From Paenibacillus aceti (lineage in GTDB: Bacteria > Bacillota > Bacilli > Paenibacillales > Paenibacillaceae), in assembly GCF_003614185.1 (NCBI RefSeq), contig NZ_KZ987724.1, positions 4,185,068-4,249,067 on the forward strand: a stretch of 64,000 bases of DNA, read 5' to 3'. A program made the translations under genes and the position numbers. The notes under the pieces were generated by a model, which made no database searches, was not told where the DNA came from, and saw only the letters and a list, made by a program, of their open reading frames with translations. Below are positions 1 through 64,000 of the stretch, piece by piece (within the stretch, counting starts at the first letter, position 1; every line of letters begins with the position of its first letter).

Positions 1-1484
1 AGCTGAATAGCATTCAATGTCCGTGTCCCGGCATCCAGAATATAAATCGCTTGTTCATTGTAAACAATTGCCGCTTTCCCACTGAAAGCACTGCTGCTGT
101 TTTCCTTGGTGCTAGCGATAATTTTGCTTTGTTCACCTTTCTTGGCTTGCAAAATATAGCTATCAAGTACTTTGTTGTTATCGTCACGGGACACGATGCC
201 ATATATCACTTCATCTTCACGAATGGCATGCACAAAACTGAGGTAGCTTTGATACCCAAACCCTTCATCGCTACCATACGAAAACAGGTCTACAGAAGGC
301 TGCACCTGATGCAAGCGTGTATCCGCAGTTGCGGAAAAATAACCGCCAGAAACGTGAATAGACCCTACAAGCACCTTGTCTGCCTGATAATTGTACGCCA
401 GCAATTGCTGTTTGCGGTTTTCCTTATCATTCAGGGGAAATAAATCATCCGGCTTGTTGTCTCTCGTATCCATCGTGCTGACAGTCCCATTAGCAGACGT
501 AAATTTGCGGATGCTTCTATTCCGGCTGTTTAGAAAATAAATGTTGTCCGCTTTATCAATCACCATACTGTCAATGTAGCTTATCTTGGCCTGCGACACA
601 GGGCCGTCCGTGTTTCCCGATCCAGTACCCCCAACCAGTGTGTCAACGGTAAACTTGTCGGATTGCTCTGGCTTTTCTGGTGTTTGTGGCAATGAAGGAG
701 CCGGGTTGCTTGGCGTTTTATTGTTGTCTGGCAATGTTGGCGTTGGCGTAACTGGTGTTGTCACATCCGTATTATTTCCACCCACATCTTTGTTGTCGTT
801 GCCATACTGATATGCTCTCCAAAGAAGCACAGCGGCCTCGGCACGAGTAACTGTTGCTTGGGGGCGGAAGGTCTCGTCCTGATAGCCAGATACCAAGCCA
901 TTCTCAATAGCGATGGCAACATAGTCCTTGGCCGATTCAGAGATTCCCTCATAATCCTTGAACATAGCTTCCAGTGTACTGTGGTCAGGCAGACGGGTTG
1001 CATCATACCCTTTCAATTTAACCAACGCCACAGTAATGTCTTCTCTGAGTGCAGGCTGATTAGGATTAAAAACATACTGGCCGTTCGCAGTTCGATACCC
1101 TGTCATATAATCTTTGACAGCTTCAACAAATGGGGATGCCCAATTGGTTACAGGAACATCGGCAAAGGATGAGTAATTGACCTTCTTCACTCCAATACCT
1201 GATGCGGCAATCATGATCTTGGCAAATTCAGCCCGTGTAATCGTATTGTTGGGCCGAAATTTACCGTCAGGGTAGCCACTGATGACTTTGCGATTCACCA
1301 TTTCAGCTATGTATTTGTAGGCCCAGTTGGTTTGAGGTAGATCGGTGAAACTTACGGTTTGCTGTGCTGCATCTGCACCCTGCCACTCCTCGCCATAGGA
1401 TGGCAAAGCAGCGAACGCAGTTGTTGCGATACTTGAAAATGAAAATATTAACGCTGCGATGCCAAGAATAAACTTTCTCATCAT
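1..1484 (-). CDS. SLH-domain surface protein, 3' end outside window
   Basis: The frame opens at the ATG at 1484, 9 bases after a strong AGGAGG, and stays open to the window edge (more than 494 residues). The N-terminus is a signal peptide (MMRKFILGIAALIF, cleavage likely after AFA near residue 25). Three S-layer homology repeats follow at about residues 43-215, with the family's ITRAEFAKI and TVTRAEAAVLLWRAY motifs. A Thr/Pro-rich linker and a beta-propeller-like region with NIYFLNSRNRSIRKF-type strands come next. SLH domains bind pyruvylated secondary cell-wall polymer, so the protein should be anchored on the cell surface. The function of the C-terminal part is unknown. Whether it belongs to the rlmH-linked element or to the chromosome cannot be told here. 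Confidence 0.88.
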   Translation of the reverse strand, partial: MMRKFILGIAALIFSFSSIATTAFAALPSYGEEWQGADAAQQTVSFTDLPQTNWAYKYIAEMVNRKVISGYPDGKFRPNNTITRAEFAKIMIAASGIGVKKVNYSSFADVPVTNWASPFVEAVKDYMTGYRTANGQYVFNPNQPALREDITVALVKLKGYDATRLPDHSTLEAMFKDYEGISESAKDYVAIAIENGLVSGYQDETFRPQATVTRAEAAVLLWRAYQYGNDNKDVGGNNTDVTTPVTPTPTLPDNNKTPSNPAPSLPQTPEKPEQSDKFTVDTLVGGTGSGNTDGPVSQAKISYIDSMVIDKADNIYFLNSRNRSIRKFTSANGTVSTMDTRDNKPDDLFPLNDKENRKQQLLAYNYQADKVLVGSIHVSGGYFSATADTRLHQVQPSVDLFSYGSDEGFGYQSYLSFVHAIREDEVIYGIVSRDDNNKVLDSYILQAKKGEQSKIIASTKENSSSAFSGKAAIVYNEQAIYILDAGTRTLNAIQ

Positions 1485-1655
1485 GCTTTGTATCCTCCTG
1501 TACATTTGTTTAGTGCATCTATCATTCATAGATGTCATTAGGCATATTTTACTATATCGATCAAAAAAGGTCACTTATAAATGTACTTAATATGAACTTT
1601 GATGGTGTTATGCTGATCTTTCAACTCCTCTACGCTTTACATTAGAGGTGATATC

Positions 1656-2021
1656 ATGTCGGAGTTTGTAAAGCTGGTAGGTGAGAATATCAGACTTGTA
1701 CGTAAAGCACAGGGAATAACTCAGGAGAAGCTTTCAGAGATGTCCGGATTAAGCGAAAAATACTTATCAGATACAGAGCGAGGAGTACGCAATATCTCGT
1801 TGGAGTCTTTAGAAAAAATAATGCAAGCATTGAAGATCAAGCCTTATGAGCTGTTTCTATTTGCAGGTGCGGAAGAAGCCATTACGGACAAGCAAAAACT
1901 GATTGAGATGTTCCAGCCTTTACTCGCTGACCGCAATGTCAATGAAATTCAGTTTCTGCTTAGAATCGCTCAGGATTTTGTTAGTACGTTTGAGAAATCG
2001 AACAACCATTATACAGACTAA
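1656..2021 (+). CDS. XRE-family HTH regulator (121 aa)
   Basis: A Cro/CI-type helix-turn-helix fills residues 5-65 (VGENIRLVRKAQGITQEKL, then SGLSEKYLSDTERG), followed by a short helical tail that may dimerise. The start ATG at 1656 follows TTAGAGGTGAT. It is divergent from the SLH gene, with 171 bases between them, so it could control either that gene or the small genes downstream. Its target is not shown by the sequence. Confidence 0.85.
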   Translation: MSEFVKLVGENIRLVRKAQGITQEKLSEMSGLSEKYLSDTERGVRNISLESLEKIMQALKIKPYELFLFAGAEEAITDKQKLIEMFQPLLADRNVNEIQFLLRIAQDFVSTFEKSNNHYTD

Positions 2022-2114
2022 AAATACACATATTTTCCCGAGGCACCACGTCTAATATAACAAAGGGGGTCGTCTTCCGTTTCATGCCCCACCCCTATTT
2101 CCAAGGGCTGCTTT

Positions 2115-2147
2115 CTGCTGTTGATACAGCGGATTGCAGTCTTTTTT
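2115..2147 (+). terminator. probable Rho-independent terminator after the XRE gene
   Basis: A hairpin (CTGCTGT, TGAT loop, ACAGCGGATTGCAG) is followed by TCTTTTTT on the plus strand. It lies about 95 bases after the XRE stop codon. A second hairpin, AGCCTGCTCGC/GAGCGGGCT, lies at about 2183-2213 without a clear T tract. Confidence 0.55.
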
Positions 2148-2280
2148 GTTTCTGCGACAAATCAGTAAAATTCAATTCACATAGCCTGCTCGCTTGATGA
2201 GCGGGCTATTTGTCGTTGCTTGACAGAGATCAATTTACTGGCTGTGAGATGACGCCGCACAAGAAAGGAGATGAATGCAG

Positions 2281-2499
2281 ATGTCTGTTAAGAAAGGTTT
2301 GCCTGCGGAGATGGAGGAGCTGTTGAAGCAACTTGTCATGAATGGGGGCATCCGCATGGCCGGGATAGTGCTGTTTGCCTATTGCCGCAGGATGTACCAA
2401 GTGGATGAAGAGACAGCTGCTCGCTGGATGGTTGCCTACTTCGAGCGTGAATTCCCTCGGCAGTTGCAACGATATCGTAATCACATCGCCAAGTCTTAA
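2281..2499 (+). CDS. small hypothetical protein (72 aa)
   Basis: This basic, helical 72-residue protein starts MSVKKGLPAEMEELL. An AAAGGAG at 2264-2270 precedes the ATG at 2281 by 10 bases; the in-frame ATG at 2275 is only 4 bases away, so 2281 is preferred. I do not recognise a family. It begins a plus-strand run of four closely spaced genes ending in the RadC-like gene, which suggests one transcript. Confidence 0.6.
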   Translation: MSVKKGLPAEMEELLKQLVMNGGIRMAGIVLFAYCRRMYQVDEETAARWMVAYFEREFPRQLQRYRNHIAKS

Positions 2500-2530
2500 T
2501 CCAACTATATTCAGAGAGGAAGATCGGACA

Positions 2531-2716
2531 ATGAATTATCAATCCTTCAAATGCAACAGCTCCAAGGAATATTTAGGATTTTGTGACCAGAAAGGTTTTA
2601 TCTACAGCGTGCAACTGGACACTAACAACTATGCAATCGTCGCTCTGTACAACGGAGAGGTCACAACATTGATTCACTACACTGTTCAATCGTCTGCAGT
2701 GCAGAAGAAGGCATAA
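2531..2716 (+). CDS. small hypothetical protein (61 aa)
   Basis: The start MNYQSFKCNSSKEYLGF is preceded by AGAGAGGAAG about 10 bases upstream. The alternating hydrophobic pattern in the middle (FIYSVQLDTNNYAIVALY) suggests a small beta-rich KTSC-like fold, but no family can be named. It lies 31 bases after the previous small gene in the same probable transcript. Confidence 0.6.
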   Translation: MNYQSFKCNSSKEYLGFCDQKGFIYSVQLDTNNYAIVALYNGEVTTLIHYTVQSSAVQKKA

Positions 2717-2837
2717 GTCAGATTGTGCAAATTTCCGTAGTTTCGATCCCAAGCAATATCATAGAGACTCAGATGGGGCCGTATCGTCAAATGACGAGAA
2801 AAGGCTATTTTATTGCCTTGAAGGGAGGTGAAGGGCT

Positions 2838-3017
2838 ATGAAAACCGTTGAATATCTGGAAGCACAGAGAGATCGTTTGAAGACCATGATACAGAGGATG
2901 AACACAAATGCCGGATTTGACTCGGAAGATGGGAGAAAGTACACTCAGGTTCTTGTGAAGCTGGCTCTGACTCATATGCAGATTGAAGAAATAAAAAAAG
3001 AAGCCGCCCGCAAATGA
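2838..3017 (+). CDS. small helical hypothetical protein (59 aa)
   Basis: A strong GGGAGGTGAAGGGCT precedes the ATG. The product starts MKTVEYLEAQRDRLKTMIQR and is almost entirely charged amphipathic helix (coiled-coil-like), ending EIKKEAARK. It is too short for many ORF cut-offs. No function can be assigned. Confidence 0.55.
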   Translation: MKTVEYLEAQRDRLKTMIQRMNTNAGFDSEDGRKYTQVLVKLALTHMQIEEIKKEAARK

Positions 3018-3129
3018 GGCGACTCAACAAAAAAATAATCTTATATTCATCATACTGAACATCATCATATCACGCAATAGGAGGAGTCTAATCGGGCTTC
3101 TCCTTTTTGCATTTCAGGAGGAAATAGCC

Positions 3130-3747
3130 GTGAACTATTCATACGAAATGTCATCCATCAAACCTCTTTTGATCAACGCTTTCGCTGAGAAAGAAGGCTC
3201 CTATATAGTACATGAGATCATTACCCGGTTTCCAACGATGCGAGAGCTAATAAATGTTTCCGAGCAAGAGTTGCTTTCTATCAAAGGCGTCGGCAAGGTT
3301 AAAGCTCGACAGATCGTCGCCGCGTTGCAGTTGGCACAACGTTTAAGCAGGCCTGCTTGCAGTCAGCCGCGAATCATCCGCAAACCGCAGGATGCCGCCG
3401 ATTTATTAATGCAGGAGATGCGTTATCTTCAGCAAGAGCATTTTGTTACGCTGTTCCTGAATACGAAAAACCACGTTATCGGACAACCCGAGACGCTCTC
3501 CATCGGCTCTTTAAACGCGGCAATTGTTCACCCTGCTATTGTGTTTCGTGCTGCTGTAAAACGATCGTCTGCATCCATCGTGGTCTGCCATAACCATCCC
3601 AGCGGCGATCCGACTCCATCCGCAGAGGACATCCAACTAACGAAACGATTATCCGAGGCTGGCGACGTTATAGGTGTAGACGTACTTGATCATATCATCA
3701 TAGGCGACGGCATCTTTGTCAGCTTGAAAGAACGTGGATTAATGTAG
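3130..3747 (+). CDS. RadC/JAB-family protein (205 aa)
   Basis: The start is GTG at 3130 after CAGGAGGAAATAGCC. Residues 45-75 form a helix-hairpin-helix (LLSIKGVGKVKARQIVAAL), and residues about 85-205 form the RadC/JAB domain with the metal-binding JAMM signature HNHPSGDPTPS followed by Asp. RadC-like proteins are common on plasmids, genomic islands and phages; the old DNA-repair role is not well supported, and the fold is a metallo-isopeptidase-like one. At 205 residues it is close to the usual length (about 220). It is the last gene of the small plus-strand run and faces the Rep-like gene across the hairpin cluster. Confidence 0.85.
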   Translation: MNYSYEMSSIKPLLINAFAEKEGSYIVHEIITRFPTMRELINVSEQELLSIKGVGKVKARQIVAALQLAQRLSRPACSQPRIIRKPQDAADLLMQEMRYLQQEHFVTLFLNTKNHVIGQPETLSIGSLNAAIVHPAIVFRAAVKRSSASIVVCHNHPSGDPTPSAEDIQLTKRLSEAGDVIGVDVLDHIIIGDGIFVSLKERGLM

Positions 3748-3781
3748 CTTGTGTTTATTGTGTAGTATCAATAAAGGGAAA

Positions 3782-3990
3782 GGCCGCTCGCTGACGTCGC
3801 GGCCCACCCTACGGCGATACAAATAAACCACCCCTCCGCCCCTGAGGGGAACGCAAGGACTACTGCCCTTGCATCCCATCACTCGCCGTGCGGCGTTCCT
3901 TGGCTAACGCCAAGGAGTCAGAGCAGTGTCGGAGGTGAAAGACGCCTATCAAGCCTGTAATGAACTCGCTATCGCTCGGGCTTGACAGGC
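3782..3990. repeat. cluster of GC-rich inverted repeats between RadC-like and Rep-like genes
   Basis: Several perfect hairpins sit close together: GGCCGC/GCGGCC (3782-3804), CCCC-TGA-GGGG (3839-3849), GCAAGG/CCTTGC (3853-3872), CGCC/GGCG (3884-3895), TCCTTGGC-TAAC-GCCAAGGA (3897-3916), and two overlapping stems CAAGCC/GGCTTG and GCCTGT/ACAGGC (3950-3990) that exclude each other. No open frame is convincing. The density suggests a replication or transfer origin, or a structured RNA; which one is not shown. Confidence 0.6.
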
Positions 3991-3997
3991 TCCTGTC

Positions 3998-5071
3998 CTA
4001 GTACAGAGGTATAACATGCTCTGAGAAATGGTTGCTTCTAGTCGGACTGTATACCTTGTTAAAACCAATCAAAGAGGTGGTTATTGGCTTGTACTCTGAA
4101 CATATCGGATTCACTTTCATATCAGTTCTATAACTTATATCCTGATTATTCCAACTCTTTTCGACAGCATCAAGGTTCGTTTTCATTAACCTTAGGATCG
4201 GCGATGTAGATAGCCAAATATCCAAATCAGTTCTGAAAGCTTCAAACAGGTTCATCTTGGGATTCTTGAAAGCCTCATGGTTCCTTAACTTTCTTTTTTC
4301 CTGTGCATTTAAAGACATATATGCTGCCTGAAAGGTGCCATATTTCTTTATTCTGCGGATAATTTTATCCCGGCCACTAAATCTCCCGGTATCAACTACC
4401 AGCATATTCTTTAATGCGTCAGATCGATCATCGAACAGAAATTGGAATACCGTTAGTCTTGCGTTCTTGTCTCTTATCTTTCTCGTTTTCTCAACCCGAG
4501 TCCATGTGATATCAGAAATCCCCTGTTCTTCAGCCTTATCATAATTCTTTACCTGTTGACCTTTGCTCTTGCCATATAAAAAGGTCTGATCTAGCATCAT
4601 GTAGTTTGTCGGCGGCTTTTTTTGATATCCTACGAAAAGGCACTTCGATAGTTCTTCTGATGTTACCGTATGGAGATAATCAACCTTGTCGTCGCTTTTT
4701 ACTACGTATGCAAAATGATGACTGCCTATTACGAAGTCAATTATTTTAAGCACTGCGGCAGGAGTGAGCCTGTGTTTCCATGGATTCAGCATGATTGAGG
4801 TCGTCGCCGCCTTAGGGTTCATCTGCTTCCACTGCACACTGAAAAGCTCATATACCAACCTATATCTATAGTGCGTTTCGTCGTCTTCAGTTTGATACAT
4901 TGCAGGCTTTATGATAGCGAGAAACTCCTGCGACGGTAGCTCTTCAGAACAAATTATCAACTTATCATAAGGACATGAAAAGCTATCATCAGTATCATCA
5001 GTTATGATATCCTTTAAAGCTTGGACTGTGTTCAATAGCTCTGATATTTTTCGCTTATTATACAAATACAT
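3998..5071 (-). CDS. candidate plasmid/phage-type replication initiator (Rep-like, 357 aa)
   Basis: The protein is soluble with no membrane segment. Around residues 165-200 it has LYGKSKGQQVKNYDKAEEQ followed by TWTRVEKTRK. This pattern (Y-x-K/S-K-x4-K-x-Y-D-K-x2-E, then W-x-R-x-E) recalls Rep_trans-type initiators of Gram-positive plasmids and conjugative elements. The assignment rests only on this motif and on context (next to a hairpin cluster and a recombinase). An unrelated hypothetical protein is possible. It is convergent with the RadC-like gene. Confidence 0.45.
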   Translation of the reverse strand: MYLYNKRKISELLNTVQALKDIITDDTDDSFSCPYDKLIICSEELPSQEFLAIIKPAMYQTEDDETHYRYRLVYELFSVQWKQMNPKAATTSIMLNPWKHRLTPAAVLKIIDFVIGSHHFAYVVKSDDKVDYLHTVTSEELSKCLFVGYQKKPPTNYMMLDQTFLYGKSKGQQVKNYDKAEEQGISDITWTRVEKTRKIRDKNARLTVFQFLFDDRSDALKNMLVVDTGRFSGRDKIIRRIKKYGTFQAAYMSLNAQEKRKLRNHEAFKNPKMNLFEAFRTDLDIWLSTSPILRLMKTNLDAVEKSWNNQDISYRTDMKVNPICSEYKPITTSLIGFNKVYSPTRSNHFSEHVIPLY

Positions 5072-5159
5072 GAGAATTCACTCCAAATATCAAGAGGCCT
5101 CAAATCCAGACGTAGCAAGGGATTGAGGTCTCTTGCTTGTCATTCTTGTACACCCGTTG

Positions 5160-5321
5160 TTAGAGCCGATAAACCTGTTCTTTAATCTCAGCTTCCACAA
5201 GCAAAGCCAGCTTTCTTAGGAATTGCTCCTCAGCCCTGTGCTGACCCTCTTGCAATTCAACAATGCTTTTGTCTAACTCATCAGGAAGCTCAGCACCACA
5301 AACATGGTCCTTCATATTCAT
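5160..5321 (-). CDS. small helical protein (53 aa)
   Basis: The frame MNMKDHVCGAELPDELDK to LLVEAEIKEQVYRL* is in the same direction as the Rep-like gene, 88 bases upstream of it. The ribosome-binding site is weak (GGTGGTG). It is an acidic amphipathic helix protein that may be co-transcribed with the Rep-like gene from the divergent promoter region at 5322-5423. No family recognised. Confidence 0.45.
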   Translation of the reverse strand: MNMKDHVCGAELPDELDKSIVELQEGQHRAEEQFLRKLALLVEAEIKEQVYRL

Positions 5322-5423
5322 TTAAACACCACCATTTATATTTGTCTAAGTAAATATATTTGCTTATTATCATATCAACACATATAATTGGTGTAAAGAA
5401 AAATTAGAAAGGGGATGCCGACC

Positions 5424-6131
5424 ATGGCCTCCAGACCGATAACTACATTTGAATTTCTAAAGCTTAAGGAAAGCACTCTTGGTGAGCGTATCCGCTTTTT
5501 CCGTGAAGAAGTCGGCAAACTCAATGCAAAAAGCGATTATACAACGAAAGCGATCAGTGAGAGGTTGGGAGTGACACCGCAATCTATTACCGCCGTTGAA
5601 CGCGGAGATTCAAAAAATCCTTCATATCAGCTTGTTTATGGATTAACCAAGGAATTAAACATTTCGCTGGATGTTCTGAATGATGATTTTTATAGGGGTG
5701 AAATAAAGACATTCACAATTGGCTGTTCAGAATTAAAACCTGCTTCTCAACAATCTTCATCTGCTGAACGCCAATCCGATTTGCCATCGGACTTTCATTT
5801 CGGATGCTACATTTATCAGCTCTTTCCGAACGGCAGAATGCGGTTTATTTACAATAAGGATACTGTCAACACAGTAGATCACAAGACCTTTATTGACTGC
5901 CTGGCCCGTTTTATTGCCGAAGTCGAAATGCACAGTCGTTCAGGAGATTTATTTGATGATGCTATTGCAGACCATCCTTCACCACTGCATCATGCTATTG
6001 AATTATTTAAGGCCTCTATTGAACATCCAAATGTATTCCCTCTGTTCCCAATAAAGGACTGGAATCAACTTTACAACGATTTTCTGAGCAAATATGAGCA
6101 ACAGGAGGACAAGCAGGATGAGCAAGCTTAA
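5424..6131 (+). CDS. XRE-family regulator with C-terminal extension (235 aa)
   Basis: The ATG at 5424 is 11 bases after AAAGGGG; the ATG at 5415 lies against that site, so 5424 is chosen. An HTH occupies residues 18-75 (LGERIRFFREEVGKL, AISERLGVTPQSITAVERGD). A C-terminal domain of about 130 residues of unknown function has FHFGCYIYQLFPNGRMRF. The last 14 bases overlap the start of the serine recombinase gene, so the two are probably translated together and this regulator may set recombinase expression. Confidence 0.8.
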   Translation: MASRPITTFEFLKLKESTLGERIRFFREEVGKLNAKSDYTTKAISERLGVTPQSITAVERGDSKNPSYQLVYGLTKELNISLDVLNDDFYRGEIKTFTIGCSELKPASQQSSSAERQSDLPSDFHFGCYIYQLFPNGRMRFIYNKDTVNTVDHKTFIDCLARFIAEVEMHSRSGDLFDDAIADHPSPLHHAIELFKASIEHPNVFPLFPIKDWNQLYNDFLSKYEQQEDKQDEQA

Positions 6132-8241
6132 AGCGGTCATATACGCACGTGTGAGTACAGAAGAGCAAGCCAAGGAGGGCTTTAGTATCGCCGCACAGAT
6201 CGCAGAACTGGAGAAATATGCAGGGCTGAACAATCTTGAGATTGTGGAGCGATATATTGACGAGGGAGCCAGCGGTAAAAGTATCAAAGGAAGATCGCAA
6301 CTCATTAAACTGCTGAAGGATGCCGAGCAGCAAAAATTCCAGATCGTTATGCTGTATAAGCTTGACAGACTTGCCCGCAAGTTGCGTGATCAATTGGAAA
6401 TCAGTGATACGCTGGTCAATTCCAATATCAAACTGGTCAGCTTGAAGGAGAACTTCGATACATCAACACCTACTGGCATGATGACCTTTCAGATGTTTGG
6501 CATGATTGCAGAATTGGAACGAAGCAATATCATCGAGCGAGGAAAGCTTGGACAACAACAGCGGGCACGCGAAGGAAAATACAATGGCGGCGTTGTTCTC
6601 GGCTATAACAACATCAACAAGGAGCTTGTGGTGAATGAATCCGAAGCAATCATCGTCAAGAAGATATTTGAATACGCCGACCAAGGTTTGGGGCTGAAGG
6701 CAATCACGCGACGGCTCAATGAAGCCGGATACCGTTCCAAGCAGGGCAAGCCCTTCTCTACCAACGGCATCAAAACGATCCTGAGCAATCCGATCTACAT
6801 CGGCAAGATTCGCTACAATCAGGTTGAGAACTGGTCTGAAAAAAGACGCAAAGGAAAGAACGCCGACTTCATTCTGACAGACGGCATCCATGAGCCAATC
6901 ATTGCGAAGGAGCTATGGGATAGAGTCCACTCGGCGATTCAGAAACGCTCCTACAAGCCTTCACGCTCGTATACGCCGTACATTCTTAGCGGAATATTGA
7001 AATGTCCCGCTTGCGGCCACGGCATGGTTCCTGCACGTTCCAAGGGAGGCAGTGGAGAGCAATATCGTTATTACGTCTGCGGGCAGTTTCATAATAAAGG
7101 GGCGAGTGTATGCCGCTCCAACATGATCAAGGCTGAATACGCCGAGCAGCAAGTGATGGATGAGTTGCATCGTATCGTAGCAAAGCCATACATTTTGAGA
7201 AAGCTTGTTGACCACATAAATCAGCAACGATCAAATGCAGAGTTGCCCCTGCTAGATGAAAAGAAGGTGGTTGAGCAGCAAATTGCCAAGATACAAAGAA
7301 AGCTTAAAAGTTTGAAAGAAAGCATTATGAACGACCCTGACTTGGCTGATATCTTCAAGCCCGATCTGCTGGCGACTCAATCCGAGCTGCATTCACTTCA
7401 AAAACGCTTAGATGAAATTGTAGTCAGTGAAGCACAGTACGATAACAAATCTGTCGATTATGACTCTCTGCATAACTTGCTCACCAAGGTACAGGATGCT
7501 TTAAATCACGCCGACAAGGATGAGCAGAAAGCCTTGCTTCGACTCCTCATCCAGAGCATTCTTATATCCAAGGACAAGCCTTCCAGAAGGGAAAGCCGCC
7601 GCATAGAGCGAATCATCCTGCACTTCGACTTTGCTATCGAATCGCTTCATAGCGACACGGCAGAGCTTGTAAGACGCATGGCGAATTACTCCAAATCCAT
7701 TGCTCCTATTCATCCATCTGCTTTGGATTGTATAAACAATTTAACAGAAATCAGCTACGGGGACTTGATGGAGTCCCTTTCTATTTTACCCTTAAAGGCG
7801 ATACGGTTCCCCCCGATTGATCTTCACCGCGCGATAAATCTGCTCGGTGAGCACCAGCCGCATCAGCTGGTGCGGCAGCGTCATGCGCCCGAAGCTGAGC
7901 TTCTGCTGGGCGCGGCGCAGCACTGGATCGGAGAGCCCATGGCTCCCTCCGATCACGAACGCGACATGGCTCGACCCGTAGGTGCCGAGCCGGTCGAGTT
8001 CGGCGGCCAGCTCCTCCGAGCTCCAGAGCTGGCCGCCGATGGCGAGCGCGATCACATGCGCGCTCTCCTTCACATGCGCGAGGATGCGTTCGCCCTCGCG
8101 CTCCTTTACGATCGACACCTCAGCTTCGCTCAAGGTGTCCGGCGCCTTCTCGTCCGCTACTTCAATCATCTGAAATTTGATGTAAGGGTTCAGGCGCTTG
8201 GCGTATTCCTGGATGCCCTGCACCAAATATTTTTCTTTTAA
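6118..8241 (+). CDS. large serine recombinase, C-terminus running antisense into rlmH
   Basis: The start ATG at 6118 follows AGGAGGACAAGC. The resolvase domain (residues 1-150) has the nucleophile Ser13 in YARVSTEEQ; a Recombinase domain follows (about 155-270), then a zinc ribbon (CPACG near 296 and CGQF...SVC near 320-332), then a coiled coil (about 365-440). This is the layout of phage-type integrases such as phiC31 or TP901-1, and of CcrA/B, which recombine attP with attB. Codons after about residue 558 are the complementary strand of rlmH, so roughly the last 150 residues probably do not belong to the enzyme as encoded in its free form. Family members of this kind are usually about 500-560 residues long. 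Confidence 0.9.
7780..7812. other. probable attachment site at the rlmH 3' end
   Basis: The serine recombinase frame meets the end of rlmH here. RlmH proteins normally end in ...GE(A/P)YHK, as in S. aureus where this is the SCC attachment site; here the protein ends GEPYRL. This fits replacement of the last codons by element DNA with crossover near the Tyr codon. No second copy of GATACGGTTCCCC was found in 1-7790 by eye, so the other end is not located. Confidence 0.6.
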
Positions 8242-8271
8242 TTTGCCAACGGCAATAATCTGAATCAACAT
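7792..8271 (-). CDS. rlmH: 23S rRNA pseudouridine-1915 N3-methyltransferase RlmH
   Basis: This SPOUT-class methyltransferase of 159 residues starts [16 protein letters not shown], with the AdoMet knot motif [18 protein letters not shown] and the C-terminal [17 protein letters not shown]. It methylates pseudouridine 1915 of 23S rRNA helix 69 in assembled 70S ribosomes. Length is normal. The last two residues (RL instead of the usual HK) are atypical and probably come from element integration. In related genomes rlmH normally follows a CxxH/CxxC protein gene and htrA; here those lie at 20.4 kb, with 12 kb of variable genes between. Confidence 0.97.
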
Positions 8272-8315
8272 ATAAATCCTCCGTCTCGACGATTAATCCT
8301 CATCATTCTTACTTT

Positions 8316-8502
8316 TCTAACGAAACGTCATATCGCTATTTACTCCAAAAAGAGCCACCAAAACTTCTAACGAAACAGGGTATCGTTATTACGCTCAAAA
8401 AGTAGATTATAGCCGCATTTCTGCCCAAATAACGATCGACAGTTTCGTTAGATTTAATTTGCCACGATTTTTGCCTCAATAACGATATGGAGTTTCGTTA
8501 GA
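8316..8502. repeat. dispersed intergenic repeat, cluster 1 (four units)
   Basis: Two direct units (TCTAACGAAAC-GTC-ATATCGCTATT at 8316 and TCTAACGAAAC-AGGG-TATCGTTATT at about 8365) are followed by two inverted units (AATAACGATCGACAGTTTCGTTAGA at about 8430 and AATAACGATATGGAGTTTCGTTAGA ending at 8502), spaced about 50 bases apart. The same unit recurs at 31.0 and 48.2 kb. Opposed units could pair in RNA. The rest of 8272-8712 holds no gene that I can support. Confidence 0.8.
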
Positions 8503-8712
8503 ACAATTACCCGCTCCATTTTATCAAAAATCCCCATCGAAGTATTCCAATCACGCAAATAAAACCTGCAATAAGCTCGTATCTCCTGCATATCCATATA
8601 TCAGCATGACCGAGTAAGGTTGCGGCCCGCAGACCCATTGCTTAATTCTGGACTTACAGCTGAACATGGCATCGAACCGCCAGACTATCCCTTAATACGG
8701 AGGTGTTTTAAA

Positions 8713-9346
8713 ATGAAGGCTAAATATGTAAAGGAGTATTTCCTGTTCCCCGACATCAGCATCATGTGCTTGATCTTCCTGATCAGCTTCGGCTTCCTGA
8801 TTCCAAATCTGACATCCATAGGCCTGTGGATTGCACTGGTCGTAGGCATGGCCGCTTATTCAGCTGCCGAGTATTTCACTCATCGCTTCCTGTTTCATAT
8901 GAGAACCCCAAAGAAGCCCTTCTTCCTAAAAATACTTAAGCGTTTACACTATGACCACCACGCCAGTCCGAACGATCTGCATCTATTGTTCCTGCCCCTA
9001 TGGTACTCCCTGCCGAACATGGCTATCGCCGGAGCAGCCGCCTACCTCATCACATCAAGTCTTGTTATTACGATTGCTTTTATCGATGGGGTAATCCTGT
9101 TCTTACTGTTCTACGAAATGGAAGCATTATATCGCCCATCGTCCAGTCAGCCCAATCTCCCCCTGGGGGCGTTGGATGAAGAAAGTCCACCTATGGCATC
9201 ACTTCAAGAACGAGAATTACTGGTATGGTGTCACAAACCCGGTGTTTGACCTAGCCCTGGGAACCTTCGAGGATCACAAGAATGTCGAGTTAAGCCAAAC
9301 CGCGCGGAATCTTGAACAACGTGAAAATAAAAAGCACGAGCTATAA
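8713..9346 (+). pseudogene. fatty acid hydroxylase/sterol desaturase-like gene with a frameshift
   Basis: The start at 8713 follows GGAGGTGTTTTAAA. The protein has transmembrane helices at residues 10-30 and 36-56, then HRFLFH and HYDHH. The frame then continues into non-family sequence and stops at 9249. Skipping one base at GAAATGG (about 9114-9118) restores the family's HYIAHR and LWHHF histidine boxes and a stop at 9346. Di-iron hydroxylases need all the histidine clusters, so the gene as read is broken. A single homopolymer sequencing error is the other explanation. Confidence 0.8.
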
Positions 9347-9397
9347 TCGTTCCCCCCATACTCAGTCATAGATCGTCGAACAACCCCTGGACGAACT

Positions 9398-9437
9398 CAG
9401 CCCGACAAACACGAAACGGTTTGCGGGCTGCTTTTTT
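9398..9437 (+). terminator. Rho-independent terminator
   Basis: CAGCCCG...AAAC pairs with GTTTGCGGGCTG and is followed by CTTTTTT on the plus strand. It ends transcription from the hydroxylase-like gene and sits between two convergent genes. Confidence 0.8.
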
Positions 9438-9458
9438 CATTATTTTAACTTACTGCTG

Positions 9459-9740
9459 CTATTTCTTAAAATTCGCCAGCTTCTGCTGCGACATGCGGAT
9501 CATCTCACGCACCATAGAGCCGCCGATCTTACCGCCGATTTTCCCGACCGATTCAGTCGTCAAATCGCTGTTGTCCCCCTGTGTCAGAGGAATACCCATC
9601 TCCTCGGCCACCTCAAACTTCACATCATCCGGCCGGTTGGGGTCAACGTCGTAGCCCTCTTTTCTCATCACTTCAGCCTTAAATGACTGCATCTCCTGCT
9701 CAACTCCAGGGACAACATACCTTCTGCGTCTTCTAGACAT
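9459..9740 (-). CDS. alpha/beta-type small acid-soluble spore protein (93 aa)
   Basis: The hallmarks are a C-terminal GKIGGKIGGSMVREMIRM segment and an upstream FEVAEEMGI (the germination-protease cleavage region, E-(I/V)A-(S/E)-E). These proteins coat spore DNA and protect it from UV and heat, and are degraded by GPR on germination. Expression would be in the forespore under sigma-G; I did not define the promoter. The very basic N-terminus (MSRRRRRYVVPG) and 93 residues are slightly longer than SspA/B, as in many Paenibacillus paralogues. Confidence 0.9.
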   Translation of the reverse strand: MSRRRRRYVVPGVEQEMQSFKAEVMRKEGYDVDPNRPDDVKFEVAEEMGIPLTQGDNSDLTTESVGKIGGKIGGSMVREMIRMSQQKLANFKK

Positions 9741-9862
9741 ATCCTTGAATCACTCTCCACATCTATTTTGGCCTAATATGCCCGGAATCGGCAAAAGATA
9801 TCCCTTATCATACCTCACTATTCACTTGATTCTCCTGGTTCGAAGTAATGATACAAAAAAGA

Positions 9863-9901
9863 AGGCTTGTTCCTACTCATAATTCAAAGTAAGACAAGCC
9901 T
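9863..9901 (-). terminator. terminator after the YezG-like gene
   Basis: AGGCTTGT (9863) pairs with ACAAGCCT (9894-9901); on the minus strand the stem is followed by CTTTTTT. It lies 9 bases after the stop of the immunity gene. Confidence 0.7.
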
Positions 9902-9909
9902 ATTTTTCT

Positions 9910-10377
9910 TCAATTATTCTTTACATATTCCATCATTTTATTAATCTTAATTCTATCACTTTCATCTTGTGGGATATTATTCAAGTATTTATTTTCCCAA
10001 TACTCCAACCTATCTGAAGGCCCAAAACCTGACTCTCCCCATCTTGTATAATCATATTCTATTTTTAATTTCCCTTCAAATGTCAGTTTCATAGTCATTG
10101 AAAACCAAGGTTCTTGACCATTTTCCAAAAATACATTCTTCAGATCAATTATAGCTCTAAACAATTTGTCCTCTAATTGATTGTATATGTCTAAATTAAT
10201 ATTGTATCTACTTGGAATGTCTAAAGAATAAACATAGTCCTCTCCATTCTTAGGTTTAAAGAAAAAGAATACCCCTCCTTCTCCATCTTCTACCTCACCA
10301 TTGAAATAAAAATCTTCCCATTCTGTCGGTATCATTTGATCTACTGTTTCTGCAATTTCCCTGTATAAATTATTCAT
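9910..10377 (-). CDS. YezG/DUF600-family immunity protein (155 aa)
   Basis: ATG at 10377 follows GGAG by 6 bases; the GTG at 10389 is less likely. The acidic protein with PTEWEDFYFNGEV, GGVFFFFKPKNGEDYVYS and a C-terminal YWENKYL resembles B. subtilis YezG, the antitoxin to the LXG-type toxic nuclease YeeF/YezF. Such immunity proteins normally lie just downstream of an LXG toxin gene. Here no toxin gene is adjacent: an insertion sequence begins 39 bases upstream. It is therefore an orphan immunity gene, perhaps protecting against toxins of sister strains. Confidence 0.8.
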   Translation of the reverse strand: MNNLYREIAETVDQMIPTEWEDFYFNGEVEDGEGGVFFFFKPKNGEDYVYSLDIPSRYNINLDIYNQLEDKLFRAIIDLKNVFLENGQEPWFSMTMKLTFEGKLKIEYDYTRWGESGFGPSDRLEYWENKYLNNIPQDESDRIKINKMMEYVKNN

Positions 10378-10415
10378 TTTCTTCTCCACTCAATTAACCT
10401 CCCGATTGATTTAAT

Positions 10416-12000
10416 CCTGAATTTCGAAAGTAACATCGTCTGAAAAACAAGAAAAGGGCTCCAATTCTTTGGTAGAATGGTGTTTGTCCAGAACATCACC
10501 TACAAAGAAAGGAGCACCTTTTAGATGAAGTCTACCACACCCGTCAGCAAAATCAAGACCGAATTTACCTTGCAAAACGCCTCAAATGTTGGAGGAAGCA
10601 AAATCTTTCTGGAATATCTCGAAAAAATCAAGCTCGGTAAGGCTTTGCAGAATTTAAATTGTACCAAGCAAGGCAATTCCCTGTTCCCTGTTTTCCGCAT
10701 CCTGCTCTATCTCATTGTCGGCTGGATACTCGGATGCGAACGCCTCTTTCATTTCCGCAGGCTGCAACATGACGCGCTCATCCGGCGGTTTCTCGGCGGG
10801 CGCTGTCCGCATCACACCCTGCTGTATAAGGAACTGGATCGACTCAGCAAGACCCGCCCAACCTTAACGCTGGATTTGCGAAAGCTGAATCAGCAGATTA
10901 TTGCACCCTGTCTGCCTTCTGAACTCATCGTGGACCTAGACTCCACGGTAGAAACGGTATACGGTCACCAAGAGGGGGCGGCAGTCGGCACGAATCCCCA
11001 CAAACCCGGACGTAAAAGTTACCATCCGCTGATGGCGTTTGAGGGCCAGTCGCGCCTGTGCCTGAATGCAGTACTGCGTGCTGGGAATACGCACGCTTCC
11101 ACCGATGCAGCCGCCTTCCTCCGTCAGATCTTTGAGTTGCTTGGTGACCGTCCGGTAAAGTACGCCCGGTTTGACAAGGGATTTGGCGGCGAAGACTTCT
11201 ACAGCCTATGGGAAGCCAAGCGAATCGGGTATGTCGGGAAATTGAAATGGACGCAGCGACTTCAGGCCGAAGTAGGGCGATGCCGCTACTGGAAGCGGTT
11301 TGTCGATGAGGATTGGGTCATCGAGGGGATCACCCTGATCTACCAAGCCACCTCATGGAAGAAACCGCGCCGCGTTGTGGTGATTCGTAAAGCGCAGGTG
11401 TTTGACGGCGATCAAGCTCGGCTTCTCCTCGATACGGACTGGCATTACGAAGCGATCGTCACCAATCTCGAGTGGGAGCCGATCGACCTTTGGCGCTTTT
11501 ACAACCAGCGTTGCTGCATGGAGAACTATATCAAAGAAGCCAAACGCGGCTTTTCCATCGATCGAATCGCTACCGGTGACTTTACCGCTAATGAAATCGA
11601 CCTGCTCATCAAGCTGCTCGCCTACAATCTCTACGAGAGATTCAAGCGAGACTGTTGCGAACCGGTCCATCAAGGGTATACGATTGCCCGGTTCCGTCTA
11701 GAGTTTTTCCACTGTGCAGCTACGATGATTCAGCATAGCCGACAAGTCGTTCTGAAACTGGCTAAAGATTTCGCGAACCGCTGCGCCTGGCAACGTATCG
11801 CCGCCAAAGTCGCTGCCTTAGAATGACGTTTACCACAAATTAACATGGAAACCGTTTAGCCCTGTCTTATGGGGAGGGGGAAAGACTACCCTCTTTTCAG
11901 AATCGTCGCGTAATCCACTGGGTATTTCCCTGTTTATTACAGTTGTTGCCTACTAATCCTGCTACAAACTGGCCACCATTATGGGCTTTCGAAATTCAGG
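10416..12000 (+). mobile_element. complete IS1380-family insertion sequence, 1585 bp
   Basis: The ends are perfect 15-bp inverted repeats, CCTGAATTTCGAAAG at 10416 and its complement ending at 12000. TTAAT flanks both ends (10411-10415 and 12001-12005), a 5-bp target duplication. One intact transposase gene lies inside. Intact ends, duplication and gene suggest a recent insertion, placed between the YezG-like gene and a small unknown gene. Confidence 0.95.
10525..11826 (+). CDS. IS1380-family transposase (433 aa)
   Basis: This DDE transposase has the first acidic residue in LIVDLDSTVETVYG, the second in VKYARFDKGFGGEDFY, and the YREK-like region with the Glu in FYNQRCCMENYIKEAKRGF. GYNP-type context (NPHKPGRKSYHPLMAF) is typical of IS1380. 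Length matches the family (about 430-470). ATG follows AAAGGAGCACCTTTTAG. The frame appears intact, so the element is probably active or only recently silenced. Confidence 0.93.
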   Translation: MKSTTPVSKIKTEFTLQNASNVGGSKIFLEYLEKIKLGKALQNLNCTKQGNSLFPVFRILLYLIVGWILGCERLFHFRRLQHDALIRRFLGGRCPHHTLLYKELDRLSKTRPTLTLDLRKLNQQIIAPCLPSELIVDLDSTVETVYGHQEGAAVGTNPHKPGRKSYHPLMAFEGQSRLCLNAVLRAGNTHASTDAAAFLRQIFELLGDRPVKYARFDKGFGGEDFYSLWEAKRIGYVGKLKWTQRLQAEVGRCRYWKRFVDEDWVIEGITLIYQATSWKKPRRVVVIRKAQVFDGDQARLLLDTDWHYEAIVTNLEWEPIDLWRFYNQRCCMENYIKEAKRGFSIDRIATGDFTANEIDLLIKLLAYNLYERFKRDCCEPVHQGYTIARFRLEFFHCAATMIQHSRQVVLKLAKDFANRCAWQRIAAKVAALE

Positions 12001-12026
12001 TTAATATTCTTTTAGAAACGGGCCTC

Positions 12027-12308
12027 TTATTGCCTATTTGATAAGTGACTTTGAATAAATCGGGTCTCAATGAGTCCCTGTCCATATATAATTGCAAATA
12101 ACTTTGAAGCTCCTTCATTTGTCAGTTCCTCATATTGGAACAATTCGGACTGCTTTGGCTCAGGTAAACATTGAAGTATTTCGTGAAACAACGATTGAAG
12201 CCTCTTTGATTTAGCTCGATACTCCTCATTTCGACTCGATACAATGCTTCCGATTTCGTCAGCTCGCATTGTAATAAATTCATCCAAGTAACTCCTTAAC
12301 ATTTTCAC
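12027..12308 (-). CDS. hypothetical protein (about 93 aa)
   Basis: The small helical protein contains RNEEYRAKSKRLQSLFHE and YGQGLIETRFIQSHL. The start could be GTG 12308 or ATG 12302. No family recognised. It is divergent from the ribbon-helix-helix gene, with a perfect inverted repeat between them, so both may be controlled by that DNA-binding protein. Toxin-antitoxin-like behaviour is possible but not shown. Confidence 0.6.
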   Translation of the reverse strand: MKMLRSYLDEFITMRADEIGSIVSSRNEEYRAKSKRLQSLFHEILQCLPEPKQSELFQYEELTNEGASKLFAIIYGQGLIETRFIQSHLSNRQ

Positions 12309-12330
12309 TGGCCATCACACTCCGCTTCTA

Positions 12331-12353
12331 ATTGACATCATTTAGATGTCAAT
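12331..12353. promoter_or_regulatory. operator for the ribbon-helix-helix protein
   Basis: A perfect inverted repeat, ATTGACATC-ATTTA-GATGTCAAT, lies between the divergent genes at 12308 and 12419. A further half-site, ATTGACATCA, is at 12390-12399, just ahead of the downstream ribosome-binding site. Two-fold GACATC sites suit a dimeric or tetrameric RHH repressor. Confidence 0.65.
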
Positions 12354-12418
12354 ATGAATGTATAATAAGCGCACTCACATTGATATAATATTGACATCAC
12401 TCTGAAGGAGCAGATCTC

Positions 12419-12598
12419 ATGGCTACGAATAAACGTGTATTCACATTGCGCTTAGAAGAAGAGAACTTTGAAAAGATCAAATTCATAGCGGATAAAAATA
12501 AACGATCCATTGCCAAGCAAATCGAATACTTGATCGAACAACATATCGAAGATTATGAAACAAAGCACGGAACCATCTTACTCCCCAAAGACTTCTAA
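12419..12598 (+). CDS. ribbon-helix-helix (Arc/CopG-like) DNA-binding protein (59 aa)
   Basis: The start MATNKRVFTLRLEEENFEKI gives the beta-strand that enters the DNA major groove (VFTLRLEEE); two helices follow (FEKIKFIADKNKRS, IAKQIEYLIEQHIEDYE). This matches the MetJ/Arc/CopG fold. GAAGGAG lies 8 bases before the ATG. It probably binds the inverted repeats upstream and represses itself and the divergent gene. It is too short for usual ORF cut-offs. Confidence 0.75.
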   Translation: MATNKRVFTLRLEEENFEKIKFIADKNKRSIAKQIEYLIEQHIEDYETKHGTILLPKDF

Positions 12599-12639
12599 CA
12601 ATCAAAGTCTCGTGACCTCTAGTTCATCCCATAATTAAA

Positions 12640-12668
12640 GGCAACCCATCACGGTCGCCTCTTTTACT
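12640..12668 (+). terminator. probable terminator after the RHH gene
   Basis: GGCAACC-CATCAC-GGTCGCC (one mismatch) is followed by TCTTTTAC on the plus strand. Confidence 0.5.
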
Positions 12669-12727
12669 GGTTTCTAAGGATTATAGCTTCCATATTATTC
12701 ATAATAACAAATTCAGAAAGGAATCTG

Positions 12728-13417
12728 GTGCAAGCCGTGAATAAGATTCTGGTGATCGAGGATCAAGAAGATGTGAATCACTTGCTGGCGGAGGCGCTGA
12801 ACACGGCGGGCTATCGCGTTAAATCCGCATATACCGGCCTGGAGGGGATCCAGGAAATTCAGACCAACGCCTATGATTTAATTTTGCTGGATATTATGCT
12901 CCCTTACAAGAGCGGAGACGAAATTCTGAGAGAAATGCGAACCTTCTCGGATGCGCCAGTCATTATTATTTCCGCCAAGGATATGGTCGGGGTGAAAATA
13001 GATCTGCTGCGGTTAGGTGCGGACGACTATATGACCAAGCCCTTCGATTTAGGAGAAGTGATTGCTCGGGTCGAGTCTAACTTGCGCCGCTCTCATCGAC
13101 AGATTCAAGAGAACCCGATTCAGACCTATAAAAATATTACACTCGACGAACGCACCAAGCGAGTTTGTGTGAGCGACAGCGAAATTGAGCTGACTGCCAC
13201 GGAATATATGATTCTGGAGCTGCTGATGAAGCACACGGGCAAGGTGTTCACCAAGGCCAATCTATACGAATCGATCTGGCAGGATGAATATCTCGGCGAC
13301 GACAACGCCGTCAAGACTCACATCAGTAATCTGCGCAGCAAGCTCAAGAAGGTTAGCCCGGACGAGCAGTATATCGAGACTGTATGGGGACTTGGGTATC
13401 GCTTGTACCAGGAATAA
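12728..13417 (+). CDS. OmpR/PhoB-family response regulator (229 aa)
   Basis: The receiver domain (residues 5-120) has the acidic pair in VIEDQEDV, the phospho-acceptor Asp in LILLDIMLP and the conserved Lys in MTKPFDLGE. The winged-helix DNA-binding domain (about 130-228) has LTATEYMILELLMKH and THISNLRSKL...VWGLGYRL. GTG at 12728 follows AAAGGA at a 6-base spacing. It is followed, after a gap with its own promoter region, by an ABC transporter and then a histidine kinase, so the four genes probably form a peptide-antibiotic sensing and export module of the Bce/Bcr type. Confidence 0.92.
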   Translation: MQAVNKILVIEDQEDVNHLLAEALNTAGYRVKSAYTGLEGIQEIQTNAYDLILLDIMLPYKSGDEILREMRTFSDAPVIIISAKDMVGVKIDLLRLGADDYMTKPFDLGEVIARVESNLRRSHRQIQENPIQTYKNITLDERTKRVCVSDSEIELTATEYMILELLMKHTGKVFTKANLYESIWQDEYLGDDNAVKTHISNLRSKLKKVSPDEQYIETVWGLGYRLYQE

Positions 13418-13571
13418 ATTGAAACTTTACGGCGGCGCGCTGAAGAGCCCTCCGTCGCCTTGAACCCACACTCAAATTATCGCTTTCCTAACACTTTTTC
13501 GCGTGGCTCTTGACCTTTTCTTAACCTTTACACCCTATACTTTAGCGTATAGAAAGGACAGGTGAACCATC

Positions 13572-14495
13572 ATGGCAGAGCATGTACTACGAACTACGAA
13601 CCTGACGAAGAGCTATCGCGGAGCCGCTGTATTGAAGCAGATATCATTGAGTCTAGCTCCAGGCAGAATCTATGGCCTCATCGGACAAAATGGGGCGGGG
13701 AAAACGACGTTAATGCGGCTCATCACCGGGTTGAGTTTTCCCTCAAGCGGAACGATTGAGCTATTCGGCCATCAGGGCGAGAAAGACCTGCAACTCGAAC
13801 GTAAACGAATCGGCAGCATGATTGAATATCCCAGCTTAACCTTGAGTATGACCGCCCAGGAAAATATCAGGCTTCACCGTATTATGCGAGGTATCCCGAA
13901 CAAGGAAATCGAGGACGAAGTATTGAAGCTGGTCGGCCTGGCCGGTACCGGGAAGAAGAAAGCCAAGAACTTCTCGCTTGGCATGAAGCAGCGCTTGGGG
14001 ATCGCGATCGCCCTACTCAGCAGCCCCGAATTTCTAATTCTGGACGAGCCGATTAATGGCCTTGATCCTGTAGGGGTCATAGAAATCCGCAATTTGCTTA
14101 AGAAGCTGTGTGAGGAACGGCATATGACCATCCTGATCTCAAGCCACAACCTGCCAGAGCTGTATCAGACGGCAACCGACTATATCATCGTCCATCAAGG
14201 CGAATTGAAGCAGCTCCTTACACAGGAACAGCTGGAGGAACGCTGCAAGCATCATTTTCTCATCCGCAGTAATGAACCGGAAAAATTGGTAAGCGTACTG
14301 GAAACGCAGCTGCATACGACGAATTACAAAGTAATGCCTGATCAAAGCGTGAAGCTATACGATTATCTCGATGACAAAGAGAAGGTATCACGTGTCCTGT
14401 ACGATCACGGAGTAGTGATCACTAATCTCTCTAACGAAGGAGACACGCTGGAGAACTATTTTATCTCGGTCATAGGGGGTGAGCCGCATGCTTAA
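13572..14495 (+). CDS. ABC transporter ATP-binding protein, BcrA-like (307 aa)
   Basis: Walker A is GQNGAGKT (about residues 38-45), the signature is FSLGMKQR, and Walker B is FLILDEPINGLDP with the switch His in ISSHN. The C-terminal extension of about 85 residues is common in the lantibiotic/bacitracin exporter group. It precedes the permease, overlapping it by 8 bases, and partners with it at the membrane. Direct control by the upstream response regulator is inferred. Confidence 0.92.
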   Translation: MAEHVLRTTNLTKSYRGAAVLKQISLSLAPGRIYGLIGQNGAGKTTLMRLITGLSFPSSGTIELFGHQGEKDLQLERKRIGSMIEYPSLTLSMTAQENIRLHRIMRGIPNKEIEDEVLKLVGLAGTGKKKAKNFSLGMKQRLGIAIALLSSPEFLILDEPINGLDPVGVIEIRNLLKKLCEERHMTILISSHNLPELYQTATDYIIVHQGELKQLLTQEQLEERCKHHFLIRSNEPEKLVSVLETQLHTTNYKVMPDQSVKLYDYLDDKEKVSRVLYDHGVVITNLSNEGDTLENYFISVIGGEPHA

Positions 14496-15285
14496 TCTGA
14501 TTCAGGCCGACCTGTATAAACTGCGGAAGTCCGCGCCTATTAAAGTGTTGCTGGCCATCACAACGATCAGCGCGATCATCATGGCAGTAATGGCTTATCT
14601 GATCCCCCAAGGCAAAATAGATCCTAATCTGACCGGGCTTGGATTCATGTTCTCGGATGTCAACGTCATCAGCATTCTGGGCGCCGTCATGGCTGCGGTG
14701 TTAATCTGCGGCGATTTTGACTCAAGGACATTTCATGATGCGGTGGCCAGCGGCTCCAGCCGGGCTTCGATCATCCTGGGCAAAACCGTCGTCTTCTGCT
14801 TCTCCATCCTGTGCATCCTGCTCCCTTATATCATCACAACAGGTATTGTCCTCGGCACGGGCTTCAAATTCAGCATGGGTTCCGTAGCTGTAGGGTTCCT
14901 GAATATGATGACAACAGAAGCCGGGAAGGCACTAACAGCGGCGGAAATGTGGAAAATAGCCAGTATCATCTTAAGCATAACCCTGGTCTATATAGCTCAA
15001 GTCAGCATCTGTATCCCGCTTGCTTTTACGTTGAAAAAGCCTGTACTGGTCGTCGCCATTTATTACGGATTTTCCATCCTGATGGCGCAGCTTGGAAGGC
15101 TGAGCGAAAGCTCCAAGTGGTTTGACCGTATTTTCTCTTGCACACCCTATGGAGGGAACTATACCTTTCTAACACTGGCTTCAGAGACGGGAGAGATCAT
15201 CAAAGCCCTCACGATCAGCTTGATATTCATCATTCTCATGCTCATTGTCACCTACAGCTTGTTCAGAAAGTCGGAGATTAAATAA
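14488..15285 (+). CDS. ABC-2-type permease (265 aa)
   Basis: Six hydrophobic segments are visible (for example near residues 18-40, 54-74, 105-130 and 238-258). The N-terminus MLNLIQADLYKLRKS is typical of BcrB/LanE-like permeases. ATG 14488 follows AGGGGG by 8 bases; a GTG nine bases earlier is less likely. The stop of the ATPase overlaps this start, so the two are translationally coupled. Confidence 0.88.
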   Translation: MLNLIQADLYKLRKSAPIKVLLAITTISAIIMAVMAYLIPQGKIDPNLTGLGFMFSDVNVISILGAVMAAVLICGDFDSRTFHDAVASGSSRASIILGKTVVFCFSILCILLPYIITTGIVLGTGFKFSMGSVAVGFLNMMTTEAGKALTAAEMWKIASIILSITLVYIAQVSICIPLAFTLKKPVLVVAIYYGFSILMAQLGRLSESSKWFDRIFSCTPYGGNYTFLTLASETGEIIKALTISLIFIILMLIVTYSLFRKSEIK

Positions 15286-15305
15286 CGGAAGGTCGGTGAG
15301 ACGCG

Positions 15306-16205
15306 GTGGCCATTGCAGCAGGATTCCTAAGTATTCTAGTCATCGGGCTTATTCTATATTTCATATTCATCCTGCGGCAATTGCGCAGCATCAACCGGCA
15401 GCTCAGCAAGCGTCTGAGCGAACAGACGCGACAACCGATCAGCCTACAGCTCGTAAGCAAGGAACTGAATGATTTAGCGATCCATATCAATCAATGCCTG
15501 CAGGCGGAGGAGACCCTCCGTCTTAAAGGCATTCGCGAAGAAAAAAGCCTCAAGGAAATGATCACTAACATCTCCCATGATCTGCGGACCCCCCTTACCG
15601 CTATTAAGGGCTACCACCAACTGCTGGCCCAGACCGAATTATCTGATGACCAGCAGAAGAAGCTGGAAATTGCCCAGAAGCATGCCAATGAGCTGGGACT
15701 ACTGGTCGAACGCTTCTTTGAATATTCCTATCTGGTCAATGCTGAACCGGCGCTGGATCGGAAGCGAATCAACCTGACCAATCTAGTAGCAGAATGCCTT
15801 GCCGCATCCGTTCCTGTGCTTGAAGAACATAAGCTGGCTGTGCAGCTTGAGGAGTCTCCGCCCATCTATGTGCTTGCCGATCAGGAGCGGATCACTCGAA
15901 TTATCCATAATTTGATCCGCAATGCGATCCAGCATTCAGCCGGAACTCTACATGTCAGTCTATATGAGGCCGATCAGGCCATTCTATCCTTCCGTAATAG
16001 CATTAGATCCGGCTACAACATCGATGTGAAGCGGCTGTTCGACCGCTTCTATACAGGAGATCAAGCGAGAAGCAGCAGCACAGGGCTCGGCTTGTCTATC
16101 GTGAAATTATTGGCCGAGCAGTTGGGCGGAAGCACGGATGCAGCGCTGCAAGACGGTTGTCTGGAGATACGAGTTCATTTTCCATTGTGCCGGAATGAGC
16201 ATTAG
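15306..16205 (+). CDS. histidine kinase, small BceS-like type (299 aa)
   Basis: A single clear N-terminal membrane helix (residues 2-22) and no extracellular sensor are seen. The H box is NISHDLRTPLTAIKG; the HATPase part has N box LIRNAIQHS, an F-box FDRFYTG and G box STGLGLSIVK. A one-helix kinase without a sensor domain typically depends on its partner ABC transporter for sensing, which suits the preceding two genes. The GTG start lies 20 bases after the permease stop. The stop codon overlaps that of the convergent permease gene. Confidence 0.9.
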   Translation: MAIAAGFLSILVIGLILYFIFILRQLRSINRQLSKRLSEQTRQPISLQLVSKELNDLAIHINQCLQAEETLRLKGIREEKSLKEMITNISHDLRTPLTAIKGYHQLLAQTELSDDQQKKLEIAQKHANELGLLVERFFEYSYLVNAEPALDRKRINLTNLVAECLAASVPVLEEHKLAVQLEESPPIYVLADQERITRIIHNLIRNAIQHSAGTLHVSLYEADQAILSFRNSIRSGYNIDVKRLFDRFYTGDQARSSSTGLGLSIVKLLAEQLGGSTDAALQDGCLEIRVHFPLCRNEH

Positions 16206-17800
16206 AGCGCCTGAAACAACCGCTCCCCTCGGGTCGCAATATACCTATACATCACATAACATAGCGCAAGCAGGATGACTCCAATGCCTGACAAGACGAG
16301 ATTTCCGTCCACATGGGATAACATGAACATAATCGCCAACGGAACCACTACGCTGATGAAGCCTAGGAGCATAGACACAAGCACCGCCGCGCTTTGTTTA
16401 ATCACAGTGACTTCCGTGGTCCACTCCAGATTAGGGAGCTTCAAATTAGCAATTACTCCAAGCATCGCGGAATAACAAGCGTAGATCACAGGAATCACCA
16501 TCAACAACAAGCTCTCCACCCATCCCGTACGCAAGGAAATTATAAGCATCCCGCAGCTGATCATAGAGATCGGAACAGTGATGGTAAGATTCACCGCGAC
16601 TTTACTGAGCAGAATGTCTTTTTGGGATATAGGCGAGCTTTTGAGAATCCATAGATGATTGCCTTCCAGAGAAATAGAACTTGATGCGGTACAGCTTAAT
16701 ATGACGAACAAAGAAACAGCCAGCGGGACCATTCTGCCCAAGTAGTCAGTCAATTGCGGGACTTCTATCAGCTGCCCCAGCCTCTCTGGGTTCATGAACA
16801 ACAAAGCAATCGATGTCACCAGCAATAGGATCATGCCTATGCCTGTGTTCAGCACATATAAGGAAGAACTGTAATATCGGCGCAACTCCTTGAAATATAA
16901 GGCACGGAAAGGAGATGATGTTCTTAGCGACTTCAGCACATATTTACTGTTGGTATGAGAAGTCGTCAACCCGGTGTGTATCGCCTTATATTTCATACCA
17001 AGTACAGTAGAGAACAAGATGAACACCAGTAACGATATAGAAATAAATAACAAAATTGAGAAAACTTGAGACGAACAAACAGCATCAACATAGATCGCTG
17101 CCAAAGGATACAGCTTAAAGATCATATCCCCCAATTGTGCACTGACATCCGCAAGCACCTGCTCGCTTCCATTCATCCGGAACGAAGCCATGATTATCCC
17201 TATCGTTACAGCCATAGTTAGAATAAGACTGATCAATCGACTCGCTCTGAACCGGGAGGATATCCAACTGATCAGTGCGCCAATCAAAGTCGCAGCGATG
17301 ATCGGTAATAACGGAATAAATAGAAGCGTGATCAGAAAGAACAGATAATATGACGCTCCAGGACTCACTTGTATCGCATACACCGCACCAGCTGGCAGCA
17401 TCAGCACGAGAGTGAAAAATAAATTCAGCATATAGAGCAGAAGAACACGGCTCGCTACCACATGACTAGTTCTAATCGGCAACGACATGACCAGATCATA
17501 ATCTTTATAGCCAAATAATACTCCACTTGCTTTATAGATCGTTGTAAAGAACCCTATGACCGATGCCGCCGACATCATAATCGCCAGTAGCAGATCCATA
17601 CGGCCCATTTGTTCGAAAAGCTGTGCCATCGCGTAGCTATATCCAAAGGAAGCTGCCGCTACCATGAATATGCCTATCAGGATGCTAAGACTGAGCAGAA
17701 GCAGCTTGCGCCTTTCCTTTGTATCTTGGGTATGCAGTGCTTTATTCAGGCCAAAGGTGGATAGCAGCTGTATTTTCGTTAATCGCCATATATTTATCAT
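16202..17800 (-). CDS. ABC-2-type transporter permease (532 aa)
   Basis: A hydrophobic protein with about 12 membrane segments (for example residues 36-58, 88-110, 125-150 and 155-180). It resembles the large Paenibacillus/Bacillus ABC-2 permeases paired with a single ATPase. It overlaps the upstream ATPase gene by 4 bases, so the pair is one transporter. The substrate cannot be deduced. Confidence 0.85.
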   Translation of the reverse strand: MINIWRLTKIQLLSTFGLNKALHTQDTKERRKLLLLSLSILIGIFMVAAASFGYSYAMAQLFEQMGRMDLLLAIMMSAASVIGFFTTIYKASGVLFGYKDYDLVMSLPIRTSHVVASRVLLLYMLNLFFTLVLMLPAGAVYAIQVSPGASYYLFFLITLLFIPLLPIIAATLIGALISWISSRFRASRLISLILTMAVTIGIIMASFRMNGSEQVLADVSAQLGDMIFKLYPLAAIYVDAVCSSQVFSILLFISISLLVFILFSTVLGMKYKAIHTGLTTSHTNSKYVLKSLRTSSPFRALYFKELRRYYSSSLYVLNTGIGMILLLVTSIALLFMNPERLGQLIEVPQLTDYLGRMVPLAVSLFVILSCTASSSISLEGNHLWILKSSPISQKDILLSKVAVNLTITVPISMISCGMLIISLRTGWVESLLLMVIPVIYACYSAMLGVIANLKLPNLEWTTEVTVIKQSAAVLVSMLLGFISVVVPLAIMFMLSHVDGNLVLSGIGVILLALCYVMYRYIATRGERLFQAL

Positions 17801-18507
17801 TTGTCCACCAACTCCAGGAATACATCTTCAAGGCTATGATCCCCCTTCACATCCTCTGTCTTGCCATGGGTAATCAACCGACCTTCCTTAATGATCGCAA
17901 TCTTGTTGCACAGCTTCTCTGCCACATCAAGCACATGGGTGGAGAAGAAGATCGCACTGCCATTGCTGCACAGCTCTGCCATAATCGTCTTCAACATATG
18001 GGCCGCCTTCGGATCAAGTCCGACAAAAGGTTCGTCCAGCACTAACAATTTAGGCCTATGAATAAGAGCCGAGATGATCGCCAGCTTCTGCTTCATGCCA
18101 TGAGAGTAAGAGGAAACCAGATTCCCCAAACTGTCTGTAATCTGAAAAGCATCGCCATATTTCTTAATTAGCAGCTCCCGGTCCGCTCGCGGTACACCAT
18201 AGAGATCACCGATAAAATTCAAGTACTGTATGCCAGTAAGATGATCGTATAGATCCGGGTTGTCCGGAATATAGGCAGTAACCCTCTTGCAGGCCACCGG
18301 GTCCTTCTTGATCGAGATACCATCAATTTCAATATCCCCTTCTTCAAAGTCCAGAACACCAACGGCTGAGCGGATCGTCGTCGTTTTTCCTGCCCCATTA
18401 TGTCCGATAAAACCGTAAATATCGCCCTTCTCAACCACCAGATTCAGGTCGTCTACAGCCTTCTTACCGCCCTTATACCTCTTAGTGAAATGTCTTATTG
18501 TAAGCAT
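17797..18507 (-). CDS. ABC transporter ATP-binding protein (236 aa)
   Basis: Walker A GHNGAGKT, signature SYSHGMKQK, Walker B LLVLDEPFVGLDP and His switch FSTHVLD are all present. It is the full length for a single-domain ABC-2 ATPase. It is transcribed with the permease at 16202. Confidence 0.92.
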   Translation of the reverse strand: MLTIRHFTKRYKGGKKAVDDLNLVVEKGDIYGFIGHNGAGKTTTIRSAVGVLDFEEGDIEIDGISIKKDPVACKRVTAYIPDNPDLYDHLTGIQYLNFIGDLYGVPRADRELLIKKYGDAFQITDSLGNLVSSYSHGMKQKLAIISALIHRPKLLVLDEPFVGLDPKAAHMLKTIMAELCSNGSAIFFSTHVLDVAEKLCNKIAIIKEGRLITHGKTEDVKGDHSLEDVFLELVDK

Positions 18508-18627
18508 CTTCCCTCACCCCTCCATGGATATGTATAACCTAACAGAACAAATATAATACGATTAATCTAGGTTAAACGTTCAATTGTATCCATCCACTTT
18601 GGGGTAATGTAGATTTTTAGGCTCCAA

Positions 18628-19287
18628 TTACAGATTGTCTACACTATTAAAAATTAAAATCAGCCCCACAATGCACATGATCCACGAAAGGGCCGATCCG
18701 GTATTCGAGAGCTTGATTCGCAGCCGCTCCAACGGTCTTTGCATGACCCTACCAAATAAAGCATGTAGGATAAACAATACTAGTGGCGGCAGAATCATGA
18801 TGAAATTATAGCCGCCTAGAATGGTAAGCCACTGATACGCGGGTAAATTGGCGGCAGTCATAAGACCAATCGCTGCAAAATAAGGAAGTGCCATCCCCAC
18901 TTCAACCACGGATGTCGTAAATCCAAGGGCAATCATAGCGGCTTTACTTTTGGACTTCGGTCTTGGCAGATCTGTCCTTTTTTTCTTACTTGTAGGACAG
19001 AAGAAGCTGGCTATGAATAAAATGGTGCCGATTATCATCATCGTCCAGCTAATGGACCGATGCTCAAGAATCGAGGATAGCGTTGACAACAGCTTATCCA
19101 GACCTAGCATGAGCGCAAAGCCTACCGCGAAATAAAAAGCGGCAACCGTGACCAAATAAATCATTAAGCGTGAACCTAATCGCTCCTTTTCAGATAGTAG
19201 CAAATAAACCGTTACTCCCAGAGTTGCCGGACTCAGTGTATCTAATAAGGCTAGTCCGCCGATCATACCTAGTAGTTCAAGACTCAC
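18628..19287 (-). CDS. GAP/Sap-family (LysE-like) membrane protein (219 aa)
   Basis: The protein has six predicted membrane helices and an early SPATLGVTVYLLL segment typical of the GAP family of LysE-type small-molecule exporters. It overlaps the MerR-family regulator by 11 bases, so it is probably the export component under that regulator. Confidence 0.75.
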   Translation of the reverse strand: MSLELLGMIGGLALLDTLSPATLGVTVYLLLSEKERLGSRLMIYLVTVAAFYFAVGFALMLGLDKLLSTLSSILEHRSISWTMMIIGTILFIASFFCPTSKKKRTDLPRPKSKSKAAMIALGFTTSVVEVGMALPYFAAIGLMTAANLPAYQWLTILGGYNFIMILPPLVLFILHALFGRVMQRPLERLRIKLSNTGSALSWIMCIVGLILIFNSVDNL

Positions 19288-20056
19288 GATATTCCCCCTT
19301 CCCTCCTAACCGCCCTTGCAATAAGACCATATGAGCCTCATAAGCCTGCTCCATAAAATCAAGAAGCTCCTGCTCAATCGGATATAGTCCGAGCAGCTCG
19401 GATTGCTGCGGGGATTTTCTCACTTCCCACAATTTATCGATAAATTCATTTTCATCTTCAAATTCCTCCGCTTGCTTTTCCAGCATACGGCGTACAATAC
19501 TTTGAACCTTAGGTGAATCAGGCCCATCCTTCATATGCTGCTTCAACTGGCCCAGCAAAGCGATCCACTCCATTGTATCTGGATCTTCTCCGTTCATTTT
19601 TGGAACCCTCGCTAATAGCTCCCTCTCCCTCTTGCTAAATATACTCTGCTCCAAAGAGGGCGATCTTTTCTTGTATTGCTGGGACAACTGGATTAGCTTC
19701 TGCACTGCCGCCTGTTCATCCCCGCCTTCGACGACAATTCCATGAATTAACTCCCGCAGAGAAGACTCCATACGCTTTAGTCTCTGCTGCTCTTCGAGGA
19801 TACAGGCCAATTGGTTATTTAGACTGTCCCGCCAATTCCAATTGGGGTCAGATAGCATTTTTTTGATCTCTTTCAGACTGTAGCCCATCCCTTTTAAAAA
19901 ATGGATATATTGGAGTCTCTTCAGCTCCTCTTCCGTATAGAGACGATGTCCTCCCTCTGTTTTGGCAGGTGCCGTCAGCAATCCGATCTGATCATAGTAA
20001 CGAAGAGTTCGGACGGAAATGTCTGTCTGCTTGGCAACTTCTTTAATATGGATCAA
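19277..20056 (-). CDS. MerR-family transcriptional regulator (259 aa)
   Basis: The N-terminal winged HTH (residues 1-70) shows IKEVAKQTDISVRTLRYYDQ and HRLYTEEEL; a linker helix follows and then a C-terminal effector domain of about 140 residues resembling TipA-type drug sensors. TTG at 20056 is 9 bases after AGGAGG and gives a family-correct N-terminus. The promoter upstream of the operon has the 19-bp spacer characteristic of MerR activation, so the gene is likely autoregulated. Confidence 0.88.
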   Translation of the reverse strand: MIHIKEVAKQTDISVRTLRYYDQIGLLTAPAKTEGGHRLYTEEELKRLQYIHFLKGMGYSLKEIKKMLSDPNWNWRDSLNNQLACILEEQQRLKRMESSLRELIHGIVVEGGDEQAAVQKLIQLSQQYKKRSPSLEQSIFSKRERELLARVPKMNGEDPDTMEWIALLGQLKQHMKDGPDSPKVQSIVRRMLEKQAEEFEDENEFIDKLWEVRKSPQQSELLGLYPIEQELLDFMEQAYEAHMVLLQGRLGGKGEYRES

Positions 20057-20075
20057 GACAAGGAACCTCCTCGTG

Positions 20076-20225
20076 TTATTCTTCTCTATCCTTAATTGCA
20101 GCATATTTCAGTAAATACCCCAGCCCTAGCCCAATAATGACCCCAGGCAATGCCTTATCCACGATAAAGCCAAGCCCCGCGCCAATAATGACACATCCAT
20201 AAATAATGGCATCATCTTTCTTCAT
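20076..20225 (-). CDS. small two-helix membrane protein (49 aa)
   Basis: MKKDDAIIYG is followed by two glycine-rich hydrophobic segments (VIIGAGLGFI and VIIGLGLGYLL) and a charged end (DREE). GGAGGGG precedes ATG 20225. It is the first gene after the MerR-type promoter and so probably the leading member of that operon. Function unknown. Confidence 0.6.
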   Translation of the reverse strand: MKKDDAIIYGCVIIGAGLGFIVDKALPGVIIGLGLGYLLKYAAIKDREE

Positions 20226-20270
20226 AACCGCAGCCCCTCCATAAGGATTAGAAATTAAGTCATTGTCTCG

Positions 20271-20301
20271 ATTATACAAAATGACGTAACGTCACTTTCA
20301 A
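20271..20301 (-). promoter_or_regulatory. MerR-type promoter with 19-bp spacer
   Basis: Read on the minus strand: -35 TTGAAA (20301-20296), a 19-bp spacer, and -10 TATAAT (20276-20271). The spacer contains the perfect palindrome TGACGTTACGTCA (20282-20294). Overlong spacers with a centred palindrome are the mark of promoters twisted by MerR-family activators, and a MerR gene is in this operon. Confidence 0.75.
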
Positions 20302-20403
20302 GGGCTTTCGTCTTGAATTTACGTGTTCCCTCCAAATTGACTTTTTAGTGAAAAAAATAAGCCCTCCCAGCAAGGGAGAGCTTATTGTTCTTCACTATAG
20401 TTA

Positions 20404-20571
20404 TCACACAACCAAGAACCGCGCCTCATGCTGGCATTCCTCACATTTTACCGGCGGCTCCCAATCAATAAATTTCGTATGTTCCAAATCTACAACGTCC
20501 GGTGCTTCCTCGAACTCTTCAATGAACTTATCGATAGCTACATCTACATGATCTTTGCACACTACATACAT
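20404..20571 (-). CDS. CxxH/CxxC zinc-ribbon-like protein (55 aa)
   Basis: MYVVCKDHVDVAIDKF contains the CxxH pair and VKCEECQHEARFLVV the CxxC pair. This small family is known from the htrA-rlmH interval of Bacillales. ATG 20571 gives the conserved N-terminus; an earlier in-frame start would add 32 non-conserved residues. Its usual neighbour rlmH has been separated by inserted genes. Confidence 0.85.
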   Translation of the reverse strand: MYVVCKDHVDVAIDKFIEEFEEAPDVVDLEHTKFIDWEPPVKCEECQHEARFLVV

Positions 20572-20717
20572 ATACGTTAAAGCATCCTCTCTGTTGCCGC
20601 AGCTACTAAAGCATACGCTTCTAGAATTACAAATATCCTGTATCTGTTCTACCACACTCGGACGCAAAAAGGAACCAATTTACGCATACTTTCTCGTGGA
20701 AAATATGTCCCTCACTT

Positions 20718-21980
20718 CTACCGATCCTCAAGTCCCGATTCGATCTCCGCTTCGGACGGCTTATCCGTCAGCTTACAGTTGGCCGTCTGTACCTTACCAT
20801 CGCGGTAAAAGGTAATCTCCAGCGTATCCCCGACCTTCTTATGATCATACAGATACTTGCGGAGCTCCCGCGTCGAGGCGATCGGCTGTTTATCAAACTG
20901 CACGATCACATCATTCAGCCGCAATCCCGCCGACTTGGCCGGGCCATGCGCCTCCAGTACAATTACACCCGCTGTGACGTTCTCCGGTAAGTTCAGCTCC
21001 TTGCGCTGCGCCACATCAATCGGGGCATATGGATTATCCAGATCCAGGGAATACACCCCGAGATAAGGACGGATGACCTTGCCATATTGCATAATGCCAT
21101 CCACCGTCTTCATCACATCATTCACCGGAATGGCAAAGCCCAGCCCTTCCACACCGGTATCGGAGATCTTCATCGTATTGATCCCGATCAGATGCCCCTT
21201 CAGATCGACCAAGGCACCACCACTATTGCCTTCATTGATCGCCGCATCAATCTGAATGACCTCTTGCTCCCAATCATACACACCATCCTGATTCAGTGAT
21301 ATGGGAATCAAGCGGCTCGTATAACTGATAATCCCTGACGTCAATGTCCCCCCAAGACCGAGTGGATTACCGACAGCAATCACCGTCGCTCCAGCCCGTA
21401 ATTTATCAGAATCTCCAAGCTCAATGACCGAATCGCTCCCCTTGCCTTCTACGCTCAGCACCGCGATATCATCGATGGAATCCTGGCCAATGATCTCCGC
21501 CTTCCGCGATAACCCGTCACTGGACACGACCTCAAGATCATCCGCTCCGCTAATCACGTGGCTATTCGTAATTATGAAGGCCTTGCCGTTCTCTTGCTTG
21601 AAGATTACCCCTGATCCCAACGCAGCATCCTCCGGATTTATCCTCGAATACTCATTATGATTCAGAATGCTGACCACACTCGGCGACGCCTTATCGGCTG
21701 CCATACTAATCCGGTTGAACGGATCAGTCGCATCCTCCCACGCACTAACTGTATTAATCAAGTCCACAGGATTCTTCGAAGCGTTAAATCCCGAGAATAA
21801 TATAAATAACAACACAACAAAGGTCGCACTAAGCAAGGAGGAGATCAATGAGACTTGCCAAGTGGACAGACCCTTTTTCTTATGCTTCGGCGCTCTCCAG
21901 CCCGGCTTCTGATTCTGTGACCTGCGCAAATACCGCCTTGAAATCTTTGTGGAGTAAAAATCATCATCGAACAATCCCAT
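20718..21980 (-). CDS. htrA: HtrA-like trypsin/PDZ serine protease (420 aa)
   Basis: A cytoplasmic N-terminus (MGLFDDDFYS...) and one membrane helix (residues about 47-70) precede the protease domain: His in ITNSHVISG, Asp in DDIAVL, Ser in NEGNSGGALVD. A PDZ domain covers about residues 320-410 (AGLRLNDVIVQFD). It is the YyxA/HtrC type at the end of the walRK operon, which acts outside the membrane in quality control. ATG 21980 follows a GGAGG-type site. Confidence 0.93.
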   Translation of the reverse strand: MGLFDDDFYSTKISRRYLRRSQNQKPGWRAPKHKKKGLSTWQVSLISSLLSATFVVLLFILFSGFNASKNPVDLINTVSAWEDATDPFNRISMAADKASPSVVSILNHNEYSRINPEDAALGSGVIFKQENGKAFIITNSHVISGADDLEVVSSDGLSRKAEIIGQDSIDDIAVLSVEGKGSDSVIELGDSDKLRAGATVIAVGNPLGLGGTLTSGIISYTSRLIPISLNQDGVYDWEQEVIQIDAAINEGNSGGALVDLKGHLIGINTMKISDTGVEGLGFAIPVNDVMKTVDGIMQYGKVIRPYLGVYSLDLDNPYAPIDVAQRKELNLPENVTAGVIVLEAHGPAKSAGLRLNDVIVQFDKQPIASTRELRKYLYDHKKVGDTLEITFYRDGKVQTANCKLTDKPSEAEIESGLEDR

Positions 21981-22030
21981 CAAGTCTCCCCCTCCATGAC
22001 TCTGCCCTGGGTATGTGTCTATGTCCATCC

Positions 22031-22364
22031 AGTTTTTCAGCTGGTCAACCCATCAGAGTCTTCAGTTCCCCTTCAAACTGTATGCCGGTACAGCAAAGCC
22101 ATATGACCACACAATTCCCTAAATGATCTGACGTTAAAATCGACTTATAGGTTGCTCTCCTGAAGCAGTTATAGATCTTTTTTTATGCTGAATCAGGAAT
22201 GTTTGTCCCGATCCTGGACTACACTAAATTTAGGCGATAAGTTTTAGTTTCATTCTACCATATCCTGAGCAATACCGGATGGGACTATAGTATTTTCAAT
22301 TCAGGGAAATTTAACTAGATATCGCTTCCAATTTACCCTATTCATAAAAAAGGAGAGAATTATC
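22031..22364. other. intergenic region without a supported gene
   Basis: This 334-base stretch separates htrA from the small plus-strand gene. It holds the htrA leader and an AAGGAGAG ribosome-binding site just before 22365. I saw no convincing operator or RNA structure. Confidence 0.5.
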
Positions 22365-22574
22365 TTGAATACCAACTCTTTATCCCTGCTCCAGGAAGTG
22401 CATATGCTGGCCAAGCTGGCCGATATAAAAGAAGAGCATTACCATCAACTGGTAATGCTCAGCGCTATGATAGAGCTATTAATCGAGAAAGGGATCATTA
22501 CTCGTCATGAAATTGAGGCCAAAGCGGCCGAATTGAACTCTTTTATAAGTCCGCCACCTTATCCCATGGCGTAG
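22365..22574 (+). CDS. small helical hypothetical protein (69 aa)
   Basis: The TTG start follows AAGGAGAGAATTATC. The protein is two amphipathic helices (LLQEVHMLAKLADIKEEHY, LVMLSAMIELLIEKGI). It overlaps the end of yycJ by 32 bases tail to tail, in the opposite direction. No family recognised. Confidence 0.55.
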   Translation: MNTNSLSLLQEVHMLAKLADIKEEHYHQLVMLSAMIELLIEKGIITRHEIEAKAAELNSFISPPPYPMA

Positions 22575-23349
22575 GCCGATCATAATAAGTATCACAGAGC
22601 TTGAACTCACTGTCCTTATAGAAGCAACCACGATCCTCCATGGCACCGCGCACGGACATTCTGGCCAGATCCGGCATATTATGCTCCCGGCTTAGATGAG
22701 CTAGATAGACCCGTTTGATGCGTCCGCACAGAATCTCACTCATTAACTCTCCGGTTGCTTCATTGGACAAATGGCCCATATCCCCGAGAATACGACGCTT
22801 AATATTCCAAGGGTAACGCCCCATGCGCAGCATCTCGATATCATGATTCGCCTCCAACACGATCACATCGGAGTCAGCGATGGCCATCTTCACCTTATCA
22901 CTGGCATAGCCCAGATCGGTGCAGACACTCAGCTTCTCCTTGCCGTCATAGAAACAGTAGGCTACAGGCTCGGCGGCATCATGCGAAATACCGAAAGACT
23001 CGACCCGCAGTGAACCGAAATCCCGGGACTGACCAGTTCCGAGGATACAGCGGTTCTCTTCGGCGATCTTACCGACGGCCTTCTCCATCGCGGCCCATGT
23101 CTTCTCATTGGCATAGATCGGCAGATTATATTTTCTCGCCACCGGCCCAAGGCCTTTAATATGATCTGAATGCTCATGCGTGATTAGAATCCCTTGGATC
23201 TCCTCTCCGGCAACTCCGCGCTCCTGCAACAGCTCGTCCACCCGCCTCGCGCTGAAGCCGGCATCCACCAATAACGTCGTCTCTCCATTAGTAACCAGTG
23301 TCGCATTTCCCGTTGAACCGCTAGATAATACTGTAAATCGTAGCCCCAT
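22543..23349 (-). CDS. walJ: WalJ (YycJ) metallo-beta-lactamase-fold hydrolase
   Basis: The MBL-fold motif ITHEHSDHIKGL binds two metals; more metal ligands appear later (LGYASDK, EANHDIEML). Length 268 matches YycJ. It is the fifth gene of the walRKHIJ operon, with a role linked to DNA repair and cell-division control in B. subtilis and S. pneumoniae. The start (MGLRFTVLSSGSTGN) lies 6 bases after the stop of walI. Confidence 0.95.
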   Translation of the reverse strand: MGLRFTVLSSGSTGNATLVTNGETTLLVDAGFSARRVDELLQERGVAGEEIQGILITHEHSDHIKGLGPVARKYNLPIYANEKTWAAMEKAVGKIAEENRCILGTGQSRDFGSLRVESFGISHDAAEPVAYCFYDGKEKLSVCTDLGYASDKVKMAIADSDVIVLEANHDIEMLRMGRYPWNIKRRILGDMGHLSNEATGELMSEILCGRIKRVYLAHLSREHNMPDLARMSVRGAMEDRGCFYKDSEFKLCDTYYDRPTPWDKVADL

Positions 23350-23355
23350 TCCCCA

Positions 23356-24105
23356 TTACTCCTTCACTTTCTCTGTATTCGGACTGATGACATCCCCGCT
23401 GATTCCCTGCACGTAATACTCCTTACCGCTCTCCAGGATGAATCTCCAGGCTGGCGCCGCAGGCAGATGTGCATCCGAATTGAACACCTCTCCGTAATAA
23501 CCGAGTTCGATCTCTGTGACGACCGAGCCATCCGGCAGGAAATTCTCGATCAGATTGCCGAGCGCCTTGGAGGCGGACAGCACTCGCTGCGCCTTCTCAT
23601 CCCCCGTGTCACTAATCTCAATCCTCGGCTGCCGATAGGAAATGATCTTCTGCTCACTGTAATAGAGCGTCAGATTAATCTTAAACAACGGCCATTTGCC
23701 ATCCACTAGAGGATGGAGGATGAACTCTCCCGCCCGGCTGGCCGCTTCATCATATCTATATTGCCCGATATCCGGGATACTTGCCTTAAGTGCGTTCACA
23801 AGCTCCTTGCTCGTAAAGATCAGCTTGCTGTCGATAGGGGCTTCAAGCTCGACCATCCGGTCATGGTAATCCCCGTTCACGAAGCGATAAGAGATCTTCG
23901 GTAATGCCGGCGTATCTCCGGGAATTTTGGCCAGTACCTTGATCCCCTTCTCATCCATCGCCTTCTGAATATTACTCTCTAGCGAGGTGAAGTCCAGATT
24001 GGAATCCGCCTGCTCCTGTAGATCATTCCATAGCTGATAGCCAAGTACCAGATTCAGCAGCAAAAAAGCATAGATTAACACATTCTTCGCGCGGCTCCAA
24101 TCCAT
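23356..24105 (-). CDS. walI: WalI (YycI) regulator of WalK (249 aa)
   Basis: ATG 24105 follows AGGAGG by 7 bases and gives the typical MDWSRAKNVLIYAFLLLN start, a single membrane anchor. The rest is an extracellular YycI-type beta domain. With WalH it forms a complex with the WalK kinase transmembrane helices and restrains its activity. Confidence 0.93.
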   Translation of the reverse strand: MDWSRAKNVLIYAFLLLNLVLGYQLWNDLQEQADSNLDFTSLESNIQKAMDEKGIKVLAKIPGDTPALPKISYRFVNGDYHDRMVELEAPIDSKLIFTSKELVNALKASIPDIGQYRYDEAASRAGEFILHPLVDGKWPLFKINLTLYYSEQKIISYRQPRIEISDTGDEKAQRVLSASKALGNLIENFLPDGSVVTEIELGYYGEVFNSDAHLPAAPAWRFILESGKEYYVQGISGDVISPNTEKVKE

Positions 24106-24144
24106 CCTCCAGCCTCCTTTCCATACTCGTATTGTCAAACCGAA

Positions 24145-25437
24145 TCAAGGCAAAATCCGTGTCGCTCCGTTCTGCAGCTCAGCCACCCACATCGGAGTCA
24201 GCTTAAGCCCATTCTCGCCAAGCGTAGGAAGGTAAGCCGGATACAGTCGCTTGATGACGGATTCATGGCTTAACAATTCAATCTTCCGGCGAAGCTCATC
24301 TCCGCCGGCCAGCTTAATGACCTGCTTATCCGCCTTCTCTCCTAGCGAATAGATTAATGATCGTTCATACCCGGTAATCGTCCCCTGACGCAATTCAAGA
24401 GAGATCACCCCATAATGGAAGGTCGATTGATCGATGATCGGAAAAGCCCCATACTGCCCCGAGCCATAATATTGCTGGAACATCACAGTCTGCGATTCGG
24501 CATTAGGCCCCTCACTCTGATCTAATCGATATTTTCCGTTCCAGCCGCCATGCTGATTCACAAAATCAACAGCAGACAGCGCATTCCGACCCGGACTACT
24601 CTCGCCCGTCACGGCCGCCGCCACAGGATCCGTATAATTGATCCAGTTACGGCTCTGACGAACCTGGAGACTGCGCCTGCCATCAGTATATATCTCCGAG
24701 CCATCCTTCTCACGAATATAGCGGGTGATGCTCGGATCAAAGAATATGCTCTGCATCTGCTCTGTAGAGAACAACCCCGTACGCAGCGTTGTCTCGACCA
24801 TTTCTATAGATTGCTCAGGGATATAATACCCCTTCTCCAGTGTATAAGAAATCCAATCCTTGCCGAAATCAGCCTGTTGCTTCACATACTGCATCCTCAA
24901 ATCGGCCTTAGTGGCTTCATAGACGACATCCCCCCGAGAACTGAAGAAGAAGACTCTCACCTGCTCCTCGGTATCCGTGCTGTAGATCAAGAGTCGGCTA
25001 ATGCTCTCCCCTTCGAATAACGGGTCCTTGGTAATTTGCATCACCTTCTGCAGCAGCTCTACCGGCATTCCCTTGCCGAATTCCAGTTCAAGACCGATCT
25101 GCTCACTGCGGATCTCCGACCAATTGATGTTGTTTACGGGATAGCGCTGAAAGCCGTCAAATTGCCGACCCTTCAGCCGCGAATAGATCAAATTATAGAA
25201 CGTCGATTCCGGGTAAAAGACCGTATGGCGGTTGTCCCCCAAATGCACCGTAATCTGCGAAGGATACAGCAGCTCATCCGCTTCCAGCTCGGTACCCATA
25301 TTCTCCGTCTTGATATATTCATTCGCCGTCTTCACCACCGGATTACTGCCCGGCAGGCGATAGATCAGGAAATAACTTTGCACCAAGCTGCAGACGACTA
25401 ATAGAACAAGGGTTATCGATTTTATTTTTTCCTTCAT
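24145..25437 (-). CDS. walH: WalH (YycH) regulator of WalK (430 aa)
   Basis: One N-terminal membrane helix (ITLVLLVVCSLVQSYFLIY) and a long extracytoplasmic YycH domain are seen. It overlaps walK by 4 bases. Length agrees with YycH (about 440). Confidence 0.93.
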   Translation of the reverse strand: MKEKIKSITLVLLVVCSLVQSYFLIYRLPGSNPVVKTANEYIKTENMGTELEADELLYPSQITVHLGDNRHTVFYPESTFYNLIYSRLKGRQFDGFQRYPVNNINWSEIRSEQIGLELEFGKGMPVELLQKVMQITKDPLFEGESISRLLIYSTDTEEQVRVFFFSSRGDVVYEATKADLRMQYVKQQADFGKDWISYTLEKGYYIPEQSIEMVETTLRTGLFSTEQMQSIFFDPSITRYIREKDGSEIYTDGRRSLQVRQSRNWINYTDPVAAAVTGESSPGRNALSAVDFVNQHGGWNGKYRLDQSEGPNAESQTVMFQQYYGSGQYGAFPIIDQSTFHYGVISLELRQGTITGYERSLIYSLGEKADKQVIKLAGGDELRRKIELLSHESVIKRLYPAYLPTLGENGLKLTPMWVAELQNGATRILP

Positions 25438-27257
25438 GTCATCCTGCCCCCTTGTTCCTGCTGCGGCAGTGTGAAGATTACCTTCGTGCCCTTGCCCACT
25501 TCCGATTGCAGCCAGATCGAGCCACCATGCGCCTTCACAATTTCCCGGGCAATGGATAAGCCAAGCCCCGTACCGCCCATATTCCTCGAACGAGCCTTAT
25601 CTACCCGGTAGAACCGTTCAAAGATTCGCTCCTGATCCTTCTTCGGAATACCCATCCCGTTATCCTCTACCGAGATAGCGAGCATTCCGTCGTCGGCATT
25701 TCTGGCCTCCAGGGAAATCGTCCCGCCCTCCGGCGTATACTTAAGTGCATTCGAGATCAGATTGTCCAGCACCTGGTCGATCTGATCGCGGTCAATCCAG
25801 ATCATGCCCACCCCATCGCCAATCGATAAGCTAGGTTTAATCCCCTTCTCCTGCATCTGGAAGGAGAACCGATCCGTAACCTCCTCCAGCATATCCACCA
25901 CTTGAGTCGGACGCTTACGAAGCTCAGACTCCTTCGAATCCAGCCGCGATAAATGCAGCAGATCCGTGACGAGCCGGATCATTCGCTCCGTCTGATTCTG
26001 AATCACCGATGCGAACTTCGGACCGAGCTCTGCGTCCTGCATCGCTCCATCCTCCAGCGCCTCGGTATAGCTCTTGATCGTAGTCAGCGGCGTCCGCAAT
26101 TCATGAGACACATTAGCCACGAATTCCCGGCGTGACGCCTCCAGTTTCTCCTGCTCCGTCACATCCTGCAGCACAGCGATGGTTCCGACGATGCCGATCT
26201 CACGGCGATGAATCGGCGTGAACGTCACCCGGATCATGAACTCATCACCCTCCGGCGTTTCGTTCTCCAGCAGGGTAGAATGCATCGTCCCCTGAGACAG
26301 AATAAACTGCTCCTCCTCCGTAAGATGAAGCAGCTCCATAATGTCCATATTGCCGACCCGTTCTTCCTCGACCTTAAGCATTTCACTGGCTCGCTTGTTC
26401 ATCAGAATGACTCTATTATTCTCATCCGTCGCGATCACGCCATCGCTCATATTGGTCAGAATCGAAGCGAGCTTCTCCTTCTCCTCTTCGTTCTGAGCCA
26501 GCGCTTCCCGCAGCCTGCTCGTCATATAATTAAATGCCTTGCTGAGCTGACCGATCTCATCGCTGCCGAATTCCGGCATCTTCTGATAGAACTGTCCCTC
26601 CGCTACGGCCGTTGCCCGCCGCGTCAGCTCCTTGATCGGCGAAGTGATCGTATGGGCCAGAATTACGCCCAGCACCGCCGTCAGGCCTAGCGCCAGCAGG
26701 ATTCCGGATATGAATATATTGTTAATCCGCTCCATCGTTGCATAGAGCTCACTCATCGAGGCAGCGATATAGATAGCCCCAACGATCTTCCCGTCACTAA
26801 GGACCGGCTTGGCAACGACTTTCTTACGGATATTATCGTCGTCGATAATGTACTCCTCGTTATCACGAATGCCCTGCAGCGCGCGGCTGACCACCGTCTG
26901 CGTATTCTTCGTGCCGACATAATCGGCATGAGATGGCTTAGAGGTCGTCAGTACCTTGCCGCTGGCATCCAGCACTTGAATCTCGGCTCCGTTAATCGTG
27001 AACAGATTGTTGACGAGCACGCGCAAATTGTCCATCGACTCTTCCGCCGATTCTCCGACCACGCCCAAATTCTGTGCCGCCAGCACCGAGAGCAGCTCCG
27101 CCCGCTCCTGCAATTCCTTCGTAAAATTGCTGGTAAGCGAAGTCTTCATCGCGCTCACAAAATAAACCCCGATCAACTGCATGGCAATCAGGATCAACAG
27201 CACGTAAATAATGATCAGCTTCACTTGGAGCGTACGAAAGAAAGCGGGCAACCGCAT
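25434..27257 (-). CDS. walK: WalK sensor histidine kinase (607 aa)
   Basis: The layout is TM1 (residues 10-30), an extracytoplasmic PAS-like domain (about 35-175), TM2 (about 180-203), HAMP (204-256), PAS (about 262-370), a DHp domain with FVANVSHELRTPLTTIKSY (His about 383) and HATPase with the N box NLISNALKYTP and G boxes. It is the essential kinase that senses cell-wall metabolism and phosphorylates WalR. Confidence 0.97.
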   Translation of the reverse strand: MRLPAFFRTLQVKLIIIYVLLILIAMQLIGVYFVSAMKTSLTSNFTKELQERAELLSVLAAQNLGVVGESAEESMDNLRVLVNNLFTINGAEIQVLDASGKVLTTSKPSHADYVGTKNTQTVVSRALQGIRDNEEYIIDDDNIRKKVVAKPVLSDGKIVGAIYIAASMSELYATMERINNIFISGILLALGLTAVLGVILAHTITSPIKELTRRATAVAEGQFYQKMPEFGSDEIGQLSKAFNYMTSRLREALAQNEEEKEKLASILTNMSDGVIATDENNRVILMNKRASEMLKVEEERVGNMDIMELLHLTEEEQFILSQGTMHSTLLENETPEGDEFMIRVTFTPIHRREIGIVGTIAVLQDVTEQEKLEASRREFVANVSHELRTPLTTIKSYTEALEDGAMQDAELGPKFASVIQNQTERMIRLVTDLLHLSRLDSKESELRKRPTQVVDMLEEVTDRFSFQMQEKGIKPSLSIGDGVGMIWIDRDQIDQVLDNLISNALKYTPEGGTISLEARNADDGMLAISVEDNGMGIPKKDQERIFERFYRVDKARSRNMGGTGLGLSIAREIVKAHGGSIWLQSEVGKGTKVIFTLPQQEQGGRMT

Positions 27258-27971
27258 CTAAAAACCACCCACCTTGGAGCTGCGCATCATATACCCAAGT
27301 CCGCGCCGCGTCAATATGTATTCCGGCTTGCTTGGATCCTGCTCGATCTTCTCCCGCAAACGGCGAATCGTCACATCCACCGTCCGCACATCTCCGAAGT
27401 ATTCATATCCCCAGACCGCTTGTAGCAGATGCTCCCGGGTCATTACCTTGCCTGTATTCCTGACCAGATAATAGAGAAGCTCGAACTCCCGATGCGTCAG
27501 ATCAAGCGGCTCTCCATTCTTATAAACGGTATACATATTCGTATCTATAAACAGCTCGAACAAGCTGATTCCCTGACGTTCCTCCGGCTCCTCAAGCTGG
27601 GCCGGCTTCTGCTGCCTGCGCATCTGCACCTTCACCCGGGCCAGCAGCTCGCGCGTACTGAAGGGCTTAGTCACATAATCGTCCGCACCCAACTCAAGCC
27701 CCAGCACCTTATCGATCTCGCCATCTTTGGCAGTCAGCATGATGATCGGTGTCTGCAGCTTGGCCCGAACCTCCTTGCATACGTCCATCCCGTCCTTGCC
27801 GGGCAGCATCAAGTCAAGCAGAATCAGATCGGGTTGCTCCGAGAAGGCAAGCTCTACAGCCGCAATACCATCGAAGGCAAGAATAACCTCATATCCCTCT
27901 TTTTCCAAATTAAATTTCAGAATATCTGCAATTGGCTGCTCGTCATCAACTACGAGAATCTTCCCTTGCAT
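27258..27971 (-). CDS. walR: WalR response regulator (237 aa)
   Basis: The ATG at 27971 gives [18 protein letters not shown]. The receiver has the phospho-Asp in [13 protein letters not shown] and Lys in YVTKPF; the OmpR-type winged helix has [13 protein letters not shown] and RRGLGYMMR. The essential regulator of cell-wall hydrolases in Firmicutes, first gene of the operon. GGGGTGAG is the ribosome-binding site. Confidence 0.97.
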
Positions 27972-28190
27972 ACTATACTCACCCCACACCTTCAGGCTTG
28001 ACCAATCTCTTACTATCTTACCATATCAAGCAATCCTCTTCATAACCTATCCGTAATTGCTCACCAAGTCCGGAGATAACCCGCATATACACACAGACCA
28101 AACTATGTGATCTCATATAAAAAGACCCAGTCCAACATCGACCAGGCCCTAGAGTCAAAGCTATTATATGAATTAAATATCATTGCGTTA

Positions 28191-29750
28191 TTATAAATAT
28201 TTCAGAGGATTCTGCAGATTGCCATTCTTATGGATCTCAAAATGAAGATGCGTTCCTGTCGAGCGCCCTGTATTGCCCATGACACCGATCTTCGTGCCCT
28301 TCTCGACAACCTCGCCCTTCTTGACGCTGATCTTGCTCAAATGACCATACAACGTCTTATATCCATTCTTATGATCAACAATAATACAATTGCCGTATCC
28401 CGATTTCTTTCCAGCGAAGCTGATCACGCCATCATCCGCAGCCTTAATCGTCTTGTTGGAGGATACCAGGTCAACCCCTTTATGCGTTCTTCCCCAACGC
28501 TTCCCGAAGCTGCTCGTCAGACGGGCTCCCGATACCGGCCAGGCAAAATCCCCCGACCCCTCGCCGAGAACGATCTTCGTGCCCTTCACAATAATCTTCG
28601 GCGACGCCTTCTTCGTCACTTCCTGACCCAGCCATTCCTCGGCAATGACCTCGCCATTCTCTTTCGTAATCCGATATTCCACGGTCTTGAGACCGCTGCT
28701 GCCTTCCGAGATTACCTTCGACTCGCCGGAACGCATATTATCACTCTTGCGAACCTCGATCTGCGGCTCGGTTACAATCTCCTCGGACACCCGTTCTACC
28801 GTACGAACCGTAAGAGATGGCTGCACAGCCTTAATGCTCAGAACCTCGCCGATCTGCAGGGTGAATTCCTTAATTCCCGGATTATTCACCTTCAGCTCAT
28901 GCTGAGTAATCGCGAATTTCTTGGCGATCGATGAGATGGTATCTCCCTCGCGAACCTCGTAGGTAATCGCTGCCTCGTCGCCCTGCAAAATCCGCTCGAC
29001 CGCTTCATTTGCATCCAAGACCTTGTTCGGGTCTGTCTTCGTCGCAAACCTGGCCACATTCTCCTTGATCTTCACCGATTCAAGCGTAGATCCAGATGAG
29101 CCAGAAGCCTCCGCCGTCTTCTGCTGAATACCGCCCGTCTTCTTCACTTTGGCAGCATAGCCCTGTGCGGCCGGCGCCTGTGGGGCGAACTTGTTCTGAA
29201 GCGTACTTAGCACCTGATCCGCTGCCGCCTGATCCTTCACAATCCCGATCAATTTGCCATCGACTCTGAGTTCTACGCCTTTGGCATAGCCCTTCAGCAT
29301 GCCGTCCAGCTCCTGCAGCGTCTGCTCGGTATTCACCTCGGCCTTATACGACTTCTCCATCACTGTAGTGATGCCCTCTGTATGTAGCGCCATCTCCACT
29401 TGAGGATATTTCTCGTTATATTCCTGCTCTTTTTGCTTATATAGAGCTTGTAATTGTCCTTCATCGGCAATGGTCCCAATTTCTTGCCCATTCACATACA
29501 CCCGGTAATAAGGCACCATATTCGCCTCAACATATTGTTGACCTGCAAAATAAACCGTACCCGCAAGCGCGATAGTCGCAACCGCACTAATAGCAATAAT
29601 GCGGGTCTTGCTGCGGCGACGGCCTGCATCAGGATTGGCCTCTTGGTGCTCGGACATCTCTTGATCGCTTTCCGGGCGACTATGATCTATGGACGCACCT
29701 TCTTGCTTCCCGCGCCATAGTTGCCACCGTTTTCCCCTGAAACCTCTCAT
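28191..29750 (-). CDS. M23 peptidase with LysM and G5 domains (519 aa)
   Basis: A basic cytoplasmic segment and one membrane helix (about residues 49-70) are followed by an extracellular region, a LysM repeat (about 265-310: YEVREGDTISSIAKKF), a G5 domain (about 312-390: ERVSEEIVTEP to VTKKASP), and an M23 domain (about 405-515) with HKGVDLVSS and HLHFEIHKNG. These are lysostaphin-type zinc endopeptidases that cut peptidoglycan cross-links. Its place just upstream of walR fits a WalR-controlled hydrolase, though no WalR box was verified. Confidence 0.93.
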   Translation of the reverse strand: MRGFRGKRWQLWRGKQEGASIDHSRPESDQEMSEHQEANPDAGRRRSKTRIIAISAVATIALAGTVYFAGQQYVEANMVPYYRVYVNGQEIGTIADEGQLQALYKQKEQEYNEKYPQVEMALHTEGITTVMEKSYKAEVNTEQTLQELDGMLKGYAKGVELRVDGKLIGIVKDQAAADQVLSTLQNKFAPQAPAAQGYAAKVKKTGGIQQKTAEASGSSGSTLESVKIKENVARFATKTDPNKVLDANEAVERILQGDEAAITYEVREGDTISSIAKKFAITQHELKVNNPGIKEFTLQIGEVLSIKAVQPSLTVRTVERVSEEIVTEPQIEVRKSDNMRSGESKVISEGSSGLKTVEYRITKENGEVIAEEWLGQEVTKKASPKIIVKGTKIVLGEGSGDFAWPVSGARLTSSFGKRWGRTHKGVDLVSSNKTIKAADDGVISFAGKKSGYGNCIIVDHKNGYKTLYGHLSKISVKKGEVVEKGTKIGVMGNTGRSTGTHLHFEIHKNGNLQNPLKYL

Positions 29751-29988
29751 ATTGATCTCCTTTTCAATCGACTATATACGACATCAAATAGTATCAAAAT
29801 TTTAACCATTTACAACTATTTAATACTTTATCATAGCCAGGTAAGGGATTTCAACTCGCGCCAAAAACACCGAAACCCCACATACAATGCGGGTTTTCAG
29901 TGTTTTTCATATAATTGGCATGTTTAATATATAATTTACAATTGTGCTAACATTGTCGAGATCCCCGGCCAAAAAATCCATAAATAAG

Positions 29989-30765
29989 CTATTTTTTTAA
30001 TATATTCATCATTTTCGTATATTCCGTCTTATCCAAGTATTTGGACAAAATTTGCTCGATCTCTATCAATTCCTTCTCCGTTAACCCATCTTCCATCGAC
30101 TCGGTCAACTTCTGCATCTCTTCCTGAGGAAGTCTCGTCATTAAGATCTTGAACACTTCCTCCTTCTCCTGATCTGGAATTTCATCCTTCTTCGCAATCA
30201 GGTCCTCCGGCGTAACCAGCACATTGCCCTGCTGTCCTGCGGCATTCTGCTCCGCTTGAGAGGATATACCTCCCATCGCAGCTACCGAATCTTCCGGCGG
30301 CTGATCCGTCTGATCCTGATCCGCCCCCGCTGGCTTGTCAGCTCCAGCTTGATCACCTCCGGTAGTCCCGCCGCCGTCGGATGCCCCTGCATGCGAATCA
30401 GAGCCACCACCAGAGCCCGTCTCTAAGCCGCCCACCGCTTCTCCGCCATTACTAGTACCGGAGGACTTTTTCGGGTCAGAATCCCCCCCTACCGTGCTTC
30501 TATGGAGATCAGCTAGCGAATCCTGGGCAACCTCCTTCTTATTGCTTATATTACTACCACCCTTGCTATCTCCCTTACTTCCGAACCCAAGCATTCCTTT
30601 GACCATACCGCCCAAAGTCGGAGCTTCATTGGCCATCGGTATATTATAGCTGCTCAGCAATGACTGAACATACGAATTGACGACATAGCCTGTCGTCATC
30701 ACCGTCAGCAAGCTTATGACAATAGCTGTAATAGATAACTTGAATAGCCGCCACATCCACTTCAT
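29989..30765 (-). CDS. membrane-anchored protein with low-complexity Gly/Ser/Asp linker (258 aa)
   Basis: MKWMWRLFKLS leads into one membrane helix (about residues 10-32). A glycine- and serine-rich, repetitive linker follows (about 60-170), then a helical C-terminal domain with EEEMQKLTESMEDGLTEKEL-like character that ends YTKMMNILKK. ATG 30765 lies 6 bases after GGAGG. It lies between purA and the peptidase. The family is not recognised, and the function is unknown. Confidence 0.75.
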   Translation of the reverse strand: MKWMWRLFKLSITAIVISLLTVMTTGYVVNSYVQSLLSSYNIPMANEAPTLGGMVKGMLGFGSKGDSKGGSNISNKKEVAQDSLADLHRSTVGGDSDPKKSSGTSNGGEAVGGLETGSGGGSDSHAGASDGGGTTGGDQAGADKPAGADQDQTDQPPEDSVAAMGGISSQAEQNAAGQQGNVLVTPEDLIAKKDEIPDQEKEEVFKILMTRLPQEEMQKLTESMEDGLTEKELIEIEQILSKYLDKTEYTKMMNILKK

Positions 30766-30958
30766 TCTCTTTCCTCCTTCTAGCCTACCTACCGCCCTAT
30801 TCTTCTGTTCTCGGCATTCTATCATCAGTATGGACGGCAGATGGAGAATTCAACCGCTAGGATTCAACATTAAATCCTGACGATCGTCTCAGGGACATGG
30901 CGCATGAAGTCTAAGGAAACTCCATATCTCTATTCTCGCCAAAACATGAGTAAATCAA

Positions 30959-31096
30959 ATCTAACGAAATTACAGATCGTTATTGGCGCTAAAAACGGGC
31001 ACAAAGTAGCTAAATCCGCTATATAGCGATGCCCTGTTTCGTTACGATTTTTAATCGGCCTTTTGGGCGTAAATAGCGATATCCAGTTTCGTTAGA
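30959..31096. repeat. dispersed intergenic repeat, cluster 2 (three units)
   Basis: One direct unit (TCTAACGAAAT-TACA-GATCGTTATT at 30959) is followed by two inverted ones (TAGCGATGCCCTGTTTCGTTA at about 31024 and AATAGCGATATCCAGTTTCGTTAGA to 31096). The core is the same as in clusters 1 and 3. The interval 30826-31198 holds nothing else that I can support. Confidence 0.8.
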
Positions 31097-31198
31097 AGCG
31101 GCCGCCACGGCACACAGGACCATGCCAAAAAGCCGCTCCAAGAGAGGACTAATCCCCCCCTTGAAGCGGCTATAAAAGTACCCTTGTATCGCGCTCGC

Positions 31199-32617
<1,419 letters not shown>

Positions 32618-32698
32618 TCAAACGGATGTCCGTATGATTGTTCGGGATTATGGAAGATGTTCACTATTCATATATTATTATACCCTGAATTAACCTAT

Positions 32699-34063
32699 TT
32701 ATCCGGCAAACGCATCCGAATGGGCACGTTCATAATTTGCAAATTTATTGAAGTTCTTCAAGAACACAAGCTCTACCGTACCGACAGGGCCATTCCGCTG
32801 CTTCGCGATAATGATCTCGATAATATTCTTCTTCTCCGTCTCCTGATTGTAGTAATCATCACGGTATAAGAAGGCAACGATATCGGCATCCTGCTCGATG
32901 GAACCCGATTCCCGAAGGTCAGACATCATCGGACGCTTGTCCTGACGCTGCTCCACACCCCGGCTTAGCTGAGACAGAGCGATGACCGGAACCTCTAGCT
33001 CCCGGGCAATCTGCTTCAGCGTACGGGAAATTTCCGAGACCTCCTGCTGGCGATTCTCGCCGGGCTTGCCCCGCCCATGAATGAGCTGGAGATAATCGAT
33101 CACGATCATACCAAGCCCCTTCTCTTTCTTCAAACGGCGGCATTTGGAGCGTATATCCGCTACCGTGACCCCCGGGGTATCATCGATATAAATCTCGGCC
33201 TCAGACAGGGCTGCAATCCCCATCGTCAGCTTGGACCAATCTTCATCGCTCTTGAAATCTCCGGTCCGCATCACGCCCGCATCAAGATTGGCTTCAGCGC
33301 AGATCATCCGCTGAACCAGCTGAGGGGCCGACATTTCCAGACTGAATATAGCCACGGTCTCCTTGGCCCGTACCGCCACGTTCTGGGCGATGTTCAGGGC
33401 GAAGGCCGTCTTCCCGACAGAAGGACGAGCCGCCACGATAATGAGATCGTTGCGCTGGAAGCCGGAGGTCATCTTATCCAGATCGACGAAGCCGGAAGGA
33501 ATTCCTGTCGTCGTCCCTTTATTCTGATGCAGTACCTCTACACGGTCGAATACTTCCATCAATACATCGCGGATGGCAATGAAGCCACTGCCTGAACGGC
33601 GGTTTGATATTTCCAGAATACGCCGCTCGGCATCGCTTAATAGCGCTGAGACATCCTCACCGCCGGTATATCCCTCGCTCACGATCTGAGTTGCCGTCCG
33701 GATCAGGCGCCGGAGCATCGACTTCTCTTCAATAATCCGTGCATAATATTCCACATTCGCGGCTGTAGGAACGGCATGAGCAAGCTTCGCTAAATAGCTC
33801 ACACCGCCGGTATCCTCGAGTTCACCCCGGTCCTGCAGGCGTGAGGTCAGCGTGACCAGGTCGATCGGCTGACCTTCCTCGCCCAGCTGTACCATCGCCT
33901 CATAGATCAATTGATGGGGCTTATCATAGAAATCCTCGGTCCTCACCCGCTCCATGGCGGTAATTAACGCTTCGGACTGAAGCAGTATCGCTCCGAGCAC
34001 GGCCTGTTCTGCCTCCAGATTTTGCGGGGGGATCCGGTCGTAAAACAGATCTGTGCTGCTCAT
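32699..34063 (-). CDS. dnaB: replicative DNA helicase DnaB/DnaC (454 aa)
   Basis: The N-terminal primase-binding domain starts at IPPQNLEAEQAVLGAILL; the RecA-like ATPase has Walker A ARPSVGKTA (about residue 208), Walker B MIVIDYLQL and the conserved LSQLSRGVEQR. It unwinds the fork as a hexamer. Its place next to rplI is typical of Firmicutes. No intein is present. Confidence 0.97.
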   Translation of the reverse strand: MSSTDLFYDRIPPQNLEAEQAVLGAILLQSEALITAMERVRTEDFYDKPHQLIYEAMVQLGEEGQPIDLVTLTSRLQDRGELEDTGGVSYLAKLAHAVPTAANVEYYARIIEEKSMLRRLIRTATQIVSEGYTGGEDVSALLSDAERRILEISNRRSGSGFIAIRDVLMEVFDRVEVLHQNKGTTTGIPSGFVDLDKMTSGFQRNDLIIVAARPSVGKTAFALNIAQNVAVRAKETVAIFSLEMSAPQLVQRMICAEANLDAGVMRTGDFKSDEDWSKLTMGIAALSEAEIYIDDTPGVTVADIRSKCRRLKKEKGLGMIVIDYLQLIHGRGKPGENRQQEVSEISRTLKQIARELEVPVIALSQLSRGVEQRQDKRPMMSDLRESGSIEQDADIVAFLYRDDYYNQETEKKNIIEIIIAKQRNGPVGTVELVFLKNFNKFANYERAHSDAFAG

Positions 34064-34064
34064 T

Positions 34065-34508
34065 TTATTCCTCCGTTACATGAACCTTAAATGTTGCCTT
34101 TACCTCAGGATGAAGCTTCACACTAACCTGGGTTACACCAAGGTTGCGGATCGGCTCATCCAGCTCAATCTTACGCTTGTCTATCTTCACGCCAGCCTTG
34201 CCCATCGCTTCGGCTACCTGCTTGCTCGTTATAGCGCCGAACAACCGACCGCCTTCGCCAGCCTTCGCCTTCAGCTCTACGGTCATTTCCTCCAGCTTCT
34301 TACCAAGCGTGATCGCCTCTTGCTTCTCCTGCTCCTTGCGCTTCTGCTCAGCCGCTGTCTGGTGCTCCAGTGTTTTCACATTACCTTCCGTCGCGGGACG
34401 AACGAGTCCGCGCGGGATTAGAAAATTCGTTGCGTAGCCTTCTGAGACTTCCTTGATTTCCCCTTTTTTGCCTTGGCCCTTAACATCCTTCAAGAATATA
34501 ACCTTCAT
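34065..34508 (-). CDS. rplI: 50S ribosomal protein L9 (147 aa)
   Basis: [29 protein letters not shown] is the standard L9 N-domain; a long connecting helix ([15 protein letters not shown]) and the C-terminal domain follow. Length is normal. The start overlaps the end of gdpP by 4 bases. Confidence 0.98.
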
Positions 34509-36484
34509 TCGAATAACCCCTCTTCCTGATCTATTTGCTCCAGTACCTCAAGCAGCCTCTTCTCTGCATCGGCCTGGGTACCCTCTAACTGTGCTGCGGC
34601 GTTCGTTAAATGACCGCCGCCGCCAAGCCGCTCCATGACGACCTGGACATTCATACTCCCGAGTGAACGGGCGCTGATTCCTATCAGACCATCCGGGCGC
34701 TCGCTAATGACAAAGGAGGCGAGCACATTGGTCATATTCAGCAGCGTATCCGCTACTTGGGCAATCAGCATCTGCGGTATTTTGCGGTTAGGCTCGGTCA
34801 CAGCCAGAGCGACATGACCATAGATGATCTGCGCATGCTTGATAATATCCGCCTTGGCGATATATTCCTGCAGATCCTCCTTCAACAGCCGCTGTACCAT
34901 GACTGTATCTGCGCCCATGCGGCGCAGGAAGGCCGCGGCCTCAAATGTACGGGAGCCGGTATGAAGCGCAAAATGCTTCGTATCGACAGTAATCCCGGCC
35001 AGTAAAGCTGTAGCCTCCAGTTGACTGAGCTCTACCTTCTCATGGATATACTGTAGCAGCTCTGTCACTAGCTCAGAGGCCGAGGAAGCATACGGCTCCA
35101 GATATACCAATACCGCATCATTAATAAATTCTTCGCCGCGGCGATGGTGATCCACGACGACGACCCGCTTCGCGGTATGCACAAGCCTTGGCTCGATGGT
35201 CAAGGACGGCTTATGCGTATCCACCAGCACGAGCAAGGTGTTCGGCGTCATCATGCTCAACGCCTGCTCTGGCGTAGCGAAGCGCCTCACCAAGGATTCA
35301 TCCTGCTGAATCCGGTCAAGAAGGCGCTTGATGCCCGGGTTCGGGCCGTCGAGGACGATATGGGACTCGACATTGAACATATCGGCGGCCTTCAGCACGC
35401 CGATCGAGGCGCCGATCACGTCAAAGTCAGGGACGCGATGGCCCATAATAATGACGCGGTCGCTCTCCTGCATCAGATCGCGCAGCGCATGCGCGATCAC
35501 CCGTGCGCGGACCCGCGTCCGCTTCTCTACGGCGCCGGTCTTGCCGCCGTAGAAGGACATGCGTTGACCCGCCTTCACAGCGGCTTGGTCACCGCCCCGG
35601 CCGAGAGCCATATCCAGACTGGACTGGGCTAATTCGCCCAGTTCACTCAGGCTCTCGGTGCCGAAGGCCAGGCCGATGCTCAGCGTCATCGGCACCTTCA
35701 GGTCCGCAGTCATCTCGCGGACCTCGTCCAGAATCACGAACCGGCTCTGTTCGAGCTGGTTCAGCGATTTCTGATTCATGACCATCAGATAACGCTCGGA
35801 GGACAGTCTGCGCAGATAGAGGCGATAATGCTTCGCCCAATCGGTGATCGCAGTCGCTACGCGAGCGATCAGAGCCGCTCGCTGCTGATCATCCATGCCC
35901 TGCGTAGCTTCATCGAGATTATCCAGCATCACGATGCCAAGCGCGACCTTCTCATTCTCGTAGCGCTCGCGCAGCCCAGCCAGCTCGGTCATGTCATGAA
36001 TATAGATGAGCCGCTCATCGGCATCGATGGTCAGCTCATAATGCCGCTCATTTACGACCACCTCGACCAGCGATTTACCATGATGATCCTTCTTATCATG
36101 CGTAAGCTGTGGCAGCGGGGGCAATAGCTCCGTTAGAGACGCCCCGACGACGCTATCCCGCCCGAACATTCCATTCACGAAGCGGTTATGCCATTCGACT
36201 GTGCGATCCTCGCCATAGAGCAGAAGGCCAAACGGCAAGCGACTCACCGCTTCGCCTTCTACCCGCTTGATCCGATAAGTCAGATCCGTCACATATTTCA
36301 CTAGCTCCTTGCGGAAGCGCCGCTCCGCTTGGAGCATCGTATAAGCTAATGCACCAACCAGGCAAAGGCTGACCAGACCGAGAATCCAGTTGTAATAAGA
36401 GATAAATATGACGAGCAGCAGCTCGAGCATAAATACCCATACCGTCTGATACCCATACCAACGTTTTTGCAGAAGATTAGGCAT
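34505..36484 (-). CDS. gdpP: GdpP cyclic-di-AMP phosphodiesterase (659 aa)
   Basis: Two N-terminal membrane helices (about residues 13-50), a PAS-like domain (about 85-150), a degenerate GGDEF domain (about 170-305) and a DHH/DHHA1 phosphodiesterase (about 340-655) with [26 protein letters not shown] and [10 protein letters not shown]. It hydrolyses c-di-AMP to pApA and so controls potassium and wall homeostasis. Length agrees with YybT/GdpP. Confidence 0.96.
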
Positions 36485-36495
36485 TCCTTTTCACC

Positions 36496-37422
36496 CTATC
36501 GTTTTGATTTCGTAATCATGTCACGCAGTGGAAAAGCAATGTCCGCGATCCCGATAAGCCATAGTGGCAGCAGCGGTATGAATACCATAACAATGACGAG
36601 CAGGACGGGGAATACTGGATTCCACTTACGTTGATAAGCTATGAAAAAGAAGAGGCTAGCCGCCTGAATCATAAATAAGAACTGTAATAATGGTATTAAA
36701 TTAAGTATAATCGTGCCCAGAAATCCTTGTCTGATCGCTGCGCCGCCCAATAATTCAAGCAATAGAGCGATTAAATAATACCAAATCAGAGAGCGCGGCA
36801 ACCGCCAATTTCGGAATGCCGGCATTTTTGGAACGATCAGCCCCATGCTGCCGAGCGTCGGGCGTGAAATCGCCTGAGTTACAGCCGAAATAGCGAGCGA
36901 GCAAACAATCAGTGTAAACGGAAGCAAGCGTACGGTTAAACTGGAGAATTGCTGAATCATCTCCTGCGACCATACGATACTGCTACCCAGCGAGCTATCC
37001 GCCATATTCCTGAACGGGTCCATCGCTGTATTAATCATATCTTCAATAGCCCATGACAAATTAAAATTAAACATGACCGTACTAATTAGCAGCACCAGCA
37101 GAAATTCTACCAATATCGTGCCTGCTCCCATCATTACTGTTCGGAAAGCAGGTGCCCGCTTCTTATATAACTCTCCCATCACGATCGATGGAACGATAAA
37201 ATACAGGGCCTGCAATAGAATGATCGGTCCGCACAGAAGAGCCGCCAGAATCCATGCCGGTACGATATGCAGCAGGAACGACCGCCTCGATAAAATGGAA
37301 TAGAGCAGAACGGTCGGAACCAAGAGAAAAAATACCGTAACCACAGCAAGTGGAGTAGCTAATGATAATAGGAGCAGTAAATAAACAACGCTCCAAGCGA
37401 CCGATGTCCAGCGCAGTTTCAA
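36496..37422 (-). CDS. yybS: YybS-like DUF2232 membrane protein (308 aa)
   Basis: It has about eight membrane helices and sits 12 bases upstream of gdpP, as in other Bacillales. TTG 37422 after AGAGGTGAACCTAT is preferred. The family is linked to sporulation or envelope functions, but no activity is established. Confidence 0.85.
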   Translation of the reverse strand: MKLRWTSVAWSVVYLLLLLSLATPLAVVTVFFLLVPTVLLYSILSRRSFLLHIVPAWILAALLCGPIILLQALYFIVPSIVMGELYKKRAPAFRTVMMGAGTILVEFLLVLLISTVMFNFNLSWAIEDMINTAMDPFRNMADSSLGSSIVWSQEMIQQFSSLTVRLLPFTLIVCSLAISAVTQAISRPTLGSMGLIVPKMPAFRNWRLPRSLIWYYLIALLLELLGGAAIRQGFLGTIILNLIPLLQFLFMIQAASLFFFIAYQRKWNPVFPVLLVIVMVFIPLLPLWLIGIADIAFPLRDMITKSKR

Positions 37423-37429
37423 AATAGGT

Positions 37430-37732
37430 TCACCTCTTACGCATATGATCTTCAAGTGTAGAAATATCCTGATACCAATCCTCGAGCTGATGTCCGTCTT
37501 GTTGATGCTTCTTTAACTTCTCCAAAATCGAATCATCTAAATCCCGATAAGAAATCCCCAGCCTGCGTCCCAGTACATAACTGCTGACGACCAAGCTAGC
37601 CAGGCTATCCGTTATCCGTGTCGTGCTGCCTTCCCACAATGCCTTGAATAAACGGGATACGTGATCGACTACTTCCGTTTTGAGCCATTCAATCACCTTG
37701 GCGCGTTTGGCCACATCCATTTCCTTGTGCAT
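37430..37732 (-). CDS. MazG-like protein (100 aa)
   Basis: ATG 37732 gives MHKEMDVAKRAKVIEWLKTEVV. The helical protein is of the short MazG-like type found next to yybS in Paenibacillus, with LASLVVSSYVLGRRLG. MazG proteins are nucleotide pyrophosphohydrolases, but the usual EExxE metal site is not evident in this short form, so activity is doubtful. Confidence 0.75.
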   Translation of the reverse strand: MHKEMDVAKRAKVIEWLKTEVVDHVSRLFKALWEGSTTRITDSLASLVVSSYVLGRRLGISYRDLDDSILEKLKKHQQDGHQLEDWYQDISTLEDHMRKR

Positions 37733-37834
37733 GGCAGACAGCCTCCACCCTTCCCCCAAAAAACTTGTACTCTTCATTATAGCATAATGCAATTAGGCCT
37801 ATCGTTGCAAACCGTATAAGAGGTGCCATGTGAT

Positions 37835-38263
37835 TTATTTATTGACTACAGAATCATCTCTGGTGACGAATTTCTCGCAATATTCTATGATCTGGCTGCG
37901 GCGAACAATACCGATGAATCGCCCCATATCATCAACGACAGGGACAAAATTTTGCACCTTGGCCAGATTAATTAAATCCTCCATATCGGCATCAATCGAG
38001 ACAGGCTTATTATCCATCCGCAGCGGCACATCCTCCAGATAGAATTTTGAAGCGTTCTCAAAATTAACCTTGCCGTCCGAATTTTTCATATACCAGAGCA
38101 GATCGCCCTCCGTGACCGTTCCGACATATTCTCCATTGTGACCGATAATTGGAACCGCCGTATACCTGTGATATTCCATCCGCTCCAATGTCTGCCTTAG
38201 CGTTGAATCTACTCTCACCGCAGCTACATCATTCTTCGGCAATAGAAAAAACGCGATATTCAT
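37835..38263 (-). CDS. CBS-domain protein (142 aa)
   Basis: Two CBS motifs form a Bateman module: residues about 8-60 (RQTLERMEYHRYTAVPII, GTVTEGDLL) and about 75-130 (LINLAKVQNFVPVVDD, GIVRRSQII). ATG 38263 follows GGAGGATTTCACTCGT. Stand-alone CBS proteins sense nucleotides such as AMP or c-di-AMP; closeness to gdpP makes c-di-AMP a reasonable guess only. Confidence 0.88.
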   Translation of the reverse strand: MNIAFFLLPKNDVAAVRVDSTLRQTLERMEYHRYTAVPIIGHNGEYVGTVTEGDLLWYMKNSDGKVNFENASKFYLEDVPLRMDNKPVSIDADMEDLINLAKVQNFVPVVDDMGRFIGIVRRSQIIEYCEKFVTRDDSVVNK

Positions 38264-38468
38264 ACGAGTGAAATCCTCCTCTATTCTCTTCATACTCCCC
38301 AGTTTAGGGATGATTATAAGCATTAGCAATACGTATTAATACAATCTTCGCTCCGATTATTTCAATGGGCTCTCCATCGCGACAAATCGGCAGCCGGGAA
38401 CCGGACTGCCGAAATATAAAGTTGCTTATAAGAATAGATATGATTACTGTGATGCTGAAATGTGCTTA

Positions 38469-39551
38469 TTATTGCGCTGCTGCAGAATTATCCGCTTCAG
38501 ATTCAGATTCATTACGGGACTCCGGTAAGAGCAATTGCTCCGGCTTCGTATCTGGGTCCGCCCAACTGTCGATCATTTGCTTGGCGAACTCAAGATCCTC
38601 TTTATTTACAGCATCATAATAAACGCCATTCTTGCGGAAGCCCTCGCCCATGATCGTGAACCCTTTGATCGTCGGCGAATCGCCTAACATGACTTGCTTG
38701 GACAGATCGATAATCTGGCTCGGCATCATATCGGTCTTGAAATTCTCGCCCATCAGATCCATTAAATCAGGAATCTTCGAGACCTGGTCCAGCTTCATCA
38801 TCCGATTCACAATCGCATTCAGGAAGATTTGATGCCGCCCTGTCCGGTTGAAGTCACTATCCTCGCGGTATCTTACATAATTCAAGGCCTCTTCCCCGCT
38901 ATAAATCGGTTTATTCGCCTTGATTGTGAACTTCTCGTGATACTTCTGCTTATTGACGATATCCTTCGTAATCGGCAGTTCAACTCCGCCTAAAGCGTCA
39001 ACCACATCACGCAGTCCATGGAAATTGATCGCGGCATAATAATCCACGGGATGATCTAGCAGTCCTGTAACGGTGTCTTTGGCCATTTTCGCTCCGCCGA
39101 AGGCATAAGCATGGTTGATTTTATCCTCACTGCCTTTACCTACAATCTCGGTATAAGTATCCCGAGGGATCGAGACGAGCAGCACCCGGGATTCCTCTGG
39201 ACGGACGACCGCATAGATCATCGTATCCGAACGAGCCGGTTCATTATCCCGCTGGTCCACGCCCAGAAGCAGCATGCTGAACGGCTTGAACTTCTCCTCG
39301 ACTGACACCTGTTGAGGCTCCTTCTCCTCCTCGACCGGAGCGTAGGATTTCTCCAGCTTCTTCTCCACCTGGCCCGACAGGAACAGATCGAAGGCCACGA
39401 CCGTCAGCTCTTTCCTGAAGATATATCCTCCTACCCCAACGACTAGAAGCACCGCCAGTGCAATCAGCGCCCGTTTACCTAGATTACGCTTTTTGGACTT
39501 GGCCTTGGATGATTTGGCTTTATTTTTTAAATGTTGTTTTCGTTCTAGCAT
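38469..39551 (-). CDS. LCP-family (LytR-CpsA-Psr) phosphotransferase (360 aa)
   Basis: A basic cytoplasmic stretch and one membrane helix (about residues 27-45) precede the LCP domain (about 95-330), which has the motifs LGVDQRDNEPARSDTMI, SIPRDTYTEI, HAYAFGG and YRYREDSDFNRTGRHQ-like blocks. These enzymes attach wall teichoic acid or other glycopolymers to peptidoglycan. The acidic C-terminal tail (SRNESESEADNSAAAQ) is low-complexity. Confidence 0.93.
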   Translation of the reverse strand: MLERKQHLKNKAKSSKAKSKKRNLGKRALIALAVLLVVGVGGYIFRKELTVVAFDLFLSGQVEKKLEKSYAPVEEEKEPQQVSVEEKFKPFSMLLLGVDQRDNEPARSDTMIYAVVRPEESRVLLVSIPRDTYTEIVGKGSEDKINHAYAFGGAKMAKDTVTGLLDHPVDYYAAINFHGLRDVVDALGGVELPITKDIVNKQKYHEKFTIKANKPIYSGEEALNYVRYREDSDFNRTGRHQIFLNAIVNRMMKLDQVSKIPDLMDLMGENFKTDMMPSQIIDLSKQVMLGDSPTIKGFTIMGEGFRKNGVYYDAVNKEDLEFAKQMIDSWADPDTKPEQLLLPESRNESESEADNSAAAQ

Positions 39552-39782
39552 CTTTGCCTCCAGATTTAAAAAAGTTAAATTAGACCGCTCATGATCTCTT
39601 CTTAATTACTGCGCACCCTAATCCTTATTATTGTAAACGGATATCTAGCGAAAAAAGCTACAAAAAAGACACGTTCCTCTTTTAAAGCAAAAAAATATTC
39701 TATCGTCTCGTAATATATCATATTTTGGAATTTGGATACAACTTCGCTTATTACACTGAGCTTACAATCTGCATAATAATAG

Positions 39783-39817
39783 CAAAGGCCTTGCTCTATT
39801 AATAGAGTAGGCCTTAT
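39783..39817 (-). terminator. terminator after the opp operon
   Basis: A long near-perfect hairpin (AAGGCC-TTGCTCTATTAATAGAGTA-GGCCTT) sits 50 bases beyond the oppF stop. The T tract on the minus strand is modest. The rest of 39552-39868 shows no gene. Confidence 0.6.
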
Positions 39818-39868
39818 CTCTTTTCCATAAATTTTATGTTGTCTAACTATGAAACTGGCTTCGCTTCA

Positions 39869-40864
39869 TTATCCCAGTGGATAATGGCAAGCTACCTGCC
39901 GTCCGGGAACAACCTCAGTTAATTGAGGCTCTACTTCAGAGCATTTGCTCTGGGCGAAGGGACAGCGGGTATGAAAACGGCACCCGGAAGGCGGATTCGC
40001 TGGCGAAGGGACATCTCCCTGTAGCACGATCCGTTCCCGGCGATCACTAATTCTCGGCTTCGGAATTGCAGAGAGAAGCGCGGCGGTGTATGGATGCAGC
40101 GGCTTTGCGAATAAGCTCTCTGTCTCCCCGACCTCGACCAATTTACCGAGATACATCACACCAACCCGATCCGAAATATGTCGAACTACATTCAGACCGT
40201 GAGCGATAAATAGATAAGTCAGGCCCAAATCCTTCTGCAGCCTCATCAGCAGATTAATAACCTGGGACTGCACAGACACGTCCAAAGCTGATACAGCTTC
40301 ATCCGCTACGATAAACTTGGGATTCAGGGCAATTGCCCGGGCAATACCGATCCGCTGCCGTTGACCGCCGGAGAATTCATGCGGATACCGATTTCGTCTT
40401 GAAGCGTCAAGACCTACGAGCTCCATTAACCGTACGACCTCTCGATCGATCTCGTTACTGGACATACCGCGATGAATACGCAAAGGCTCACCGATAATAT
40501 TACGGACGTGGAAGCGCGGATTAAGCGATCCAAACGGATCTTGGAATATAATCTGCATTTCCTCACGCAAAGCTCTAAGCTCTCTAGAATTCATTGTCAG
40601 TAAATCCTGTCCATCGAAGTGGAGTTCGCCGCCCGTGGCATGCTGAAGCTGGAGAATCACCCGGCCCAGCGTGGATTTTCCACAGCCAGATTCACCCACC
40701 AAGCCGAAGGTCTCCCCTTGCTTGATCGTCAGCGAGACACCATCTACCGCCTTCACATGTCCTACAGTACGATTTAATATGCCTTTACGGATCGGAAAAT
40801 ATTTCTTGAGATTCTTGATTTCCACCAAATCTTTGGCCGGGGTCTCTTTCGTGACAATACTCAT
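39869..40864 (-). CDS. oppF: oligopeptide ABC transporter ATPase OppF-like (331 aa)
   Basis: Walker A is GESGCGKS, the signature [15 protein letters not shown], Walker [15 protein letters not shown]-terminal oligopeptide-transporter domain carries [19 protein letters not shown], whose cysteines are typical for OppD/F and DppD/F. Last gene of the operon. Confidence 0.95.
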
Positions 40865-40868
40865 CTAT

Positions 40869-41888
40869 CTATACCCCTCCTTTTACCTTACGCTGATTAG
40901 ATTTGTTCACCTTGTTATCTTCGAACAGCCAGCATGCTGCGCGATGATCCTGCGTAATCCAATAATCGCTCGGCTCTTGGCTTCGGCATATATCCATAGC
41001 ATGGGGGCAACGCGGATGAAAACGGCAGCCGGTTGGAATCTGCCCTAATCCCGGAATACTCCCTTGAATTGTAAATAACTCTTTGCCGCGGTCCCCATCC
41101 AATCCCGGGATCGATTGAAGCAATCCAACGGTGTACGGATGAGACGGGTTATTAAAGATCTCCTGAACGGTACCTTCTTCTACGATCACTCCCGCATACA
41201 TAACCGCGATCCGGTCAGCCATCTCCGCAGCCACACCCATGTCATGGGTAATGAGAATAATCGACATCCCCAGCTCGTCTTTTAAGTTCCGCAGAAGGTC
41301 CAGAATTTGTGCTTGAACCGTTACATCGAGCGCAGTTGTCGGCTCATCGGCAATTAGCAAGTCCGGTCTGCAAGCCAGAGCGATCGCGATCACGACCCGC
41401 TGACACATACCTCCTGACAGCTCATGCGAGTACTGCTTAGCCCTAAGAGCGGGGTCTGGTATGCCGACCAGCCTTAACAGCTCCACCGCTTCCTTCCAGG
41501 CTGCACTATCGCTTAATCCGCGGTGAAGTCTAAGACTCTCTGCAATCTGATCTCCAATGGTGAATACAGGGTTCAAGGCGGACATTGGGTCTTGGAAGAT
41601 CATCGCTATTTTATCGCCGCGAATTTTACGCAGCTCATCCTGACCTATCTGAGCCAAATCCTTGCCATGGAACTCAATGCTTCCTTCTAATACCATGCCT
41701 CCGGCATAATCAATCAATCGCATAATCGACAGCGCCGTCACACTCTTACCGCTACCTGACTCACCAACCAGACATAAGGTTTGCCCCTTCTCTAACTGTA
41801 GCGATACCTTGTCGGTCGCTTTGACAATTCCCTTCTCAGTTACAAAGCCGGTTGTTAAATCTCGGATTTGTAGTATTCTTCCCGCCAT
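40869..41888 (-). CDS. oppD: oligopeptide ABC transporter ATPase OppD-like (339 aa)
   Basis: Walker A GESGSGKS, signature LSGGMCQR, Walker [13 protein letters not shown], and the C-terminal [19 protein letters not shown] motif. ATG 41888 lies 8 bases after GGAGGAGG inside the end of oppC, an overlap of 34 bases. Confidence 0.95.
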
Positions 41889-42835
41889 TTGTCCAGCCTC
41901 CTCCGGGATATCATAACTTTATGTCTAGGGTCCATGGCATCACGAATCCCGTCGCCGATAAAGTTCACTGCCAATACCACAATCAGAATACATAAACCAG
42001 GGTAAACCGCCTGCATAGGATCAACCAGCATAAACTCCTGAGCATTGCTGAGCATAATCCCCCAGCTTGTCATAGGAGCTTGGATTCCTAATCCAAGGAA
42101 CGAAAGAGCTGATTCAGCCAAGATGGCGCCGCCTACCATCAATGTTGCGTTAACGATAATCGGAAAGCTTGCATTGCGTAGCAGATGACGGAAAATAATC
42201 CCCCAGTTGGAGACACCAATCGCTTTAGCTGCTTCAACATATTGCATTTCACGCAACTGCAGGAATACGCCGCGTACAAGCCGTGCTACACCCATCCAGC
42301 TGGTCAAGGAAAGAATCAAGATCATATAAACAAACTTCGATCCGAATATAGCTAGCACCAGTATGTTAATAAATAAAGTCGGAAGCGAGTACATCACATC
42401 GATGATACGCATAAAGATCGTATCGATAATACCGCCAAAATACCCTGAAATGGCCCCGAGTATGGATCCAATACAGACAGCAGCTACAGCTACAGAAAAT
42501 CCAACCATCAACGAAGTTTGACTACTATAAACAAGCCTGGAGAAAATGTCTCGGCCCAGTTCATCTGTCCCTAGAAGATGCCCTTCAGATCCTGCTGGTA
42601 AATTAGCGAACATATAATCGATATAAGTTGGATCATGTGGAGCAATCAGACGGGCAAATAAAGCGACTAAAATAAAGAAGCCAAGCACGATCAATCCGAT
42701 AACAGCAAATCGGTTACGAGAGAATTTGCTCCAGAATAGACGCCATGCACTTGATGGAGCGTCTGCAGCCTTGGTAGCTTCTCCCGAACCCAGCTCAGGA
42801 GTACCGAGAGATGGATCCAAATTAAGCTCTGTCAT
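41855..42835 (-). CDS. oppC: oligopeptide ABC transporter permease OppC-like (326 aa)
   Basis: Six membrane helices are predicted; the BPD_transp_1 EAA motif is EAAKAIGVSNWGIIFRHLLRN. The N-terminal OppC_N segment (WRLFWSKFSRNRFAVIGL) fits. It overlaps oppB by 4 bases. Confidence 0.94.
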   Translation of the reverse strand: MTELNLDPSLGTPELGSGEATKAADAPSSAWRLFWSKFSRNRFAVIGLIVLGFFILVALFARLIAPHDPTYIDYMFANLPAGSEGHLLGTDELGRDIFSRLVYSSQTSLMVGFSVAVAAVCIGSILGAISGYFGGIIDTIFMRIIDVMYSLPTLFINILVLAIFGSKFVYMILILSLTSWMGVARLVRGVFLQLREMQYVEAAKAIGVSNWGIIFRHLLRNASFPIIVNATLMVGGAILAESALSFLGLGIQAPMTSWGIMLSNAQEFMLVDPMQAVYPGLCILIVVLAVNFIGDGIRDAMDPRHKVMISRRRLDKWREEYYKSEI

Positions 42836-43818
42836 GCCGCTCTCCCCCCCTTACGTCCCAGCTGTACACGGGGATCAACAATCGCGTATAGAATATCAGC
42901 AACAAGATTCCCAATAATGACCATGACAGCGGTTACTATAGTGATGGCCATTAACACTGAATATTCCCGCGCCAGAGCCATCTCAATAAATAAACGCCCC
43001 ATCCCTGGCCAGTTAAATACCCGCTCTGTTAAAGTCGCTCCGCCAACAAGAATTGGCAGATCCAAACCGAGAACCGTTATAATCGGAATTAGCGCATTGC
43101 GCAGGGCATGACGAAATACCACCTTCCGCTCCGGAACCCCCTTCGCACGAGCTGTACGAATATAGTCCTGATCCAGCACTTCAAGCATGCTTGAACGTGA
43201 ATATTTCACATAGGAAGCAAGGAAGCCCAAAGAAAGAACCGTTACAGGCATGAGTAAATGCAGGATCAAATTGCCGATGTTGCCTTCCTCCCCCATGGTC
43301 CACATATCGGATAAAGGCAGTAAATTCAGCTTAAGCGCAAATAGCTCCTGTAATAGAATCCCGAACCAGAACGCCGGCATAGCAAATCCGACATAGGACA
43401 CAAAAGATGCCACCTGATCGGAGATTCCATATGCCGAGGTACTATTATAGATCCCCCAAGGGATTGCGATAATCAAGGAGAGTAGCCAAGCAACCGCCAT
43501 GAGTACCAGCGTATTGCCTACCGTTGGCCAGAGAATATCACCTACTGGAAGGTTATTCTTAAAGGTATAGCCAAGATCCCCCTTCAGCATGTCACCCAGC
43601 CAACGGATATATTGAATATGTAATGGCTGGTCAAGCCCAAGGTTATGAGCTTGTACTTTAAGAGCTTCCGGAGATAGACCCGGGGATAGCATAATCTGCG
43701 TCGGACCGCCTGGTGCTGCATGGATCAGACCGAAGGCGACTAATGTAATCAGAAACAATACTAGGACAGATTGAAGTAAACGCCGAACCAAATACTCTGT
43801 CATGTCTTTCCTCCTCAA
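42832..43818 (-). CDS. oppB: oligopeptide ABC transporter permease OppB-like (328 aa)
   Basis: The protein opens EYLVRRLLQSVLVLFLIT, the usual OppB start with the first helix, and the EAA loop is RTARAKGVPERKVVFRHALRN. Six helices are predicted. It forms the membrane channel with OppC. Confidence 0.94.
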   Translation of the reverse strand: MRRKDMTEYLVRRLLQSVLVLFLITLVAFGLIHAAPGGPTQIMLSPGLSPEALKVQAHNLGLDQPLHIQYIRWLGDMLKGDLGYTFKNNLPVGDILWPTVGNTLVLMAVAWLLSLIIAIPWGIYNSTSAYGISDQVASFVSYVGFAMPAFWFGILLQELFALKLNLLPLSDMWTMGEEGNIGNLILHLLMPVTVLSLGFLASYVKYSRSSMLEVLDQDYIRTARAKGVPERKVVFRHALRNALIPIITVLGLDLPILVGGATLTERVFNWPGMGRLFIEMALAREYSVLMAITIVTAVMVIIGNLVADILYAIVDPRVQLGRKGGRAA

Positions 43819-43923
43819 GTTTTAGAGGTTACCCATCTTCGTCACTCCCAAGTATGGAAATAGAGGAAGGAGATTGGTCTCCTCCCCCTCCACACTGACA
43901 CCGGTGGCGTAACCGCTGCTATA

Positions 43924-45675
43924 TTATTCGACCCACCATTTAATAATATGGAAGAAGTATCCGTGAGCTCTTGTAGGCTCTGGAGCATCCTCCTCTGCAT
44001 ATTTAACCCGCGGGCCGAGTCCTTGAGGTGTTCCGTATTGATAGAGGAATACATATGGCAAATCGGTGGACAGCTCTTGAGCAGCTTCGGCATAGACTTC
44101 TTTACGTTTGTTCTGATCTACGGTCGAGTAGCCATCGACCCACAATTGATCCAGTTTCTCATTCTTATACCAGCCCATATTCTGACCTGCTTCCGGGAAG
44201 TAGTTGGATGAGAAGATACTCTCTTGGTCAGGGTCCGGATTCGTCAGGGACCAACCGAGCAAGATAGCCTCAAATTTACCCGGTGTCAGATTCTGTTCGG
44301 CCCATGCCGAGAAATCAATCGCCTTCGGAATCAACTCGATGCCCACTTCCTTCAGGCTTTGCTGAGCGATCGCTGTAACTTGCTCACGACGGCTGTTACC
44401 TGTGTTGTATTGTAATTCGAATGAGAAGCGATGTCCGTCTTTTTCTAAAATTCCATCTTTACCAGCGACCCAGCCATCTTCTGCGAGCAGCTTCTTGGCG
44501 GCCTCTATATCATAAGCATAGTTCACTGCCTTATCGCCTGGATCAGCCCAGGAGCCCGGCAGGAATGGCGCGTTCATCAGAATAGCGGTTCCCTTCAGTA
44601 CATTATCGACCATACCTTGACGGTTAAGCGCGTGAGCAATCGCCTGTCTGGCCTTCTGGCTTTCGAATGGAATGAACTTATCCTTGAAGTTATTCTTATC
44701 GAAGTTGAAACCGATGAATTCATAGGATGCGCCTGGTTTATTGGAGATTGTAATCCCCTTCTGCTTCTTCACTGCATCCAATTGAGTCAATGGAATAGAT
44801 GTGACAGTATCTACATCACCCTTGAGCAAGGCTTGAACCTCTGTATTCTGATCCGCATAAATCTTGTATATTACCTTACCGATATGCGGCTTAACTTCGC
44901 CCCAATAGCTTGGATCTGCTTCAAATGTCAAGTATTGCTTCTGCTTCCACTCAGTCCACTTCCAAGGACCATTCGTTACGGTCTGGGCCGGATCTACACC
45001 GTACTTGCTCTTCTTCAGTTCTGTAGGAGGAACATCCTTCAGAACATGAGCCGGCACCAACGAGAAGTTAAGCGCATAACCGAACGGAGCATAGACTTCT
45101 TTCATATGAATCTTTACAGTCTTCTCATCAACCTTCTCGATCTTGTCTACTTTGTCATATTGGCTGATGCCTGGTGCACCAACTTCTGGATTACTAATGG
45201 TATTAATCGTAAAGATAAGGTCATCGGCAGAAACAGGCTTGCCGTCATTCCATGTTGCCGCTTCCTTTAATTTAACCGTGTAAGTCTTCCCATCCTCCGA
45301 GATTTCTGGAAGGCTCTCTGCGAGAGACCAAGGCTCCACGACAAGATTACCAGCGCGGTCCAAATCATAAACTTTCGCGAAAATTAATAGCTCAGTATCT
45401 GCTGAAGGCGTATCATTGATAAATATTGGGTTAATACTTACGATGTCCGAAGGGCTACTGAACGTGAACGTTCCTCCATCCTTAGGTGTACCTGTATCCC
45501 CTGTGTTCTCGACCTCACCCTGCTTATTATTATCTGTCTGCTGATTCGTGTTCTGCGGCTTATTATTGCCTTCCCCGGACTCGGTCTTCGAGCCCCCGCA
45601 GCCTGCCAGTAAAGCACCGAATAATGAGAGTACCATGAATAGAGATAACCAATACCTTTTCCTTTTCTTCGCCAT
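43924..45675 (-). CDS. oppA: oligopeptide-binding lipoprotein OppA-like (583 aa)
   Basis: The signal peptide ends in a lipobox (LLAGCGG, Cys about residue 26), followed by an Asn/Gln/Gly-rich linker and an SBP_bac_5 domain (VVEPWSLAESLPEI, AATWNDGKPVSADDLIFT, and a C-terminal DLPYVFLYQYGT). It captures peptides outside the membrane for OppBCDF. In Paenibacillus such systems feed peptides, and may import signalling peptides; that is inference. Confidence 0.94.
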   Translation of the reverse strand: MAKKRKRYWLSLFMVLSLFGALLAGCGGSKTESGEGNNKPQNTNQQTDNNKQGEVENTGDTGTPKDGGTFTFSSPSDIVSINPIFINDTPSADTELLIFAKVYDLDRAGNLVVEPWSLAESLPEISEDGKTYTVKLKEAATWNDGKPVSADDLIFTINTISNPEVGAPGISQYDKVDKIEKVDEKTVKIHMKEVYAPFGYALNFSLVPAHVLKDVPPTELKKSKYGVDPAQTVTNGPWKWTEWKQKQYLTFEADPSYWGEVKPHIGKVIYKIYADQNTEVQALLKGDVDTVTSIPLTQLDAVKKQKGITISNKPGASYEFIGFNFDKNNFKDKFIPFESQKARQAIAHALNRQGMVDNVLKGTAILMNAPFLPGSWADPGDKAVNYAYDIEAAKKLLAEDGWVAGKDGILEKDGHRFSFELQYNTGNSRREQVTAIAQQSLKEVGIELIPKAIDFSAWAEQNLTPGKFEAILLGWSLTNPDPDQESIFSSNYFPEAGQNMGWYKNEKLDQLWVDGYSTVDQNKRKEVYAEAAQELSTDLPYVFLYQYGTPQGLGPRVKYAEEDAPEPTRAHGYFFHIIKWWVE

Positions 45676-46183
45676 TCTTACATTCCTCCCCTTAAATGAA
45701 TGATCTTCTTACAACCATGCTTCGTTGCTTCCGATTCTCTGTGTACTACTCAAGCCCCCTCGGTAGAATCATTGCATCTTCGATGGTTATACAATGAAGA
45801 AATATATTATAAAATAATATATCCGATAAGTATGATGCACTAACTTGGTTTTGTATTTTTGAAAAAAGCTGTTGTTTGTTAAATTTTATTAAGAGTTGTA
45901 GGGAACGAGAAATCGATAAATCATACATAATCTAAAGTGTGGGTATCACATAAGATGTAAAGAAAGGTAAGAGTTTCGTGGATGTATATTGCATAAATAA
46001 ACCAAAGGTCAATTGAATATGCAGTCATATCTTAGAAGGTATTCGCAACTTTTTTTAATTTAGTTAATAATATAACCTAATTCCCCTAATATTCCAAGTC
46101 TTTTATTATATTTTTTAACGCTTCATTTTAAATATTTTCTATATATTAACACCGCTTGCGTAAGAGAGCCTCAAATCACAAAA
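45676..46183. other. AT-rich intergenic region upstream of oppA
   Basis: About 500 very AT-rich bases separate oppA from the rpsR terminator. A frame of 60 codons on the minus strand (45746-45928) lacks a ribosome-binding site. The stretch should hold the oppA promoter. I saw no riboswitch or clear operator. Confidence 0.5.
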
Positions 46184-46214
46184 AAAGTGCCAAACGCTAA
46201 GCGTCTGACACTTT
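46184..46214 (-). terminator. terminator of the rpsF-ssb-rpsR operon
   Basis: AAAGTG-C-CA-A-ACGC pairs with GCGT-C-TGACACTTT; on the minus strand the stem is followed by TTTTTTGTG. It lies 12 bases after the rpsR stop. Confidence 0.85.
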
Positions 46215-46226
46215 GGTATTTCTATA

Positions 46227-46496
46227 TTACTCCGTAGTGTACGGAAGCAATGCGACTTGACGAGCGCGTTTGATCGCAACTGTCAAGAGGCGTTGGTATT
46301 TTGCGCTAGTGCCGGTTACACGGCGTGGCAAAATTTTACCGCGTTCGCTGATGAATTTCTTCAACAGCTCAGTATCTTTATAGTCAATGTGAGTAATCTT
46401 ATTCACAGTGAAGTAGCACACTTTACGACGTTTGTTACGTCCGCCGCGGCGAGCCGGTCTCTTGTCGTCTCCGCCTTCTCTTTGCTTGAAGCTCAT
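46227..46496 (-). CDS. rpsR: 30S ribosomal protein S18 (89 aa)
   Basis: The core [22 protein letters not shown] and [28 protein letters not shown] is the standard S18 sequence. It binds S6 in the platform of the small subunit. Third gene of the rpsF-ssb-rpsR operon. Confidence 0.98.
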
Positions 46497-46515
46497 GCTT
46501 TTCAGTCCTTCCTAA

Positions 46516-46998
46516 TTAAAATGGCAAATCGTCATCCGATATATCGATCGGTTTCCCGTCGTCAGAGAATGGATCATCCTGTTGATTGCCGCGCGAATAA
46601 TTACTATTATTGCTACGGCCTGCGTTACCGCCTCCAAAAGGATTATCCTCCCGTTGTCCACCACCAGCTCCGGCTTCACGGTTTGATTCCAAGAAACGGA
46701 CATTATCAGCAATGACTTCGGTGACGTAGACACGTTTACCTTCGTTATTTTCATAATTCCGCACTTGAATGCGTCCTTCTACAGCAACCAGACGACCTTT
46801 ACGCAAGTAATTCGCACACGTCTCAGCAAGCTGTCTCCAGGTTACAACTGGAATAAAGTCTGCTTCGCGTTCGCCACTTTGCGAGGTGAAGGGTCTGTCA
46901 ACAGCTACAGTAAACTGAGTAACAGCCACTCCGGATGGTGTATATCTTAGCTCCGGATCCCGGGTAAGACGTCCGATTAGAATAACACGGTTCAACAA
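46516..46998 (-). CDS. ssb: single-stranded DNA-binding protein (160 aa)
   Basis: The OB fold starts [20 protein letters not shown]; a Gly/Asn-rich linker follows, and the acidic C-terminal tip DISDDDLPF recruits partner proteins. Essential replication and repair SSB. Confidence 0.98.
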
Positions 46999-47047
46999 TC
47001 AAATCCCCTCCTTCGGGCAAATGTTCTTTACTAAACTGGATTACGTA

Positions 47048-47332
47048 TTAGGCTACGTCTTTTGTAATGAGATAACGGATAACCTCGTCGGAAATCTTCA
47101 AAATCCGTTCAAGTTCTGCAACAACATCAGGAGTTGCTGTGAAATTCACGAGCACGTAAATTCCATCACGAATTTTGTTAATCTCATACGCAAGCCGGCG
47201 TTTGCCCATTACGTCATGCTTAGTAATTTCACCGCCGTTTTGGATGATGCCTTGGAATTTCTCGACTGTAGCTTGAACAGCTTCTTGTTCAAGATCTGGA
47301 CGAAGAATGTACATCACTTCGTATTTGCGCAT
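47048..47332 (-). CDS. rpsF: 30S ribosomal protein S6 (94 aa)
   Basis: ATG 47332 follows GAGGAGGTGACACAA and gives MRKYEVMYILRPDL, the normal S6 start. The 5' leader (about 47340-47390) can fold TCCCAA...TTGGGG, perhaps part of the S6:S18 autoregulatory leader known in Firmicutes, but the conserved CCG element was not seen. Confidence 0.97.
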   Translation of the reverse strand: MRKYEVMYILRPDLEQEAVQATVEKFQGIIQNGGEITKHDVMGKRRLAYEINKIRDGIYVLVNFTATPDVVAELERILKISDEVIRYLITKDVA

Positions 47333-47577
47333 TTGTGTCACCTCCTCTTGGACTATGGCCCCCAAATCACTTCGCTTGGGAGCAAGGAACGAGCATAAAC
47401 TCGAACTATACTAATATACCAAATCAGAAGCGCCAACGCAAGCTCACACATGATTACGGGTCAGCCTGCGCACAATAAAATGCAAGCTCAAAAATGAGGG
47501 TTTCAGCATCAAGAAGTTTGAAGCCAGCTGGGACTGCATCATTTTTGAAACAACCTATAGAAAGGAGAATTTTACCT

Positions 47578-47775
47578 ATGGGCGAGAAAACCGAATATGA
47601 AGAAGGGGACAAGGCTCCAAACCCGGGAATGTACACGGAGGTGGGCGAAGCACGGAGCTTTCATACCCAGATTCAGAATCCGAAGCGGATCAGAATGGAG
47701 AAGGGCGACACTTTCCCAGAGACAAGCAATAAGAACCGCAAATGGAAAAAGGCCGAAAAAGCCCGTGTCCATTGA
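47578..47775 (+). CDS. YjzC-family small protein (65 aa)
   Basis: A GAAAGGAG site precedes ATG 47578; the product MGEKTEYEEGDKAPNPGMY with GDTFPETSNKNRKW matches the short YjzC family of unknown function in Bacillales. It is transcribed away from rpsF. The following 47776-48078 holds no gene that I can support; a 33-codon frame there is discussed among the rejected items. Confidence 0.8.
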   Translation: MGEKTEYEEGDKAPNPGMYTEVGEARSFHTQIQNPKRIRMEKGDTFPETSNKNRKWKKAEKARVH

Positions 47776-48078
47776 TCTTGTCCCCATTGCGGCCTAGCGT
47801 AAATGGAATATCCGAAATTTTATTTGTCCAAACCGCATAAAAAGGGGTAGGCCCGAGCATAATACACTCAGACGGCGTTGCGCAGAGAGGTGTGGTTCCG
47901 TTGGGCCAATCAGCGAGTAACAACGCTTTAGGAGTCTTATTCACTGTCGAGAGTAGAAACCAAGATAATAACGGGTTATTGAAGACCCCTCTTCGATAAG
48001 ACGTGCTGCGATTCATCGCATATCGACGTTTCTGAGTTCGTTAGAAAAAGAATTCCATTAAGCTTCGCCGTCAACCAG

Positions 48079-48112
48079 AAAAGGACCTGTAAAAAGGGTC
48101 CTTTTCTTTTTT
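48079..48112 (+). terminator. strong Rho-independent terminator
   Basis: AAAAGGACC-TGTAAAAA-GGGTCCTTTT is followed by CTTTTTT. It lies 300 bases after the YjzC-like gene; no nearer plus-strand gene was found, so an unrecognised short transcript may end here. Confidence 0.8.
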
Positions 48113-48190
48113 GCGTTTATCGTTTGGGCTGGCCCGTATGGCCCGTGGCATTTGCGTTTTGGCCTGGCGCGTACCGGCCTATGGCTGTGG

Positions 48191-48276
48191 CTAACGAAAC
48201 TGGGGATCGCTATTGCCCTGCTTTACTCCCTTTTCACCTGAATTTGCCACGAATAAGGTTATGGTGTTTCGTTAGA
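48191..48276. repeat. dispersed intergenic repeat, cluster 3 (two units plus one degenerate)
   Basis: Direct unit CTAACGAAACTGGGGATCGCTATT at 48191 and inverted unit ending GTGTTTCGTTAGA at 48275. A worn inverted copy lies near 48026-48047 (GTTTCTGAGTTCGTTAGA). Same core as clusters at 8.3 and 31.0 kb. Confidence 0.75.
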
Positions 48277-48341
48277 GATATCAGATATCAAAAAACCTCC
48301 TACGTTTAATTCACGTAGAAGGTCATTATTGGTTGTATCTA

Positions 48342-48402
48342 TGGCGGAGAGGGTGGGATTCGAACCCACGCACGCCTTGCGACGCCTAGTTGATTTCGAG
48401 TC
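48342..48402 (-). tRNA. 3' half of tRNA-Ser(CGA), attachment-site remnant
   Basis: Read on the minus strand, the segment runs from anticodon loop CTCGAAA through the long variable arm of a serine tRNA (GCGTC-GCAA-GGCGT), the T arm GTGGG-TTCGAAT-CCCAC and the acceptor CTCTCCG-CCA. The 5' side of the anticodon stem should be GTTGA but reads TGCGA, and no D arm or 5' acceptor follows upstream. So this is a tRNA 3' half only, cut in the anticodon loop where tyrosine integrases usually exchange strands. It marks one att site of the island to the right. Confidence 0.82.
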
Positions 48403-48895
48403 GCATACCTGCGTATTGATTTCGGAAATTGTCCGAACTATCAACGTTCAGTTTGCGAACACATACCGGACTGACTCCGATACTGCTACGTTGTTCCAAT
48501 TATCTACTATTATAATAGAAGAAACTAATCAGTCAAGCGTAGCATTTTACATTTTATACCTTCGAGTCGTGGAAACTATCTAGATTTAGCGAGTGCCTGT
48601 CGACGGCCCCTCGACGGTACCCCTTGGGGGTAATGCGTTACCGCGATAAAGCATACGGATGATACCTAGGTGATTGATAATCATGTAGATGTAACCCACA
48701 CCGCCGGAACCCGCGCCCCGTCTAAGTTCTCGCCATTTGTCCGCGTATACAGAGCGTAGGATAAGCGATTATTTGCACTATTATACATAATTCTGGCGCA
48801 CCCAGCCGCTTGACCCCCGAGTTTGCAGGCGCGTGTCTGCCGGGAGCTGCGTGCAGGTGAATCGCGTTATTAGTCCGATTTAATCCGAAAATAAA
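48403..48895. other. non-coding border of the island
   Basis: About 490 bases between the tRNA remnant and the terminator carry no supported gene. A perfect stem TACCCC-TTG-GGGGTA lies at 48617-48632. Base composition is more GC-rich than the core genome beside it. Confidence 0.5.
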
Positions 48896-48934
48896 GCGCC
48901 TGTAACACGCATGATTACACGTTATCACAGGCGC
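48896..48934 (-). terminator. terminator of the island's late operon
   Basis: GCGCCTGT...ACAGGCGC is a perfect 8-bp outer stem with an inner CGTGT/ACACG pairing; on the minus strand it is followed by TTTATTTT. It lies 24 bases after the small-terminase-like gene. Confidence 0.8.
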
Positions 48935-48957
48935 ACATATCTCGGACTCCCTACGTC

Positions 48958-49425
48958 TTAGCTCGCTTTTTCTCCGTTAATCATCGCATCTAATTCGCTG
49001 ATCTCCGCGCGAATCTCTTCGTCAGTCTTAACTCGCGTCTGAACGGTATCACGCATATCCTCAACGACAGTACGATCGGTGAGCAATCCGTATCGACGAA
49101 AGAATAAGTCGAGCGCTTTAACGGAAGGAACTCCGTTTGCTCCTCCGCGAATCAATTTCATTAATTGAACGTAAGCTTCCGAACGCATTGCGTCGAGATT
49201 ACGTTCAGATAAGTAGTTAACGTAAGCTGCGAAATGCTCTTGCGATTTCCATTCGAATAAAGTCGAGCGAGCAATTCCTAACTCGTCCGCGAGCTCCTGC
49301 ATTGTCTTCTTCTTTCCACCCTCGCCTAGCAACTCGCCCCATTCGTTCTGAACAAATAGCTGCGCGGCCTTCTCTTGCTGCGGTGTGAGCTGCGCCTCTA
49401 ATACCTTTCGTTGTCTACTCATCAA
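48958..49425 (-). CDS. phBC6A51-type HTH protein, small-terminase-like (155 aa)
   Basis: The N-terminal HTH (LTPQQEKAAQLFVQNEWGE, MQELADELGIARSTLFEWKSQEHFAAYV) and helical C-terminus match the phBC6A51-family phage HTH proteins that usually precede or act as the small terminase subunit, which recognises the packaging site. No large subunit is present. In satellites a private small terminase redirects packaging of a helper phage; that role here is inference. It overlaps the gene upstream by 11 bases. Confidence 0.7.
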   Translation of the reverse strand: MMSRQRKVLEAQLTPQQEKAAQLFVQNEWGELLGEGGKKKTMQELADELGIARSTLFEWKSQEHFAAYVNYLSERNLDAMRSEAYVQLMKLIRGGANGVPSVKALDLFFRRYGLLTDRTVVEDMRDTVQTRVKTDEEIRAEISELDAMINGEKAS

Positions 49426-49993
49426 TATCGTCCTCCTCTATAATCTTGTTCGCGGCATCAATCGCAGCCTGTAACGCGTCCGGATCGGCCAATAGGCGCC
49501 TGGCTTCCTTCTTCGCGTCCATATCGTATTTACCGTATTGATCGAGCAAGTCATGATCTAAGCTGTCATCCTTCGTCATCCATTCGATATAAATACGAAT
49601 CTTGCGCATCTCGTCGCTTACGTTAATTTCTTCGGTTCTGCCCGCGTCAATCATTTCGGTAATATGCTTCATCGTATCCAGTACAGCCCCGGCCCCAAGC
49701 GCATGTACTCCACAGAAAAAGCCGACGGAGTGATCCAGCAATCGAACCGCCTCAACGTATTCGCCAAGCTTACCCGTATCAATCCGCGTCACTTGTCCGG
49801 CCGCTAGGATCGACGCATATTTAACCGCGATTGCTCGGAACGGCTGCAGGCGCTCCACTAGCGCAAGCGATAACGGAATATCTACGAAATCTTCTCGCTC
49901 CGGCGGATCGGGCGTAAGTCCCTGTTCGATACGGATTTGACGCAGGCGCTCCGTTAATGCCGCGATGTCAACACGAAGCTCATCATTCGTCAT
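49415..49993 (-). CDS. island hypothetical protein (192 aa)
   Basis: ATG 49993 follows GGGAGGTGAAGAGG. Acidic, helical protein with LSLALVERLQPFRAIAVKYA and an aspartate/glutamate-rich end (KIIEEDDIDE). No family recognised. It overlaps the upstream small gene by 11 bases. Confidence 0.7.
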   Translation of the reverse strand: MTNDELRVDIAALTERLRQIRIEQGLTPDPPEREDFVDIPLSLALVERLQPFRAIAVKYASILAAGQVTRIDTGKLGEYVEAVRLLDHSVGFFCGVHALGAGAVLDTMKHITEMIDAGRTEEINVSDEMRKIRIYIEWMTKDDSLDHDLLDQYGKYDMDAKKEARRLLADPDALQAAIDAANKIIEEDDIDE

Positions 49994-50174
49994 CCTCTTC
50001 ACCTCCCTCTAACGCAAGCAGCGCAGTCGTTACCGCGTCGTCCAGCGCTCGTAAAACGGATAGTCGCGTATCGGCATCAGGCAACGCGGATATAACTGCG
50101 CTGATAGTTGCGGTAAGCTCCGTGTATGGTTGCGCGAGGTCTATCGTACATTCGATTAAATTACGTTGAATCAT
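49983..50174 (-). CDS. island small protein (63 aa)
   Basis: ATG 50174 follows GGAGGGAATCGC. Starts MIQRNLIECTIDLAQPY and ends with an acidic tail (EGGEEDDE). Unknown family; part of the late operon. Confidence 0.6.
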   Translation of the reverse strand: MIQRNLIECTIDLAQPYTELTATISAVISALPDADTRLSVLRALDDAVTTALLALEGGEEDDE

Positions 50175-50247
50175 GCGATTCCCTCCGTTTTTAAACACAC
50201 GAAAAAGAGCCCGCATAATTGCGAGCCCCTTTCGAATATGTTCGTTA

Positions 50248-50814
50248 TTATTTTCCGAGCTGCGCTTCTAATTTCGCGATTTCCGCCTCGGCTGCGGTTA
50301 TTTTCGCTTGAATATCGGCGATTTCATCCTGTGCCTTTTTTAGCTTTTCTTCCGCGCCAGATGTATCCATCTTTATAACGTCTTCACCGGCTTCTTTATT
50401 CCAGGCTTCGGCTCTTTCGATTGCTGATTCAGCCTGTTTTATTGTTTCTTTATTACCGTCAATCGTAGCTTGCCAAAAGACGATATTATTTCGCAGTGTA
50501 TTGATTTGGTCTTTTACCTTTAGTTCCTTTACAACTTCTTCCTCTGTGCGGTTTATAGTTTCAGGCATTGTTAACTGTACCTCTCCTTTCTCAACCTTAA
50601 CCGTGTAGCCGGATGCCTCTGAAAAGCTCCGAACTGGTGCATAAGTCGTTCCGTCTATTACTACGGCATCTTTCACGGCCTTTCCGTTTACAGTAACCGC
50701 GATTACGCCCTGTACCTTCTTTCCGATTAACGAACTCGTTGCGGCGGATACAACTGCGGTCAGTGAGCCCACTAATACTATTGAAGCAACTAACGAATAA
50801 ACAAGTTTTTTCAT
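50248..50814 (-). CDS. secreted protein with copper-amine-oxidase-N-like domain and coiled coil (188 aa)
   Basis: ATG 50814 gives a signal peptide (MKKLVYSLVASIVLVGSL, cut after VSA). Residues 25-85 resemble the stalk-type copper amine oxidase N-terminal domain common in Paenibacillus (VTVNGKAVKDAVVIDGTTYAPVR). The rest is a long coiled coil (about 90-188). Secretion suggests a host-surface role or a lysogenic conversion factor rather than a virion part. It sits directly after the Ntn-hydrolase fusion. Confidence 0.75.
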   Translation of the reverse strand: MKKLVYSLVASIVLVGSLTAVVSAATSSLIGKKVQGVIAVTVNGKAVKDAVVIDGTTYAPVRSFSEASGYTVKVEKGEVQLTMPETINRTEEEVVKELKVKDQINTLRNNIVFWQATIDGNKETIKQAESAIERAEAWNKEAGEDVIKMDTSGAEEKLKKAQDEIADIQAKITAAEAEIAKLEAQLGK

Positions 50815-50861
50815 AATTCTACCTCCGCTATCATGTTTATCCGTAGTATACATCATAATTG

Positions 50862-52028
50862 CTATTTTGGGATGTTTACTATCGCGAGTGTTTGGCCGGT
50901 TGTACTATATAACTTTAAGTTTCGCGTAGAAGTATCAAACGTCATATTTGTCGCCGTCTCGCTCTTACTCGGTTTATCGCTTATTAAGCTTCGTAAACTA
51001 TACAATTCGCTTTGCAACCCGTCGACATTCGAAATAGAGATACCTGTCGCGCCTCTTCCAAATTCTACGGGGTCCGAAAAATATGTTCTTCCTTGTACTT
51101 GAACCGTCCCTCCGACAGCCGCGAGAAAAAGGTTTCCGGAAGCGGCTAACGTCATTAGGCCCGGCTGCCCGTTCAAATAGCCATCAAGCCCTCTGGAACT
51201 CGAAAAGTGAATTGCATTTGATCCGTGTTGATTATTTTGGCTTATCGAAATGCGGACGGTATTACTCGAATCGTATACGCGCCATCCTCGAGAGTCCGTC
51301 TCCACACGCTCCCCACTCAGGGCCGTCCTCATGAGCGCGCCAGTTATTGTGCCACCAGTCAGCCCGCCCGACATGCTTTCCATATCAATAATTGGATACT
51401 TAACGACCTCATTGATTTTTTCTCGACTTAGCAACTTTGCTCCGAACGCATCCATACGGTATAAAGTAAGATCGCCCCCAATATCCCCGCCGGCCAAACT
51501 TTCAAACACGCCTTTAATTAATGTCCTCGGGTTTTTAACACCCGCAAGATTTGACGCAGTAGCTAATTCAAGCGCTTTGTCAGACTTACATCCACCTGCA
51601 ACAAGGTGTGTGAAACCCTTCTTACCTATTCTCTTTTCATCCTTAAACCCGGTATTATAATTAAATGAGTGGGAAACGGTTCGTCCACGCGAATCAATCT
51701 CAAAGCAAGCCACCCCGAGCAAAGACTCCCCTACTTCTTCTGCTGCTTTAACTTTCTCTGGCGTCTCCATCAGGATTTGACGGTATCTTTGTTTTATAAT
51801 CCGCTGTAAATTAAAAATTGATTTCACTTTTTCGCGTCTAAATGAACTAACCACGTCAAGCGCGGCGGATAGGTCGCCACATATAAACAGCAAATACTGG
51901 TCAACCTGCACCAATTTTTCAATCCCTTTAGCGCCTCTGCACCGTTTTCCGTCAATAGTGTGTGAAATTGCAGTATCCGCTCCGACAATAATGTGATCCT
52001 CGCTTTGCAAAAATACGCATAAGCTCAA
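50862..52028 (-). CDS. proteasome/HslV-like Ntn hydrolase fused to a tail-fibre-like domain (388 aa)
   Basis: A TTG at 52028, 5 bases after GGGAGGGG, starts M-SLCVFLQSEDHIIVGADTA. Counting the Ser after Met as 1, the proteasome catalytic positions are filled: Ser1, Asp17 (GADTAIS) and Lys33 (RGAKGIEKL), with CGDLSAALDVV and a later AGGCKSDKALELA where beta-subunits have their glycine motifs. The Ntn-like fold spans about residues 1-200. From about 220 the sequence is phage fibre-like (GGLTGGTITGALMRTALSG, WRVYDSSNTVRISISQ, LFLAAVGGTVQVQG). An upstream in-frame ATG at 52076 has no ribosome-binding site and would bury the nucleophile. Function is unknown: a structural-protein protease, or a fibre that cleaves itself, are options. 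Confidence 0.7.
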   Translation of the reverse strand: MSLCVFLQSEDHIIVGADTAISHTIDGKRCRGAKGIEKLVQVDQYLLFICGDLSAALDVVSSFRREKVKSIFNLQRIIKQRYRQILMETPEKVKAAEEVGESLLGVACFEIDSRGRTVSHSFNYNTGFKDEKRIGKKGFTHLVAGGCKSDKALELATASNLAGVKNPRTLIKGVFESLAGGDIGGDLTLYRMDAFGAKLLSREKINEVVKYPIIDMESMSGGLTGGTITGALMRTALSGERVETDSRGWRVYDSSNTVRISISQNNQHGSNAIHFSSSRGLDGYLNGQPGLMTLAASGNLFLAAVGGTVQVQGRTYFSDPVEFGRGATGISISNVDGLQSELYSLRSLISDKPSKSETATNMTFDTSTRNLKLYSTTGQTLAIVNIPK

Positions 52029-52102
52029 ATAAACCCCTCCCAAATTAAAGTAAAAGCGGACCCAAAGGCCCGCCAATTCATCCGTTTAATCAATTTAATA
52101 GT

Positions 52103-52963
52103 CTATTCTGTAGCCTTACTAGCTTCACGCTCACGGGCATCCTGGTTTATCCTCCGCCAAAAATCCCTTTGTTCTTCTGTCCACTCAAACGGGTCATTCT
52201 GTTGCTTTGGGTTTGCATCCTTCTTGATTTCTTCTTTCGGTCGCTCGTCTTCGTGAGCTGCGAAATAATCGTCTGTCCGATTTATATAAGACCCGTAATA
52301 AGTTCCCAATGTATCGTTAACCGCACCGCGTACAATTTCGTTAAAAAAGGCCGTCTGATCCAAGGCGGTGGCTGTCTCTAACGAGTCTCTAGCTGCCCCG
52401 GCTTCCGGAGATTCGTATTTCGAGGTTAATCCGCTAAATTGCTGCGATAAAGCATACCGAGTTTTGGCGAGTTCACCAGGCTCCTCTACTGCGAGAATCG
52501 ATCCAGCCAACTCCCCGAACTGTTCAGAAACTTTATGCGCGAAGTAAGGTTCTTCGATTCCTTCGATAAACGCCGTTAGTTTGGCCGCCGCTGATTTCGC
52601 GTTATGTGTTAGCATAATCTCCGTTTTAAGTACGCGCAGGGCTTCGTCGAAACGATCGATCTTCGTTGCGTCCGGCTTCGGAATCTTTGTATAAATTACT
52701 TCCTCGGCGTGCTTTCTAGCTTCGGACAAGTGCGCGCGGAACTCTTGGCGACGCTTATATACTTGCTGCATAAGTTCTTTACCGCGCTTTTCCTTAATCT
52801 CAGAGACTTTGTTTGTTTGGCCTTCCGGAGATAGATTGCGGTCTTCTTTAACTGCGGTGATCTCTTTGCGGATAGCGTCGTTAAACTCTCGATAAAAACG
52901 TGTATTGTCATTCCGTAATTCGTGCGCTTTCAAGATACTTTCTTTAGCTTTTTGCTGGCTCAT
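52103..52963 (-). CDS. island helical protein (286 aa)
   Basis: Almost all alpha-helix with heptad character in residues 1-110 (AIRKEITAVKEDRNLSP, VYKRRQEFRAHLSEARKHAEE), a middle helical part and a charged Asp/Glu/Lys tail (EWTEEQRDFWRRINQDA). No family recognised. Its place before the fibre-like gene allows a scaffolding or structural role, but this is a guess. Confidence 0.65.
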   Translation of the reverse strand: MSQQKAKESILKAHELRNDNTRFYREFNDAIRKEITAVKEDRNLSPEGQTNKVSEIKEKRGKELMQQVYKRRQEFRAHLSEARKHAEEVIYTKIPKPDATKIDRFDEALRVLKTEIMLTHNAKSAAAKLTAFIEGIEEPYFAHKVSEQFGELAGSILAVEEPGELAKTRYALSQQFSGLTSKYESPEAGAARDSLETATALDQTAFFNEIVRGAVNDTLGTYYGSYINRTDDYFAAHEDERPKEEIKKDANPKQQNDPFEWTEEQRDFWRRINQDAREREASKATE

Positions 52964-52994
52964 TGATCATTTTCCTTTCTTATTTGGATTGTAG

Positions 52995-53600
52995 TTATTT
53001 CCGTTTAATACCGTCCGGTAACTCACGTCGATTTTTGATATTTCTTATGTCCATCTCTTTTACGAGTGGAAGGTTATAGTCCTGTTCAATCTCTGTAATG
53101 TAACGTGTCGTTCGTCTCTCTGCGTTACTTTCTCGATCTTCAAGTTCGGCAATTTCGCGACGAAGAGGGTCATATTTGTCAACCAATTCGTAAAAATCAA
53201 GTAATGCGTTGTACATATCACTCCGGGCGGACGCGAGTCTCCCAACAATAGGCGCAAGCTCTTTTTCGCGAACGCCATTAATAAAGTTTTCATTCCAATC
53301 AAGCGCAAGATCGAGCGCCTTAACTCGTCCCTCTTTCGACTTCTCAACTGTATAAGCAAATGCAGCGTCACGGAGTTCCTTCGCTTCCTGGACGGCCTTT
53401 TCTGCCTTATCAATAGCTGCCGTCGATTTTGCACGCTCTGCGGACAAGTCTACTCCTTCCTCAAACTCTCTCCGCAATAACTCCTGTTTCTGTGCGAGTT
53501 CCTCTGCTAGTTTATCCTCTGCGGCCTTCACGCTGGCCTCATGTTTGGCGCGCAATTCCATAAAGCGTCCTGCGTATCGTATTTCTCTTTCAGTTCCCAT
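52995..53600 (-). CDS. island coiled-coil protein (201 aa)
   Basis: Heptad-rich throughout (ASVKAAEDKLAEELAQKQEL, IDKAEKAVQEAKELRDAAF) with a C-terminal EIEQDYNLPLVKEMDI. ATG 53600 lies 4 bases after the previous stop. Unknown family; paired with the next helical protein. Confidence 0.65.
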   Translation of the reverse strand: MGTEREIRYAGRFMELRAKHEASVKAAEDKLAEELAQKQELLRREFEEGVDLSAERAKSTAAIDKAEKAVQEAKELRDAAFAYTVEKSKEGRVKALDLALDWNENFINGVREKELAPIVGRLASARSDMYNALLDFYELVDKYDPLRREIAELEDRESNAERRTTRYITEIEQDYNLPLVKEMDIRNIKNRRELPDGIKRK

Positions 53601-53604
53601 TTAA

Positions 53605-54045
53605 TCATTGTTTGAACACTCCTCTAATAAAGTTAATAATTCGGGCCCACCTGTTCGGATTCTCTGGCATCGGTTCCTCGGTATCTTCTGCTCCCTCTTC
53701 TTCCTCCGGTTCGTATAACTCCGCAAGTATTGGGTAAATAGGGGAGTCCGGCTCGAATTGCCGATATAACGCGCTTAGATTATGACGGGAGGTAAGCGAA
53801 ACGTTCACGCCCGGCACCGCCAAAAACAGCTTAAATAGCGTGTCGTTGTCGGTTTCTATATCCACCGTATCGAGCTTATGAACGTGCACTGTACCTAACA
53901 CCGCATCAATCAACGCCAGTTCCTCATCGTCGCCCACTGCTCCGATATGTTGGTCCGCGTGTGCCCCGTTTTCGTCAAAATAATTAATTGCGACGAGCTT
54001 CTCCGGCCCGAAATTGACGGTTATCACCTGAAACAGCGGCCTCAT
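53605..54045 (-). CDS. island hypothetical protein (146 aa)
   Basis: MRPLFQVITVNFGPEKLVAI and a beta-rich first half, then an acidic stretch (EPEEEEGAEDTEEPMPE) and a basic amphipathic end (RWARIINFIRGVFKQ). It starts with an ATGA overlap on the upstream gene, indicating translational coupling. No family recognised. Confidence 0.65.
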   Translation of the reverse strand: MRPLFQVITVNFGPEKLVAINYFDENGAHADQHIGAVGDDEELALIDAVLGTVHVHKLDTVDIETDNDTLFKLFLAVPGVNVSLTSRHNLSALYRQFEPDSPIYPILAELYEPEEEEGAEDTEEPMPENPNRWARIINFIRGVFKQ

Positions 54046-54335
54046 ACACGCACCTCGTATCCATCCGCGGCTAAATCATCTTTAAAGCCCATTAACCGCG
54101 TAATAATCACATACTGCATGACCGGCTGTGTAGTCCTAAACGATTCCGTCCGGACGACCTCGCCCGTGTTTTCGACAATGGCCTCGAGTGTCACTGTTGC
54201 GTGAATACTTCCCGGCTTCGCCTCGATCTTTCGCTGGATCGTTACGGGCTGCGCGGGCTGTTTCGACTGCGGTTGTGGTGCTGGACGCGTGACGACGCCG
54301 GACGTTTCGCTTATCAATCCGCGAGCCGTAATCAC
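54042..54335 (-). CDS. island small hypothetical protein (about 97 aa)
   Basis: A GTG at 54335 overlaps the cold-shock-domain gene's stop as GTGA and has AGGT 7 bases upstream; a TTG at 54362 is the alternative. Proline/glutamine-rich near residue 20 (APQPQSKQPAQPV), beta-rich after. Unknown. Confidence 0.6.
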   Translation of the reverse strand: MITARGLISETSGVVTRPAPQPQSKQPAQPVTIQRKIEAKPGSIHATVTLEAIVENTGEVVRTESFRTTQPVMQYVIITRLMGFKDDLAADGYEVRV

Positions 54336-54658
54336 TGTGATAACCTCACTTTCTTCGCGCAAACCCGGCCCCGGCTGTCCTCACCAATCTCAAAGGTAAC
54401 GCGGTCTCCGCGCATAAATTTCTGACCGTTTGCGGCCGACTCGTTAAAATGCACGTCCTCCGCGCCATAAACCGAGATAAATCCGAACCCTTTACTCGCG
54501 TTGATAAATTTGATCCGCCCCTGCTTGCGGCTTGCTTTAGGTTTCTTCTCTTTGGGCGGCGCGACCGGCGACCGATAACCCGTCGGCACTACGCGGCTAT
54601 AAACAGCCGCCATTTCTGTAGCAGGATAGCCGCCCCAGGTCTTTGATTCAATGAACAT
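54332..54658 (-). CDS. cold-shock-domain protein with basic N-terminal extension (108 aa)
   Basis: Residues 46-105 form a cold-shock OB fold with the RNA-binding motif KGFGFISVYGAEDVHFN. Normal CspA proteins are about 66 residues; here 45 extra residues with a lysine-rich segment (PPKEKKPKASRKQGR) come first. It may act as a nucleic-acid chaperone in island expression or replication. Confidence 0.8.
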   Translation of the reverse strand: MFIESKTWGGYPATEMAAVYSRVVPTGYRSPVAPPKEKKPKASRKQGRIKFINASKGFGFISVYGAEDVHFNESAANGQKFMRGDRVTFEIGEDSRGRVCAKKVRLSQ

Positions 54659-54662
54659 ATAA

Positions 54663-54842
54663 TTACCTCCCGTTATATTTCGCAGCTAAAAACGGCGCCC
54701 TCATTCGGATCGTCGCCTCGCTGACGCTATCCCCGTAGTAAAGCGTGTATTCCGCGCCTGTCTTCGTGTTCCGTAGCGTTACGCGCCGACGATAGTATTC
54801 GGCCGGTTCGATGGCGGTTACGACCACATGGTCGCTTTTCAT
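54663..54842 (-). CDS. island small protein (59 aa)
   Basis: ATG 54842 follows GGGGAGGATATGCG; MKSDHVVVTAIEPAEYYRRR is a basic beta-rich start. Longer in-frame starts to 54953 lack a ribosome-binding site. Unknown family. Confidence 0.55.
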   Translation of the reverse strand: MKSDHVVVTAIEPAEYYRRRVTLRNTKTGAEYTLYYGDSVSEATIRMRAPFLAAKYNGR

Positions 54843-54964
54843 CGCATATCCTCCCCTCCGTAAAAACTGTGCATAATCGGTACGCTTTTGGTTGATTTCA
54901 CACGTTTTCAGGCACGCCAAATAATCCGGCAAGGTGTTACATCCTCCGGACATTAAGCGAGCTA

Positions 54965-55177
54965 TTATCGCGTAATATTTACGTTAAACAAATGACGCGC
55001 CGACCGCTTTCGAACGGAAGGAATACGGTACTGACGTGCGAAAATAACGCCGTTCTTCTCATACGTCGCCATTTCCACGAAGTCCGGATATGACCGCCTT
55101 ATCTTTCGCATAACCTCCGCGTCCTCTGTGTATCCGGCCAAGTTGTCCGAATCTAAACGCCAAACTACGTTACTCAA
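54965..55177 (-). CDS. island small protein (70 aa)
   Basis: TTG 55177 lies 5 bases after GGGAGGGG and gives MSNVVWRLDSDNLAGY. It overlaps the end of the upstream gene by 8 bases. Contains basic residues near the C-terminus (RKRSARHLFNVNITR). Unknown. Confidence 0.55.
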   Translation of the reverse strand: MSNVVWRLDSDNLAGYTEDAEVMRKIRRSYPDFVEMATYEKNGVIFARQYRIPSVRKRSARHLFNVNITR

Positions 55178-55559
55178 GTCGGCCCCTCCCGTCCTGTACA
55201 AAGGTGTTATGCCTGATTTCGTAGGCCGTCGGCCATTCTCCGGCAGCAATACCGGCTTGTAATACAAAAAGAACGATCCCGCGAATCTCCTGTTTTGAGA
55301 CGCCCCAATTACGAAGCGGCGAGAACTTGCGGCAGGCCATGACGGACAAGCGTTCGACCAAAGCGTAAAACTTCGACTCCTCCATTTTGGCGAGGTGATG
55401 CGGCGCGTTCGATTCGCGAACCACAAAGCCCATAACTTGCTGCAGTATTTCCGAGTCTTCCTCGTATTTAATAACAAACGGCTCGATCTTTATCGGGCGC
55501 TTGTCTCCCGCGTATTGAATTATCGTGCCGTGTTGATCCTGGCTTATGGTAACAGCCAT
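55170..55559 (-). CDS. island hypothetical protein (129 aa)
   Basis: Start taken at ATG 55559 (MAVTISQDQHGTIIQY); ATG 55568 is possible and neither has a strong ribosome-binding site. Mixed alpha/beta protein with LRNWGVSKQEIRGIVLFVL. No family recognised. Confidence 0.6.
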   Translation of the reverse strand: MAVTISQDQHGTIIQYAGDKRPIKIEPFVIKYEEDSEILQQVMGFVVRESNAPHHLAKMEESKFYALVERLSVMACRKFSPLRNWGVSKQEIRGIVLFVLQAGIAAGEWPTAYEIRHNTFVQDGRGRLE

Positions 55560-55675
55560 TAAAACCATCCATTCAGCGGCCTAGCAGTTTTGCCGTGGAT
55601 TTTCCCTGCGTATTGACCGAGGATTATCCGCCTCGTACGGATGTTTTTGCGCAAAATAAAAAGCGCTTCAATGGC

Positions 55676-56590
55676 CTAGTTGAATAGTACTTTAATACCC
55701 GCAAGAGTCTCCGCCTTACCTGCGAACACGATACGCGGATTAACTATGATTCTGCGTTTTCGTTTATCGTTTACATCAGGAATTAATAAGAATACAGGCT
55801 TACCGTCGAGCTTGAGCGCGCCGAGTGCGGTACGCAGTTTATGCGTATCCTTATAGTTAAGCAGCGCGGCCAAATTCTCTAAATCCATGGGCTTTACCCG
55901 ATCTTCGTCAATCTCCTCCGGATTGAAACAAACGACGTTGAACGCGAAATTTATAAACGGTAGTACCGCGAAAACAATCGCCAGTTGCTTGATAGTCCGG
56001 CCGTTATATCGCTCGTATAGGTCACGAACCGTTTTCCGGAATAAGCGCGTGTGGCGATAATCATCGAGCTTATACTCCGCGTCTCCAAGTTTTCCGCGAT
56101 AAAATATCGATGGATTAATATAAATGTCGCCGTGCTCATTCTCGTCTTTTACGATCTCTTCTATGAGCAGCTTTTGATATAACTCAGAAAACCGCGCGCG
56201 ATTCATCCCGAGAAGTGCCTCAAGTGCCTTACGGTTAATCGGGCGGCCGTTGTCGTATTGGAGGCGTCCATCATAGTTCGTATATGTCCCAATAAACATC
56301 AGGCGCGCGAGATCGGATTGAGTAAGCGACGGGAAACGCTCGGCCATCGTCATACAGCCGTTAAATAGCGCGAATACGAATCCACCGTTTTCCTCCGCGT
56401 GGGTCCGGATTTCATCGAGAGACTTTTTGCCGCGGACTTGAGACTCTGGCGTTCTAAGCACAACCTCAAAATTCGCCAGACGCTCGCCAAATTCCGATTC
56501 GATCACATCTTTCTGCGCCAGTATTCCGCGCTTCGTTCGCGGTGTGAGGTTCATCCAATACCGTTGTTCTCGCATTCTATCGACTGCCAT
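55676..56590 (-). CDS. phage/plasmid replication-type winged-helix protein (304 aa)
   Basis: Residues about 60-170 carry the winged-helix pattern of Bacillus phage replication or MarR-like proteins: LTQSDLARLMFIGTYTNYDG, NGRPINRKALEALLGMNRAR, then DIYINPSIFYRGKL. A second helical domain follows with LAALLNYKDTHKLRTAL. It begins the late operon and is preceded by two copies of GTTCCYGAAAAGCAGT. A role as replication initiator is likely but not proven. Confidence 0.65.
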   Translation of the reverse strand: MAVDRMREQRYWMNLTPRTKRGILAQKDVIESEFGERLANFEVVLRTPESQVRGKKSLDEIRTHAEENGGFVFALFNGCMTMAERFPSLTQSDLARLMFIGTYTNYDGRLQYDNGRPINRKALEALLGMNRARFSELYQKLLIEEIVKDENEHGDIYINPSIFYRGKLGDAEYKLDDYRHTRLFRKTVRDLYERYNGRTIKQLAIVFAVLPFINFAFNVVCFNPEEIDEDRVKPMDLENLAALLNYKDTHKLRTALGALKLDGKPVFLLIPDVNDKRKRRIIVNPRIVFAGKAETLAGIKVLFN

Positions 56591-56613
56591 TCTACCCCTC
56601 CTAGAATAAATAC

Positions 56614-56662
56614 ACTGCTTTTCAGGAACAAAAGTGCCGAATTATACTGCTTTTCGGGAACA
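56614..56662 (-). promoter_or_regulatory. two 17-bp direct repeats upstream of the replication-type gene
   Basis: ACTGCTTTTCAGGAACA (56614-56630) and ACTGCTTTTCGGGAACA (56646-56662) differ at one base and are 32 bases apart, three turns of DNA. They lie 24 bases before the gene's start, so they could be its operator or an initiator-binding site. Confidence 0.6.
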
Positions 56663-56667
56663 TGCCA

Positions 56668-56705
56668 AAAAACCGAAATCCCACGTCCTGTGTGGAGTTT
56701 CAGCT
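56668..56705 (-). terminator. terminator ahead of the replication-type gene
   Basis: On the minus strand GAAACTCCACAC-AGGAC-GTGGGATTTC is followed by GGTTTTTTGG. It separates transcription of the upstream HTH gene from the replication-type operon. Confidence 0.7.
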
Positions 56706-57021
56706 TTTCTACTGCTGCTATCCCTATTTATTAGTCCAATTATTCTTTTCTTCCGCGAAGGAAATCTATCACACTACTATAAGTTGATCCAGTAATGCTC
56801 GCCGTCACCTATCGGCTCCGTCAGTCTTGTCGCTCTCGCGCCATCGACACCATATAGTTTCTAACCGCGGCATAAATCTCAATAACTTATCTCCGCGGAT
56901 AAGAATTTGATATCCCACAAGGACACGGTTTGGTCCGCAGTGGTGAGGAACGAAGTGACGAAAGGTTGTTCGCGCTTGTTATTACGGGAACATTACGCAA
57001 TATACCGGCATTTGTAGCGTC
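56706..57021. other. island intergenic region with a possible relic frame
   Basis: No intact gene is supported. On the minus strand, near 56770-56870, two adjacent frames read VRNYMVSMARERQD and LTEPIGDGEHYWINL*, which would join by a single frameshift. This may be a broken small gene. Confidence 0.35.
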
Positions 57022-57252
57022 TTACCCGGCGGTGTTAATTCTACGATTCGCTGCAACAATATCCGCAATCTGTCCGTCGGTAAGCGGAATAGCTTCCCGG
57101 ATTCTTTTCGCAACGTGCGGCAGTAGCGCCCTGTCTTCGCGCTCGATCGCACCGAGTAGCGGGCAGGAAATCGCAGCCTTTCTTGCGAGTTGTCCCTGTG
57201 ACATTCCGAGATTGACGCGGCAAATACGAATTACTTCCGGTGTTAGTGTCAT
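57022..57252 (-). CDS. XRE-type HTH protein (76 aa)
   Basis: MTLTPEVIRICRVNLGMSQGQLARKAAI with CPLLGAIEREDRALLPHVAKRI is a Cro/CI-like helix-turn-helix. ATG 57252 follows GGAGGTACTACT. It lies just downstream of the direct-repeat array (57391-57641) and may bind it. Confidence 0.75.
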   Translation of the reverse strand: MTLTPEVIRICRVNLGMSQGQLARKAAISCPLLGAIEREDRALLPHVAKRIREAIPLTDGQIADIVAANRRINTAG

Positions 57253-57390
57253 AGTAGTACCTCCTTTGTTTGTGGTAGATTTTTTTTCTTACATTGCTCC
57301 AAATAAAAAGAACCGCGCACATACCGTCAAGCACGCGGTACGTTTGCGATTTAGCTTATATCCCTCTATATTCTTAGTCCTGAAATCGAA

Positions 57391-57641
57391 CAAAATACAA
57401 CCTATTTACTATAACTTCCTCATAACCCGTAGACAACTGAGCGCACAAAATATAGCCTATCCACGTCAAAAAATTTCTTTCTATACCCGTAAATAACTAA
57501 AGGCGTAAAATACAACCTCACGTTGCAAAAATCTTTCTCATAACCCGTAGACACATAATGGCGCGAAATACAACCGTCCTTACAAAACTTTAAACCTTCG
57601 GTTGTAACGTAACGGCGTTAAACTACCAATAATACAACCCT
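57391..57641. repeat. 58-60 bp direct-repeat array (iteron-like)
   Basis: Two boxes alternate. Box A (TAACCCGTAGAC or TACCCGTAAATA) is at about 57423, 57484 and 57541. Box B (AAAATACAACC, with one-base variants) is at 57391, 57447, 57507, 57565 and 57631, and an inverted GGTTGTA is at about 57599. Within the array the period is 56-60 bases. Spacer sequence is less conserved and AT-rich. This is a typical layout for a replication origin or for cooperative regulator binding. Confidence 0.7.
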
Positions 57642-57654
57642 TTAAATAAAAAAA

Positions 57655-57700
57655 CAGACAGGGCGTGCCTGAACCACGGAGCTACCCGCGCACCCTATCC
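57655..57700 (-). terminator. probable terminator with tRNA-D-arm-like sequence
   Basis: On the minus strand GGGTGCGCGGGTAGCTCCGT is followed by GGTTCAGGCACGCCCTGTCTG and seven Ts. The G/C stem plus T run would end the early operon. The middle (GTAGCTCCGTGGTTCAGGCAC) looks like a tRNA D arm, but no anticodon or T arm follows. Confidence 0.5.
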
Positions 57701-57856
57701 GTGCCTATATCGATAAATGCGACTTCCCGATCCGGGCGTTGCCGCGCCCGAGCCGCAGAGATTAGCGATCGCCGGTCGATAGTTGGCGCTACCGGCCGGA
57801 AAAACGACGACGTCGTCGCATTTGCCGAGCATTTGGCGCTACTCGACGTTTGAATT

Positions 57857-57874
57857 ACGTGGTACGTACCACGT
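57857..57874. promoter_or_regulatory. perfect 18-bp palindrome
   Basis: ACGTGGTACGTACCACGT has no loop and lies in the 290-base gap (57701-57988) between the early operon and its terminator. A dimeric protein site or recombination site is likely; the ligand is unknown. Nothing else in the gap is supported. Confidence 0.6.
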
Positions 57875-57988
57875 TTAGCGCCGCGAGATACTACGGGCTT
57901 GAAACAGTGACCTGGCGTCTCCTCCCCTTTACGGTGTTAGCGCACCTTTAGCCGTGGCAGCGACGTTAGGTTCATCGGAGACGCGGAG

Positions 57989-58342
57989 TTATCTAACGAC
58001 TCGAAACTCTTCGCCCGCCATCGGGTCGGACATTACGCAGTCAATAAGAAAGTCGAGCGCTGACATTCGTAATAGGCAGGCCGCAACCTCCGCAACAAGC
58101 TCGTCCGTTTGGTCGATACCTTTCGCGACCCGAACCGAATCTTTCAGTTCCTTTGCTATGTAGAGCCGCGGATGGTTAACCACGTCTGTATGACGCACGA
58201 CACACCGTAAAACTAGTTCGTCACCGATAAAATATAGTGCGAGGTCGCTGCGAATGAGCCAAGACTCCCGGAGTTCATAATCTAGCGGACCGTCTCCGAA
58301 ACAACCATCAACAACGAGGACACGTTCAAGATTGAGCTTCAT
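57989..58342 (-). CDS. early-operon hypothetical protein (117 aa)
   Basis: MKLNLERVLVVDGCFGDGPL, alpha/beta protein, last gene of the early operon; overlaps the upstream gene by 17 bases. Unknown family. Confidence 0.6.
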   Translation of the reverse strand: MKLNLERVLVVDGCFGDGPLDYELRESWLIRSDLALYFIGDELVLRCVVRHTDVVNHPRLYIAKELKDSVRVAKGIDQTDELVAEVAACLLRMSALDFLIDCVMSDPMAGEEFRVVR

Positions 58343-58517
58343 GTAAACTACCCCTTTCGGTTATGATCTGCCGCGTTACCGCGGCCTTATAAGCAAGTAA
58401 ACGTTTATAGCGAAGTGCGGGCGGTCTCTTGGCGGAGCGGCCGCGCAAATAATCGTATCGGAGCGCCCCGTATTCGTTAGCCTTGCGTGTAAAAAATGCT
58501 ATGCGCTTAGAAATCAT
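58326..58517 (-). CDS. early-operon small basic protein (63 aa)
   Basis: ATG 58517 follows AAGGAGGTCCCGGCAC; MISKRIAFFTRKANEYGALR, strongly basic and tyrosine-rich. Overlaps both neighbours. Unknown family; a nucleic-acid-binding role would fit its charge. Confidence 0.55.
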   Translation of the reverse strand: MISKRIAFFTRKANEYGALRYDYLRGRSAKRPPALRYKRLLAYKAAVTRQIITERGSLHEAQS

Positions 58518-58722
58518 GTGCCGGGACCTCCTTCCAGCCAACCGGTGCGAACTCGTCCGGAGTCGCTTCGATGCCGACGTGCTTCAAGTCCTCAATTGCC
58601 CCCGCAATAGCAAGCGGAAGCAGTTCATCGTTAGTTACCGGGAGCGGCGTGTATACGTCGAGTGTGATTCGCCAACCTGCGCGATCCAAGACGCAAGTGT
58701 AACGATGTTCCTCGTGTCTCAT
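58507..58722 (-). CDS. early-operon small protein (71 aa)
   Basis: MRHEEHRYTCVLDRAGWRIT; ATGA overlap with the upstream gene. Beta-rich then helical (LPLAIAGAIEDLKHVGI). Unknown. Confidence 0.55.
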   Translation of the reverse strand: MRHEEHRYTCVLDRAGWRITLDVYTPLPVTNDELLPLAIAGAIEDLKHVGIEATPDEFAPVGWKEVPAHDF

Positions 58723-59021
58723 AGCGTAACCTCCCCACCTATTCCTGCAGCGACTGCCAAGAACTCAAGCGCGGTCATAGAAGCGAGCTTTTGGATTGAA
58801 ATCTTACCCGGTAATACTACGTCAAACAGTAGAGAACCTTTATAGTTACAAACGTATACCTCGCCGTCGATTTCCTCCACGCGCTCAACCACCAAATACG
58901 TACCGCTCACACTCTCGCTTCCAAGATCGACGGACACCGCGACTGATTCGGTTAACATGATACCTTCTCGAATAATCGTCTCGTCCTCGTCGCAAATCTC
59001 CGTTACCTTTACGAAATTCAT
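58719..59021 (-). CDS. early-operon small protein (100 aa)
   Basis: ATG 59021 follows GGAGGGTTAATGAG. Acidic beta-rich protein (VTEICDEDETIIREGIML, GTYLVVERVEEIDGEVYV). Unknown family. Confidence 0.6.
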   Translation of the reverse strand: MNFVKVTEICDEDETIIREGIMLTESVAVSVDLGSESVSGTYLVVERVEEIDGEVYVCNYKGSLLFDVVLPGKISIQKLASMTALEFLAVAAGIGGEVTL

Positions 59022-59025
59022 CTCA

Positions 59026-59256
59026 TTAACCCTCCAATACAGCCATAACCAAGTCGAGTTCATTTCTCGCAGTGTGAATCTCGTGAAGTAATTTAAGAGT
59101 GAGGCGCGTCTCAAAATGTAAAAATCTGCACTCGTCGACCTTTCCTTTTTCATTGAGGCGTGTTAGAATCGCCGCCTCTTCTTCTATGTCGATAATCACA
59201 ACAAGATCACCCTTCACCACATATGCATAACAGCCTTCCATCTCAAAACTCACCAT
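59026..59256 (-). CDS. early-operon small protein (76 aa)
   Basis: MVSFEMEGCYAYVVKGDLVVIIDIEEE, a beta-hairpin-rich acidic N-terminus, then a helix (LKLLHEIHTARNELDLVM). Unknown family. Confidence 0.6.
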   Translation of the reverse strand: MVSFEMEGCYAYVVKGDLVVIIDIEEEAAILTRLNEKGKVDECRFLHFETRLTLKLLHEIHTARNELDLVMAVLEG

Positions 59257-59270
59257 ATCGAAATCCCCCT

Positions 59271-59363
59271 TTAGTTATGAATTAATAGTTCCAGCGCGAT
59301 CCAATTACCGCCGCGAGTCCTTACATAAAGCCGCCCGTTGATTTGTCTACCTCCGCTGTACAT
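59271..59363 (-). CDS. early-operon leader peptide or small protein (30 aa)
   Basis: MYSGGRQINGRLYVRTRGGN and ten more residues; AAGGGGG precedes ATG 59363. It is the first frame after the early promoter. Being only 30 codons, it may be a small protein or chance. Confidence 0.4.
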   Translation of the reverse strand: MYSGGRQINGRLYVRTRGGNWIALELLIHN

Positions 59364-59447
59364 GATCCGGCCCCCTTGTCCTAAAAATGGCATGACAAAC
59401 AAGCAGAAAGTTGTGGCTTTTTCTGTAAATAGACTGTATACTACAAC

Positions 59448-59507
59448 TGTACGCATTTACGTACAACCTGTGATTTGATTATAACGTACGCTTATGCGTA
59501 CAGTCAA
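59448..59507 (-). promoter_or_regulatory. early promoter of the island with repressor operators
   Basis: On the minus strand -35 TTGACT (59507-59502) and -10 TATAAT (59483-59478) are 18 bases apart. The spacer is filled by the operator GTACGC-TTAT-GCGTAC (59486-59501). A second site, TGTACGCATTTACGTACA, lies at 59448-59465 downstream of the -10. The adjacent XRE gene at 59531 is divergent, so its product probably represses this promoter. Confidence 0.75.
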
Positions 59508-59530
59508 TACCTATTTTAGAGGAGATATTT

Positions 59531-59755
59531 ATGGGGATAAGAATTAAGGTTACTTTTGGCGAGTTATTAGAGCAACGGGGAATGTCTTTGAGTGAATTAT
59601 CCGAACTGTCCAACGTTAGACGCGCGGCTCTCTCCGAGTTAGTAAACGGCAAGCGCGAAAATATTAACTTTGAACACATCGTAAAAATCGCGGAAGCACT
59701 CGGGACAACTGATATTAATCAAATCATTACTATCGTGGGAGATTCCGAGGAATAA
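59531..59755 (+). CDS. XRE-family repressor, Cro/CI-like (74 aa)
   Basis: FGELLEQRGMSLSELSELSNVRRAALSELVNGK is the helix-turn-helix, followed by FEHIVKIAEALG. ATG follows GAGGAGATATTT. The position opposite the early operon, with twin operators between, makes it the likely immunity repressor. It has no cleavage or peptidase domain, so induction would need another protein, as in satellites de-repressed by a helper phage. Confidence 0.85.
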   Translation: MGIRIKVTFGELLEQRGMSLSELSELSNVRRAALSELVNGKRENINFEHIVKIAEALGTTDINQIITIVGDSEE

Positions 59756-59778
59756 TCGCTATCCTGCGGCGATCGTTA

Positions 59779-60057
59779 TTGCCGGGACAGCGAGCAGCTA
59801 TCGTTTTGGAATTTACGGAGTTGGTCGAGGAGTTGCGGGAGAAGGCAAGGTCGCAGAGGTTTGCGAACTTAAAAAAAGGTGAGGAAGTCCCCGAAAGCCC
59901 AGCTTTGGGCGCTCGGGAGCTCCGGGGTAAAATCGCAAGAACACTCGCAGAGAGAGCAGGTATCGGAAAGTCGTCGATGGAGTACCTAATCGCAGTCCAA
60001 CGCGACGAGCCCGGATTATTCGAACGAGTAAAATCCGGAGAGATTACGATCAACTAG
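59779..60057 (+). CDS. ParB-like C-terminal fragment (92 aa)
   Basis: The segment LREKARSQRFANL, LRGKIARTLAERAGIGKSSM, ERVKSGEITIN matches the C-terminal half of plasmid/phage ParB-like regulators; the nuclease-like N-terminal domain is missing. No ribosome-binding site is clear. Probably a decayed remnant. Confidence 0.45.
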   Translation: MPGQRAAIVLEFTELVEELREKARSQRFANLKKGEEVPESPALGARELRGKIARTLAERAGIGKSSMEYLIAVQRDEPGLFERVKSGEITIN

Positions 60058-60097
60058 ATGCTCCCCATCTGAGTTCCTTCGTATAAAAGAGCGGAAT

Positions 60098-60379
60098 ATG
60101 CGCGAAATTGTCAATAGGGCATACACGGATTTGGGACGGGAGTTAAAGGAAGCACAAGATACTCTAGCGGGGAAAAATCAATATAACGGGCTGTTTGTCG
60201 CGTGGCTTGACTACATGGGCTACCCTCGGCGAACTGCTTACGAACTGATAAACAGGTACGATGAGCTTTTGCGGATTCCGCAAAACCTTAGAGATACTTT
60301 CGAGGCTCTCCCGATCAGTCTTTCAAAACAGATATCTACACCTTCGGCAGAGTCCACGGAACCAAAACGCCAGCACTAA
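60098..60379 (+). CDS. DUF3102-like phage protein fragment (93 aa)
   Basis: [20 protein letters not shown] and [26 protein letters not shown] show the DUF3102-type helical pattern. It stops at 60379, where the next DUF3102-like frame opens in another register. Likely the remnant of a longer gene. Confidence 0.5.
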
Positions 60380-60945
60380 CCACCGACCTCCCGACAATCA
60401 CAGCCGAAATTAACGCATACAAACGCGTTGCAGGCGAAGCAATATTCGAGATAGGCCGTCGCTTGAAGCACGTAAAGGAGAACGACTTAGCCCATGGGTA
60501 GTACCTCGAGTGGCTACAGACCGTTGATATGACACCGCGACACGCGCAGCAGTTTGTCCAGTTGGTAGACGAGTTCAAGGTAAATGCGAAATCGGTTGCG
60601 CATTTGGGAATCGCAAAACTCCTGCAAATCGCGCAACTACCGTCTGATGTTGATCGATCTGATTTCGTATCAGAAACGCACACGATCCCGTCAACCGGCG
60701 CAACCAAAACGGTCGACGAAATGACGGTCCGTGAGCTACGCGAGGTTAAATCGGCACTCAAAGCGGAAAGGGAGGCGCGAGAAAAAGCGGAGGCGGATTA
60801 GGAAGCCGTTCGAGAAGCGTTAGATAAACGCCCTCTAGTCGAGTACATGGACATAGAGCCGCGGATTAGGGCGCGTGTTAAAATGCGAAACTGGACTCGC
60901 GCGGGGATGCTGCGGAGCCCAGTGTTTGAGAGGTTTATAATCTAG
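60380..60945 (+). pseudogene. DUF3102-family gene with two in-frame TAG stops
   Basis: A continuous family-like frame reads [34 protein letters not shown], stop (60499-60501), YLEWLQTVDMTPRHAQQFVQ, then ETHTIPSTGATKTVDEMTVR, and a second stop (60799-60801), then EAVREALDKRPLVEYMDIEP to the real TAG at 60943. In both places a CAG-to-TAG change explains the stop (HGQYLEW, EADQEAV). The start of the frame is not clear. Confidence 0.7.
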
Positions 60946-61592
60946 TTTTTAGTTTTTGAAGTTCTCATCTTACGGTATTCTTTAGCAAGAGATTGCTTTC
61001 TTTCTTCAAGTAGATTATGTACCTCTATGGCCCTATCGAGGCTATCCTTAATATGTTTTTCTACTTTAGAGTTATCATTTCGAGGAGACGATTTAAATAT
61101 AATTGTGTCTCCATCGAGAGTTCTAAACTTTGCATCAAGGACCTCAAATACGGACCACTCTAATTTTTCCGCCAGCTCGGGCGATTTGGTGTTTATAATA
61201 TCAATAAATTTATCTATGGCCCTCTCTTTGTACTCGAGAGTCGCGCCCTCGTCGGGAGTATCATCATAATTGACGAATTCAGTCCGCTTCACTGCTGATA
61301 TAAATTTCGTTTCACGCGTGATAACATACAACATACTAATCTCAGCGCTGTAGTTTTTTAAGAACGTATCCTTTCTTTGTTCGTCAAGTGTTTTCTTCAC
61401 ACCAAACCACGTAAATAACCCTCCAATTATTGCACCCAAAAAAGCAAGAATATCCATATCCTTAATGTTTATTATTGGACCAAGTTTAATCAACAGCGCC
61501 AGAAGAATTAAAAAACAGCAAGAACAAGCAAGTACCAGAAAAATATTAACTAAAAGATTTCTTATTGGATTAGTATAATCTTTTTTGAACAT
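60942..61592 (-). CDS. two-helix membrane protein (216 aa)
   Basis: Helices at about residues 14-38 (VNIFLVLACSCCFLILLALL) and 48-66 (ILAFLGAIIGGLFTWFGV), then a cytoplasmic, charged helical domain of 150 residues (FIDIINTKSPELAEKLEWSV). Family unknown. It lies between the HicAB genes and the decayed DUF3102 gene on the opposite strand; islands often carry exclusion or defence genes at such positions, but nothing here shows that function. Confidence 0.6.
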   Translation of the reverse strand: MFKKDYTNPIRNLLVNIFLVLACSCCFLILLALLIKLGPIINIKDMDILAFLGAIIGGLFTWFGVKKTLDEQRKDTFLKNYSAEISMLYVITRETKFISAVKRTEFVNYDDTPDEGATLEYKERAIDKFIDIINTKSPELAEKLEWSVFEVLDAKFRTLDGDTIIFKSSPRNDNSKVEKHIKDSLDRAIEVHNLLEERKQSLAKEYRKMRTSKTKN

Positions 61593-61806
61593 AAAATGAT
61601 TTCACCCTACATCGCATATTTAAACGTACAACTCTCGCGGAGATATCGCTCTCCTCCGATCCTCACGCTATTTTCCGTTATGTCCTTGATCTTCCCGCTT
61701 CCGACAAGCTCGTCCGCGACGAATACAACGATTGGCGACCGGTCTCCTTTCGTATATATACCGAAATTTTACCATATTTCGCGGAGAAATGTCTCAACGG
61801 AAATTT

Positions 61807-61863
61807 AATACGTGCACAAGCACGTATTAAACTATTGACACGTATCATCATACGTGTTATATT
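61807..61863 (+). promoter_or_regulatory. hicAB promoter with two palindromic operators
   Basis: -35 TTGACA (61835-61840), a 17-bp spacer and -10 TATATT (61858-61863). Operator 2 ACACGTAT-CATC-ATACGTGT (61838-61857) fills the spacer; operator 1 AATACGTGC-ACAA-GCACGTATT (61807-61828) lies just upstream. Both share TACGTG half-sites, fitting HicB autorepression. Confidence 0.8.
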
Positions 61864-61886
61864 AGAAGTGTAAGGACGGTGTCGCT

Positions 61887-62078
61887 ATGAAAGGATACTC
61901 TTCGAGGGAATTAATAAAACTAATCGAAGCCGACGGGTGGTACTACATAAGAGCAACAGGCGACCACTACCAATTCAAACATCCTACTAAACCCGGCAAG
62001 GTTACAATCCCTCACCCGAACAAAGATTTACCGCAAAAGACAATCGCAAGTATTCTGAAACAGGCGGGGCTGAAATAA
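61887..62078 (+). CDS. hicA: HicA-family mRNA interferase toxin (63 aa)
   Basis: MKGYSSRELIKLIEADGWYY, catalytic His in GDHYQFKHP and the Pro/His-rich end of the dsRBD-like fold (VTIPHPNKDLPQKTIASILKQAG) match HicA. It cleaves mRNA unless bound by HicB. Toxin gene first, antitoxin second, is the usual order. Confidence 0.93.
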   Translation: MKGYSSRELIKLIEADGWYYIRATGDHYQFKHPTKPGKVTIPHPNKDLPQKTIASILKQAGLK

Positions 62079-62101
62079 GCCCCTCCTAAGGAGGTTTATA
62101 T

Positions 62102-62521
62102 ATGAAAGACCGCTATGTTTACCCCGCAATTTTCGATTATGCGGCCGATGGAATTTCCGTAGAGTTCCCGGATTTGCCTGGCGCAATCACTTGCGGAGAC
62201 ACAGACGAAGAAGCGTTGTATATGGCGAAGGATTGCCTCGGCCTACACGTTTACGGAATGGAAGAAGACGGCGACGTAATCCCCGAACCATCTCGTGCAG
62301 CCGATATCGTCACAGAACCGAATCAAGTCATCGTATTAATTGATGTCTGGATGCCGCCGGTTCGTGATAACATGGCGGAACGTGCCGTTAAGAAGACGCT
62401 AACCATTCCGAAATGGCTTGATGATATCGCCGCAGAAAATAAGGTCAATTATTCGCACGTCTTACAGGACGCGTTAAAGGAATATCTCGGTGTGAGTGAT
62501 CGTAAAAAGGTGCGCGACTAA
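62102..62521 (+). CDS. hicB: HicB-family antitoxin (139 aa)
   Basis: YPAIFDYAADGISVEFPDLPGAITCGDT is the partly degenerate RNase-H-like HicB core; the C-terminal ribbon-helix-helix (VKKTLTIPKWLDDIAAENKVN) binds DNA. ATG 62102 follows TAAGGAGG. Probably binds the twin operators at 61807-61857. Confidence 0.93.
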   Translation: MKDRYVYPAIFDYAADGISVEFPDLPGAITCGDTDEEALYMAKDCLGLHVYGMEEDGDVIPEPSRAADIVTEPNQVIVLIDVWMPPVRDNMAERAVKKTLTIPKWLDDIAAENKVNYSHVLQDALKEYLGVSDRKKVRD

Positions 62522-62664
62522 TCGCTCAATTTATGCGAAAAACCGGAGCGTTCCCCGTATGGAAACGTCTGGTTTCATTGTTATTCCCCCACTGTTCGGC
62601 TTTCAGTATTTAGTGCTAAGTAAACTATTTGTTGATAAATCAGTCAACAATGTGTAAACTAAAA

Positions 62665-62790
62665 TTGACAAAACCGATAACGAAATTATCGTTACCGGCT
62701 AATTCGCGAGGTAAGGGTATTTAACTAAAATCGAAGAAGTAATACAAGTAGTAGTCGGTTTCTCCGCCAAGAGACCGGCTACTTTTTCTT
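62665..62790 (+). ncRNA. candidate antisense RNA of a type I toxin system
   Basis: Promoter: -35 TTGACA (62665-62670), spacer 16, -10 TATCGT (62687-62692); the start would be near 62700. Terminator: AGTAGTCGGTTTCT-CCGCC-AAGAGACCGGCTACT followed by TTTTTCTTTT (62748-62792). The RNA of about 90 bases would overlap the 3' untranslated part and last codons of the toxin gene on the other strand, as RatA does with txpA in B. subtilis. Confidence 0.6.
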
Positions 62791-62898
62791 TTCTACTGAC
62801 TTAATCAAGTCAAGGATAAACTTCATAAAAGTTAACATAAAAATCATTGCTGTAAAAATTAATGTTATTACTTGATAGGTGTCTATTACTATCACCAC
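62779..62898 (-). CDS. type I toxin, holin-like membrane peptide (39 aa)
   Basis: A GTG at 62898 gives MVIVIDTYQVITLIFTAMIF, continuing as one hydrophobic helix and ending KSVEKKK. This pattern (YQVxTL, one helix, lysine tail) is that of the putative holin-like toxins related to TxpA/BsrG. Upstream on the minus strand is an extended -10 TGGTATAAT (62930-62922) and the site GAGGT at 62913-62909. It is far below normal ORF cut-offs. Confidence 0.65.
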   Translation of the reverse strand: MVIVIDTYQVITLIFTAMIFMLTFMKFILDLIKSVEKKK

Positions 62899-62994
62899 CG
62901 GGCCGCTTACCTCGCAGATATATTATACCAGACTATATCTTGTTGATGCATCTGAAAAGGACGCCATTTTTATTTTTACGAGATTTATATTTTT

Positions 62995-63762
62995 TCATTT
63001 CGCGGCCCTCTTCCGTTTGTACCGAAGCGCCTTATATTGCGCCAGCGCCGTCTTATATGCATCAACAAATAGGCCGACCGGATTTTTAACGTCGATCCGG
63101 GGCAGATTGGTGCGCATGTCTATCGTCATCATGACGTACTGCTCCGCGGCTAAATCTATTATTTCCGGATCGAGACGGTCGGGAAAATGGCGTAGAAGTG
63201 CCGCATATATATCCGCGAAATAAAAGTCACCGACTGCGTGCGTGTCGTTAAGTGGGATTGTGGATAGACGACGAGATAAGGCGGAAAGAGTAGCGTCATT
63301 CGTACAATCATTCTTAAAGTCATTATTATTTAAATCATTAATTACTAGGGGCGGTTTCACCGTAGACGGTTTTTCCATATCGGGAATTTCCGCTTGTGGA
63401 ATATCCGCACTTGGCTCCGGCTCTTGTGGCTCGATCGGCTCAACCGGGCGCTCAAATACAACCGTCTCATATCCGGTTATACGCTTCGTATCGGGGTCGC
63501 GTGTCTGGCGGCGCTCAATGTATCCCGCGGCTTCTAATTCTTTAATCGCTGAATAAACCGCGTCTTTGCCGTCTTTTGAACGTTTGACGAGGTCTGAAAC
63601 ATAAACGCGCCAGTCTGACGGTTTAGAGAGCAAATAGCCGAGCAGCCCCTTCGCTTTCCACGAAAGGCGCTCATCTGATAGAAAATATGGGTCAATAATC
63701 GCGTAAGAAGAATCACGCTTTGATACGCGGACAATACCGCCCTTACGTTGTTCTGTCGTCAT
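62995..63762 (-). CDS. phage replisome-type winged-helix protein (255 aa)
   Basis: Residues 15-100 form a winged helix (YAIIDPYFLSDERLSWKAKG, LLSKPSDWRVYVSDLVKRSK, YSAIKELEAAGYIERR), as in phage replication initiators; a Pro/Glu-rich linker (EPIEPQEPEPSADIP) and a helical C-terminal domain follow. Its start shares one base with the stop of the recombinase gene. Replication role is inferred. Confidence 0.75.
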   Translation of the reverse strand: MTTEQRKGGIVRVSKRDSSYAIIDPYFLSDERLSWKAKGLLGYLLSKPSDWRVYVSDLVKRSKDGKDAVYSAIKELEAAGYIERRQTRDPDTKRITGYETVVFERPVEPIEPQEPEPSADIPQAEIPDMEKPSTVKPPLVINDLNNNDFKNDCTNDATLSALSRRLSTIPLNDTHAVGDFYFADIYAALLRHFPDRLDPEIIDLAAEQYVMMTIDMRTNLPRIDVKNPVGLFVDAYKTALAQYKALRYKRKRAAK

Positions 63763-64000
63763 TAGTGCGAGCCCTCCCGCTTCATAATCCGCGTAAGAGG
63801 CGAGTGTTTCCGATGTTCGTCAGCAATACTTTCTTCGCTAATTTGGACGTACTTCCGCGTTGTTGATATGTCCGCGTGCCCCATGATCTTCTGTAAATGA
63901 AATATACTCATCCCGTTCTCTGCCGCCATTGTCGCAAAATTGTGGCGCAGCACGTGCGGCGATACACTCCGCCCCAGCTTAGCCTTCTCCGCGTATCTAT
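63762..64000 (-). CDS. tyrosine recombinase (phage integrase), C-terminal part
   Basis: The visible part has HVLRHNFAT (catalytic His-x-x-Arg), the second His in MGHADISTT and the nucleophile Tyr in RKYVQIS. The frame continues out of the window. It is the candidate integrase for the tRNA-Ser att site; its N-terminus and the other att should lie just beyond 64000. Confidence 0.92.
   Translation of the reverse strand, partial: RYAEKAKLGRSVSPHVLRHNFATMAAENGMSIFHLQKIMGHADISTTRKYVQISEESIADEHRKHSPLTRIMKREGSH

Follow-up and report, generated by a model that had tools for sequence, protein, structure and literature searches.

A proteasome-like Ntn-hydrolase domain joined to a phage tail-tip fibre in a satellite-like element of Paenibacillus aceti

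The window analysed in this study is a 64,000-nucleotide stretch of DNA, positions 4185068-4249067 on contig 1 of the 5.6-Mb genome of Paenibacillus aceti (G000). It contains a gene whose product, termed the Ntn-fibre protein here, joins a proteasome-like Ntn-hydrolase domain to the tip domain of phage tail proteins. In the sequences examined, such tips carry either a tail hub domain or the Ntn domain, never both. We propose, with moderate confidence, that the protein is a tail-tip fibre encoded by a satellite, in which the Ntn domain replaces the hub domain, docks the fibre on a hub, and has this hub or the tail as its target. The observations on which this proposal is built are the fold, the conserved residues, the homology of the tip, the exclusivity of hub and Ntn domains, and the element context.

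The Ntn-fibre protein is encoded by a single 388-codon frame at 50862-52028 on the minus strand. Its TTG initiator stands behind a ribosome-binding site, GGGAGGGG, at 52034-52041 (-). A longer frame also opens, at a TTG at 52076. The sequence-only reading had chosen the TTG directly before a Ser codon as the start, and comparison with related genes agrees with this choice. In 28/28 Ntn loci, whose start positions were set by us, the codon immediately 5' of the Ser codon is start-capable (ATG, TTG or GTG, and ATC once). The adjoining Ser codon is AGY in all 28 and TCN in 0/28. Most of these loci have a purine-rich stretch resembling a ribosome-binding site before the start, and L062 is one example without a clear site. 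In genome G539 the start of the Ntn-fibre gene is apparently an ATC directly before the Ser codon (L092:12885-12890, plus strand), preceded by AAGGAGGTG. A terminator-like hairpin is located just 5' of the window gene at 52055-52074 (-). Terminator-like sites in the region number 12 against 10.1 (sd 3.2) in shuffles and are thus not clearly more frequent. The 62-base stretches upstream of the gene have a folding z below -2 in 11/28 loci when compared with mononucleotide shuffles.

The Ntn-hydrolase domain comprises residues 1 to about 205 (51414-52028, minus strand). A confident structure model of the domain is an alpha-beta-beta-alpha sandwich of the proteasome type, and the model together with structure comparison bears out the proteasome-like Ntn fold that had been proposed from sequence. 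An alignment of 23 members, A1, was assembled from rows chosen by the Ser1/Asp17 pattern, and the fragmented match L057 was left out. Members of A1 share 18-30% identity with the window domain. Four residues are each invariant in A1 (23/23), two of them being those by which the rows were chosen: Ser1 (codon AGC, 52023-52025), Asp17 (51975-51977), Lys37 (51915-51917) and Gly50 (51876-51878), all on the minus strand. Ser1 would be the N-terminal nucleophile if Met is removed. By profile alignment, Lys37 pairs with the active-site Lys in a proteasome subunit of solved structure and is the equivalent of proteasome Lys33, and Gly50 probably corresponds to the oxyanion Gly47. Outside A1, 8/8 relatives (L005, L075, L078, L086, L090, L091, L092 and L099) likewise have Ser1, Asp17 and a Lys that aligns, L075 and L091 being near copies; in L075 and L099 the stretch was displayed by means of the Ser/Asp/Lys pattern and coincided with the beginning of the HMM match.

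The sequence-only reading had claimed the triad Ser/Thr1, Asp17 and Lys33, to be looked for in homologues. Ser1 and Asp17 are indeed kept, both in A1 and in the eight additional relatives, but Lys33 is not. The column for residue 33 is Lys in 2/23 members of A1, and residue 37 is Lys in every one, and Lys33 was rejected as the catalytic Lys on this ground. Asp166 and Ser169 are secondary residues of the proteasome; residues of this type are not clearly retained in the Ntn domain, as read from the alignment. The fold and the invariant residues exclude a chance resemblance to proteasome subunits. Judged from sequence, Ser1, Asp17 and Lys37 would form an Ntn active site after Met removal, with both the loss of Met and catalysis predicted.

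Kinship with HslV, part of the original description of this gene as proteasome/HslV-like, was put too strongly. When A1 was compared by hhalign with the HslV of the same genome, the probability was about 1% and E was 0.03-0.05, which is not significant and rules out a simple HslV homologue. The Pfam family PF00227 does not match the window protein, its sole finding in the same genome being HslV, and it matches 1/23 members of A1 (E 0.2). HslV is thus at most a distant relative. No HslV is among the 50 structure-comparison matches listed, though one may rank lower. PHROG 1040 (peptidase HslV family) matches 18/23 members of A1 at E up to 1, with 5.2e-5 as the best value, and gives no match to the window's own domain at E 1. 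On its own, the window protein has no significant match in Pfam (one chance-level match, E 0.15), and a sequence search of the PDB returned two chance-level matches only.

The family was found in a minority of the genomes searched. Matches to the whole protein were present in 25/99 genomes and to the N-terminal domain in 20/296. Searches at class and phylum level gave matches in 6/299 and 3/398 genomes respectively, so the family appears to be uncommon outside the family of the host. Genome contigs searched with the window protein yielded no match, and IMG/VR contigs searched with five query proteins yielded no relative of the window's domain.

The C-terminal half of the protein had been described as a tail-fibre-type sequence, and can now be identified as a phage tail tip. 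The tip of phage tail proteins corresponds to residues about 217-388 (50865-51380, minus strand), and its homologues are the C-terminal parts of Prophage_tail (PF06605) proteins. The only PHROG match of the window protein, phrog_32308, covers residues 216-352 (E 8e-15). Eighteen ORFs that share the tip (L002-L019) were classified by their N-termini: 3 have the Ntn domain, 11 a hub of the L007 type, 4 another N-terminus, and 0 have both hub and Ntn domain. These 18 are the tip relatives with an assigned locus; the genome search with the whole protein listed more tips. While 10/18 of the ORFs are cut at the 5' end, the cuts remove 4 to 75 residues relative to the open frame and are therefore too small to hide a domain of 205 residues. 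At its N-terminus L007 has the hub domain of the Prophage_tail family (PF06605, E 1.7e-24). The PF06605 profile was run on 3/11 hub-type ORFs, with L007 and L017 above the cut-off and L014 below it, and the remaining 8/11 were assigned by similarity to L007, weakly so for L019. The window tip is 49.7% identical over 159 aa to that of the hub-type L003. It is 57.0% identical over 158 aa to that of the Ntn-type L061, while the Ntn domains of the same two proteins share 23%. A close tip behind such divergent Ntn domains suggests that the two halves have been shuffled.

The genes around the Ntn-fibre gene, all of them on the minus strand, belong to a satellite-like element. Downstream are a stalk protein (50248-50814), which looks exported, its start resembling a signal peptide by eye, and which contains a Cu_amine_oxidN1-like stretch and a coiled coil and matches phrog_23118; backbone genes of 77 aa (49983-50216) and 195 aa (49415-50002); and the terminase small subunit TerS (48958-49425; phrog_7344, E 5.5e-23). 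Upstream are a 286-aa protein (52103-52963), 31.9% identical over 254 aa to L095:1102-1998, a coiled-coil-like 201-aa protein with weak Pfam matches below the cut-off (52995-53600), a phage-type gene with no assigned function (55676-56590; phrog_9501, E 2.1e-27), and a replication initiation protein (62995-63762; phrog_4707, E 5.6e-25). The C-terminal part of a tyrosine integrase lies at 63762-63953, and the gene continues outside the window (L065). This integrase is split over two overlapping frames (L065:2-815, minus strand), so the window copy of the element may not be mobile. In G036, which has a similar gene neighbourhood, the integrase is one 347-aa frame. MCP, portal, TerL, TMP and hub were unmatched when a few verified query proteins were compared with the called ORFs of the element, and PHROGs detected no capsid, portal, TerL, TMP or hub gene among 15 window proteins and one protein scanned from L065. 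The presence of TerS and an integrase with none of these structural genes matched is what makes the element satellite-like.

A sibling element (L095/L098) is present in the same genome. It contains an integrase, a tape-measure-like gene (TMP), a hub-fibre, a stalk, a 63-aa gene, a 195-aa gene and TerS. The sibling counterparts share 69.8% identity over 63 aa with the 77-aa backbone protein, 83.6% with the 195-aa protein and 96.8% with TerS. The hub-fibre of the sibling is 697 aa long and matches PF06605 (E 1.2e-25). Since the backbones of the two elements match, a single slot holds the hub-fibre in the sibling and the Ntn-fibre in the window's element.

Phage records gave no match for the window protein, for L059 or for the L054 domain. 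The sole query that matched phage records was L052, with four matches, of which two are in Sundance, one is in Perkons and one, a short one, is in an Alicyclobacillus phage. The exclusivity of hub and Ntn domain extends to a second tip family. In the Brevibacillus phage Sundance, the 'minor tail protein' gp039 holds hub and fibre in one chain, and the Ntn domain is absent from the entire 134,270-base record at E up to 1. The Sundance-type fibre occurs in seven Ntn-fibre genes of bacterial genomes with 61-69% identity. The tail module of Psychrobacillus phage Perkons includes ORF185, annotated as 'putative tail fiber protein', which has an Ntn head (E 1.2e-28) and a Sundance-type tip. The Perkons hub is encoded separately by ORF187 (PF06605, E 7.9e-17). 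G539 likewise has a separate hub and an Ntn-fibre in the same order as in Perkons. In each of the two, hub and Ntn-fibre are separated by a small gene (Perkons, L078:8203-9000; G539, L092:12556-12870), and that of G539 matches DUF559, which is restriction-endonuclease-like. The junction itself can be followed through a motif. The Sundance chain continues through it at residue 817, the Perkons hub ends within the corresponding stretch, and the Perkons Ntn-fibre picks up the motif at residue 205, immediately after the Ntn domain. About 6-7 kb behind its Ntn-fibre gene, Perkons has an annotated reverse transcriptase (L078:18055-19131, plus strand), and L053 has a weak Mtd_N match behind the Ntn domain (E 0.0013, below the cut-off). 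These two features could reflect a diversity-generating element near Ntn-fibre genes.

The neighbourhoods of the 28 Ntn loci were examined as stretches of about 20 kb with mechanical ORF calls, in which some genes may have escaped notice and the borders of elements are approximate. A tyrosine integrase is present in the fetched neighbourhood of 21/28 loci, with L065, L081, L082, L088 and L097 counted together with neighbouring loci. PF00589 matches 21/22 integrase candidates and a profile from a Pfam-verified member matches 22/22. A neighbouring integrase may not in every case belong to the element, and that of L092 sits among tail genes. Among the same 28 loci, counted with verified query proteins, 2 have a separate hub, 5 a tape measure, 4 a capsid gene and 3 TerL. 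The tape-measure gene is followed by the Ntn-fibre in L051, L058 and L061. L050/L088 is a head-encoding satellite. PHROGs identified in it a DnaD-like gene, portal, head protease, capsid, connectors, TerS and TerL, an integrase lies at the opposite end of the element, and the Ntn-fibre is its one recognised tail gene. Directly upstream of the Ntn-fibre in L045 is a phage transcriptional regulator (phrog_36, E 1.5e-8), which we take to be ArpU-like. The regulator and the tight gene spacing suggest late rather than constitutive expression. The group with Sundance tips (e.g. L052, L063 and L067) has no recognised structural genes in the fetched stretch. A stalk gene is found at most two genes downstream in 11/28 loci. 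The stalk gene also stands behind hub-fibres without an Ntn domain (L094 and L095), and was rejected as a clue to the function of that domain.

Several other arrangements were observed. NUMOD4/HNH homing-endonuclease genes lie near four Sundance-tip Ntn-fibres (L052:6758-7381, L064:8205-8864, L067:8227-8802 and L069:3930-4571), all four candidates matching when tested (4/4), and a homing cassette at the hub-fibre junction is possible. In a satellite-like element of G008, the gene immediately before that of the Ntn-fibre codes for a second, stand-alone proteasome-like protein (L047:9646-10251, plus strand). It matches PF00227 above the cut-off (E 1.2e-7) and has, by eye, a Thr after Met and Asp17. 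The Ntn ORFs L056:9605-10273 and L049:9784-10608 overlap the next frame, which holds a fibre-like part, by a few bases, and may be either separate proteins or frameshifted genes. G036 has a second Ntn-fibre copy in three pieces (L057:8038-9962, minus strand) beside the intact copy in L058.

From this body of evidence we infer Met removal, catalysis, location in the virion, docking and a substrate. In the scheme that we prefer, loss of Met would expose an N-terminal Ser1, which with Asp17 and Lys37 would become the active site of an Ntn hydrolase. The Ntn domain would stand in for the Prophage_tail hub domain that is fused to the same tips in phages. With the Ntn domain in the place of the hub, docking would most simply substitute for a covalently continuous chain, and a satellite fibre would have to reach a hub from another gene. 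That hub would be supplied by the helper or, in Perkons and G539, by a separate gene. The Ntn domain would dock the fibre on the tail hub during assembly, and may then act on the hub or tail by cutting, by a longer-lived acyl link or by ligation. The unchanged nucleophile and helper residues point to an action on the hub or on another tail protein. Neither a partner interface nor a cleavage site came to light.

The absence of recognised structural genes around some of the Sundance-tip Ntn-fibres would also fit a stand-alone effector. Such an effector may be an interference protein whose fibre half mimics the tail tip of the helper and whose Ntn half cuts tail proteins, by which competing phages would be blocked or the helper diverted. 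The head is protease-like, the tips are very close to those of phages, reaching 68.8% identity over 802 aa to Sundance, and the central tail fibre is the reported target of the Tai systems that PICIs, prophages and P4-like satellites carry (PMC11364771). However, an isolated phage, Perkons, has an Ntn-fibre in its own tail module, the Ntn-fibre fills the hub-fibre slot behind the TMP, and the timing suggested by the phrog_36 regulator upstream in L045 would be late. We regard interference as unlikely, though it is the strongest of the alternatives.

Enzyme domains joined to fibre tips are common in phages. It is a little less likely again that the protein is a virion-borne enzyme that cuts a polymer of the host surface at infection, the fibre binding and the Ntn head cutting peptide cross-links, the S-layer or a gamma-glutamyl polymer. 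Full conservation of Ser1, Asp17, Lys37 and Gly50 in A1 would suit such an enzyme, but the Ntn domain is at the end nearest the virion, which is the site of attachment domains, and it swaps with the hub. Moreover, the family of proteasome homologues extends from a protease (the proteasome) to a protein ligase (connectase; PMC8665760). By analogy with connectase, the Ntn head could be a fibre-grafting enzyme, a reading to which we give rather little weight. Ser1 would attack a peptide bond of the hub and retain part of the hub through an acyl or amide link. In this way a separately made fibre, even that of a satellite, would be covalently joined to a hub whose end is the motif through which fused hub-fibres run on. 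A hub gene split off, as in Perkons, and a junction motif that restarts behind the Ntn domain fit what post-translational re-joining would need. Least probable of all is docking only, with the fold used without relevant catalysis: the same fold is found in the alpha subunits of the proteasome, which lack catalytic activity (PMC8665760), yet Ser1, Asp17, Lys37 and Gly50 are invariant throughout A1, despite its identities of 18-30% to the window domain, and Ser1, Asp17 and the aligned Lys recur in the eight further relatives.

Returning to a satellite fibre docked by its Ntn domain, the results connect an orphan family of proteasome homologues with the tail tips of satellites and phages and with a naturally occurring exchange with the hub domain. 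They suggest that some satellites supply a tail tip of their own, and with it possibly a distinct receptor specificity, beyond the tails that they borrow. The Ntn part may show how phage parasites fit or process a fibre of their own. A testable question is raised, namely whether an enzyme with the proteasome fold attaches or trims fibres.

The join between the two domains had been thought undescribed. It was very probably published in 2021, when Fuchs, Alva and Lupas catalogued 22 new proteasome homologues (PMC8665760). One of these, Firmicute Cluster 4 (FC4), has a proteasome-like N-terminal domain and C-terminal domains like phage tail proteins, is marked in one column of their Table 1, which we read as Firmicutes, and is represented by WP_076223917.1. 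We consider it very probable that the family described here is FC4, as matched by the description of FC4 and not by its sequences. The hosts of the related phages suggest a Firmicute host here. In that paper, the structure of FC4 is not shown because the authors doubted the model, and no genomic context suggestive of function is reported for it. PMC9703825 names both Perkons and Sundance, and the word 'proteasome' is absent from it. In the open-licence literature searched, no satellite with such fibres was found. As the join is already in the FC4 paper, the novelty here is in the context and the hub exchange, not in the join. FC4 and the present family share the proteasome-like N-terminus and a C-terminus resembling phage tail proteins; what is added here is a confident model, a satellite context and one phage record.

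Other known systems share one or the other half of this arrangement. With HslV, the Ntn domain has in common the active-site scheme of Ser/Thr1, Asp17, Lys and Gly (PMC8665760). The 20S proteasome beta subunits and Anbu differ from the present protein, in which the Lys is at residue 37 by way of a longer loop, a fibre is fused to the domain and PF00227 is negative. Prophage endopeptidase tail proteins (PF06605, the tail hub) share tip modules with the window protein, but their hub domain is replaced here by the Ntn domain. The gene set of L050/L088 is like that of the capsid-forming PICI satellites, as we understand that class to be defined, but it ends in an Ntn-fibre and a stalk. Sundance gp039 shares its fibre with Ntn-fibres, whereas in Sundance this fibre is fused to the hub. 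The closest phage counterpart, Perkons ORF185, has like the window protein an Ntn head and a fibre, but its tip is of the Sundance type and its hub is separately encoded.
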